DNA of 37,341 nucleotides from a virus. Of the stretch, positions 1 through 37,341 are shown piece after piece. The translations under genes and the position numbers were made by a program. The stretch covers positions 1-37,341 of IMG/VR virus record IMGVR_UViG_3300027508_000017; one strand, 5' to 3'. The notes beneath the pieces were generated by a model, which saw only the letters and a program-made list of their open reading frames with translations, was not told the DNA's origin and did no database searches. Every line of letters begins with the position of its first letter. The first letter of the stretch is position 1.

Positions 1-11
1 AAGGTATTACC

Positions 12-533
12 ATGAGAATTAAACTTTATTTAGATATGGATGGCGTATTGTCAGATTTTAACACAGCATACCAAGAAATTGGTGGCACAATCGACAATGG
101 AAGAAAATTTAGAAAAGCTGTAATGGAATATAAAATTTTTAGAGATTTAAATTTTATGCCAGACGCAGAACAACTGTTGACGCATGTAAAAACAATTGAT
201 GATATTGATATTGAAATTCTAACATCAGTTGGAACATTCGATCCATTTGTTGGCGATGAAGTTAAAAAGCAAAAGAAAAACTGGCTCAAAGAAAAGAACA
301 TTAATTACAAACCAAATTTTGTTCGTTCTAAGTCAGAGAAATCAAAATATGCATTACATCCATACGGAAGCATGTTCCCAAACATTTTAGTGGACGATTC
401 AGCAGGATGTATTGACCCATTCAATAGAGCAGGTGGTCGTGGAATTTTGCACACCAGTGCAGCAGCAACAATCCCTCTGCTTGACACAACTATTACACAA
501 CTTCGTGCAATTGACGGATTAAGGCTAGGATGA
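12..533 (+). CDS. HAD-superfamily 5'(3')-nucleotidase-like protein
   Basis: A 173-residue protein. The N-terminus reads LYLDMDGVLSDF (residues 5-16), the HAD motif I in which the first Asp of DxD is the phosphate-accepting nucleophile. The C-terminal part has NILVDDSAGCIDPF (about 125-138), which fits the distal acidic HAD motif. Size and motif layout resemble small phage/bacterial 5'(3')-deoxyribonucleotidases that dephosphorylate (d)NMPs, but substrate cannot be read from sequence. An AAGG Shine-Dalgarno lies at the very start of the window, so the start is plausible. Its stop overlaps the next start (ATGA). Family assignment is good; the exact reaction is inference. Confidence 0.7.
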   Translation: MRIKLYLDMDGVLSDFNTAYQEIGGTIDNGRKFRKAVMEYKIFRDLNFMPDAEQLLTHVKTIDDIDIEILTSVGTFDPFVGDEVKKQKKNWLKEKNINYKPNFVRSKSEKSKYALHPYGSMFPNILVDDSAGCIDPFNRAGGRGILHTSAAATIPLLDTTITQLRAIDGLRLG

Positions 534-817
534 ATGATTTACTCACAACAACATTTAAATGGATAAAGGATGATTGGTACTCTCACCCAGTTCGTTTCAT
601 CATTGAATTACTTGCTTGGGCTATTAGTATTGGGTGCAGTATCACTATGGCTCTTACTGTTCCCACTCCGCCATTACTTATTCTTTATCCTATTTGGATT
701 AGTGGTTGTGCTATGTATGCTTGGGCTGCTTATACTAGGAAATCATTTGGGATGCTGGCTAACTACATGCTCTTGGTGACGATTGACTTTATTGGCTTAA
801 TAAGGATGCTAACATGA
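530..817 (+). CDS. conserved phage membrane protein
   Basis: A 95-residue protein with a short polar N-terminus (about 25 residues) followed by two to three hydrophobic segments at about 22-44, 46-68 and 75-93. It probably sits in the host inner membrane. I recognise the general pattern (KWIKDDW..HP.RF.IELLAWAISIGCS) from orphan proteins of T4-like marine phages, but no function is known to me. It overlaps the upstream gene by ATGA and the downstream gene by the same arrangement, so it belongs to a translationally coupled string of small genes. Confidence 0.65.
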   Translation: MNDLLTTTFKWIKDDWYSHPVRFIIELLAWAISIGCSITMALTVPTPPLLILYPIWISGCAMYAWAAYTRKSFGMLANYMLLVTIDFIGLIRMLT

Positions 818-981
818 CATTTAGATTTTGGATTCAAGAAATGTGGATGCAACATAAAGATGAATATATGGAGTTAGGAATGGCTATCCCAGAAGCATCT
901 GCGCAAGAATATTTTAGTAAATATAAGTATTGGTTGAAACGTGAATACAAACATCAAAAATCTTTGGAGAATTTGGGCTAA
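814..981 (+). CDS. small conserved phage protein, 55 aa
   Basis: ATG at 814 overlaps the stop of the upstream membrane protein, and 55 codons run to TAA at 979-981. The product is charged and aromatic (MTFRFWIQEMW..., then FSKYKYWLKREYKHQ at about 34-48) with no hydrophobic segment. The W..HK...YF.KYKWFLK pattern resembles small orphan proteins of T4-like phages. Coupling to its neighbour and protein-like composition support it as real. Function unknown. Confidence 0.6.
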   Translation: MTFRFWIQEMWMQHKDEYMELGMAIPEASAQEYFSKYKYWLKREYKHQKSLENLG

Positions 982-1111
982 AGCGATTGGTGAGAAGAGC
1001 GGTAGAACAGACCAAGAGTCAGATCAGATTGCATACGTTCGAACTTTCATTTTAGCTGTTTACATTATTACAAACTTGTTTATTATTGCAGGTGTTGTAC
1101 GACATTGGTAG
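941..1111 (+). CDS. small membrane protein, GTG start
   Basis: A 56-codon ORF from GTG at 941 to TAG at 1109-1111, overlapping the previous gene by 41 nt in another frame. The product has a polar first half (LWRIWAKAIGEKSGRTDQES) and one transmembrane segment at about residues 35-52 (TFILAVYIITNLFIIAGV), ending VRHW. The WAKA.GEK...ES..IA..RT pattern followed by one TM helix resembles orphan proteins of T4-like phages. There is no convincing Shine-Dalgarno, so the GTG start is tentative. Translation may be coupled to the upstream gene. Confidence 0.5.
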   Translation: MNTNIKNLWRIWAKAIGEKSGRTDQESDQIAYVRTFILAVYIITNLFIIAGVVRHW

Positions 1112-1112
1112 C

Positions 1113-1141
1113 TTTACTTTAATTCAATATTGGAGTATAAT
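1113..1141 (+). promoter_or_regulatory. sigma70-like promoter, repeated copy 1
   Basis: TTTACT (1113-1118), 17-nt spacer, TATAAT (1136-1141). It sits in a 41-nt block (1111-1151) that recurs at 7597-7637 with only two adjacent substitutions. The -10 box ends 6 nt before the ATG at 1148, so transcription should begin at or next to the start codon. Confidence 0.75.
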
Positions 1142-1147
1142 TATATT

Positions 1148-1684
1148 ATGAATATATTTTATCTACACCACGATACAAAAATTTGTGCAGAAATGCACGT
1201 TGACAAACATTGCGTAAAGATGATTCTGGAATATGCTCAACTATTATCTACTGCTCATCGTGTCCTTGATGGTCACGAGTCCATTACTACTTCGGTTTCT
1301 GGGCGTAAGAAAAAAACTTGGACTATTAGCGATCATCGCAACGATGTCCTTTACAGTGCTACCCATATTAATCATCCTTCGGCTATTTGGGTGAGACAGT
1401 CTCTTGAAAATTATCAATGGCTATACAATATGTTCCGTGATTTGATTAAGGAATATAATTATCGCTACGGTAAAGTGCATAAGTGTTCTATGTTGCTTGG
1501 TGAGTTGCAGTATCCACCCAACAATATCCCCAAAGATAAACCATTTACTGAACCGACTCCTGCCATGCCAGACCACTATAAAGTAGCAGGAGATTCTATC
1601 ACATCATACAAAAATTATTATCTCGGCGATAAGACGAGAATGTTTTCTTGGAAAAATCGTCCAACTCCGTCTTGGATTTGCTAA
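1148..1684 (+). CDS. conserved T4-like phage protein of unknown function
   Basis: A 178-residue protein from ATG 1148. Longer in-frame versions would begin inside the promoter and are unlikely. It starts MNIFYLHHDTKICAEMHVDKHCVKMILEYAQLLSTAHRVLDG, a pattern I associate with orphan proteins of marine T4-like phages (Y..D......CDKH.VKMILE.AQLL). It is rich in His, Cys and aromatic residues, and HVDKHCVKM together with later His/Trp residues could be a metal or nucleic-acid site. That is speculation. It ends RPTPSWIC, and the stop overlaps the CTAAATA box of the next gene. Because the promoter lies directly on the ATG, the mRNA is probably leaderless. Confidence 0.65.
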   Translation: MNIFYLHHDTKICAEMHVDKHCVKMILEYAQLLSTAHRVLDGHESITTSVSGRKKKTWTISDHRNDVLYSATHINHPSAIWVRQSLENYQWLYNMFRDLIKEYNYRYGKVHKCSMLLGELQYPPNNIPKDKPFTEPTPAMPDHYKVAGDSITSYKNYYLGDKTRMFSWKNRPTPSWIC

Positions 1685-1687
1685 ATA
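1681..1687 (+). promoter_or_regulatory. candidate late promoter CTAAATA
   Basis: CTAAATA followed by 5 nt and ATG (1693). It resembles the T4 late promoter -10 (TATAAATA) and its variants in related phages. The same box-N5-ATG arrangement recurs at gp25 and at the gp2-like gene. Confidence 0.5.
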
Positions 1688-1692
1688 CAATT

Positions 1693-1932
1693 ATGCCTAC
1701 ATACACTTTTATCGATACAAACACTGGCGAGAAGTTTGACAAATTTCTGAAAATTGCGGATCGTGAGCAATTTCTCAACGACAACCCTCATATTCAATCT
1801 GTTATAACTGCGCCAGCAATTACAGGCGATCACGTTTCTGTTAAAAAGGATACAGGATTCAAGGAGGTGCTGCAAAAAATTAACGAAAGAAATCCACATA
1901 ACGATTTAAGTAAAACTTCCTCACAATTATAA
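1693..1932 (+). CDS. conserved phage protein, FmdB-like N-terminus without cysteines
   Basis: A 79-residue protein from ATG 1693. An upstream in-frame ATG would read through the preceding gene's end and was not used. It starts MPTYTFIDTNTGEKFDKFLKIADREQFLNDNPHIQSVITAPAI. The MPTYTF opening resembles the FmdB family, but the zinc-ribbon cysteines are absent. The C-terminal DTGFKEVLQKINERNPH resembles small orphans of T4-like phages. Function unknown. It follows a candidate late promoter and precedes phoH by 14 nt. Confidence 0.6.
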   Translation: MPTYTFIDTNTGEKFDKFLKIADREQFLNDNPHIQSVITAPAITGDHVSVKKDTGFKEVLQKINERNPHNDLSKTSSQL

Positions 1933-1946
1933 CTCAAGGATTTTTA

Positions 1947-2717
1947 ATGGCTCGCACATCAGCTGCAAAGAAAGTAGTAGACATTCATAATGACGAGCGT
2001 GAAACAAAACCTGTTACCAGTAATCAGTTAAAATTACGTTTAGATAATTTAAAAACATTTCAGCCACTCACCGATAATCAGAAATTATTTTTTGACGCAT
2101 ATAAAACAGGTGATTATTTTATAGCATTACATGGAGTAGCAGGTACTGGTAAAACTTTTATTGCACTCTATAAAGCAATAGAAGAAGTTCTCGATAAATC
2201 AAACCCATTCAATAAAATCATTGTAGTTCGCTCTGCTGTTCAATCTAGAGAGATTGGTCATCTTCCTGGCGACGTTGGTGAAAAGATGGAAATCTATGAA
2301 CAACCATATCGTCAGATCTGTCATCAGTTATTTGATCGTAAAGACGCATGGGATCGTTTAGAAGAACAGGGTTATGTAACCTTTATTTCAACTTCTTTTA
2401 TTCGTGGTATGTCTTTCGATAATGCAATTATTATCGTTGACGAAATGCAAAACTTGACATATGAAGAGATCGATACAGTTATGACACGTGTCGGGCATAT
2501 GTCTAAAATTATTTGGTGTGGCGATTATCGTCAAACCGATCTAAATAAAAGAAAGAACGATGTTACAGGTATTTTGAAATTCTTTGATATTGCTCAACAC
2601 ATGAAAGCGTTTACTCGCATCGAGTTTACTGTAGATGATATCGTTCGTTCATCGTTAGTTAAAGATTATATCTTGGCTAAGTTAAAGTACGAAGATTACG
2701 AGGATAACAAGAAATGA
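1947..2717 (+). CDS. phoH: PhoH-like ATPase
   Basis: A 256-residue P-loop ATPase. Walker A is GVAGTGKT (63-70) and Walker B is IIIVDEMQN (161-169). The intervening RSAVQSREIGHLPGDVGEKMEIYEQPY is the signature of the PhoH family, and SFIRGMSFDNA precedes Walker B as in bacterial PhoH. PhoH is widespread in marine phages. Its role is uncertain; in bacteria it is tied to the phosphate regulon and to RNA-associated activities. AAGGA lies 7-8 nt before the ATG. The stop overlaps the start of the endolysin gene (ATGA). Confidence 0.93.
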   Translation: MARTSAAKKVVDIHNDERETKPVTSNQLKLRLDNLKTFQPLTDNQKLFFDAYKTGDYFIALHGVAGTGKTFIALYKAIEEVLDKSNPFNKIIVVRSAVQSREIGHLPGDVGEKMEIYEQPYRQICHQLFDRKDAWDRLEEQGYVTFISTSFIRGMSFDNAIIIVDEMQNLTYEEIDTVMTRVGHMSKIIWCGDYRQTDLNKRKNDVTGILKFFDIAQHMKAFTRIEFTVDDIVRSSLVKDYILAKLKYEDYEDNKK

Positions 2718-3334
2718 TAACAGCAGAACAATTCAAACATTTATTCCCAAGAGCACAAGATCCAGCATCTTGGGCTACATCAATGAATAATGTGTTTCCA
2801 ACATATGAGATTAATACACCACATCGTGTTGCAGCTTTCCTCGCACAGTGTGGTCACGAGTCTGGTGGTTGGACAGTATTTGAAGAAAACTTAAATTACT
2901 CCGCACAAGGTTTATGTAGTATTTTCAAGAAGTATTTCCCTACTCTTGAATCAGCGACACCTTATGCACGCAAACCTGAAATGATTGCTAACAAAGTTTA
3001 TGCTAATCGTATGGGTAATGGTCCAGAAGAATCAGGCGATGGATGGAAATATCGTGGACGTGGTCCGATTCAATTAACTGGTAAAAACAATTACATGCAG
3101 TTTGCCAAAGATATGTTTGACGACTGGCAGAACTTATTTGATAACCCAGATTGGGTTACTGCTGATAGAGACTTCGCATTGATGTCAGCTATTTGGTTCT
3201 GGAATAAAAATGCATTAAACAGAGAAGCAGACGCAGGCGATATCAAGACAATGACACGTAAAATCAATGGTGGATACATTGGTCTTGACGATCGCATTAA
3301 ACACTACAATGAGGCTATACATTTACTTACATAA
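2714..3334 (+). CDS. GH19 chitinase-like endolysin
   Basis: A 206-residue glycoside hydrolase family 19 domain covering nearly the whole protein. GHESGGW (47-53) carries the catalytic acid Glu49, with a second conserved Glu in EENLNYSA (57-64). YRGRGPIQLTGKNNY (113-127) is the hallmark substrate-groove motif. Phage GH19 enzymes cleave the peptidoglycan glycan backbone. There is no signal peptide, so release would need a holin, which is not evident here. A related domain lies inside gp5 in this window, at about 28% of the way through that tail protein. This stand-alone copy is most likely the lysis enzyme. Coupled to phoH and to the exonuclease gene by short overlaps. Confidence 0.9.
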   Translation: MITAEQFKHLFPRAQDPASWATSMNNVFPTYEINTPHRVAAFLAQCGHESGGWTVFEENLNYSAQGLCSIFKKYFPTLESATPYARKPEMIANKVYANRMGNGPEESGDGWKYRGRGPIQLTGKNNYMQFAKDMFDDWQNLFDNPDWVTADRDFALMSAIWFWNKNALNREADAGDIKTMTRKINGGYIGLDDRIKHYNEAIHLLT

Positions 3335-3987
3335 TGAAAAATTTTATACATCATGATTTACCCAAACTTGAACGTGACACAAAACCCGATGGTACGAGGG
3401 TATATAAAACGCCATCGGGTCGAGCCTATCCAAGCATCACCACAGTTACAGGATTGCACTCAAAAGCAGCAATCATCGCTTGGCGAAAAAAAGTCGGAGA
3501 AGCAGAAGCCAACCGAATCTCAAATCGAGCAGCAACACGTGGAACAAGAATTCACACCCTCTGCGAATCCTATTTGCGTGGAGAGTCTGCTGAACCAGAT
3601 ATATTCGATCAAGAAGTTTACAGGTCGTTAATTCCACATCTAGACAAGATAAATAACATACATGCGTTAGAAGATCCGCTTTATTCAGATCATCTGGAAG
3701 TTGCAGGAACAGTTGATTGTATTGCAGAGTATGATGGGAAACTTGCAGTTATTGACTTTAAAACTTCTGCAAGAGTTAAGACTCGTGATAATATTTACGG
3801 ATACTTTATGCAAACATCTGCTTATGCAGTTGCTTTCGAAGAACGAACAGGAATTCCTGTTGGTAAGTTAGTTATTATTATGGGTGTTGATGACAACGAA
3901 CCATTAATCTTTGAAGAGAAGAGAGATGACTGGATCGGAGAATTTAAAAAGTTGCGACAAGATTATAAACGAATAAAGAATATTTGA
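3334..3987 (+). CDS. RecB-like PD-(D/E)XK exonuclease
   Basis: A 217-residue nuclease. Motif elements in order: H74 in RGTRIHTLCESYL; VAGTVDCIAEYDG (123-135) with acidic Asp128; VIDFKTS (139-145) giving the D-x-K core (Asp141, Lys143); and YFMQTSAYA (157-165), the QxxxY motif of RecB/lambda-exonuclease-type nucleases. Such proteins in T4-like phages are annotated as exonucleases and may act in recombination or host DNA degradation. TAATG overlap with the endolysin gene. The following promoter overlaps its stop. Confidence 0.8.
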   Translation: MKNFIHHDLPKLERDTKPDGTRVYKTPSGRAYPSITTVTGLHSKAAIIAWRKKVGEAEANRISNRAATRGTRIHTLCESYLRGESAEPDIFDQEVYRSLIPHLDKINNIHALEDPLYSDHLEVAGTVDCIAEYDGKLAVIDFKTSARVKTRDNIYGYFMQTSAYAVAFEERTGIPVGKLVIIMGVDDNEPLIFEEKRDDWIGEFKKLRQDYKRIKNI

Positions 3988-4012
3988 CATTAATGAGAAA
4001 GCAGGGTATAAT
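3984..4012 (+). promoter_or_regulatory. consensus sigma70-type promoter upstream of tmRNA
   Basis: TTGACA (3984-3989), exactly 17 nt, TATAAT (4007-4012): both hexamers match the sigma70 consensus perfectly. Expected start of transcription is around 4019, about 150 nt upstream of the tmRNA acceptor piece. It should be served by unmodified host polymerase early in infection. Confidence 0.85.
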
Positions 4013-4163
4013 GGTATTAAATGCTGAGATTGCACCAAATATAATTATATTTGAACAGAAAGAACTTCCTGAAGGATGGAAAGAGGGAGATATGTTTAAA
4101 GTTGTTATTGGTGCGAACGGACAAGTTACGCTAATCAAGTCAACAAAAGATGGCGTAATGTAA
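4011..4163 (+). CDS. small ORF, 50 aa, between promoter and tmRNA
   Basis: An ORF from ATG 4011 to TAA 4161-4163. The product (MVLNAEIAPNIIIFEQKELPEGWKEGD..., then MFKVVIGANGQVTLIKS) has protein-like composition and a plausible small beta fold, but I recognise no family. The ATG lies inside the -10 hexamer of the strong promoter, so that promoter cannot produce an mRNA containing it; read-through from upstream would be required. An internal ATG at 4092 is preceded by a good GAGGGAG ribosome site and could give a 23-residue peptide. The stop abuts the tmRNA acceptor piece. Confidence 0.4.
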   Translation: MVLNAEIAPNIIIFEQKELPEGWKEGDMFKVVIGANGQVTLIKSTKDGVM

Positions 4164-4165
4164 GA

Positions 4166-4229
4166 ATTGCTGTATGAAGCAATGAGAAAGGTGTTCTGGA
4201 CGTGGGTTCGACTCCCACCACCTCCACCT
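4166..4229 (+). ncRNA. ssrA: permuted tmRNA, acceptor (3') piece
   Basis: This segment carries the tRNA-like 3' half of tmRNA. TTCTGGAC (4194-4201) is followed by a T arm with stem GTGGG (4202-4206)/CCCAC (4214-4218) and loop TTCGACT. The acceptor strand CACCTCC (4219-4225) and discriminator A4226 follow. The acceptor strand pairs with GGGGGTG (4287-4293), which begins the coding piece downstream, with a single G-U pair. The gene is therefore circularly permuted. The genome encodes CCT, not CCA, after the discriminator, so CCA would be added after processing. The 5' boundary is approximate; GCTGT (4169-4173) could pair with ACAGC (4329-4333) as part of helix P2. Confidence 0.88.
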
Positions 4230-4286
4230 GAACATATTCCGAACCGAGTTATCGGTAGCAAAGCGAAACGCTGAGTATGTTCAGTT
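4227..4286 (+). other. intervening segment of the tmRNA precursor
   Basis: About 60 nt separate the acceptor 3' end from the coding 5' end. CTGAACATA (4228-4236) is perfectly complementary to TATGTTCAG (4276-4284), extending the acceptor stem past A4226-T4286 and one mismatch. Inside are two hairpins: ACCGA/TCGGT (4243-4247/4252-4256) and AGCG/CGCT (4262-4265/4269-4272). Known two-piece tmRNA precursors have such a segment removed by tRNA-type processing. Confidence 0.75.
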
Positions 4287-4460
4287 GGGGGTGCCATGGT
4301 TTCGACAGGGCAATAAGTAACAGAGTGGACAGCACGACACAGAGAGTCGTAAAAAGTAAACAACGTAAACGCAAACGACGCACAGTTCGCATTAGCAGCC
4401 TAAACACTGCTTAGGGTTTCGGTAGGTTTCCTCGTAACAGAATAACCTACCACGAATTAG
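4287..4460 (+). ncRNA. ssrA: permuted tmRNA, coding (5') piece with tag reading frame
   Basis: Starts GGGGGTG, then the near-universal tmRNA 5' signature TGGTTTCGACAGGG (4297-4310). A stem ACGAC/GTCGT (4334-4338/4346-4350) leads to an A-rich stretch and the resume codon GCA at 4371. The stop codon lies in the loop region of helix P5, GCAG (4395-4398)/CTGC (4407-4410), as in E. coli tmRNA. Downstream is a well-formed H-type pseudoknot: stem 1 GGTAGGTT/AACCTACC (4421-4428/4444-4451), stem 2 TCGT/ACGA (4432-4435/4452-4455). The 3' end is approximate. tmRNA with SmpB rescues ribosomes stalled on broken mRNAs and tags the peptide for proteolysis. No smpB is seen in this window, so host SmpB is presumably used. 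Confidence 0.9.
4371..4403 (+). other. tmRNA proteolysis tag ANDAQFALAA
   Basis: Ten codons from GCA 4371 to GCC 4400, then TAA 4401-4403, encode ANDAQFALAA. The AND start and ALAA end match bacterial tags; E. coli is ANDENYALAA. The terminal LAA is the determinant recognised by ClpX, and the AND..A segment corresponds to the SspB-binding region. Phe before ALAA is common in betaproteobacterial tags as I recall them. Confidence 0.9.
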
Positions 4461-4569
4461 TGAAGTCTTTGCTCGATGTTAGCAACCGATGCCCAATTGG
4501 CTCTTGTACTAACTAAAGTGGCGACATTAATTATGCAGTGGATCATATTAACTTTTACAAGGAACTATC
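4461..4569 (+). other. non-coding gap between tmRNA and secreted-protein gene
   Basis: About 110 nt with a possible hairpin (TTGCT/AGCAA around 4467-4487) and a small palindrome near 4490-4502. I see no ORF or clear promoter. An AAGGAA ribosome site precedes the ATG at 4570. It may include the trailer of the tmRNA precursor. Confidence 0.4.
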
Positions 4570-4770
4570 ATGAAATCGATTATCGCATTAGTAATGTTGT
4601 CATTCGCAACTGTTTCTTTCGCAGCAGAACCTGCAAAGAAGCCAGAAGCAAAGAAAGAAGAAACAAACTGCGTAACTAAGGACAAACAAGGTAAATGTCC
4701 TCCTGCACCTAAGTCTGAGAAACCTACTCCTAAGAAAGTAGAGCCAAAAGCTGACGCAGCGAAAAAGTAA
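4570..4770 (+). CDS. small exported Ala/Lys/Pro-rich protein
   Basis: A 66-residue protein with a textbook Sec signal peptide: MKS start, hydrophobic core IIALVMLSFATV, and cleavage after VSFA (about residue 18). The mature part is about 48 residues of Lys, Pro, Ala and Glu with two Cys in TNCVTKDKQGKCPP (31-44), which could form one disulfide in the periplasm. It resembles low-complexity periplasmic proteins of bacteria more than phage proteins and may be host-derived. Function unknown; one could imagine a role at the envelope, but nothing shows this. Confidence 0.7.
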   Translation: MKSIIALVMLSFATVSFAAEPAKKPEAKKEETNCVTKDKQGKCPPAPKSEKPTPKKVEPKADAAKK

Positions 4771-4773
4771 TAC

Positions 4774-4780
4774 CTAAATA
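4774..4780 (+). promoter_or_regulatory. candidate late promoter CTAAATA
   Basis: CTAAATA just after the stop of the exported-protein gene and 68 nt before the next ATG (4849). The leader holds a GGTTGGTGG/CCACC-type imperfect hairpin and an AAAGG ribosome site. Confidence 0.4.
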
Positions 4781-4848
4781 ATAGACAGTGGGTTGGTGGA
4801 ACCCAATAAAACCACCTTTTTACACACAACACAGAAAGGTAGTAAAAT

Positions 4849-5118
4849 ATGAGTAACATGACTCCGTTCGAGATTCGCCTTGAACTATTAAAAATGGCGA
4901 AAGACATGCTTAACGATGAATATTACGGTAAGCGTGAACAAATTAGCAACGACTGGCATATGAAAGTCGAATCTGCTAAACTCAATGGTGGCACGATTCC
5001 TGATCATCCAGGTTTTCCTGCTATCCCAACAGAAACTGAAATTATTGCTAAGGCTACTGCCCTGAATGGTTTCGTTTCCAACATCCCACTAGATACAAAG
5101 ACTAAGAAGTCCACCTGA
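4849..5118 (+). CDS. conserved T4-like phage protein of unknown function
   Basis: An 89-residue soluble protein. The N-terminus MSNMTPFEIRLELLKMAKDMLNDEYYGKREQISNDW resembles a small orphan family common in T4-like cyanophages (PFEIR..LL.MAK.ML). The C-terminal EIIAKATALNGFVS fits the same family. AAAGG lies 10 nt before the ATG. It is followed by a terminator-like hairpin at 5128-5151. Function unknown. Confidence 0.65.
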   Translation: MSNMTPFEIRLELLKMAKDMLNDEYYGKREQISNDWHMKVESAKLNGGTIPDHPGFPAIPTETEIIAKATALNGFVSNIPLDTKTKKST

Positions 5119-5127
5119 TAGGGATCG

Positions 5128-5151
5128 GAGTGTGCAGTCACATGCACACTC
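5128..5151 (+). terminator. perfect 9-bp hairpin, possible terminator
   Basis: GAGTGTGCA (5128-5136) pairs with TGCACACTC (5143-5151) around a 6-nt loop, followed by TTTAACTTA. The stem is strong but the U-tract is short, so it may be a weak terminator or an mRNA-stabilising hairpin. Confidence 0.5.
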
Positions 5152-5172
5152 TTTAACTTACTAAGGAGATTT

Positions 5173-5700
5173 ATGAATTTAATCCGAGTTACATTTATTT
5201 CGATAGCAGTAATGGTAGCACTAACAGCTGCTGCTACATTTTATAGTAAAGGATACACTATACTTAACATTAAGTATGGACAGTTAACCACTGACGCTAG
5301 ACAACAAGTTGATTGTTTGGCTGAAAACATTTATTATGAAGCAGGGCATGAACCCCGAGATGGTCAAGTCGCTGTTGCTATGGTAACGATGAATAGAGTA
5401 TTAGATCCAAGGTTTCCGAAAGATATTTGTAGCGTAGTTAAACAAAAAACTAAGGTAGAATCAATCGGCGACACAAGAATTGCTTGTCAATTTTCTTGGT
5501 TTTGTGAGCCAAGAAAATCTATAAATCAAGAAGTATATAACAAAAATTTAGAAGTTGCGTTATATGTTTATGCTAATTATGAGGTACTAGAAGATAATAC
5601 ATATGGCGCAAAATTTTATCATGCGGATTATGTACGACCAAATTGGAAGAATTTACAGAAGACTACAGTAATTGGTAGACACATTTTTTACAAGGATTAA
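5173..5700 (+). CDS. SleB/CwlJ-type cell-wall hydrolase, membrane-anchored
   Basis: A 175-residue protein. An N-terminal hydrophobic segment (about 7-25) is a signal anchor. The hydrolase domain begins CLAENIYYEAGHEPRDGQVAVAMVTMNRV (48-76), with the family's conserved Glu residues (51 and 56), followed by CQFSWFCE (105-112) and GAKFYHADYVRPNW. These are hallmarks of the Hydrolase_2 (SleB) family of peptidoglycan-degrading transglycosylase-like enzymes. In phages such proteins may help lysis or act as spanin-independent muralytic factors. Perfect AAGGAG ribosome site. It is followed immediately by the ClpP gene. Confidence 0.85.
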   Translation: MNLIRVTFISIAVMVALTAAATFYSKGYTILNIKYGQLTTDARQQVDCLAENIYYEAGHEPRDGQVAVAMVTMNRVLDPRFPKDICSVVKQKTKVESIGDTRIACQFSWFCEPRKSINQEVYNKNLEVALYVYANYEVLEDNTYGAKFYHADYVRPNWKNLQKTTVIGRHIFYKD

Positions 5701-5711
5701 AGGTGCAAAAT

Positions 5712-6269
5712 ATGATGCAAAAATTGAATTTACAGGTAAAAGAAGAACACTCACGTCATTCGTTCTTCTTGTTAATGGAAGAAGTTACATTAGCAACTTG
5801 TAAACAAGCAGTAGAATGGATCTTTGAAAACAATTTCCAAGAAGATCGTGCTGACTTACTTAACATGGTAATCACTTCTCCAGGCGGAGATTTAAATGCA
5901 GCATTTGCATTAGTTGATACTATGCGTGGTTCAGCCATTCCAATTAGAACAATTGGTCTTGGTCAAATCGCTTCAGCTGGTCTTATGATTTTTATTGCTG
6001 GCGAAAAGGGAAATCGTATTCTTACACCGAATACTTCTATTCTGTCACACCAGTATTCATGGGGTGCGTTCGGCAAAGAACATGAGTTGTTCGCAACAGT
6101 CAAAGAGTTTGACTTGACGACCAAACGTATGATTAGTCATTATAAAAAATGCACAGGATTATCTGAGAAGAAAATTCGTGAAGTGCTTTTACCTCCACAA
6201 GATATGTGGTTATCAGCAACCGAAGCAAAAGATTTGGGGTTATGTGATGCAGTTAAAGACATTAATTAA
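5712..6269 (+). CDS. clpP: ClpP-like serine protease
   Basis: A 185-residue protein with the whole ClpP fold layout. ITSPGGDLNAAFALVD (54-69) contains the oxyanion-hole glycines. GLGQIASAGLMIFIAG holds the catalytic Ser88, NTSILSHQ holds His113, and PPQDMWLSATEAKDLGLCD holds Asp164 and the ClpP end motif. ATG 5712 was chosen over an upstream GTG at 5703 because AAAGG (5698-5702) is correctly spaced for it. ClpP forms barrel-shaped tetradecamers fed by ClpX/ClpA. No Clp ATPase is encoded in the window. In phages ClpP could process capsid or tail proteins or remodel host proteolysis. The tmRNA, whose tag ends ALAA, lies about 1.3 kb upstream, suggesting a functional link. Confidence 0.88.
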   Translation: MMQKLNLQVKEEHSRHSFFLLMEEVTLATCKQAVEWIFENNFQEDRADLLNMVITSPGGDLNAAFALVDTMRGSAIPIRTIGLGQIASAGLMIFIAGEKGNRILTPNTSILSHQYSWGAFGKEHELFATVKEFDLTTKRMISHYKKCTGLSEKKIREVLLPPQDMWLSATEAKDLGLCDAVKDIN

Positions 6270-6438
6270 ATACGCAAGATATTCAGGAATGTGGTTTGGT
6301 GTAGTTGTTAACCCATGTCATTGGGAACTGCGTTTTGATTTTTTACATCCAGATGATTTAAATCCTGCAATGCGTGGGATTTTTATTAGTCTCGGTCCAG
6401 TTTGGATTCGAGGTATTATAGATGATGGAACATGGTAA
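6247..6438 (+). CDS. small protein, 63 aa, unknown
   Basis: A 63-residue product from ATG 6247, overlapping the ClpP end by 23 nt. Upstream in-frame starts lie inside clpP and were rejected. GGGG about 8 nt before the ATG may serve as ribosome site. The protein (MQLKTLIKYARYSGMWFGVVVNPCHWELRFDF..., ending RGIIDDGTW) is aromatic-rich with a weakly hydrophobic centre. No family recognised. Confidence 0.55.
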   Translation: MQLKTLIKYARYSGMWFGVVVNPCHWELRFDFLHPDDLNPAMRGIFISLGPVWIRGIIDDGTW

Positions 6439-6449
6439 GGAGAACTAAA

Positions 6450-6704
6450 ATGCCAGAATTAACTAACAACAGTAAAGATAAACTTGGGTTTATCATTGGT
6501 ATAACATTAATCGTTATGACAGCATTAGTATGTTTTACGTTTTATAGTTATCATCAAACCAACGCTATTAAGTCAAATATTGAATCAGCAATCGTTAAAG
6601 GTATTGACCCAGTGGCAGTAAAATGTGCATATTCCAGTGGTGATGTTATGTGCGTAGCCTACGCAGTGGCTCATGGACAAGGAAATACCCCTACTAAAAA
6701 ATAA
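6450..6704 (+). CDS. small single-pass membrane protein
   Basis: An 84-residue protein from ATG 6450, chosen because AAGGAG (6437-6442) is well placed for it. The polar N-terminus (MPELTNNSKDKLG) is followed by a TM helix (about 14-36, FIIGITLIVMTALVCFTFYSY). The C-terminal part, with CAYSSGDVMCVAYAVAHG, holds two Cys that could pair outside the membrane. One-TM proteins near lysis genes can be holins or spanin-like, but there is no direct evidence. A hairpin follows the stop. Confidence 0.6.
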   Translation: MPELTNNSKDKLGFIIGITLIVMTALVCFTFYSYHQTNAIKSNIESAIVKGIDPVAVKCAYSSGDVMCVAYAVAHGQGNTPTKK

Positions 6705-6722
6705 CCCTACAGATCGTAGGGT
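6704..6722 (+). terminator. 7-bp hairpin at gene end, weak terminator candidate
   Basis: ACCCTAC (6704-6710), loop AGATC, GTAGGGT (6716-6722). The stem is perfect, but there is no immediate U-tract; T-rich DNA appears only from 6736. Possibly an mRNA 3'-end structure. Confidence 0.4.
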
Positions 6723-6759
6723 ATCTAAGTCGTTGATTTTATAGGGGTTTTTTGGGGGG

Positions 6760-6788
6760 TTTACAATAATTCAGATCCAGTGTATAAT
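6760..6788 (+). promoter_or_regulatory. sigma70-like promoter related to the repeated promoter
   Basis: TTTACA (6760-6765), 17 nt, TATAAT (6783-6788). It shares TTTAC-NN-TAATTCA and GTATAAT in the same register with the promoters at 1113 and 7599. Start expected about 6795, giving a short leader with AAAGGAA before ATG 6818. Confidence 0.75.
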
Positions 6789-6817
6789 AGTCTTATGATG
6801 ATTGAAAAGGAACTGTT

Positions 6818-7030
6818 ATGAAATATCGTGTTATTGTGAATGGCGTATCTTTTTATACTACAGGTGCTGCTATCAAACGTGGCGTTGGCGATTTTGTTGC
6901 TGTCAATACAGTTGTGCGTCAACTGTTCGAAAATATGTTTAATGCTGTTGGCATTTCTTCCAGAATGCACGTTTATGATCACAAAATGGAAAGAGTGACG
7001 TATGATGTTTCGATTAGTAAAATCGTTTAA
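6818..7030 (+). CDS. conserved phage protein, 70 aa
   Basis: A 70-residue protein starting MKYRVIVNGVSFYTTGAAIKRGVGDFVAVNTVVRQLF. It is predicted to be a small alpha/beta soluble protein. Similar orphans (KYRV.VNGVSFYT) occur in T4-like phages as far as I recall. Good AAAGGAA ribosome site and its own promoter at 6760. Function unknown. Confidence 0.6.
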   Translation: MKYRVIVNGVSFYTTGAAIKRGVGDFVAVNTVVRQLFENMFNAVGISSRMHVYDHKMERVTYDVSISKIV

Positions 7031-7039
7031 GGATATATT

Positions 7040-7594
7040 ATGTCAACTAACCATAGTGAAAATACAACCATTTCAGATCAAGCAGCAATAGAATTTTTGT
7101 GGAAAAAATTAAGTAAATCTAGTACTGCTGGTATCAGTCTTGAACAAGCAAAAACACTGGCGATATGGGGTGGTGTTTCTGTAAGTAATCTTCTAGAACA
7201 AGCTATTCTCGACAACAATAAAAAATTGAAAAAATCTAATAAAGATGGCGAAGATTATACAGATGGTTCTGATGCAAAATATATGACTGCTCGTGCCAGA
7301 AAACATAACAAATATAAAGATAAGCATCAGTATACAAACAACGCTGCAGTATTATCCCCAGCAGCATTAAAAAATAAACATGGTCATTTACGTATATTCA
7401 TAACACACTTAGACGACCGACGTAATAAAACAAATTATAGAATGTTTCTTATTCCACTTCATGATTGGAAAACCAGAATGATGAAAGGTGGAGTTGACTT
7501 TGCATTCTCATCTAAGACTGGAGATTTGGCACCCAGATCCTATAAAAGATGGGGTGAATTCGAGGTCAAAACCTTTAAAGAACTTTGCAAATAA
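7040..7594 (+). CDS. unknown phage protein, 184 aa
   Basis: A 184-residue soluble protein, no family recognised. The N-terminal third is helical and acidic/polar. The middle (about 65-120) is very Lys- and Asn-rich (KKLKKSNKDGEDYTDGSD, then RARKHNKYKDKHQYTNN), which suits nucleic-acid binding or disorder. The C-terminal part (HLRIFITHLDDRRNKTNYRMFLIPLHDW) looks like a folded beta-rich domain. GGATAT lies before the ATG. It ends just before the repeated promoter at 7599. Confidence 0.6.
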   Translation: MSTNHSENTTISDQAAIEFLWKKLSKSSTAGISLEQAKTLAIWGGVSVSNLLEQAILDNNKKLKKSNKDGEDYTDGSDAKYMTARARKHNKYKDKHQYTNNAAVLSPAALKNKHGHLRIFITHLDDRRNKTNYRMFLIPLHDWKTRMMKGGVDFAFSSKTGDLAPRSYKRWGEFEVKTFKELCK

Positions 7595-7598
7595 CTGC

Positions 7599-7627
7599 TT
7601 TACTTTAATTCAATATTGAGGTATAAT
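7599..7627 (+). promoter_or_regulatory. sigma70-like promoter, repeated copy 2
   Basis: TTTACT (7599-7604), 17 nt, TATAAT (7622-7627), 6 nt, ATG 7634. It lies in the second copy (7597-7637) of the 41-nt block first seen at 1111-1151. Transcription is expected to start at the ATG. Confidence 0.75.
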
Positions 7628-7633
7628 TATATT

Positions 7634-7984
7634 ATGATTCTTATTCACACCAGTCTTGGTCGATCCAAGAAACGTAAACAAAATGCAAAGCAACGTGAGT
7701 TGCAAGCATCATGGGAAGCCATGTTGAAGAAGTATGCCACAAAGAAGGTTGCTCCTAGGAAAGAACAATCACTCAGTGATGTATACTCACTCGGTACACC
7801 TGCTTGTCGTGAGACACCTAAGATTCCGAGTCTCCCCTTTACTGGTGGTCCATGTACTAAAGCACCTGATAAAGTGTATACTGGTACTGCGATCAAAGGT
7901 ATTGGCACCATGCATAAGTCGAATGCTGTTCCTATTTTTTCTGATGAACAAGCAGTTGACATTGCTAGAATGAGGAGAGGTTGA
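7634..7984 (+). CDS. conserved basic phage protein of unknown function
   Basis: A 116-residue protein from ATG 7634; an upstream in-frame start would fall inside the promoter. The basic N-terminal helix (LGRSKKRKQNAKQRELQASWEAMLKKYATKK) is followed by a Pro/Gly/Thr-rich region (LPFTGGPCTKAPDKVYTGTAIKGIGTMHKSNAVPIFSDEQA). The C-terminal GTMHKSNAVP resembles orphan proteins of T4-like phages. Function unknown. Its stop overlaps the next ATG. The mRNA is probably leaderless. Confidence 0.6.
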   Translation: MILIHTSLGRSKKRKQNAKQRELQASWEAMLKKYATKKVAPRKEQSLSDVYSLGTPACRETPKIPSLPFTGGPCTKAPDKVYTGTAIKGIGTMHKSNAVPIFSDEQAVDIARMRRG

Positions 7985-8220
7985 TGGAAAAGAAAATCCT
8001 GATGAAGATTCGCTTGAAGCAAGATGGCACTTGGGAACATGTTTATAACGATGGTTCTACGGATCAAGAGTTTTATGAACTGAACATTGTTGAACTTGCT
8101 AAAATGCAACGTGCCAAATACATTGAGCAGTCCCAAGATTATCTGGAACAAGCAGTAGAGTTGTCTGGATATAAAGACGCAATAGAAGTTATTGATTATA
8201 TACAACGAAAGACTAAATAA
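7984..8220 (+). CDS. small phage protein, 78 aa
   Basis: Begins at ATG 7984, overlapping the previous stop by one base, with AGGAGAGG at 7972-7979 as ribosome site. The 78-residue product (MEKKILMKIRLKQDGTWEHVYNDGSTDQEF...) is a short beta hairpin-like start followed by a helical tail. No family recognised. Cotranscribed with neighbours on both sides. Confidence 0.55.
   Translation: MEKKILMKIRLKQDGTWEHVYNDGSTDQEFYELNIVELAKMQRAKYIEQSQDYLEQAVELSGYKDAIEVIDYIQRKTK
8213..8219 (+). promoter_or_regulatory. CTAAATA box at gene junction (doubtful)
   Basis: CTAAATA directly abuts the ATG at 8220. As it encodes the end of the upstream ORF and leaves no room for a start site before the ATG, it may be coincidental. 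Confidence 0.2.
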
Positions 8221-8492
8221 TGAACGCTAAATTGAATAAAATTGTATCTGCAAGTCATATGGGCGACGTAAAGGAAGTGCAAGATCTTTACATTAGCCTA
8301 TTGAATGACAAGATGAAACTTGACAAATTTTTCAGTTTGTATCTTGATAAATTCGGTAACAAAATGGATCCCGAAAAAACAGATACTAACATCTGGAAAC
8401 TTTATAATATTAAATCGAAAGAATATTCTGAACTTAATCATGCTATTAGAACAGCCAATTACTACCTCAATAAACACACTACGAATGTTTAA
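8220..8492 (+). CDS. small phage protein, 90 aa
   Basis: TAATG overlap with the previous gene. The 90-residue product is largely helical (MNAKLNKIVSASHMGDVKEVQDLYISLLNDKMKLDKFFSLYL...) and ends NYYLNKHTTNV. It sits directly upstream of the gp33 homologue, overlapping it by 8 nt, so it probably belongs to the replication/late-transcription operon. No family recognised. Confidence 0.6.
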   Translation: MNAKLNKIVSASHMGDVKEVQDLYISLLNDKMKLDKFFSLYLDKFGNKMDPEKTDTNIWKLYNIKSKEYSELNHAIRTANYYLNKHTTNV

Positions 8493-8700
8493 AACATCAA
8501 ACGAATTTTCTCTTTACATTGAACAGGTTGTCAATGAAAAGCGTATCACTCATATGGACGCTATTCTTGAATACTGTAAAGAAAACTATCTTGAACCACA
8601 AGACATTGCTAAGTTAGTCAACAAGTCTTTGAAGGAAAAGGTAGCACTCAATATGCAAGAACTTAATTATCTCCCTAAGAAAGCACAACTGGATGTCTAA
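8485..8700 (+). CDS. 33: gp33-like late-transcription coactivator
   Basis: A 71-residue protein from ATG 8485; upstream in-frame starts lie inside the preceding gene. The sequence SLYIEQVVNEKRITHMDAILEYCKENYLEP, then AKLVNKSLKEKVALNMQEL, follows the core of T4 gp33 (IEKMVEE....Y.EA...FLEEN.IPE..FAKFI...I.EKI). gp33 links host RNA polymerase to the sliding clamp gp45 and, with sigma factor gp55, activates late promoters. It is shorter than T4 gp33 (112 aa), as in cyanophage versions. TAATG overlap with gp59, as expected from T4 gene proximity. Confidence 0.75.
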   Translation: MFKTSNEFSLYIEQVVNEKRITHMDAILEYCKENYLEPQDIAKLVNKSLKEKVALNMQELNYLPKKAQLDV

Positions 8701-9314
8701 TGGACGGATTCAAAGCGTATAAGTATTACATAGCTGTCAGACTCCATTTCACTAAAGACAATTTCGATGTATTTAAAAATCGTGGTAACCTAAAGGGAAC
8801 ACGTGATGCATTTAATGCTAGGAATGATCGTCTTATGTTTGAGAAACTTGCAAGAAAATATCCAGTAGACAAAGAACTAATACAATACTATGTTGCAAAC
8901 TTTGCTTACGGTAGCGATACTGCGGTTTATTCAATGGAAGAAGCAGATAGTAATTTAATTGAGTGGAATCGAAGAAAGCAGAGTATTACTAAAATCTTTT
9001 CTGATGATTGCAATAGAATTTTATTGGATGCTTGCAAGAACAAATTTAAAGAAGATTCTATTTTTAACTTGACAAATAAAGGTTATTGTAGTATACTTAA
9101 ATTATTCCTTGGTAATCAGATAACACTTGAAACTGTCAGAATTATTGACGACTTTCATCCTATGATTGATTCTTGGAAAACTAACTCATCAATGATATTA
9201 CTTTGGGAAAATGAAATACGTAGAATAGAAAAATCTAAAGGTTTCGTGAAATACGAAAATGTTAAAATTAAAAAGGTTTTTGATAATTTCTTGGAAGAAG
9301 TAAAAGAGTTATAA
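8700..9314 (+). CDS. 59: gp59 helicase-loading protein
   Basis: A 204-residue, all-helical basic protein. MDGFKAYKYYIAVRLHFTKDNFDVFKNRG (1-29), then FNARNDRLMFEKLARKYPVDKELIQYYVANFAYG, follows T4 gp59 (217 aa: G..VYKLYL..K.H....YDV.KY......A...RRDKYFFQKL..KY...EL...F.SNLVAN). gp59 binds forked DNA and gp32 and loads the gp41 helicase on the lagging strand. Position between gp33 and gp32 matches T4-like synteny and supports the call. Confidence 0.85.
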   Translation: MDGFKAYKYYIAVRLHFTKDNFDVFKNRGNLKGTRDAFNARNDRLMFEKLARKYPVDKELIQYYVANFAYGSDTAVYSMEEADSNLIEWNRRKQSITKIFSDDCNRILLDACKNKFKEDSIFNLTNKGYCSILKLFLGNQITLETVRIIDDFHPMIDSWKTNSSMILLWENEIRRIEKSKGFVKYENVKIKKVFDNFLEEVKEL

Positions 9315-9315
9315 A

Positions 9316-9540
9316 ATGGGTAAGACTTGGAATAATCATTCGAAGAAATTCGATGATGAGCAAACCAGTAAGCGATCTGGTAAACATGCCAAACATTCTA
9401 ACAACAAAAAGAGTGGAGGTATGAAAACGCTAAATAGTTATGTTGAAGAAGATTATGATGATCCTTTCGAGGATGAACTTGAAATTCATGATGAGATTTT
9501 TATACAACATAATACTAATACAAACGACGATACTCCGTAA
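9316..9540 (+). CDS. small charged phage protein, 74 aa
   Basis: A 74-residue low-complexity protein. The basic N-terminal half (WNNHSKKFDDEQTSKRSGKHAKHSNNKKSGG) is followed by a strongly acidic C-terminal half (VEEDYDDPFEDELEIHDE). It is probably disordered. It sits between gp59 and gp32 and might bind nucleic acid or a replication protein through either half; that is inference. One base separates it from the gp59 stop. Confidence 0.55.
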   Translation: MGKTWNNHSKKFDDEQTSKRSGKHAKHSNNKKSGGMKTLNSYVEEDYDDPFEDELEIHDEIFIQHNTNTNDDTP

Positions 9541-9557
9541 ATACGAAAGGTAATAAA

Positions 9558-10463
9558 ATGGACATTCAAACACTTCGCAAGATGCGCAATTCTGACTTCG
9601 GCAAAATCGCTGGAGAGTTCGAGAAAATCGCAAATCCCCAAACCCAAACTAAGTCATACGCTGACGATCGCTTCTGGAAACTAGAAGGTGATAAAGCAGG
9701 TAATGGCACAGCCACACTTCGCTTCCTACCACGTGTAGAAGGTGATGAGCTACCTTGGGTACGTATCTTTTCTCATGGATTCCAAGGTCCAACTGGGAAA
9801 TGGTATATCGAAAATTCCCTCACTACTCTTGGTGAGAACGACCCTGTTGGTGAATTGAACACTCAACTGTGGAACTCTGGTTCTGATGCGAACAAGAAAA
9901 TTGCTCAAGCACAAAAGCGTAAACTAAGTTTTATCGCTAACGTGTTGGTTGTTTCTGATCCTAAGCATCCAGAGAACGAAGGTAAAGTATTCCTATTTAA
10001 ATTTGGTAAGAAAATCTTTGATAAGATTATGGACAAAGCACGTCCAACCTTTGAAGATGAGAAGCCAGTAAACGTGTTTGACTTCTGGGAAGGTGCCAAC
10101 TTCAAACTGCGTATGCGTAAGAAAGATGGTTACACTAACTATGACGAATCTGCGTTTGCTGATCCTACCGCAATTTCAAATGATGATGAAGCTATCCTCA
10201 AGATTGCAAACCAGCAACACAAATTGGCAGAGTTCCTCGATCGTAAGAACTTCAAGTCTTATGATGAGTTGAAGAAGAAACTTGAGGAAGTTCTTTCTGG
10301 TGATTCTTTTGCTAGCAAATCTGCTGCAGAACTTTCTGAAGAAGAACGTCCAGTTGCTGCTGCACCAAAGATCGCAAGTAAACCTGCACCATCTATTGCG
10401 TCAGCAAGTGACGATGATGAAGATGTAATGTCTTATTTTGAGAAGATTGCTAAAGAAGATTAA
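9558..10463 (+). CDS. 32: gp32 single-stranded DNA-binding protein
   Basis: A 301-residue protein matching T4 gp32 (301 aa). The N-terminal basic B domain (MDIQTLRKMR...) mediates cooperative binding. The core contains RFLPR, FSHGFQGPTGKWYIENS, FIANVLVVSDPKHPENEGKVFLFKFGKKIFDKI and WEGANFKLRMRKKDGYTNYDES, all characteristic. The C-terminus is a typical acidic A domain (DDDEDVMSYFEKIAKED). The zinc-ribbon cysteines of T4 (CPVC segment) are missing: the segment reads ENSLTTLGENDPVGELN, leaving only the conserved His of SHGF. AAAGG ribosome site. A strong terminator follows. Confidence 0.96.
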   Translation: MDIQTLRKMRNSDFGKIAGEFEKIANPQTQTKSYADDRFWKLEGDKAGNGTATLRFLPRVEGDELPWVRIFSHGFQGPTGKWYIENSLTTLGENDPVGELNTQLWNSGSDANKKIAQAQKRKLSFIANVLVVSDPKHPENEGKVFLFKFGKKIFDKIMDKARPTFEDEKPVNVFDFWEGANFKLRMRKKDGYTNYDESAFADPTAISNDDEAILKIANQQHKLAEFLDRKNFKSYDELKKKLEEVLSGDSFASKSAAELSEEERPVAAAPKIASKPAPSIASASDDDEDVMSYFEKIAKED

Positions 10464-10480
10464 TCTTTAGAGTAGAAAAG

Positions 10481-10506
10481 AAAAGGGAGCTTCGGCTCCC
10501 TTTTTT
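10481..10506 (+). terminator. strong bidirectional intrinsic terminator
   Basis: AAAAGGGAGC (10481-10490), UUCG tetraloop, GCTCCCTTTTTT to 10506. It has a C(UUCG)G loop, T-tract after the stem and A-tract before it, so it can stop transcription of gp32 and of the convergent gp29 gene ending at 10508. Confidence 0.93.
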
Positions 10507-10507
10507 G

Positions 10508-12301
10508 TTATGCAAATCGTGTTCTTATATAACGATTCATTGTCTGTTCTTGATTACGAACAGGTAATTGAACTATTGAATTTTGAGTGGTTTGATTATT
10601 TGTAACTGGTGCTACAACTGTATTTCCACCACCACTTGCGCTGGCACCCATCGCTGCAGTTCTAGCTCCGTCATTGGCAGCTGATTGATTAGAAACAAAG
10701 TTCGCTTGTCCCATCGCTGCACCCATAGCAGCAATTTTTTCAACAGGTAAAGCAGCAATTGCTTTAATGTTTTCTGGTTTAATGTCAGAGAATACTCTTA
10801 GACCAGCACCGAGTTTCTCAACACCAATACCTGCTTTCTCAATATTTTGTCCTTGTTCACCAAGAGCAATAATTTGATCGACAGGAGTTTTTTGCCCACC
10901 TGCCCATGATAGGAAACCAGTAACCAAGTTACTTAAACCACTAGCAACGTTGGCTGCAGCAAAAGCAGCCATACCAAACGATACTGATAGAAGACCAGCA
11001 CCGACCTGCATAAGATTCATACCATCAATAGCAGCTAGTCTTTCGATTGAACTTGTGATCGCATCAATAGTTCCAATGATTGCTTCAGAAATCGTACCAA
11101 TAACACCCATAACTACATCACCGACTGCTGTAATTACACTTGGAATTTGTTGAATAGCAGCTACGAATACGTTTTGAACTACATCTGCTACCTTGATTAG
11201 AACTGGTGCGAATGCTTCCATAAATGGTGCAGCATACTCAAGTGCTTTACCAATACCCATAAACGCTAAAACTGCAGCAGCAAGACCTAACATTACCTTT
11301 GGATTCGCCAAAGCAGAAACACCTTGTGCAATACCAATTAGTATCCCCTTGATTGCGCCACCAATACCTTTACCTAATGAAGAAAGACCTGCACCTAATG
11401 CTTTAAATCCTGCTCCAAGACCACCTAACAAACCAGCACCCATTCCTCCACCATCACTAGGAGCAGCTGCTTTTGATTTATCTCCGCCAAGAGCAGATGT
11501 GTTCTTTGATATTTCTTGCAGTAGTTTAGTTTGGGCTTCTTCTCTGCGAGAAGATTCCATTTCTTCTTCAGAAACATTTACCGCATCATTCTGTTCTTTA
11601 TTGCTCTTCTCAGTTCCAGCTGGTTGTGGTTTTGCTATAAGATTAGCACGTAAATCTGTTTTAGCAAATGCATCAGATAAGGATTCACGTTTAGACAATA
11701 AACGCTGTCCTTCTTTAGTACCAGCTATCTGTTTATCATTTAATCCAGTATCTTTTTTAAACTTCTCCAACTCAGCTTCATTGGACTTAATACTCTTTGC
11801 TGTTTTGTTTCGTTCTTCGAAATCTTGTCCAAGTTCTTTATAAGACTTTTCACTTCCAAGTTTCTTTTGTTGATCAGCGAATTCTCTTGAAGCAATTTTC
11901 TTATCGAAGATACCACCAACATTAATTGCTTTAAGTGCGGTTGTTCCTGTTGCTCTAACTGATCCGAATTTATCAGCTAATCCCTTTCCGAAGTTCGCAA
12001 ATTTATCTTTAATTGAGTCGAATGTTTTAACAGTCTGTGCAATATTTGCAATCGCTTCTGACTCTTCGCCTTTGATGCGTTTCAATTCTTCTGCAGAAAC
12101 TTTACTTACTTCAACAAGTTCTTGTTGTTGTTCAAGTTGTTTCTTTTGAACTTTAAGCATGTCTTCTTCACGTTTAGCTGGAGACCCAGTTTCAACGAGT
12201 GTTCTAATTGTTTGAACGTGCTCCAGCGATAACTGTTGAACTTCCAACAGTTTCTTAAAGTCGCTCGATTGAACGTGGACCATCATCGGTGGTTTAGCCA
12301 T
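10508..12301 (-). CDS. 29: gp29-like tail tape measure / baseplate hub protein
   Basis: A 597-residue protein, almost the size of T4 gp29 (590). N-terminal 300 residues are heptad-rich and charged (coiled coil, e.g. EEDMLKVQKKQLEQQQELVEV). Then comes a Gly-rich stretch (GGGMGAGLLGGLGAGFKALG), hydrophobic helices (about 315-440) and a Gly/Asn/Gln-rich C-terminus. This is typical of tape-measure proteins, whose length sets the tail. The assignment rests on architecture, size and position directly after gp26 and gp51 in the minus-strand operon. Sequence similarity to T4 gp29 is not obvious to me by eye. Confidence 0.72.
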   Translation of the reverse strand: MAKPPMMVHVQSSDFKKLLEVQQLSLEHVQTIRTLVETGSPAKREEDMLKVQKKQLEQQQELVEVSKVSAEELKRIKGEESEAIANIAQTVKTFDSIKDKFANFGKGLADKFGSVRATGTTALKAINVGGIFDKKIASREFADQQKKLGSEKSYKELGQDFEERNKTAKSIKSNEAELEKFKKDTGLNDKQIAGTKEGQRLLSKRESLSDAFAKTDLRANLIAKPQPAGTEKSNKEQNDAVNVSEEEMESSRREEAQTKLLQEISKNTSALGGDKSKAAAPSDGGGMGAGLLGGLGAGFKALGAGLSSLGKGIGGAIKGILIGIAQGVSALANPKVMLGLAAAVLAFMGIGKALEYAAPFMEAFAPVLIKVADVVQNVFVAAIQQIPSVITAVGDVVMGVIGTISEAIIGTIDAITSSIERLAAIDGMNLMQVGAGLLSVSFGMAAFAAANVASGLSNLVTGFLSWAGGQKTPVDQIIALGEQGQNIEKAGIGVEKLGAGLRVFSDIKPENIKAIAALPVEKIAAMGAAMGQANFVSNQSAANDGARTAAMGASASGGGNTVVAPVTNNQTTQNSIVQLPVRNQEQTMNRYIRTRFA

Positions 12302-12304
12302 ACT

Positions 12305-12469
12305 TTACCTTTTTTTCTGTGCTTCTAATCTTTGTTTTTCTTCTTCCAAATGCTTAATTAACATGGCAACATACACTTCTCTTTCAAACGGAATCATATT
12401 CTCAAGTTCCGTTAGCGAGTATTTGTGGTACTGCATCAAAGCGAAATTCATTTTATAATAATTGAACAA
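12305..12469 (-). CDS. 51: gp51-like baseplate hub assembly protein
   Basis: A short ORF between gp26 and gp29. The core MNFALMQYHKYSLTELENMIPFEREVYVAML resembles gp51-type hub-assembly proteins of T4-like phages (YSLTELENM.P.ER..Y..ML), ending in a charged helix (LEEEKQRLEAQKKR). ATG at 12451 gives 48 residues. TTG at 12469 gives 54 and adds FNYYK, a segment I would expect in family members, so it is the given start. In T4, gp51 is a catalyst for hub assembly and is not in the virion. Confidence 0.6.
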   Translation of the reverse strand: MFNYYKMNFALMQYHKYSLTELENMIPFEREVYVAMLIKHLEEEKQRLEAQKKR

Positions 12470-12489
12470 ACTATCATGACAAAGGTTTA

Positions 12490-13203
12490 TTAAAAAAAAC
12501 TTTGGAGTCCCTCCAAAACTTTATGATGCGCACGATTACAAACAGGACAATTATAATTAACTTCTTGTTTTAATCTCGGCATAGTCTCAAAGAATTTTTG
12601 AACTTTAGCAAACTGCTCAGACGTTAAATTATTAATAAAGTCTAATAGTTCTTCTTGACTTTGTTCTTTTCCATAAAATAGTTCGTTACCTTGATAAATG
12701 TAATCAATACACTCAGCAACAATTTTAAATAAATCATCAAGGTTGTTTACATCAAGATTCTGTAATTTCTTTAGCACTTGCATCGTAGGGTATTTCATCA
12801 CAACACCAACATCGCCAAATAAGTGAATTTTATTGTTATGTTCTGGCGATTTCTCTACCTGCAGCTTTGTAATATCAAAAGAGATTTGAACTCTGGCTTT
12901 CTCATCCTCACATACATCGCATGGGAAAATTAAATCTACAGTTTCACCAACAGACTTTGCACGTAATTGAGTGAAAATATATTCCATATCAAATGTTGCA
13001 ATGTCATCGACATTAAAATCTCCAACGACACAAGTTTTAATAACATCTTTAAGCGTATTGACCATAACCAGTGGGTCTTCGCTTTGTTGTGCCATCATTA
13101 ATGCTTTTTCTTCACGAACCAGAAATGGTCTATATTTTACTTCTTTCCCAGTAGATGGGATCGACAACGTATACGTTGGCGTACTACTCATCGGCAATGC
13201 CAT
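12490..13203 (-). CDS. 26: gp26-like baseplate hub subunit
   Basis: A 237-residue protein. ATG 13203 is preferred over GTG 13209 because AAAGGAG is spaced 7 nt from it. TYTLSIPSTGKEVKYRPFLVREEKALMMAQQSED (near residues 8-42) is the signature of the T4 gp26 family (PF12322-type). A zinc-like CDVCEDEK and CPVCNRAHHK pair of Cys motifs is visible in the middle and at the C-terminus, as in the family. gp26 is a hub assembly component. Transcribed between gp16 and gp51. Confidence 0.88.
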   Translation of the reverse strand: MALPMSSTPTYTLSIPSTGKEVKYRPFLVREEKALMMAQQSEDPLVMVNTLKDVIKTCVVGDFNVDDIATFDMEYIFTQLRAKSVGETVDLIFPCDVCEDEKARVQISFDITKLQVEKSPEHNNKIHLFGDVGVVMKYPTMQVLKKLQNLDVNNLDDLFKIVAECIDYIYQGNELFYGKEQSQEELLDFINNLTSEQFAKVQKFFETMPRLKQEVNYNCPVCNRAHHKVLEGLQSFF

Positions 13204-13205
13204 GG

Positions 13206-13631
13206 TCACTCTCCTTTAGTCATATTCTTAATAAGTTTATTCAACTCAGCGGTGCTACCAACAAAGATAGCGTTATTATTAGTCACCTGTTTAGCTGCTT
13301 CAGCTTTACTAGGTGCATCAAGTTTTTGTTTCTGTTGATGTAAATCCATTAATTGTTGATTTACGTCAGCTAATTGTTTCATTAAATTACCCACAACTTC
13401 AAACGCACGTGGATGTTCAGATTGTTTAGCAACTTCCAGAGCATCTGTTAAAGCTACCTGTCCTTGCTGCAATAACACACGAAGATTGTTTCTGGCAACT
13501 GTATAGTCATCCTCAATCTTTTCGTTTACTGGAGTTATAGTATTACCAGATGAATCTAATACTTCAACTTCAGTTTTCTTTTCAATCTTAACTGTGTCAA
13601 AAACTTCTGACAACTTATCATCAATTTTCAT
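13206..13631 (-). CDS. 16: gp16-like small terminase subunit
   Basis: A 141-residue protein. EDDYTVARNNLRVLLQQGQVALTDALEVAKQSEHPRAFEVVGNLMKQLADVNQQLMDLHQQKQKL parallels the central coiled-coil domain of T4 gp16 ([48 protein letters not shown]...). NNAIFVGSTAELNKLIKNM matches the C-terminal ATVFMGSPTELMDE of gp16. It recognises or regulates packaging by the gp17 motor. gp17 is not in this window. Its placement amid tail genes is unusual compared with T4's 16-17 pair. AAGGA ribosome site and late-promoter-like CATAAATA upstream. Confidence 0.85.
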   Translation of the reverse strand: MKIDDKLSEVFDTVKIEKKTEVEVLDSSGNTITPVNEKIEDDYTVARNNLRVLLQQGQVALTDALEVAKQSEHPRAFEVVGNLMKQLADVNQQLMDLHQQKQKLDAPSKAEAAKQVTNNNAIFVGSTAELNKLIKNMTKGE

Positions 13632-13641
13632 AATAATCCTT

Positions 13642-13649
13642 TATTTATG
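13642..13649 (-). promoter_or_regulatory. candidate late promoter CATAAATA for gp16
   Basis: Reads CATAAATA on the minus strand, close to T4 TATAAATA. It overlaps the 3' end of the gp54-like gene, and the gp16 ATG (13631) follows after 10 nt with an AAGGA in between. Confidence 0.5.
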
Positions 13650-14346
13650 ATCTACCATCAAAAGTCATAGTGTTATAATCTTGCTGAAATCCGCTAAAAT
13701 TAGAACTGTACTGTTCTGGAACACTTGGTAGGCTAGTTAATTCTCTGTTATTAATTGTTGGCATCTTTAAGAAACGATCCCAAGGAGATTCTTTAGTTTC
13801 TTTTGGAGCTGAGAATGATCTAGAATTCCAATATTTGTAATTCATACTAACTTGCAATTTCATAACTTCTTTCTGATCGTATCCAACTTGGATCTGCCCA
13901 ACATTTTTCGGATAACACTCTTCCATAGTTATTTCATAGCGTTTTCTATCTTTAGTATCTTCTACTTCAATTTTAATTTCGCTAATATAATCATCATAAT
14001 AATTAAAATTTCTTGTGAATGGGTTTTGAATTGACTCTATCCATTGATCGAAGAACTTTTTAACTTCCATGTTATTGTCTACATAGAATGACATACTCGC
14101 ATTGTCAAACATCTTTTCATTTGGTGCTTCACGAACTTCACCATGTATTCTAATCTGGTTGGTTGCAATAGTTACTCCAGGAATGGTTATATCTGAACAA
14201 AACAAAAGAATTTTTCTCATGTTTGGAGAATATGACATACTCTTTGGAATTCTTAAAGATACATTATATCTCGAAGTCCTCATCAACCCTTCGGTTTTAA
14301 CTAATGCGACGAAATTCTTTAAGTTACCGTTCTTTGGTTCAGCCAT
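13645..14346 (-). CDS. 54: gp54-like tail-tube initiator
   Basis: A 233-residue protein of the tail-tube fold family. Several blocks align with T4 gp54/gp19: RYNVSLRIPKSMSYSP, DITIPGVTIATNQIRIHGEVREAP, DNASMSFYVDNNMEVKKFFDQWIESIQNPFTR (T4 gp54 has ...MQDWVNSVQDPVTG), then EECYPKNVGQIQVGYDQKEVMKLQVSMNYKYW (as the WPTNVGELQLDWDS...FEVTLALDYW end of gp19). The extended NPFTR stretch and the company of gp48, gp26 and gp51 favour gp54 over the main tube gp19 or a gp3 completion protein. Confidence 0.62.
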   Translation of the reverse strand: MAEPKNGNLKNFVALVKTEGLMRTSRYNVSLRIPKSMSYSPNMRKILLFCSDITIPGVTIATNQIRIHGEVREAPNEKMFDNASMSFYVDNNMEVKKFFDQWIESIQNPFTRNFNYYDDYISEIKIEVEDTKDRKRYEITMEECYPKNVGQIQVGYDQKEVMKLQVSMNYKYWNSRSFSAPKETKESPWDRFLKMPTINNRELTSLPSVPEQYSSNFSGFQQDYNTMTFDGRS

Positions 14347-14348
14347 GT

Positions 14349-14948
14349 TTAGCCCATTTTTCTAAGTGAATCTGCCCAGACTGCATCTTTAGACGATCCC
14401 ATAAATCTCTCAACTGGGAGCAACATTGCAGTAGCCCAATCATTTGCAGGAATTTCTCTAAATGGAGATCTTACATGATTTAGCAGATAATGTTTAACGC
14501 AAGGAATCGCTCCATTATAACGAGAGACTCCATCTATAAGTGCCCAAGAATATTTGATTCTTGTAGTTTCGTTCATTTTATCGTTACTCTTAAAAATCAT
14601 TAAACGATCCAACAAACGAACACGAAGCTGATATGGTAAATAATGCATATTTAAACCTAAGAACCCACCTTCTACCTTTCTGAAGGGAAATACCAAAGGA
14701 AATCTGTCATAGTATGGTAGGGTGTCTTTTAGTTTTGGGTCATAAAAATACATGTAAAGTTTACCTGGAGTGATACTCGTTTTTAATTGCGATGTATCAC
14801 CCTGTAACACTTTAGGTGGTGTTATTCTCTGTTTATTTAACAGTAAAACCTGTTGTTCAAACCAACCACGAGACTTTTTAGCTGCAGTCTTTAGATCGTA
14901 TTGGTTTTTCTCAAACACGTCTAGTAATGTTGATGGATTTTTGGCCAT
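14349..14948 (-). CDS. gp2-like DNA end protector (probable)
   Basis: A 199-residue protein. Its central block LYMYFYDPKLKDTLPYYDRFPLVFPFRKVEGGFLGLNMHYLPYQLRVRLLDRLM and GAIPCVKHYLLNHVRSPFREIPANDWATAMLLPVERF is strongly patterned and resembles a widespread T4-like family annotated as gp2. I cannot confirm the T4 gp2 match from memory. The position next to gp4 fits the T4 order (3-2-4-53-5). gp2 protects packaged DNA ends from RecBCD. A CTAAATA box sits 5 nt before the ATG, so the mRNA may be leaderless. Confidence 0.5.
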   Translation of the reverse strand: MAKNPSTLLDVFEKNQYDLKTAAKKSRGWFEQQVLLLNKQRITPPKVLQGDTSQLKTSITPGKLYMYFYDPKLKDTLPYYDRFPLVFPFRKVEGGFLGLNMHYLPYQLRVRLLDRLMIFKSNDKMNETTRIKYSWALIDGVSRYNGAIPCVKHYLLNHVRSPFREIPANDWATAMLLPVERFMGSSKDAVWADSLRKMG

Positions 14949-14953
14949 ATTAT

Positions 14954-14960
14954 TATTTAG
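14954..14960 (-). promoter_or_regulatory. candidate late promoter CTAAATA before gp2-like gene
   Basis: Minus-strand CTAAATA, 5 nt from the ATG at 14948, lying in the 15-nt gap after the gp4 stop at 14964. Confidence 0.5.
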
Positions 14961-14963
14961 GCA

Positions 14964-15398
14964 TTATAAGCCAAGTTCGTTTTCTGTAATGATTTTAAAT
15001 TCCCATCCACGATCTTTGGCGTATTCAGTAGCTGCTTTCCATTTAGCCTGATTTTTGATAAACGTCATAGATTCAGTTAAATACCTTTGAGTCTGGCGTC
15101 CTGGGTACTCGGGTGGTTGGGTTTGCTTAAATGGCTTAACTTCAATAAGATACGTTTTTAATATACCATCTTTTTGTTTAACCTGTATCTGAAAATCAAC
15201 GAAATACCGATGTATTTTGTTATCTGTGGGACATCTATAGGGAACTATAGTTTCCTCTGATCTCCATTTAATAACTGAGGGATTTTTATCGCACCAAGAC
15301 GCAAATCTGGTCTCCCATGAACTTCTCATAATTATGTTTGTTGGATCCCCAGCATATTTTTCTGGAAATACTGGTTTGAATAATCTTTTGTGAAACAT
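14964..15398 (-). CDS. 4: gp4 head completion protein
   Basis: A 144-residue protein closely following T4 gp4: KYAGDPTNIIMRSSWETRFASWCDKNPSVIKWRSEETIVPYRCPTDNKIHRYFVDFQIQVKQK, IEVKPFKQT, GRQTQRYLTESMTFIKNQAKWKAATEYAKDRGWEFKIITENEL. The WE...CD.N..V.KW.SEE..VPY...D...HRY..DF and IEVKP elements also resemble a nuclease fold. gp4 (with gp50) completes heads before neck attachment. First gene of the minus-strand late operon. Confidence 0.92.
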   Translation of the reverse strand: MFHKRLFKPVFPEKYAGDPTNIIMRSSWETRFASWCDKNPSVIKWRSEETIVPYRCPTDNKIHRYFVDFQIQVKQKDGILKTYLIEVKPFKQTQPPEYPGRQTQRYLTESMTFIKNQAKWKAATEYAKDRGWEFKIITENELGL

Positions 15399-15400
15399 GC

Positions 15401-15432
15401 CTAAATAATATGATAATCGATCAACTATTTAG
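15401..15432. promoter_or_regulatory. divergent pair of late promoters
   Basis: CTAAATA on the plus strand at 15401-15407 faces the gp48 gene (ATG 15448). CTAAATA on the minus strand at 15432-15426 faces gp4 (ATG 15398). The two boxes overlap each other's transcribed region by design, with 18 nt between them, giving divergent late transcription from one site. Confidence 0.65.
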
Positions 15433-15447
15433 CTCCAGGATACAAAT

Positions 15448-16647
15448 ATGTCATACACAGACGAGATGGGTGTTAACTATGGCGAAGTTGCCACGGAAAT
15501 GAATGGCACAGCTCCATCTAAAGAAACGTCAAAAACGTCAAAATCACAACCAGCTGTTCCACCAAAAAAATTATCTGGTCCTCTATATACTTCCAGAGAA
15601 AGAACTACGTTCAGTGACAAAACATATAATATAGAACAACATTCATATCCTGAAGATATTATGAGTTTCCAATATGGCGGAAATTATGTAATTTTTTATA
15701 TTAACGTAGCTGAAGATTCTAAATTGTTTAATGATAAAACTGTTCAAACTGTAGCTGATGTACCAGCCAGAGATAGAGGTCCTACTATCGCGATGAACGA
15801 AAAATTATATGATGATCCTAGAAGTGGAAAAGCAAAAATGGCTTTCACTGGGATAAATGCTGCTGGTCAGGCTATTGAAGGTGCTATGGCTGGTGGGCTA
15901 CTTGCTGGAAAGGGTGGTGCATTAGTTGGTTCTGCACTAAATGCTGCGCCAGCTGCGATTGGAATTGGTGCTGCAGCAACTCAAGCAGCATCTGTAACTC
16001 GTGCACAGAAAAGATTAAAAACAGCAATCGCTTTACATATTCCAAATCAATTAAATATTCGTTATGGCGTTTCTTGGGGTGAAGAAGATACATTTTCTTA
16101 TGCAGCTGCAGCTGCTGGAGCAGAAGCAATTCTTAAAGCACTAGAAGGTGGTGGAGCCAAAAACCTTGGTAATGATGCTGCAGCAATTGTTGGAGCCATG
16201 GGTTTAAAGAGTGATAAACAAGGTGCAGCTGCCAGCGCAGCTTTTGGTCTTGCAGCAAACCCAAAGAAAGAACAAGTATTTAAGAATGTTGATTTTAGAA
16301 CATTCCAGTTTGACTATCAATTCTTTCCTAGAAATAGTGATGAAGCCAAAAATGTAATGAATATTATCTATGAATTTAAGTATCATATGCACCCAGAGTT
16401 TAAAGATGATAATGAATTTTTGTATGTTTATCCATCTGAATTTGATATAGCATATTATCAAAATGGACAAGAAAATCCAAATTTACATCGTCACACTTCT
16501 TGCGTACTAACAGAAATGAACGTAAACTATACACCGAATGGACAGTTTAATAGTTTTGATGATGGTATGCCGACACAAATTAATATAACATTAAGTTTCC
16601 GTGAACTTTCACTTCTTACTAAAGATAAGATTAAGGATGGACTATAA
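15448..16647 (+). CDS. 48: gp48 baseplate tail-tube cap
   Basis: A 399-residue protein. The C-terminal third aligns with T4 gp48: FRTFQFDYQFFPRNSDEAKNVMNIIYEFKYHMHPEF, FLYVYPSEFDIAYYQNG, CVLTEMNVNYTPNGQFNSFDDGMPTQINITLSFRELSLLTKDKI (T4: FTWDLTPRSTEDLMAIINIYQYFNYF, CQIQSIRFDKTPNGNFNGL...FTLEITMREIITLNRASL). A low-complexity Ala/Gly-rich helix region (about 130-190) lies in the middle. gp48 caps the hub and, with gp54, nucleates tube assembly. AGGA site; coupled to gp53 by TAATG. Confidence 0.88.
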   Translation: MSYTDEMGVNYGEVATEMNGTAPSKETSKTSKSQPAVPPKKLSGPLYTSRERTTFSDKTYNIEQHSYPEDIMSFQYGGNYVIFYINVAEDSKLFNDKTVQTVADVPARDRGPTIAMNEKLYDDPRSGKAKMAFTGINAAGQAIEGAMAGGLLAGKGGALVGSALNAAPAAIGIGAAATQAASVTRAQKRLKTAIALHIPNQLNIRYGVSWGEEDTFSYAAAAAGAEAILKALEGGGAKNLGNDAAAIVGAMGLKSDKQGAAASAAFGLAANPKKEQVFKNVDFRTFQFDYQFFPRNSDEAKNVMNIIYEFKYHMHPEFKDDNEFLYVYPSEFDIAYYQNGQENPNLHRHTSCVLTEMNVNYTPNGQFNSFDDGMPTQINITLSFRELSLLTKDKIKDGL

Positions 16648-17138
16648 TGTACTTCGAAGATTTTCCAAAATTTTTATACGACTTCGAAATAAAAGGTAAA
16701 CGCAGAGCATTTGTTGTTACTGATATAACAAGAAATATTCGTTTCCGTAGAGATGTTCTAGCAAACATAACTGTATATGATGAATATGATGTTATAGATG
16801 GTGAAACTCCAGAAATCGTAGCAGAGAAAATTTACGGCGATGCTCAATATCATTGGGTAGTTATGCTGGCCAACGAAAGATTTGATTATAGATCTGATTG
16901 GGTAATGGATTATCCAAGATTGTCATCTTACATCGAGGACAAATATGGCAGTGAAGCAGATGAACCGCATCACTATGAAGATGATAAAGGTAACATTGTT
17001 CATTCTTCATATCCAGGTGCTGCTTCTGTTTCTAATCGTCAATACGAAGAAGATGTAAATGAGAAAAAGAGAAGAATTAAAATAGTTTCTCCTCAAATAT
17101 TAAATACAATATTACTTAATTACGATGAATTATTATAA
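16647..17138 (+). CDS. 53: gp53 baseplate wedge protein
   Basis: A 163-residue protein. VVTDITRNIRFRRDVLANITVYDEYDVIDGETPEIVAEKIYGDAQYHWVVMLANERFDYRSDWVMDYPRL follows the T4 gp53 N-terminal domain (MTDIFRNYK.........Y.I..G..PEELA..IYGNPQLYWVLLM.NDNYDP..GW). The shared C-terminal NEKKRRIKIVSPQILNTIL parallels NEKLRQIKIIAKSDINSFM. gp53 joins the gp6-gp7-gp25 wedge core. TAATG overlap on both sides. Confidence 0.88.
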   Translation: MYFEDFPKFLYDFEIKGKRRAFVVTDITRNIRFRRDVLANITVYDEYDVIDGETPEIVAEKIYGDAQYHWVVMLANERFDYRSDWVMDYPRLSSYIEDKYGSEADEPHHYEDDKGNIVHSSYPGAASVSNRQYEEDVNEKKRRIKIVSPQILNTILLNYDELL

Positions 17139-18415
17139 TGCAAGCGAAACAAACATTAAAATTTGCTGGTGATGTATCAGTAGGTAGAATCAGGGTAATA
17201 TCTCAAAGCGGATTTTATCAGGATATCGCCAATCAAGTTGCAGGTATTCAAATTTTTGAAGATCTGTTATCTCCGTTTATTACGGGTACATTAATCGTCA
17301 AAGATTCTCTAGATCTAATCAACCTATTTCCGTTTGTTGGTGAAGAATATGTTGAACTTGATATTAAAACACCAACATTAAAAACAGGAAATATCTCTGG
17401 AAAGTTTTACATCTATAAGATGACAGACCGAGAGATGCTTAAAGATAAACAGATGGTTTATCAGTTGCATTTCACCTCCCAAGATGCATTAATTGATTTG
17501 AATAAAAGTATTAGTAAAACTTTTACTGGAAAAATATCAGATATTGCAAACACACTATTAACAGATAAAATTAATGGTATACAATCAAAAAGAAAAAATG
17601 TTGTTGAAGAAACTTCTAATGAAACAAAGTATACTTCAAATTTTTGGTCGCCTATTAAAAACTTAATATATTTGACGGAGCACGCAAGCAATAAAAACTA
17701 TTCTCCAAGTTATGTGTTTTTTGAAAATAGAGACGGATATAATTTCGTATCTTTAGAATTTCTTTATAAACAACCTATTATTGCAGAATTTAAATTTGAT
17801 AATTACGTTCGTGACGATCGTGCACTTAGTGGTAGCGTTAAAAATTTAGAAGAAGATTATAAAAGAATTATAGGTATTAAAATTCCTACAGGAATAGATT
17901 ATATTGATAGGATTACTTCTGGTGTCTATGGTTCTAGGATGTATACACATGATATCGCATCTAAGAAAATATCAAGTAATAACTTCGATATGTTAAAGAA
18001 CGCTAAAAAGCAGAATCGTTTAAATCCATTTCCTCCTGCTTCTAAGAAAGTGATCTATCGTTATAGTTCGACTGTTATGTTCAAACCCAAATATTACAAC
18101 AACTTTTCAAACTTTGGCGATGTCACAAATACAAAAATTGTTCAAGAAAGAATATCTCTACTAAAACAAGCAGAGTCTACTAAAATACAAATCGTAGTTC
18201 CAGGTCGTTGTGATTATACAGTTGGTAAAAAAGTTTATGTTAAACTTAATAAAGTAGAACCTCTTAATAAGAATGATAAAAACACAACTGATAATATGTT
18301 TTCTGGAAATTATATTATATCAGCAATAAATCATTTTATTACAAAAGAAAAACATGAAAGCACTTTAGAGTTGATAAAAGACTCTTTATTAATTAATCTT
18401 GATGGGGCGAAATAA
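17138..18415 (+). CDS. 27: gp27 baseplate hub
   Basis: A 425-residue protein (T4 gp27 is 391). LSPFITGTLIVKDSLDLINLFPFVGEEYVELDI and KMTDREMLKDKQMVYQLHFTSQDALIDLNKSISKTFTGKISDIA match the N-terminal tube-like domains of phage hub proteins. VVPGRCDYTVGKKVYVKL and GNYIISAINHFITKEKHESTLELIKDSL are typical of the C-terminal hub domains. It forms the trimeric torus onto which gp5 and the tube attach. Immediately upstream of gp5 (TAATG overlap), as in T4-like hub operons. Confidence 0.82.
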   Translation: MQAKQTLKFAGDVSVGRIRVISQSGFYQDIANQVAGIQIFEDLLSPFITGTLIVKDSLDLINLFPFVGEEYVELDIKTPTLKTGNISGKFYIYKMTDREMLKDKQMVYQLHFTSQDALIDLNKSISKTFTGKISDIANTLLTDKINGIQSKRKNVVEETSNETKYTSNFWSPIKNLIYLTEHASNKNYSPSYVFFENRDGYNFVSLEFLYKQPIIAEFKFDNYVRDDRALSGSVKNLEEDYKRIIGIKIPTGIDYIDRITSGVYGSRMYTHDIASKKISSNNFDMLKNAKKQNRLNPFPPASKKVIYRYSSTVMFKPKYYNNFSNFGDVTNTKIVQERISLLKQAESTKIQIVVPGRCDYTVGKKVYVKLNKVEPLNKNDKNTTDNMFSGNYIISAINHFITKEKHESTLELIKDSLLINLDGAK

Positions 18416-21324
18416 TGCAGTTATATACTGGTGTAGTTGAGAACAGATTAGATCCACTAAAACTTGGTCGTTGTCAAGTTCGTGTAGTAGGTATTCATAC
18501 AGACGATAAAACTTTATTACCAACTGAAGATTTGCCATGGGCATATCCAATGCAACCAGTCACTTCTGCTGCGATTAGTGGTTTGGGATACTCGCCAACT
18601 GGTCCAGTTCCTGGAACTTGGGTTGTTATTTTGTTCCGTGATGAGGATCAGCAACAACCGATTATGCTGGGTACTGTTGGTGGAATACCACAAACTAAAT
18701 CTGGCTCACGAGCAGCTGACGATTCTAACGATTCTATTCTGCCAACAGAGGGTGGTGGATTGGTTGATGGTTCAGGTAATCCAGTAGTAGATGGTTCAGG
18801 TAATCAAATTAAAACAGGAACTCCCGCAGCAAATAATTCTGCTCCAGTTCCTGCACCTGCGCCAGCACCCAAACCAGCTGCAGCTCCAGCATCAACTGAT
18901 GTTAATTCGAGTATTCCTACAACACCACCACCAAAATCTGGAGCAGGTAATAAAGCAACTGATGGTATCAAAGCACTTATTGCAGCTTGTGATAAAGTTG
19001 GGTTAACTACAAAATACGCAAAGGCTGCTTTACTTGGTATTTGTGGTGGTGAGTCGAAGTGGGTTCCACAAAGAGAAGATTATAATTATAACCCAACAAG
19101 ACTTAAACAAATATTCTCTGGCGCAACACCAGAAATTGTTGAACAATATTCTTATGCAGTTAAGAAGGGAATGCGACGTGAAGAATTTTTCTCATTCTTC
19201 TATGGTCCAACCTTCCGTGGTAAAAATTTCTTAGGAAATAAAACTGCCGATGATGCAGGAAAATATTATGGTCGTGGTCTAATCCAATTAACTGGTCGAG
19301 AGAACTACGAGCGTTTTCAGAAATTAGCATTAAAAGAAGGGTTAAATGTTGATATCGTCAATAATCCAGATTCTCTGAATGATGACTTAGAAGTTTCTGC
19401 TTTAGTTGCAGCTTTATATTTAAAAGTTAAAGTTAAAGATTCATTAAAACTTCAATATCAAGAAGGTTTCTTTGAAGCAGCGAAAACTTCTGTGGGTAGA
19501 AATAGCCCAGACATCGCTTTAGTTAAAAAACAATTTTATGAATACTTTTTAGGTGGAACAACTAGCATTGAACCAACCAATAAAGATGCAACTGCAATTG
19601 AACCAAACGTAGATCAGAAAACTATTGACGCAGCTCCGCCAGAGAAGAAAGAAGCGTATAAAGAAGATCGATCTGGTAATGCTACACAATATGGATTCAC
19701 AGATCCATCTGGTAAATATCCATTGCGTGACCATATGAATGAGTCTGATACAAACAGACTTGCTCGTGGTATTATCCAAGGAACGTGTTTTCAATTTAAA
19801 GATTTGATGCGTGAGAAATCTGTTCCAACTGCAAATGGATTTAAATGGTCACAACCTGTTTCTGCATACAACACTGTTTATCCATTCAATAAGGTATTTG
19901 AATCTGAATCTGGGCATTTAATGGAGTTTGACGATTCTCCTGCTGGAGAACGTATTCATTTATATCATCGAAAGGGAACTTATCTTGAGATGGATCCTAA
20001 TGGTTCACAACTAAACTTCGTTGTTGGTGATAACTATCAAATTATATTACGCAACAATAATCTTTACATTAAAGGTTCTGGTAACGTAACTGTTGCTGGA
20101 AATATGCGTGTTTTAGTTCAAGGTAATGCTAATATTGAAGTAGAAGGTAGAAGTAATATTATGTTAAAGGGCGACGCTGAAGTTGGCGTAGCTGGCGATT
20201 TAGATATGACTGTTGGAAAAGACTTCAACTTAAAAGTTGAGGGAGATTATAATGTCATGGCAACTAACATTACAAATTATGCACAAGAAAAGCATCAGAC
20301 ATATGCATCTTCCAATGTTGAGGTTAAATCTGATATGGCAATTCATAATCTCGCTCAAGAAGTTTATATCACTTCTACTGATGAAATGAACATCAAAGCT
20401 GGCGGAACATTACACGCTGATTATTCTGAGGGTCAGTTCGGTAATGGTGCAGCATCAGCAGAAGTTGACGAAGTTGATGCAATAGAATTAACAGCACCAG
20501 AACTACTCAACTCAACAGTTTCTGAGTTTGAGAATTTATCACCACCAGAAAGATCTTTTGATGATATAGCTAAGTTTGAAACACCAGACGAATGGGAAAC
20601 TCCAGCTGGTGCTCAAGAAAAAGAAAAAGTATACAACACACCCGAGTTTAAAGAACCAGAAAACATTAAAATACCTGAGGCTCAAGAAGTGCCACCTACA
20701 ATTACTCCATCGCCAGCACCTGCCAAGAAACCTGTTGATACTGCACCGATTTACAACACGACGCAGTATGGTGCTTCGTTCAAGTTGTCAAAACATTTTA
20801 CTATCGCTCAACTGGTTCAATCTGATGTTGAAATACGAGATGTTGCTATTGGCGGTAAGGTGTTAACCAAACAAGACATTGTTGCAAACCTAGCAGCACT
20901 TGCAACGAATATTTGTGAACCACTATATGAGTTGCTTGGACCAACTAGCGGAAAATTTGCTCCACAATCTCCGAAGGGTGCTTGGTGCATTAACTCTGGT
21001 CTAAGAAATGGAGCTGGAAGATCGCAACATGAACGTGGTCAAGCTATTGACATTAGATATAACCCCAAAAGAGACTTTAAAGCCATGTGGGACTTCTCAC
21101 TTCAGTTAGAAAAACTGTTACCATATGACCAATTAATTCTTGAATATAGAAGACCTGGATCTAAACATAATCAAGGTACTGGTTGGATGAATTGGATTCA
21201 TATATCTTATGATTCTGCAGCATCAAGAAGACAAGCGTTTACAATGATTGATGATGTTTCTGTAAATGCGCAAGGACAAGTGCAAGCTGGAAGTCGAGGA
21301 TTATTCTTGTTTGGAACAGCATAA
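18415..21324 (+). CDS. 5: gp5-like central spike hub with GH19 and M15 lytic domains
   Basis: A 969-residue protein, far longer than T4 gp5 (575). Residues 1-92 form the OB-fold (YTGVVENRLDPLKLGRCQVRVVGIHTD...DEDQQQPIMLGTVGG). A Pro/Ala-rich linker (about 140-175) leads to a GH19-like domain (183-380) with GGESKW (Glu213) and YYGRGLIQLTGRENYERF. Residues 500-665 are a gp5C-like beta-helix (HLMEFDDSPAGERIHLYHRKGTYLEMDPNG, then GSGNVTVAGNMRVLVQGN...). A second Pro-rich linker (about 745-770) precedes a peptidase M15-type domain: SQHERGQAIDI (His872, Asp879) and WIHIS (His929), the zinc ligands. It pierces the outer membrane and cuts glycan and peptide bonds during injection. Confidence 0.92.
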   Translation: MQLYTGVVENRLDPLKLGRCQVRVVGIHTDDKTLLPTEDLPWAYPMQPVTSAAISGLGYSPTGPVPGTWVVILFRDEDQQQPIMLGTVGGIPQTKSGSRAADDSNDSILPTEGGGLVDGSGNPVVDGSGNQIKTGTPAANNSAPVPAPAPAPKPAAAPASTDVNSSIPTTPPPKSGAGNKATDGIKALIAACDKVGLTTKYAKAALLGICGGESKWVPQREDYNYNPTRLKQIFSGATPEIVEQYSYAVKKGMRREEFFSFFYGPTFRGKNFLGNKTADDAGKYYGRGLIQLTGRENYERFQKLALKEGLNVDIVNNPDSLNDDLEVSALVAALYLKVKVKDSLKLQYQEGFFEAAKTSVGRNSPDIALVKKQFYEYFLGGTTSIEPTNKDATAIEPNVDQKTIDAAPPEKKEAYKEDRSGNATQYGFTDPSGKYPLRDHMNESDTNRLARGIIQGTCFQFKDLMREKSVPTANGFKWSQPVSAYNTVYPFNKVFESESGHLMEFDDSPAGERIHLYHRKGTYLEMDPNGSQLNFVVGDNYQIILRNNNLYIKGSGNVTVAGNMRVLVQGNANIEVEGRSNIMLKGDAEVGVAGDLDMTVGKDFNLKVEGDYNVMATNITNYAQEKHQTYASSNVEVKSDMAIHNLAQEVYITSTDEMNIKAGGTLHADYSEGQFGNGAASAEVDEVDAIELTAPELLNSTVSEFENLSPPERSFDDIAKFETPDEWETPAGAQEKEKVYNTPEFKEPENIKIPEAQEVPPTITPSPAPAKKPVDTAPIYNTTQYGASFKLSKHFTIAQLVQSDVEIRDVAIGGKVLTKQDIVANLAALATNICEPLYELLGPTSGKFAPQSPKGAWCINSGLRNGAGRSQHERGQAIDIRYNPKRDFKAMWDFSLQLEKLLPYDQLILEYRRPGSKHNQGTGWMNWIHISYDSAASRRQAFTMIDDVSVNAQGQVQAGSRGLFLFGTA

Positions 21325-21839
21325 TGTGGGAACCTGTTAATACTTTATTGGGCACTTATGCCGAGATGGCTTCGTTTAGCCACACAATAGAATATTATAC
21401 AGAGGAAGAGGGAGATCCAACTGCAACACCTCCAACTTCTGGTGGTAGGACTTATTACTCAGTGAGAATTATTCCACAAGAAACTAATCCAAGTAGTGTT
21501 ATTGTTTCTGGAGCAACTTTGTCTGGTTTTTATAGAGGTATATTTAATGATGGTTTGACGACTCGAGACAGTAAAGGAAATATAACAACAATTACAACAT
21601 TAGGTTCAAATGCAAGTGTTTGGGATGCAGTTAATCGATCCAATGTTCACGAAGTTATAGGATTTGATCCAGATATGACTCGTAGTAGAACTTTTAGTTA
21701 TTTGGCTCAAGCGTATAATCCACTGATGCCAAATACAGTAATTGCTAGCCAAACATATACTGTTCTTTGTCAGGATAGGAACTGGACTCCAGGTATGTTG
21801 GCTTTAAAGGAATTGGTGTCATATGCCAGCAGTAACTAG
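21324..21839 (+). CDS. conserved protein downstream of gp5
   Basis: A 171-residue protein beginning MWEPVNTLLGTYAEMASFSHTIEYYTEEEGDP, with a Thr/Gly-rich centre (TSGGRTYYSVRIIPQETNPSSVIVSGATL) and a C-terminal VLCQDRNWTPGMLALKELV. Predicted mostly beta. Position between gp5 and the PAAR tip gene suggests a hub or spike part. I do not recognise a T4 equivalent. It overlaps gp5 (TAATG) and the PAAR gene (17 nt). Confidence 0.6.
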   Translation: MWEPVNTLLGTYAEMASFSHTIEYYTEEEGDPTATPPTSGGRTYYSVRIIPQETNPSSVIVSGATLSGFYRGIFNDGLTTRDSKGNITTITTLGSNASVWDAVNRSNVHEVIGFDPDMTRSRTFSYLAQAYNPLMPNTVIASQTYTVLCQDRNWTPGMLALKELVSYASSN

Positions 21840-22125
21840 ACTTGACGATAAAACTACAGGGCATGGGTGTTTTCCTCCAACTGTTATGATAACCACACCA
21901 GTGGCGAAAACTTATTTTAACGGAAAATTTGCTGGTGTTGTTAGTGCGAATTGTAAATGGGCAGCTCATACATGTGGTAATCAGACTCACAATTCAGATC
22001 AAAGATACCCAACTTCTGGAGCCAACAAAACATATATTGAAGGGTATAAAGCAGCAAGAGTCTCTGACCCAATAGCTTGTGGTGATACAATTGGTCAAGG
22101 ATCTTCAAATTCTTTCATAGAATAG
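21823..22125 (+). CDS. 5.4: PAAR-motif spike tip protein (gp5.4-like)
   Basis: A 100-residue PAAR protein: MPAVTRLDDKTTGHGCFPPTVMITTPVAKTYFNGKFAGVV, later HNSDQRYPTSGANKTYIEGYKAARVSDPIACGDTIGQGSSNSFIE. G-H-G-C-F-P-P and the VSDPIACGDTI element carry the His/Cys zinc-site residues of the PAAR fold. It forms a sharp cone at the tip of the gp5 beta-helix, as T4 gp5.4 does. Start overlaps the upstream gene by 17 nt. A CTAAATA box follows. Confidence 0.85.
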   Translation: MPAVTRLDDKTTGHGCFPPTVMITTPVAKTYFNGKFAGVVSANCKWAAHTCGNQTHNSDQRYPTSGANKTYIEGYKAARVSDPIACGDTIGQGSSNSFIE

Positions 22126-22127
22126 GA

Positions 22128-22134
22128 CTAAATA
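22128..22134 (+). promoter_or_regulatory. candidate late promoter CTAAATA before gp25
   Basis: CTAAATA, 5 nt, then ATG 22140. With a T4-like start distance the transcript would begin at or within a few bases of the ATG. Confidence 0.55.
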
Positions 22135-22139
22135 ATTAG

Positions 22140-22532
22140 ATGGCACGCAATACAAGAAACTTTTCGGATTTAGACTTAAATTTCACTGCTCATCCAGTGA
22201 CGAAAGACATCGTTCTTAGATACGATGAAAATGCGGTAAAAACCAGTCTAAAAAACCTAATTTTAACATCAAACTTCGAAAGACCTTTTCATAGCGAAAT
22301 AGGTTCTCCAATCAAGCGTTTGTTGTTCGAGCCAGCCACACCAATGTTGGCTGTTGTTATGAAACGTGCAATCGTAGATACTGTAAATAACTTTGAACCT
22401 CGTGTTGAGTTATTAAACGTGGACGTTAATGTAGCGATAGATAGCAATGCTATCAGAGTTACCATAGAATTTAAAATAAGAAATACAGAAAGACCTTTAA
22501 GTTTAGATCTTGTATTAGAGAGAACCCGATAA
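22140..22532 (+). CDS. 25: gp25 baseplate wedge protein
   Basis: A 130-residue protein. It has the gp25/TssE family pattern: DIVLRYDENAVKTSLKNLILTSNFERPFHSEIGSPIKRLLFEP (24-65) and the invariant EPR motif in NNFEPRVELLNVDV (83-96). gp25 triggers sheath assembly at the baseplate core. Similar length to T4 gp25 (132). Coupled to gp6 by TAATG overlap. Confidence 0.95.
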   Translation: MARNTRNFSDLDLNFTAHPVTKDIVLRYDENAVKTSLKNLILTSNFERPFHSEIGSPIKRLLFEPATPMLAVVMKRAIVDTVNNFEPRVELLNVDVNVAIDSNAIRVTIEFKIRNTERPLSLDLVLERTR

Positions 22533-24382
22533 TGGCAAATAAAAAGATAAACGTAACAGATTTGGATTTTGATGCAATTAAGCTAAATCTAAAGAACTTC
22601 CTAAAAGGACAGCAACAATTCCAAGACTATGATTTTGAAGGTGCTGGTCTTTCTATTCTTTTAGACGTTTTGGCATATAATACTCATTATAATGCACTGT
22701 ATAACAACTTGACTATTAACGAAATGTTTTTAGATTCAGCCAGTAAAAGAAATAGTGTTGTTTCTTTGGCGAAGATGTTAGGATATGTTCCTCGTTCTTG
22801 CACATGTTCTACTGCTACTGTTCGTTTAACAGTTGATAGTGGAATTACTGGTCCAAGTTCTTTAACTCTCCCTGCATATAGCACATTTGTAACTACTGTT
22901 GACGGTATTCAATATTCGTTTTATAATACGGCATCTTATACAATTACTGGTTCAGGAACATCATATACTTTCGATAATATTAAAATTGTTGAAGGAACCC
23001 CACTAACTTTTAGATGGGAATATTCTGAAGGAAGTAAGTATACTATTCCAAATGCAAATATTGATATATCAACACTAAAGGTAAAAGTTCAAGAATCAGC
23101 GAATTCTGATTTATATGAAGCATTTACAAACGCATCAACTATAACTACAGCCGACGCAACTAGTAGAGTATATTTTATAAAAGAAGTTGATGATGGTTTG
23201 TATGAATTATATTTCGGCGATGGTGTTATTGGTAGAGAGTTATCTCCTGGTAATATTATCCACGTTGAATATATGGCATCATCATTGGACGCACCGAATG
23301 GCGCACGATTATTTCAATATACTGGCCAAACCCTAATTAGTAATGCTTCTAATTTAGTTACATGTTTAGCACCAGCTTCTGGCGGATCAGTCGCAGAAGA
23401 TATTGAAAGAATTCGTTTTAATGCACCAAGAACATATGCAGCGCAAAATCGTTGCGTAACACCAGATGACTATAAAGCATTAATTTATTCAGCATTCCCA
23501 ACAGCGAAAGCAGTTTCTGTTTGGGGTGGTGAAGATAACAACCCACCTGTTTATGGTAAAATTTTCGTTTGTGTTAAACCAATTGATTCTTCTAAACTAA
23601 CGCAACTGCAGAAGTCAGAACTCGTTAATACAATTTTACAAAGTAAAAACGTAGTTTCTGTTATTCCTGAAGTTGTTGATCCAGAATATTTGAATATTTC
23701 TCTCAATGTTAGTGTTAACTATAACCCAAGAGAAACAACAAGAACTGGTCCAGAAATTGAAACGATTGTAACAAATACTATTTTTGATTATGATGATAAT
23801 GAATTGCAAACTTTTGATGGCGTGTTCCGTTTCTCCAAATTGTCTGCTGCCATCGATGCTTCAGAAAAATCTATTAGCAACAATACTATGACTGTATTGT
23901 TAAGAAGAAATATTGCTCCACGTTATAATGTTTCTGCGCAATATCTTTTAAACATTATCAACCCAATTTACTATTCAGAATTTGCAGGTGGATCAATAGG
24001 AACTACAGGATTTTATATTGATGGTAGTGATGAGATTCATTACCTTGATGATAATGGTACCAATGTTCGCTTATTTAAATATGGTTCCAATGCTCAGAAA
24101 TTTATTATTGACGAACAGATTGGAACAATCGATCATGCTAGAGGTATTATAGATATTCGCAATTTACACATTACTGCATTGGCAGATATCGATTGGGAAA
24201 TTACAATAAAACCAAAATCCAATGACGTAGTTTCTGCGCTAACTCAAATCGCCAAAATAGCAAGAGACCATTTATATGTTACTGCTATCCCAGATCAAAC
24301 TGCAGTTGGTGACTTACGTGCTGGATACAATTATACATTCAGTGCTTCCAACGCAACAGTAACAGGCGATAGAGTAGGCTAA
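22532..24382 (+). CDS. 6: gp6 baseplate wedge protein
   Basis: A 616-residue protein (T4 gp6: 660). The N-terminus, DFDAIKLNLKNFLKGQQQFQDYDFEGAGLSILLDVLAYNTHYNALYNNLTINEMFLDSASKRNSVVSLAKMLGYVPRSCT (13-92), is the gp6/J-like family hallmark. The centre has the SSLDAPNGARLFQYTG and RIRFNAPRTYAAQNRCVTPDDYKALI segments of the family. gp6 dimers tie wedges into the inner baseplate ring. It is followed two bases later by the next wedge gene. Confidence 0.93.
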   Translation: MANKKINVTDLDFDAIKLNLKNFLKGQQQFQDYDFEGAGLSILLDVLAYNTHYNALYNNLTINEMFLDSASKRNSVVSLAKMLGYVPRSCTCSTATVRLTVDSGITGPSSLTLPAYSTFVTTVDGIQYSFYNTASYTITGSGTSYTFDNIKIVEGTPLTFRWEYSEGSKYTIPNANIDISTLKVKVQESANSDLYEAFTNASTITTADATSRVYFIKEVDDGLYELYFGDGVIGRELSPGNIIHVEYMASSLDAPNGARLFQYTGQTLISNASNLVTCLAPASGGSVAEDIERIRFNAPRTYAAQNRCVTPDDYKALIYSAFPTAKAVSVWGGEDNNPPVYGKIFVCVKPIDSSKLTQLQKSELVNTILQSKNVVSVIPEVVDPEYLNISLNVSVNYNPRETTRTGPEIETIVTNTIFDYDDNELQTFDGVFRFSKLSAAIDASEKSISNNTMTVLLRRNIAPRYNVSAQYLLNIINPIYYSEFAGGSIGTTGFYIDGSDEIHYLDDNGTNVRLFKYGSNAQKFIIDEQIGTIDHARGIIDIRNLHITALADIDWEITIKPKSNDVVSALTQIAKIARDHLYVTAIPDQTAVGDLRAGYNYTFSASNATVTGDRVG

Positions 24383-24384
24383 AA

Positions 24385-25992
24385 ATGACAGCTCCATTAA
24401 GAAGAAGCAAGATATCTTCATTAGTAGAAGGACAACTCCCTGAGTTTGTTCGTGAAGATCATCAAACTTTCGTTGCTTTCTTAAAAGCGTATTATGAATA
24501 TTTGGAAACTACTTCTCCAGATCTTAGAGATTTAAGAGATCTAGATACAACTTTAGATTCTTTTATACAACACTTTAGGAATGAAGTTGGTATTAATTTG
24601 CCAACTCAAATTAATGCAGATCCTAGATTTCTTTTACAGAGAATCAAAGACCAATATTTGGCAAAAGGATCTGAGTCGTCATATAAATTATTGTTTAGAC
24701 TTTTATTCAATAAAGAAGTTTCTATTGATTATCCATCTAAACAAGTTTTTCGTGTATCCGATGGTAAGTGGAACCAAGACGTTTCTATTATTGCAAAAGT
24801 TACATCTGGCCATCCAGACCAAATTGTTGGTAAACTTGTTGATGTTATTACTCCAACTAAAATTATTCGTGTTCAGATTGATAGAAGACAGTATATTGAA
24901 ATTGAAGTTGAGCGTGTTGTTGAGATTGCAGAAGACATCTATGAATTTTATGTAGATCGCAGATTTTTCGGTAATATCGGTGTTGGTGATAGACTTCGCT
25001 ATAAAACTGCGGACATCTATTTCACAGCAGACATTCTAGCTACAACATCAACGCTAAAAGTATTGACTCCAGGAACTGGGTTTAAAGTTGGACAGCTTTA
25101 CGCCATTAGAAATGGTAAGGGTACTGGTTCTATTATGAAGATTACAAGAACCAATACAGAAGGTGGTATCTTAGACGCAGAGTTTATTAAGTTTGGTACT
25201 GGTTATTCTACGGATTTTGCATCAACGATTTATGCAGACTTGGGACAATCGGCAACTGGAACTGGCGGAAGTTCACTACAGATTATTGGTGGAAATATTA
25301 GCGTTGCTGAAGCAACTGATGGTTTTGTAGAAACAGGTACAATTAATAAATCGGACTATGCCGTAACTGATGCTATGGATGGCAGCTATGCTGGTGAAAT
25401 TATTCGTGAATTCGGATCTTCTGGTGGAGTCAATGAACTCTCTAGCCCATATGATCCAGCAGTTATTAAGATTAATCTTGGAGCACTCGCCAAGTATCCA
25501 GGATATTATGTTACAAATGATAGCTTCTTAAACGATGCTATCTTTATTCAAGACAGTAGATACTATCAAGCGTTTTCTTATGTTTTAAAAATTGATGAGA
25601 GTTTAGATTCTTACAAATCTATTGTTAAAACATTATTACACCCAGCTGGTATGGCTGTATTTGGTGAATATGAAATTAAGAATGAATTTGATGTTGCATT
25701 AAGTCTTGAGGCGATGATTAAAAATCTTTCTGTAACAGCTCAAGACGAAGTTACAGTCAATATTGATTACATTACGGCTAAAGGTGTAACCAAAGGACTT
25801 GAAGATTATATTACTACACCCGATAGTAATGTATTTTCGATGGATAAATATATTGATAGAACGGGAATTGGAGACGATTTAGCGACTCCAGTCGACACAG
25901 GTTTCGTGTTACTGAACCCATATGCAGACGCTGGTTGGTTCTTAAACGACGATGGATCATATGTTAATGACCCGACCAACTTTAACACTTAG
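24385..25992 (+). CDS. baseplate wedge protein, gp7-like by position
   Basis: A 535-residue protein starting MTAPLRRSKISSLVEGQLPEFVREDHQTFVAFLKAYYEYLE. This N-terminal element is common to T4-like phage baseplate proteins that follow gp6. Next come SSYKLLFRLLFNKEVSIDYPSKQVFRVSDGKWN and beta-rich Gly-containing repeats in the middle (GTGFKVGQLYAIRNGKGTGSIM, FGTGYSTDF). The order gp6 - this gene - gp8 puts it where gp7 lies in T4, but T4 gp7 is 1,032 residues and I see no clear sequence match. Structural role likely; gene name left empty. Confidence 0.65.
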   Translation: MTAPLRRSKISSLVEGQLPEFVREDHQTFVAFLKAYYEYLETTSPDLRDLRDLDTTLDSFIQHFRNEVGINLPTQINADPRFLLQRIKDQYLAKGSESSYKLLFRLLFNKEVSIDYPSKQVFRVSDGKWNQDVSIIAKVTSGHPDQIVGKLVDVITPTKIIRVQIDRRQYIEIEVERVVEIAEDIYEFYVDRRFFGNIGVGDRLRYKTADIYFTADILATTSTLKVLTPGTGFKVGQLYAIRNGKGTGSIMKITRTNTEGGILDAEFIKFGTGYSTDFASTIYADLGQSATGTGGSSLQIIGGNISVAEATDGFVETGTINKSDYAVTDAMDGSYAGEIIREFGSSGGVNELSSPYDPAVIKINLGALAKYPGYYVTNDSFLNDAIFIQDSRYYQAFSYVLKIDESLDSYKSIVKTLLHPAGMAVFGEYEIKNEFDVALSLEAMIKNLSVTAQDEVTVNIDYITAKGVTKGLEDYITTPDSNVFSMDKYIDRTGIGDDLATPVDTGFVLLNPYADAGWFLNDDGSYVNDPTNFNT

Positions 25993-26001
25993 GAGATATA
26001 A

Positions 26002-26445
26002 ATGGACTTAAATGAAAATCTAAAAATGAAGGGTGAATTAACCATCATTCACAAAAATGCTGACGGTAAAATTAAAGACGTAATTAATGTTCCAAACTTA
26101 GTTGTAACAGCAGGTAAACAATATATTGCTGCTCGCATGGTAGGTTCTGGAACTAACGTAATGTCACATATGGCAATCGGAACTGGAACTGCAACCCCTG
26201 CAGTGGCAGATTCTGTTTTAGGAACTGAAGCTGGTCGTGTTACCTTGGCTTCTTTCTCTTCTAGTGGCGCAACTGTAACTGCCACTGCAACTTTCCCAGC
26301 TGGTACTGGTACTGGAGCAATTACTGAAGCAGGTATTTTAAATGCAAACTCAGCAGGAACTATGCTCTGTAGAACAACATTCCCTGTAGTTAATAAAGCA
26401 GCAGGTGACAGCATCGCTATCACTTGGGTTATTACCGTAAGCTAA
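26002..26445 (+). CDS. virion-associated protein, unknown
   Basis: A 147-residue beta-rich protein. MKGELTIIHKNADGKIKDVINVPNLVVTAGKQYIAARM (9-46), then MAIGTGTATPA and ITEAGILNANSAGTMLCRTTFPVVNKAAGDSIAITWVITVS. The VVTAGKQYIA...MAIGTGT...EAGI pattern occurs in many phage tail-associated proteins. Excellent AGGAG site. Lies between gp7-like and gp8, so probably a baseplate accessory. Confidence 0.6.
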   Translation: MDLNENLKMKGELTIIHKNADGKIKDVINVPNLVVTAGKQYIAARMVGSGTNVMSHMAIGTGTATPAVADSVLGTEAGRVTLASFSSSGATVTATATFPAGTGTGAITEAGILNANSAGTMLCRTTFPVVNKAAGDSIAITWVITVS

Positions 26446-26458
26446 AAGAAAAAATTAA

Positions 26459-29023
26459 ATGGCATCTTCAGCACTATTAAAATCTGGGTTGCACAACTCA
26501 ATTGCGAAAGGTCTCTATAATGAGATTCAGAATCGCACAGCCAAATATTATTATTTTTTAGGGAAAACTCTTCAGTGGGCTCAAGAGTTGGAACCTCCAT
26601 TCCCAGTTAATTCTCTTGATTATGATTTAAAAACACGCAATGAAATAATCACTATGAAAGAGATTCGTTCAACTGACGTAGCGTTTATTGTTGAAAGAAG
26701 AAATTGGGAGAGTGGTAGAATATATGATATGTATGACGATCATTATTCTGATGAATTAGATGGCATTAATTTAATTTCTGGTGGATATGGCTTCGCTGAT
26801 CCACCAACAGTAACAATCACTGGAGGTGGTGGCTCAGGTGCTACTGCAACTGCTTATATTGCAAACGGTATTGTAATTGAGATAGAATTAACAAATCCAG
26901 GTCGTGGATACACTAGTACACCAACAGTAACTATTACAGGTGGCGGTGGAGAAGGTGTTGCTGCAACAGCAGTCCTTCCAATATCATATTCTGGTAAACA
27001 GGCTATGGAAGAATGTAACTTCTATGTGGTTACTGATGAATATAACGTATACAAATGTTTAGATAACAATAATAATGCACAATCTACATATAAACCTGTT
27101 GGTACTACTGTTGATCCAGTAATTATGCCAGACGGATATATGTGGAAATATATGTATAGTATTCCTATTGCGCTACGTAATAAGTTTTTGACTGATACAT
27201 ATATGCCAGTTGTTACAGCATTAAGACCACAGTTTTATTCTAGTGGAGCAATACAAACAGTTAAAATTGAAAAACGTGGGCAAAATTATACTTATGCGAA
27301 CATTTCTGTACAAGGTGACGGATCTAGAGAATTAGACCCATTGTTTATTATTGGAACTAACTTATCATCCAATGGATCTGGATACATAAATGCAACAGTA
27401 GAAATAGATCCACCTTTTGCTGCTACAACTTGGGCAGCAAATATTAATGTGTTACTTGGACAAAGATTTAGACATAACAACAACATCTATGAAGTTACAC
27501 TTCCAGGGACTTTAGCGTCGCCTGCACCAACTCATGGATCTGGTATTATCTCCAACGGAACAGCTGCTTTAAAATATATTGGAACAACAGTAAGAGCTAC
27601 AGCAACTGTTACGTCTGGTACAGTGACAGCAATTAATCTTATTGGCGCTGTCAGAGAAGTTGTAATGACAGATGGCGGATTAGGTTATACTTCTGCTCCA
27701 TCAGTTTCATTTAGTGGTGGTGGCGGAAGTGGTGCTACTGGCTCTGTTATTATGATGGGAACATCTGTTCAAACCACAGTTATTACAAACTCTGGTGATG
27801 ATTATACATCTACACCAACTGTTAGTTTTGGTACTGCATGGACAGCAGCAACATCATTAACATTACAGCAACAAGTTTATGTGGCTAACAGACTTTATAC
27901 TGTTACTACCGCAGGAACTACAGGTAGTGTAGCTCCTACTCATACATCAGGATCTGCGTCAAGTGGAACTGCAACATTACAGTACGTTGGTCGCCCAGCA
28001 TCAGGAACAGTTATTCTTAGATATGGAACTGGTTATTCAGTTCTACCGAACCTAACTATTAACTCAACTACTGGAACTGGCGCAACAGGATATCTTTCTG
28101 GTGTTAAATCAGAAGCTAAATTACTACCATTGTTAAGTAATGGTGAATTAGTTGGTATTCAGATTGATGATGGTGGTATCGGTTATACATATGCAAACTT
28201 AACTGTAGATGGCGATGGTGATAACGCAGAAATTTCTGCAGACCTTTCTCCAGGCGACGTTTCAACTTTACAAGCCAACACCGAATTGTTGACTATTGAT
28301 GGACGTATTATGTCTATTAAAGTTATATCTGGTGGATTTGGTTATGCTGGAGCAACAATAACTATTGAAGGTGATGGTACTGGCGCAGCTGCAGAAGCTA
28401 TTACAGAAAACGGTAAGATTAAAAAAATCCGTATGACTAATTATGGTCAAGGATATCGCTGGGCAAGAGTTACAATTACAGGTTCTGGTTTCGGTGCCAC
28501 AGCAAGAGCAATTATGACTGACTTTGGCGGACATGGAAAAGACTCAATTAATGGTCTTTATACAAGATCGTTAATGTTCTATTCAAGTATCTCCAGAGAT
28601 AAAAACCAAGGATTTGATGTGAATAACGATTTCCGTCAAATCGGCATTATCAAAAACCCAAGAAAGTATGCATCAACATATTCTTTAGATTCTACGTTAG
28701 CATCTGCGTGTTTCGTTGTTACTGGAACAATCAATACTAACAATTTTGCCAAAGATCAAACTGTATATTTGGCTAATACTGGATCAAAATTTAGAATTGT
28801 TAACCTAAACTCGAACTCAGCATTATTACAATCTTTAGACAATGCTATACCAACAGTAGGTTCTGTTTTAACAAATGACGCATCACAAAGTTTTACAGTT
28901 TCTGGTTTAACTCTGCCAACAGTAGATAAATATTCTGGTGATATGCTTTTCATTGATAATAAGCAAGCATTTACGCCAACAGCAGACCAAACAGTAACTC
29001 TTAGAACTGTTATAAAATTCTAA
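26459..29023 (+). CDS. 8: gp8-like baseplate wedge protein with large repeat insertion
   Basis: An 854-residue protein; T4 gp8 is 334. The ends resemble gp8: FIVERRNWESGRIYDMYDD (T4 IPRRDWGDTRYPDPY), VYKCLDN and PDGYMWKYMYSIP (T4 VYRCLD, DGYVWEYLFEIP), then FRQIGIIKNPRKY, YSGDMLFIDNKQAFT and VTLRTVIKF at the C-terminus (T4 FRQISIITNP, SGEMIYMENR, INILFTF). The extra sequence is a chain of Gly-rich beta repeats (GGYGFADPPTVTITGGGGSGATA-type), about nine recognisable copies, and two W....Y modules at about 323-378 and 458-511. These extra parts may reach from the baseplate for glycan contact; that is inference. Confidence 0.8.
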   Translation: MASSALLKSGLHNSIAKGLYNEIQNRTAKYYYFLGKTLQWAQELEPPFPVNSLDYDLKTRNEIITMKEIRSTDVAFIVERRNWESGRIYDMYDDHYSDELDGINLISGGYGFADPPTVTITGGGGSGATATAYIANGIVIEIELTNPGRGYTSTPTVTITGGGGEGVAATAVLPISYSGKQAMEECNFYVVTDEYNVYKCLDNNNNAQSTYKPVGTTVDPVIMPDGYMWKYMYSIPIALRNKFLTDTYMPVVTALRPQFYSSGAIQTVKIEKRGQNYTYANISVQGDGSRELDPLFIIGTNLSSNGSGYINATVEIDPPFAATTWAANINVLLGQRFRHNNNIYEVTLPGTLASPAPTHGSGIISNGTAALKYIGTTVRATATVTSGTVTAINLIGAVREVVMTDGGLGYTSAPSVSFSGGGGSGATGSVIMMGTSVQTTVITNSGDDYTSTPTVSFGTAWTAATSLTLQQQVYVANRLYTVTTAGTTGSVAPTHTSGSASSGTATLQYVGRPASGTVILRYGTGYSVLPNLTINSTTGTGATGYLSGVKSEAKLLPLLSNGELVGIQIDDGGIGYTYANLTVDGDGDNAEISADLSPGDVSTLQANTELLTIDGRIMSIKVISGGFGYAGATITIEGDGTGAAAEAITENGKIKKIRMTNYGQGYRWARVTITGSGFGATARAIMTDFGGHGKDSINGLYTRSLMFYSSISRDKNQGFDVNNDFRQIGIIKNPRKYASTYSLDSTLASACFVVTGTINTNNFAKDQTVYLANTGSKFRIVNLNSNSALLQSLDNAIPTVGSVLTNDASQSFTVSGLTLPTVDKYSGDMLFIDNKQAFTPTADQTVTLRTVIKF

Positions 29024-29029
29024 TAAATA
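29022..29029 (+). promoter_or_regulatory. candidate late promoter AATAAATA
   Basis: AATAAATA, near the T4 TATAAATA consensus, overlapping the gp8 stop. The giant gene starts at 29056 after a leader with AAGAGTAAAAG, so a normal short leader is possible here. Confidence 0.45.
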
Positions 29030-29055
29030 ATAGTAATTAACTAAAAGAGTAAAAG

Positions 29056-32000
29056 ATGATCGATTTCAATACCGAACCATATAATGATGACTATAACGAG
29101 AACAGTAAATTCTACAGAATTCTGTTCCGCCCAAGTTTCGCTTTACAGGCTCGTGAACTCACGCAAATGCAGAGTATTCTGCAGAAACAGATCCAGCGCC
29201 ATGGAGATAATATCTTCAAACAGGGTGCTATGGTTCTACCTGGACAAATATCAATTGATACGAATGCGCAATATGTTAAATTGCAGCCATTGTACAATGG
29301 TATTGCTGTAGAGACATTTTTAGATAGCCTTAACAATAAGGTTATTGTTGGTGCCAATTCAAACCTTAAAGCAGAAGTAATTAAGGTTCAGAGTGCTGAG
29401 CAAAATGAACCATCAACCATTTATATTCGTTATAAAGACTCTGGTAACAATGGAACTACAAAAGTATTTGCTGCTGGCGAGGTAATCTCAACAGAAGATA
29501 ATTTATATTCTTTTCAGGCTGTAGCAGAAAACCCAACTGGTATTGGTTCTATCGTTTCTATCGAGCGTGGTGTTTATTATGTTAATGGATTCTTCGTTCT
29601 TGTAGAATCCCATTCTATAATTCTTGACAAATATAGCAACACGCCATCATATCGTGTTGGCTTGAATGTAGAAGAAAAAATTGTAACTCCTGAAGAAGAT
29701 GCTACGTTGTTGGATAATGCTCAAAACAGCTACAACTATGCTGCTCCAGGATCGCATCGTTATTATATCGACTTAACTCTAAAGAAGATCTCTTTAGAGT
29801 CAGCTTCAGACGCAAGTTTTATTGAGTTACTAAGAGTTGAAGATGGTGTCAATAAAAAGATTACTACTAAGACAGAATACTCTGTTTTAGAACAAACATT
29901 GGCTCGTCGTACATATGACGAGTCTGGCGATTATACAGTAAGAAACTTTAACATCGATATTCGTGAGCACCGTAACAATGATCGTGGCGCATGGACACAA
30001 AACACTGCATTCTTAATCGGCGACATTGTAACTAACGCAGGTAAAACGTATGTAGCTAAGAATAGCGGAACATCAGTTACTACTGCGCCAGTGCATACTA
30101 CAGGTATCGCATATGATGGTCCAGGTTCTACTGGTATTCAGTGGGAATATACATTAACCCCTCAATATAATCGTGGTATTTACAAAAACGGAGATGAGTC
30201 TAAACTTGCAATCGGTTTAGAACCAGGAAAAGCATATGTTCGTGGATATGAGATTGAAAAGATCGCCACAGAATATGTTTCTGTCAACAAGTCACGTGAA
30301 TATGCCCAAGCAGATAATGCGTTTATTTCTGCTGAATTGGGAAGTTATGTAACAGTAACTAATCTATGTAAGATTCCTCCAATCATTTACAACTCTGTTG
30401 TAAACCTAAGAGATCAATTAACAACCACACGTGGTACTGAAGCAGGAACTATTATCGGTACTGCACGTGTTCGTGCAATTGAATGGGACAATGGTTCTAT
30501 CGGTTCTAATACTGCAACATATAAGTTGTTTTTATATGATGTTAATTTGAACGCAGGTAAAGAGTTCTCTCGTAACGTTAAATCTATTGGGCTAAATTCT
30601 TGGGGATTCACTGCTGACATTAACCCAATAACTACTCCATTAATCGGTTCTGTAACTGCTGCTGGAACAACAGTGACAGGTAATGGTACTTCTTTCTTGA
30701 CACAATTAGTTGTCGGTGATTACATTTATGTTAATGGTGCTTCTTATAGAGTTACAGCAGTCGCTTCTCAAACATCATTAACAATCTCAGCTTCTTTAAC
30801 TGCGACAAATGCTGCATTTAGTTTAGTGAAGACAAATATATTAGCGACTAACTTAGAGAAAACTGTATTCTCTCTACCTTACAGTACAGTTCGTTCTTTA
30901 AGAAGTGCTTTAGCAACAAATGATACTGCGTATACAGTTTCAGCAGTATACACAGAAACTGTTGCGTCAGGTAACATTAATATTAATGCTGCTTCTGGAA
31001 CATTTGCATCTGGCGCTGTTACTGGAAACTTTATTGTAACCAGAAATGATAATGGCGATGTTCTTCCAATCAATAGCGTAACTGTAACAGGAAGTTCTGC
31101 TGTTATTAACGTAGGAAATGCAAACGATGGAAAACAATGTACTATCGTTGCAACTGTAAATAAAACTGGTTCTAGTTCTACTGAGAAAACTAAAACTCAC
31201 GTAACTGGTGCAACTGTATCATTTACTACTCAAGCAACTGCAACACCAACTATTTTATCTTTAGGTAAGGCAGATTGCTGGAAGATCAATAGTGTTAAGA
31301 TGGATTCTGGATCCTTCTCTTCACCATCAGGTTCTTATACAATTGACATTTCAGATCGTTATGATTTTGATAATGGTCAACGAGCAACTCATTATGATCT
31401 TGGAAGAATTGTACTAAAAGATACATATGCTCCACCATCAGCACCTATTCAAGTAACCTTTGAATACTTTACACATTCTGTTGGTGACTATTGCAGTGTT
31501 AATTCATATCCTGCAACTATCTCTTACTCACAGATTCCATCAGATTTACGTGATGGTTTAGATTTCCGTCCAAGAATTGATGATGATGGTGTATCATTTA
31601 GTTCAATAACTCAATTACCAAGACGTGGTTCCAACATTACCACAGACTTCACTTATTATTTGGCAAGAAAAGAAAAGATTGCTGTTGATGTAAATGGCAA
31701 TTTCTTTAATATCTCTGGTACATCTTCAATTAATCCAGGTGATGCTGAAGATTCATCAACAGGTATGGTTCTTTATAAGTTAACACTTGCTCCATATACA
31801 TTTGATACAACAAACAATAATGTAATTATTGACTCTATCGACAATAAACGCTATACAATGCGTGACATCGGTAAATTAGAAAAGCGTATCGACAATCTAG
31901 AATATTACACTTCTTTATCTCTACTAGAACAACAAACTGAATCATTGAAGATTCAAGATTCTACTGGTATGGATAGAATGAAAAACGGATTTATTGTTGA

Positions 32001-35000
32001 CAATTTTACTGGTCATGGAATTGGTGCAGCGGAATCTGTAGATTATCGTTGTTCAGTTGACATGAACAAAGGAGAGTTACGCCCATTCTTTACAATGAAA
32101 AACGTAAACCTTATTGAGAAAGCGTCTACCAACTCTGCTCGTGCTGCAGCAAAATATGCTCAATATGGGGATGTGATTACTCTACCAATTATCGAAGATG
32201 TTGAATTGGTTAAACAACAGTTCGCTTCTCGTTTGGAAAACATTAACCCATTCGCAGTATTCACATTTATCGGTGATGTTAAATTAAATCCTCAAACTGA
32301 CGACTGGTTTGAAACTGATCGTCGCCCAGATATTATTAACAACGTAGAAGGTAATTTCTCAACTATCAATGCTCTTGCTGAAAAAGCTGGAGCTTTAGGC
32401 ACAGTTTGGAATGCATGGCAAACTCAATGGACTGGACAACAAGTTAGTGGAACATTCGGTTTTGCTAACGCAAACTCTGGATCTGTTAATTTTGGTGGTG
32501 CGTTTGGAACAGTTAGTGCAAACTTTGGTAGTTCTGGTGGTGGCGCAAGACGCTGGGTTACTGCTGAACTTACAGCTACTCAGGTAGGACAAACAAGATC
32601 TGGAATCAAAACAGATATCGTTGCTAAGATTGACAAACAAGTTGTCGCAGATCGTGTGCTATCAACTGCTGTTATTCCATACATTCGTTCAAGAAATATT
32701 CTTGTTCAAGTTCGTGGTCTAAAACCATTGACTCGTTTCTATCCATATTTTGATGATGTTGACATCGCTTCATATTGCACACCAGCTTCTAAAATCACTT
32801 ACACTATTACCAGCGGAACTTTTGATGCATCAACAAACGTAGGTGGTATTGCTGCTGAAGAAGCACGTCGTATCAATGGTGATTCGCAAGTTTGTTTAAA
32901 TCGTGGTGACTACATTAGAGGTGTTACAAGCGATGCTACTGCTGTTGTAGTTGGAACAGAGTTAGACTATGACACTAACACCAAGTCATTATGGGTAGTT
33001 AACATTAAAGGAACATTCCAGACTAATGAACAAATTACTGGTTCTGTTTCTAACGCAGTTGGCGTTATTAACTCTATCACTTTAAATACAACTGGTGGAA
33101 GTATTAGAACTAATAAGAGTGGCGACGTAAACTTATTGTTCAAAATTCCAAATACAGACTCAATTCGTTTCCGCACTGGATCACGTGAGTTTAAACTTGT
33201 TGACAGCAATACTGCTAATGGAGAATTCACTTCCCGTGGTCGTGCGCAATATAGAGCAGAAGGTATTGTTGAAACTAAACAAGCAACTGTTAATGCAGTT
33301 CGTAATGCTGAGTTGGTCCAGAACGTTGTACAAGATAGTAGAACTATTATCGAAACATCATCCCGTGTCTTATCTGACACTGGTTGGTATGACCCACTTG
33401 CTCAAACATTCTTGATTGATAACAAGGGTGGTGCATTCTTAACTAAGGTAGACATATTCTTTGCAACAAAAGATACAGCTATCCCTGTTACATTGGAGAT
33501 TCGTGAAGTTGTGAATGGATATCCAGGTAAGCGTGTTCTTCCATTCTCACGTGTAACTCTACGTCCAGAACAAGTTAATCTATCAACTAACATGGTTGAT
33601 TTGGATGGCGTTGCAACTCCATCGTTCGATACACCAACATCATTCAGATTCCCATCTCCTGTATTCGTACAAGACGGATCTGAGTATTGTATCGTGTTAA
33701 TTTCTGATTCTAACAAATATAAAGTTTGGATTTCTCAACTTGGTGATACTGTTCCAGGAACAAGTAGAACTATTTCTGAGCAACCATATCTTGGATCATT
33801 GTTTAAGTCACAGAACGCATCTACTTGGACAACCGATCAAACACAAGACTTGATGTTTACAATTTACAAAGCTAAGTTTGATACATCAGGTGTTGGAACT
33901 GTTCAGTTTGTAAATGATGTTCTTCCATATACAACTTTAGAAAACGATCCATTCCAAATGACTGCTGGCTCGAATATTATTCGTGTATGGCAGAACAATC
34001 ATGGTCTAACAGATGGCGCTAAAGTAACTATCTCTGGTGTAGCTGGAACATTAAATGGAATCCCAGCTGCTGAGTTAAATGGTTCTTGGTTTGTAAGCAA
34101 CATCGATCTAGATTCTTACACAATTACTACAGGAACTTCTGCAACTAAGACTGGTTATTTTGGTGGAGTAACTGTAAGAGCCACAGGACAGACGCAGTAT
34201 GATGCTGTTATGCCAATCGCTCAAGTTCAGAACTTCTCAGAAACTTCAACAACATACTCAATGAAAACTACATCGGGTAGATCTGTTGATGGATCTGAAA
34301 CTCCATATGTTCAAGACATTTCATTTGGCGATTGTTTGGTCAATGAAAATAATTATTTCTACAGCCCTCGTCTTGTTGCTTCTGAGATAAATGAAAACAC
34401 ATTTACTGGAGGTAATAAATCAGTAACTTTCGCTGTAAACTTATCTTCAACTAATGATTCTTTATCACCAGTTTTGGATACACAGCGTATAAGTTTAGTG
34501 GCTATTTCAAATAGAATTAACTCACCGACTCATACTAATGTTAATGTAACCCCAACTGATTACACTCAGTTATTCACTGGAGCTACTGGAGCGTTTAGTT
34601 TCTCTGGCTCTACATTAACTTCTACAGTCTCAACAATCAGAAGTTTAATGCAGACTATTGGAGTTGGACAGTATATTAAAGTAGAAGGTTCTACAACTAC
34701 TGCAAATAGTGGACAGTTCTTGGTGACTGATGTAACAGACAACGGAACTAACTGCACTATTACAGTTTCTGGAGTAACCTTTACTTCTGAGAATGCTGTT
34801 TCTGGAACTGCAATTTCAACAGTCAATTTATTCACTGACGAGATCGCTCCAGTAGGTTCTTCCGCAGTTTCTAAGTATGTTTCCAAGGCTATTAAGCTGG
34901 CTCTTCCATCTACTTTCATGAAGATTAGATTTGCAGCTAATATACCTAATCAGTCTGATGTTGCTGTTTATTATAAGACTTCTTTAGGGTCTTCTGGTAA

Positions 35001-35205
35001 TCTGGATAAGACTAAATATACTTTAGCGACTCCAGTTTCTACTCCTATTAAAGTTGAAAACGGGAACGAAACATTCTATGACATAGATTACTCTTTGGCT
35101 AATTTAAGTCAATTTGATTCTGTTCAGGTTAAACTGGTTATGAAATCCGTTAATACATCTGCTATTCCAAGAATTAAAGACCTAAGAATTATTGCGTGTG
35201 CCTAA
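29056..35205 (+). CDS. giant DUF4815-like virion protein, 2,049 aa
   Basis: The largest gene here. The N-terminus MIDFNTEPYNDDYNENSKFYRILFRPSFALQARELTQMQSILQKQIQRHGDNIFKQGAMVLPG (1-63), then GVYYVNGFFV and GLEPGKAYVRGYEIEKIATEYV (about 390-411), are hallmarks of the DUF4815-type proteins of T4-like phages. A W....Y module (about 308-365) resembles those in the upstream gp8. A GNGTSFLTQLVVGDYIYVNGASYRV-type module (about 540-585) and an HGLTDGAKVTISGVAGTLNGIPAAELNG module (about 1650) are also visible. It takes the gp9/gp10 location of T4 and most likely forms the peripheral baseplate or links the tail fibres. Exact role is inference. Confidence 0.78.
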   Translation: MIDFNTEPYNDDYNENSKFYRILFRPSFALQARELTQMQSILQKQIQRHGDNIFKQGAMVLPGQISIDTNAQYVKLQPLYNGIAVETFLDSLNNKVIVGANSNLKAEVIKVQSAEQNEPSTIYIRYKDSGNNGTTKVFAAGEVISTEDNLYSFQAVAENPTGIGSIVSIERGVYYVNGFFVLVESHSIILDKYSNTPSYRVGLNVEEKIVTPEEDATLLDNAQNSYNYAAPGSHRYYIDLTLKKISLESASDASFIELLRVEDGVNKKITTKTEYSVLEQTLARRTYDESGDYTVRNFNIDIREHRNNDRGAWTQNTAFLIGDIVTNAGKTYVAKNSGTSVTTAPVHTTGIAYDGPGSTGIQWEYTLTPQYNRGIYKNGDESKLAIGLEPGKAYVRGYEIEKIATEYVSVNKSREYAQADNAFISAELGSYVTVTNLCKIPPIIYNSVVNLRDQLTTTRGTEAGTIIGTARVRAIEWDNGSIGSNTATYKLFLYDVNLNAGKEFSRNVKSIGLNSWGFTADINPITTPLIGSVTAAGTTVTGNGTSFLTQLVVGDYIYVNGASYRVTAVASQTSLTISASLTATNAAFSLVKTNILATNLEKTVFSLPYSTVRSLRSALATNDTAYTVSAVYTETVASGNININAASGTFASGAVTGNFIVTRNDNGDVLPINSVTVTGSSAVINVGNANDGKQCTIVATVNKTGSSSTEKTKTHVTGATVSFTTQATATPTILSLGKADCWKINSVKMDSGSFSSPSGSYTIDISDRYDFDNGQRATHYDLGRIVLKDTYAPPSAPIQVTFEYFTHSVGDYCSVNSYPATISYSQIPSDLRDGLDFRPRIDDDGVSFSSITQLPRRGSNITTDFTYYLARKEKIAVDVNGNFFNISGTSSINPGDAEDSSTGMVLYKLTLAPYTFDTTNNNVIIDSIDNKRYTMRDIGKLEKRIDNLEYYTSLSLLEQQTESLKIQDSTGMDRMKNGFIVDNFTGHGIGAAESVDYRCSVDMNKGELRPFFTMKNVNLIEKASTNSARAAAKYAQYGDVITLPIIEDVELVKQQFASRLENINPFAVFTFIGDVKLNPQTDDWFETDRRPDIINNVEGNFSTINALAEKAGALGTVWNAWQTQWTGQQVSGTFGFANANSGSVNFGGAFGTVSANFGSSGGGARRWVTAELTATQVGQTRSGIKTDIVAKIDKQVVADRVLSTAVIPYIRSRNILVQVRGLKPLTRFYPYFDDVDIASYCTPASKITYTITSGTFDASTNVGGIAAEEARRINGDSQVCLNRGDYIRGVTSDATAVVVGTELDYDTNTKSLWVVNIKGTFQTNEQITGSVSNAVGVINSITLNTTGGSIRTNKSGDVNLLFKIPNTDSIRFRTGSREFKLVDSNTANGEFTSRGRAQYRAEGIVETKQATVNAVRNAELVQNVVQDSRTIIETSSRVLSDTGWYDPLAQTFLIDNKGGAFLTKVDIFFATKDTAIPVTLEIREVVNGYPGKRVLPFSRVTLRPEQVNLSTNMVDLDGVATPSFDTPTSFRFPSPVFVQDGSEYCIVLISDSNKYKVWISQLGDTVPGTSRTISEQPYLGSLFKSQNASTWTTDQTQDLMFTIYKAKFDTSGVGTVQFVNDVLPYTTLENDPFQMTAGSNIIRVWQNNHGLTDGAKVTISGVAGTLNGIPAAELNGSWFVSNIDLDSYTITTGTSATKTGYFGGVTVRATGQTQYDAVMPIAQVQNFSETSTTYSMKTTSGRSVDGSETPYVQDISFGDCLVNENNYFYSPRLVASEINENTFTGGNKSVTFAVNLSSTNDSLSPVLDTQRISLVAISNRINSPTHTNVNVTPTDYTQLFTGATGAFSFSGSTLTSTVSTIRSLMQTIGVGQYIKVEGSTTTANSGQFLVTDVTDNGTNCTITVSGVTFTSENAVSGTAISTVNLFTDEIAPVGSSAVSKYVSKAIKLALPSTFMKIRFAANIPNQSDVAVYYKTSLGSSGNLDKTKYTLATPVSTPIKVENGNETFYDIDYSLANLSQFDSVQVKLVMKSVNTSAIPRIKDLRIIACA

Positions 35206-35206
35206 T

Positions 35207-35440
35207 ATGGAACAAAATTACCTAAAGGTATCTGGTCACGAAAACCTAGTACGAGATATGTCTTCCAAGGCAGTCATAAATACTAGTATGGTCGAATATG
35301 AAGAATATATGGCACGTCGTAGAGCAAAAGAACAAGAACAAGAACTTATTGCAAAACAGACTGAAGAAATAAATAATCTAAAGTCAGATATATCTGAGAT
35401 TAAGCAAATGCTACATGAATTGCTTATTAAAGATCGCTGA
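35207..35440 (+). CDS. small coiled-coil phage protein
   Basis: A 77-residue protein from ATG 35207; an earlier in-frame start overlaps the giant gene and was rejected. Central and C-terminal residues form an unbroken charged coiled coil (ARRRAKEQEQELIAKQTEEINNLKSDISEIKQMLHELL, 36-73). The N-terminus MEQNYLKVSGHENLVRDMSSKAVINTSMVEYEEYMARR resembles small orphans of T4-like phages. It may act in trimerisation or assembly of the fibre complex. It lies between the giant protein and the tail fibre. Confidence 0.65.
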   Translation: MEQNYLKVSGHENLVRDMSSKAVINTSMVEYEEYMARRRAKEQEQELIAKQTEEINNLKSDISEIKQMLHELLIKDR

Positions 35441-35456
35441 AAAATAAGGGAAAATA

Positions 35457-36629
35457 ATGGCGACACTCGTTTTAAGACAAACAAAGGGACAACCCCTTAC
35501 CAACTCAGAAGTTGATGGAAACTTTACCAACTTAAATGATGAGTTGGCAACTAAACTACCTTCTGCTACTTATACCCCAGCTGATATTTTAACAAAAATC
35601 AAGACTGTGGATGGAGCAGGATCTGGCTTGGATGCAGATGCTCTGGATGGAATGAACACAAGTTCAACCCTTCCAACAACTCTGGATAAAAGTTCTATCG
35701 TTTCTCGTGATACATCTGGTAATATTGGCGTAAATGCGCTAACAGTTGCAGGTGCTCTTACTGGAGCTGGAGCTACATTTAGTGGTCCAGTATCTGTAGG
35801 TTCTATCACTATCGCTGGTGGATCAATTCCAGTTTCTGCTGGTGGTACTGGTGCTACAACTGCTCAGAATGCAAGAACTAACTTAGGTGTTGCGATCGGG
35901 TCAGACGTTCAAGCGTATAGTTCCAATTTACAAGCATTGTCTACAGCTACGCCAATTGCAGATAGATTACCATATTATACTGGTGCAGCTGCTGCAGCAC
36001 TTACACCTTTTACTGCATTTGGAAGAACTTTAGTTGGCTCGACAGACGTCTTTGCTGCAAGAACTAATCTTGGTGTAGTTATTGGTACTGACGTTCAGCC
36101 ATTCGATGCCGACTTATCTGCTATCGCTGGTATTACAACTAACGGAATATATGCTAGAACTGCAAACGGATCAGCTGCTGCTAGAAGTATTGCTGGTGTA
36201 GCTGGAGAAATAGTTGTTGCAGATGGCGATGGTGTAGCTGGAAATCCAACAATCTCAGTTGGTGCAGGTATCGCAAAATTATCAGCAAATAACGTATTTG
36301 CAGGAAGTAATACTTTCCAAGCCATTTATGCAACTGAAGTTAATACAACTTCAGACCAAAGACTAAAAGAAGATATTAAAACCCTAAATAATGCTGTAGA
36401 TATTGTTAATAGTTTGCGTGGAGTAGCCTATATTAAGGGTGGTAAAGCGGAACTGGGGTTAATTGCTCAAGAAGTTGAGCAGGTTATCCCTCAAGTTGTT
36501 GGTGAGGATATGTCTGGTTATAAAACCATCGCCTACGGTAATATGGTTGGTCTATTGGTTGAGGCTATCAAAGAACAACAAAAAACAATTAAAGAATTAA
36601 CTACTCGTCTAGAGAACTTGGAGAAATAA
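35457..36629 (+). CDS. tail fibre with C-terminal S74 self-cleaving chaperone
   Basis: A 390-residue protein. The N-terminal VLRQTKGQPLTNSEVDGNFTNLNDEL (5-30) is a common attachment motif of phage fibres. The centre has repeats of NARTNLGVAIGSDVQAYSSNLQALS / ARTNLGVVIGTDVQPFDADLSAIA, the phage fibre repeat. The C-terminal domain begins TTSDQRLKEDIKTLNNAVDIVNSLRGVAYI, followed by LGLIAQEVEQVIPQVV and YGNMVGLLVEAIKEQ: the peptidase S74/intramolecular chaperone, with the Ser299-Asp300 cleavage dyad and coiled-coil tail. It trimerises and then releases the mature fibre. AAGG-type site in AAGGGAAAAT. Confidence 0.9.
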   Translation: MATLVLRQTKGQPLTNSEVDGNFTNLNDELATKLPSATYTPADILTKIKTVDGAGSGLDADALDGMNTSSTLPTTLDKSSIVSRDTSGNIGVNALTVAGALTGAGATFSGPVSVGSITIAGGSIPVSAGGTGATTAQNARTNLGVAIGSDVQAYSSNLQALSTATPIADRLPYYTGAAAAALTPFTAFGRTLVGSTDVFAARTNLGVVIGTDVQPFDADLSAIAGITTNGIYARTANGSAAARSIAGVAGEIVVADGDGVAGNPTISVGAGIAKLSANNVFAGSNTFQAIYATEVNTTSDQRLKEDIKTLNNAVDIVNSLRGVAYIKGGKAELGLIAQEVEQVIPQVVGEDMSGYKTIAYGNMVGLLVEAIKEQQKTIKELTTRLENLEK

Positions 36630-36630
36630 T

Positions 36631-36999
36631 ATGCCAGTAAGTGCAACAGGATTTAAAATTTCAAATGGAACAGACCTTAATGGTTTGTTTTGGACATGGC
36701 AGGGCGATACAGGAAATCGTGGTGTAAACGATAGTAACGGTAACTGCGGTTGGGCATGCGCATGTAACGCATGTAACTCAGCATGTAACTGTAACTGCGG
36801 TAACTGCGACGCTGCCGATTTAGCGTTTAACGTACACGTTACTGACTGGAGACTAAACGTCTTCCGTAACACTTCATACAACGATGGTCTTCGTCACGAC
36901 TCACAAGAACAGTCAATGGGTCATTTCAAATATTTGCGTGTAAACTGTAACTGTAACTGCGCATGTAACTGTAACTGTGCTTGTAACTGTAACTGCTAA
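36631..36999 (+). CDS. Cys-Asn repeat protein, candidate fibre-tip/adhesin
   Basis: A 122-residue protein starting one base after the tail fibre stop. The N-terminus MPVSATGFKISNGTDLNGLFW is like small phage tail-fibre-associated proteins. Residues about 37-60 hold one Cys cluster (CGWACACNACNSACNCNCGNC), and the last 19 residues another (VNCNCNCACNCNCACNCNC split by Ala). There are 17 Cys, about 14% of the protein, mostly in Cys-Asn or Cys-Ala dipeptides. The spacer (61-103) is ordinary (NVHVTDWRLNVFRNTSYNDGLRHDSQ). I know no described family. It may be metal-binding, disulfide cross-linked or beta-stacked; no function shown. Confidence 0.75.
   Translation: MPVSATGFKISNGTDLNGLFWTWQGDTGNRGVNDSNGNCGWACACNACNSACNCNCGNCDAADLAFNVHVTDWRLNVFRNTSYNDGLRHDSQEQSMGHFKYLRVNCNCNCACNCNCACNCNC
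36940..36996 (+). repeat. TGTAAC hexanucleotide array in the gene 3' end
   Basis: A run of TGTAAC/TGTAACTG-type hexamers, interrupted by GCATGT and GCTTGT, encodes the C-terminal Cys-Asn tract. A related array occurs at about 36741-36810. Six-base slippage would add or remove one Asn-Cys pair without a frameshift. Confidence 0.8.
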
Positions 37000-37010
37000 G
37001 GATTAAAAAC

Positions 37011-37341
37011 ATGTATAAATTATTTAAAATTCCTGTAACTGGAATCGATGGTTCTGAAGATATTGGTATCAATACTTCTGTTAGAACTACTATGGGTTAT
37101 AACGCAGCGAATAAAGAAATTACTGTATTGGTTGAGAAAATTGTATTACCAGAAGTCCCAACAACTGAATCTATTGATCTTAGAATTAATCATACGGAAG
37201 CTAATTTTGAGACTTTATTAGAGAGAACTTTCACATCAGCAGATTTTCCTAAGACTAAAGAAGCAATTCGTTGGGTAGTTGATTACGATGTAACAAAAAA
37301 TGAAATTATTGGACCATTCAATGCTTTAGACTATACTAAGA
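37011..37341 (+). CDS. partial phage protein, truncated by window end
   Basis: ATG 37011 begins an open frame running to the window edge (110 residues so far): MYKLFKIPVTGIDGSEDIGINTSVRTTMG..., later IDLRINHTEANFETLLERTFTSADFPKTKEAIRWVVDYDVT. No family recognised. AAGGATTAAAAAC before the ATG supplies a ribosome site. Same strand and close spacing suggest it belongs to the fibre region. Confidence 0.6.
   Translation, partial: MYKLFKIPVTGIDGSEDIGINTSVRTTMGYNAANKEITVLVEKIVLPEVPTTESIDLRINHTEANFETLLERTFTSADFPKTKEAIRWVVDYDVTKNEIIGPFNALDYTK

Follow-up and report, generated by a model that had tools for sequence, protein, structure and literature searches.

The stretch of DNA analyzed here (the window) is a linear virus record of 37,341 bases that carries a complete tmRNA gene of the rare permuted (two-piece) type on the (+) strand at positions 4164–4455. 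T4-type genes elsewhere in the window encode baseplate proteins, gp33 (PF16805), gp59 (PF08993), a gp32-like ssDNA-binding protein, and PhoH, and the term T4-like therefore holds. The gene sits in a slot ordered PD-(D/E)XK nuclease, tmRNA, gp33, and gp59, and most of the closest metagenomic loci anchored on the exonuclease show this order. The features of the locus are as follows:

3334–3987 (+): PD-(D/E)XK-type exonuclease marking the upstream side of the tmRNA slot
3984–4012 (+): sigma-70 promoter with perfect consensus TTGACA-17-TATAAT (12/12 matches)
4164–4228 (+): acceptor piece of the tmRNA (5′ end approximate; ARAGORN, Rfam, alignment)
4168–4173 (+): acceptor piece, P2 5′ strand
4202–4206/4214–4218 (+): acceptor piece, T stem
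4207–4213 (+): acceptor piece, T loop
4219–4225 (+): acceptor piece, acceptor 3′ strand
4226–4228 (+): acceptor piece, discriminator A and CC
4229–4286 (+): intervening segment, a predicted long hairpin continuing the acceptor stem, predicted to be lost in processing
4287–4455 (+): coding piece of the tmRNA (3′ end approximate; ARAGORN, Rfam, alignment)
4287–4293 (+): coding piece, acceptor 5′ strand
4297–4306 (+): coding piece, TGGTTTCGAC
4329–4334 (+): coding piece, P2 3′ strand
4371–4403 (+): tag reading frame ANDAQFALAA-stop (ARAGORN, relatives' tags)
4399–4455 (+): P5 helix (4399–4415) and first pseudoknot (4421–4455)
5703–6269 (+): ClpP-family serine protease (PF00574, E = 2.3e-30; triad Ser91-His116-Asp167)
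8320–9314 (+): gp33 (late-transcription coactivator, PF16805) and gp59 (helicase loader, PF08993), marking the downstream side of the slot

Directly 3′ of the tmRNA, positions 4570–4770 hold a lysine-rich ORF of 66 aa that apparently encodes a signal peptide, is present in some relatives, and has no family match. At 36631–36999, an ORF of 122 aa containing a tandem Cys-Asn repeat (CNCNC...) adjoins the tail-fiber gene and has no PHROG match.

The initial annotation had read the locus as a circularly permuted tmRNA gene of a T4-like phage and had named beforehand a covariance-model search as one means of refuting this reading. This search returned strong matches: Rfam RF01850 (beta_tmRNA) scored 129.3 bits (cut-off, 84; E = 2.5e-39), and the merged permuted tmRNA model RF04321 (tmRNA_permuted; PMC11915505) scored 127 bits (cut-off, 47; E = 1.1e-24) in a full-length match that revealed no difference in kind. 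Given these scores and E-values, the tmRNA match is not due to chance. ARAGORN made a single permuted tmRNA call on the window, with the same tag, ANDAQFALAA, as in the initial annotation, and the proposed layout proved correct at every coordinate. Specifically, the 3′ half comes first (T arm GTGGG-TTCGACT-CCCAC at 4202–4218, CACCTCC at 4219–4225, and A-C-C at 4226–4228) and is separated by 58 bases from the 5′ half (GGGGGTG at 4287–4293 and TGGTTTCGAC at 4297–4306, with the tag frame thereafter). The acceptor strands pair across the intervening segment, the predicted fold lies 3.4 sd below dinucleotide shuffles, and the tag frame closes with a Clp degron end followed by the stop codon. The encoded 3′ end of the acceptor piece is ACCT (ACCA in most distinct relatives), which means that the final A of CCA has to be added. 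Two tmRNA fragments of about 60 and 170–190 nt, with approximate outer ends, are plausible from this arrangement.

Permuted tmRNAs were called by ARAGORN in more than 100 fetched loci, many of them overlapping or near-identical, and a permuted tmRNA match was obtained for 28 of 30 chosen relatives (above the cut-off in 27). The length of the intervening segment among the phage relatives ranged from 21 to 287 nt. To analyze covariation, we aligned 69 distinct phage tmRNA genes and used slid versions of the helices as controls; the aligned genes were selected by ARAGORN, which favors the acceptor and T-stem counts and affects P2 and the pseudoknot less. The acceptor, T stem, P2, and pseudoknot stem 1 all displayed compensatory changes, with far lower values for the slid controls. 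P2, which joins the two pieces, showed 96% pairing and 64 compensatory cells, whereas its slid versions did not exceed 61% and 10 cells. For pseudoknot stem 1, pairing was 92% and compensatory cells numbered 62, against no more than 52% and 25 cells when slid. Pseudoknot stem 2 (4 bp) was 73% paired with 1 compensatory cell, while P5 was kept across relatives with few compensatory changes. Covariation thus backs only half of the H-type pseudoknot that the initial annotation put forward after a P5-like helix (stem 1 but not stem 2). The G3·U70 alanine identity pair was found in all 69 distinct phage genes. In a second extraction based on sequence anchors and blind to pairing (49 distinct phage genes), each acceptor pair was standard in 47–49 genes and each T-stem pair in all 49, with two of the 49 rows looking misplaced (a second L101 entry and L169, which is one-piece according to ARAGORN). 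The tag starts with AND in 63 of 68 relatives and ends with LAA in 66 of 67 distinct relatives, despite synonymous codon variation. Judging from its sequence, the window tmRNA is very probably functional.

The promoter at 3984–4012 is the sole perfect TTGACA-17-TATAAT in the window, with 0.067 expected per shuffled window. Promoter matches at 11–12 of 12 positions were present upstream of the tmRNA in 36 of 123 relatives vs 3 of 615 shuffles. A 50-codon open frame (4011–4163) lies between the promoter and the tmRNA; the −10 box and the first ATG of this frame overlap.

A 2022 study had already reported two-piece tmRNA in the T4-like aquatic phages Melnitz and Mosig, in 53 of 18,146 phage genomes, 50 of them of aquatic origin, and in 17 of 47 related contigs (PMC9004378), which removes the novelty in T4-like phages implied by the initial annotation. 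The same study described an early promoter for the Melnitz tmRNA and raised the idea of selective host-protein degradation (PMC9004378). Like Methylophilales phage Melnitz and Pelagibacter phage Mosig, the window represents a T4-like aquatic phage with a permuted tmRNA in the slot between the PD-(D/E)XK nuclease and gp33/gp59. However, the window tmRNA is best fitted by the beta model and that of Melnitz by the alpha model, the tags of Melnitz and Mosig (ANDNYVPVDYALAA and GEDNFALAA) differ from the window tag, the window has no glutamine-riboswitch match (Rfam), unlike the Melnitz/Mosig system, and no ClpP is annotated in the examined Melnitz and Mosig stretches. The T4-like Pseudomonas phage pf16 likewise encodes a part of the ssrA-ClpXP pathway, an SspB-like protein; this component is an adaptor, unlike the window tmRNA, and no tmRNA was found in pf16 by the authors of that study (PMC5587285). 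Papers on Far-T4 and methane phages and a PhoH search yielded nothing further on tmRNA. The window tmRNA is already known in kind; the feature for which the open-access PMC papers searched gave no report is its tight linkage to a phage ClpP.

Lineage-model fit assigned the window clade to the beta type, Melnitz, Mosig, and some loci (e.g., L044) to the alpha type, and the cyanophage loci L181 and L193 to the cyano type. Phage permuted tmRNAs are one kind of gene with several lineage types, and from the lineage-model fit alone, the host is probably a betaproteobacterium. The window tmRNA shares with betaproteobacterial two-piece tmRNA (RF01850) the best lineage model, the layout, G3·U70, and an encoded CC without the final A, but it scores 129 bits rather than the approximately 295–305 bits of three bacterial genes, has a longer intervening segment, and encodes ANDAQFALAA in place of the bacterial tag ANDERFALAA. 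Its identity to bacterial ssrA is about 66% at best, compared with up to 99% for phage relatives. In a weakly resolved tmRNA tree (187 columns), the sampled bacterial ssrA formed one group (support 87) with the window clade outside; the sample, picked by sequence pattern, consisted mainly of Rhodocyclaceae and Accumulibacter, and the host lineage may be missing from it. Class- and order-level bacterial searches yielded no close ssrA, a nucleotide search of phage records gave short matches only, and the window tag occurred in none of 84,980 bacterial and archaeal species genomes. As for the comparison with ssrA proposed at the outset as a check for transfer, recent host transfer is unsupported in our sample, and recent host capture of the tmRNA was rejected on the grounds of the low bacterial identity and the placement of the window clade.

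Synechococcus phage BUCT-ZZ01, whose host is S. elongatus PCC 7942, carries a permuted beta-type tmRNA with the tag ANDETFSMALAA on the minus strand of ON615601.1 at 116891–117291 (L314:4892–5292). This gene is missing from the annotation of the record, in which a hypothetical CDS overlaps it, and a ClpP-family gene lies elsewhere, at about 75.5 kb; L075 is likewise a tmRNA phage with ClpP elsewhere. Cyanophage-type permuted tmRNAs (L012, L075, and other loci; L163–L207) encode long tags (ANTSDSAANNIVAFSRSTVAA and variants) that end in VAA or ATA, not LAA. One-piece tmRNAs are present in viral contigs L162, L168, L169, L191, L192, L196, L201, L202, and L204, with tags ANNNLHFEQRLAA or ANNNLHFQQRLAA and the common start GGGGGTGCCATGGTTTCGACAG.

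About 1.3 kb downstream of the window tmRNA, with other genes between, ORF 5703–6269 matches Pfam CLP_protease with 106 bits (cut-off, 20.2). Ser91-His116-Asp167 are aligned, and the triad is retained in 58 relatives, with one ambiguous residue. The ORF falls below the NCBIfam ClpP equivalog cut-off (TIGR00493; 68.5 vs 308.6 bits) and is therefore termed ClpP-family; under this criterion, it does not qualify as an orthologue of bacterial ClpP. A tmRNA was found upstream of ClpP in all 44 loci with at least 3.5 kb of upstream sequence (43 by ARAGORN and L099 by Rfam), and in the 43 ARAGORN loci, ClpP lies downstream at a distance of 1.05–2.5 kb. Among exonuclease-anchored records, ClpP was present in 11 of 30 with a tmRNA and in 1 of 20 without, a contrast that is confounded by relatedness and short records. 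In the close relative L014, a tRNA gene (L014:4094–4164) lies between the exonuclease and ClpP, where relatives have the tmRNA. No report of a phage tmRNA paired with a phage ClpP was found in the open-access PMC papers searched.

Taken together, we consider it likely that the two-piece tmRNA encoded by this phage is a working one and that its gene is an old resident of its slot in T4-like aquatic phages and not a recent capture. The gene, conserved structure, conserved tag, promoter, and synteny are shown by the sequence analysis; the biochemical steps are inferred as follows. The early sigma-70 promoter would give rise to one precursor RNA, which host RNase P would cut before G4287, host 3′ enzymes would trim after CC, and the CCA-adding enzyme would complete with the last A. 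The two pieces, held together by the acceptor and P2 helices, would be charged by host alanyl-tRNA synthetase via G3·U70 and delivered by host SmpB and EF-Tu to ribosomes stalled on broken mRNA of host or phage origin. ANDAQFALAA would then be added to the unfinished protein, and the tagged protein would be degraded by a Clp protease, with ClpX probably supplied by the host and ClpP by either host or phage. Each of these steps follows from what is established for tmRNA. Summaries of this biology are available (PMC11915505 and PMC9004378). Phage-encoded SmpB was detected in 0 of 30 records, with control genomes positive, so host SmpB would need to serve. Two benefits to the phage would fit: ribosomes could be kept free during mRNA degradation, and the amino acids of tagged proteins could be recycled.

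One alternative is a decoy, a phage RNA that would block trans-translation in the host by binding SmpB or ribosomes, as has been proposed for the tag-less tmRNA-like RNA of mycobacteriophage DS6A; a phage RNA with a tRNA-like domain only does inhibit tmRNA (PMC4131195; PMC11915505). However, a decoy would have no need of the tag frame, the stop codon, the LAA end, or the first pseudoknot, each of which is conserved here, and we find this role quite improbable. We give still less credence to passive host DNA, in the form of contamination or of an ssrA copy that was captured recently or derives from integration. Integration is common at tmRNA genes, and ssrA fragments occur in phages (discussed in PMC9004378), but this gene is complete, occupies the identical slot in many separate contigs, and stands apart from the sampled bacterial ssrA in identity, tree position, and tag, as described above, making such an origin highly implausible.

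The ClpP-family neighbor could be a capsid-maturation protease unrelated to the tmRNA, as PHROG and NCBIfam head-maturation models also match ORF 5703–6269 and ClpP-like prohead proteases are known (PMC5964084). Yet the Pfam CLP_protease and Clp subfamily models outscore the head-maturation model, the gene lies outside the head cluster, and a separate T4-type prohead protease (PF03420) is found elsewhere in 10 of 13 long records, which renders capsid maturation an unlikely role. As an extension of the working-tmRNA explanation, the phage ClpP may replace or join host ClpP under host ClpX, such that tagged proteins would turn over faster and amino acids would be recycled. The tmRNA at all 44 ClpP loci with sufficient upstream sequence, the retained triad, the separate prohead protease, the preserved LAA end, and the distant ClpP genes of tmRNA phages BUCT-ZZ01 and L075 argue for such a module, whereas 19 of the 30 tmRNA-bearing exonuclease records (many of them short) show no ClpP, L014 has ClpP without a detectable tmRNA, and the two genes in the window are not adjacent. 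Moreover, the ClpP loci belong mostly to one clade, so shared ancestry alone could explain a linkage that otherwise suggests a possible phage tag-and-degrade pair; we hold the module to be possible, if rather doubtful. The linked ClpP nonetheless turns the question of what a phage tmRNA is for into a concrete and testable pairing of tag and protease. If this pairing is true, a matched tmRNA and ClpP would give the phage partial control over the tagging and degradation of unfinished proteins during infection.
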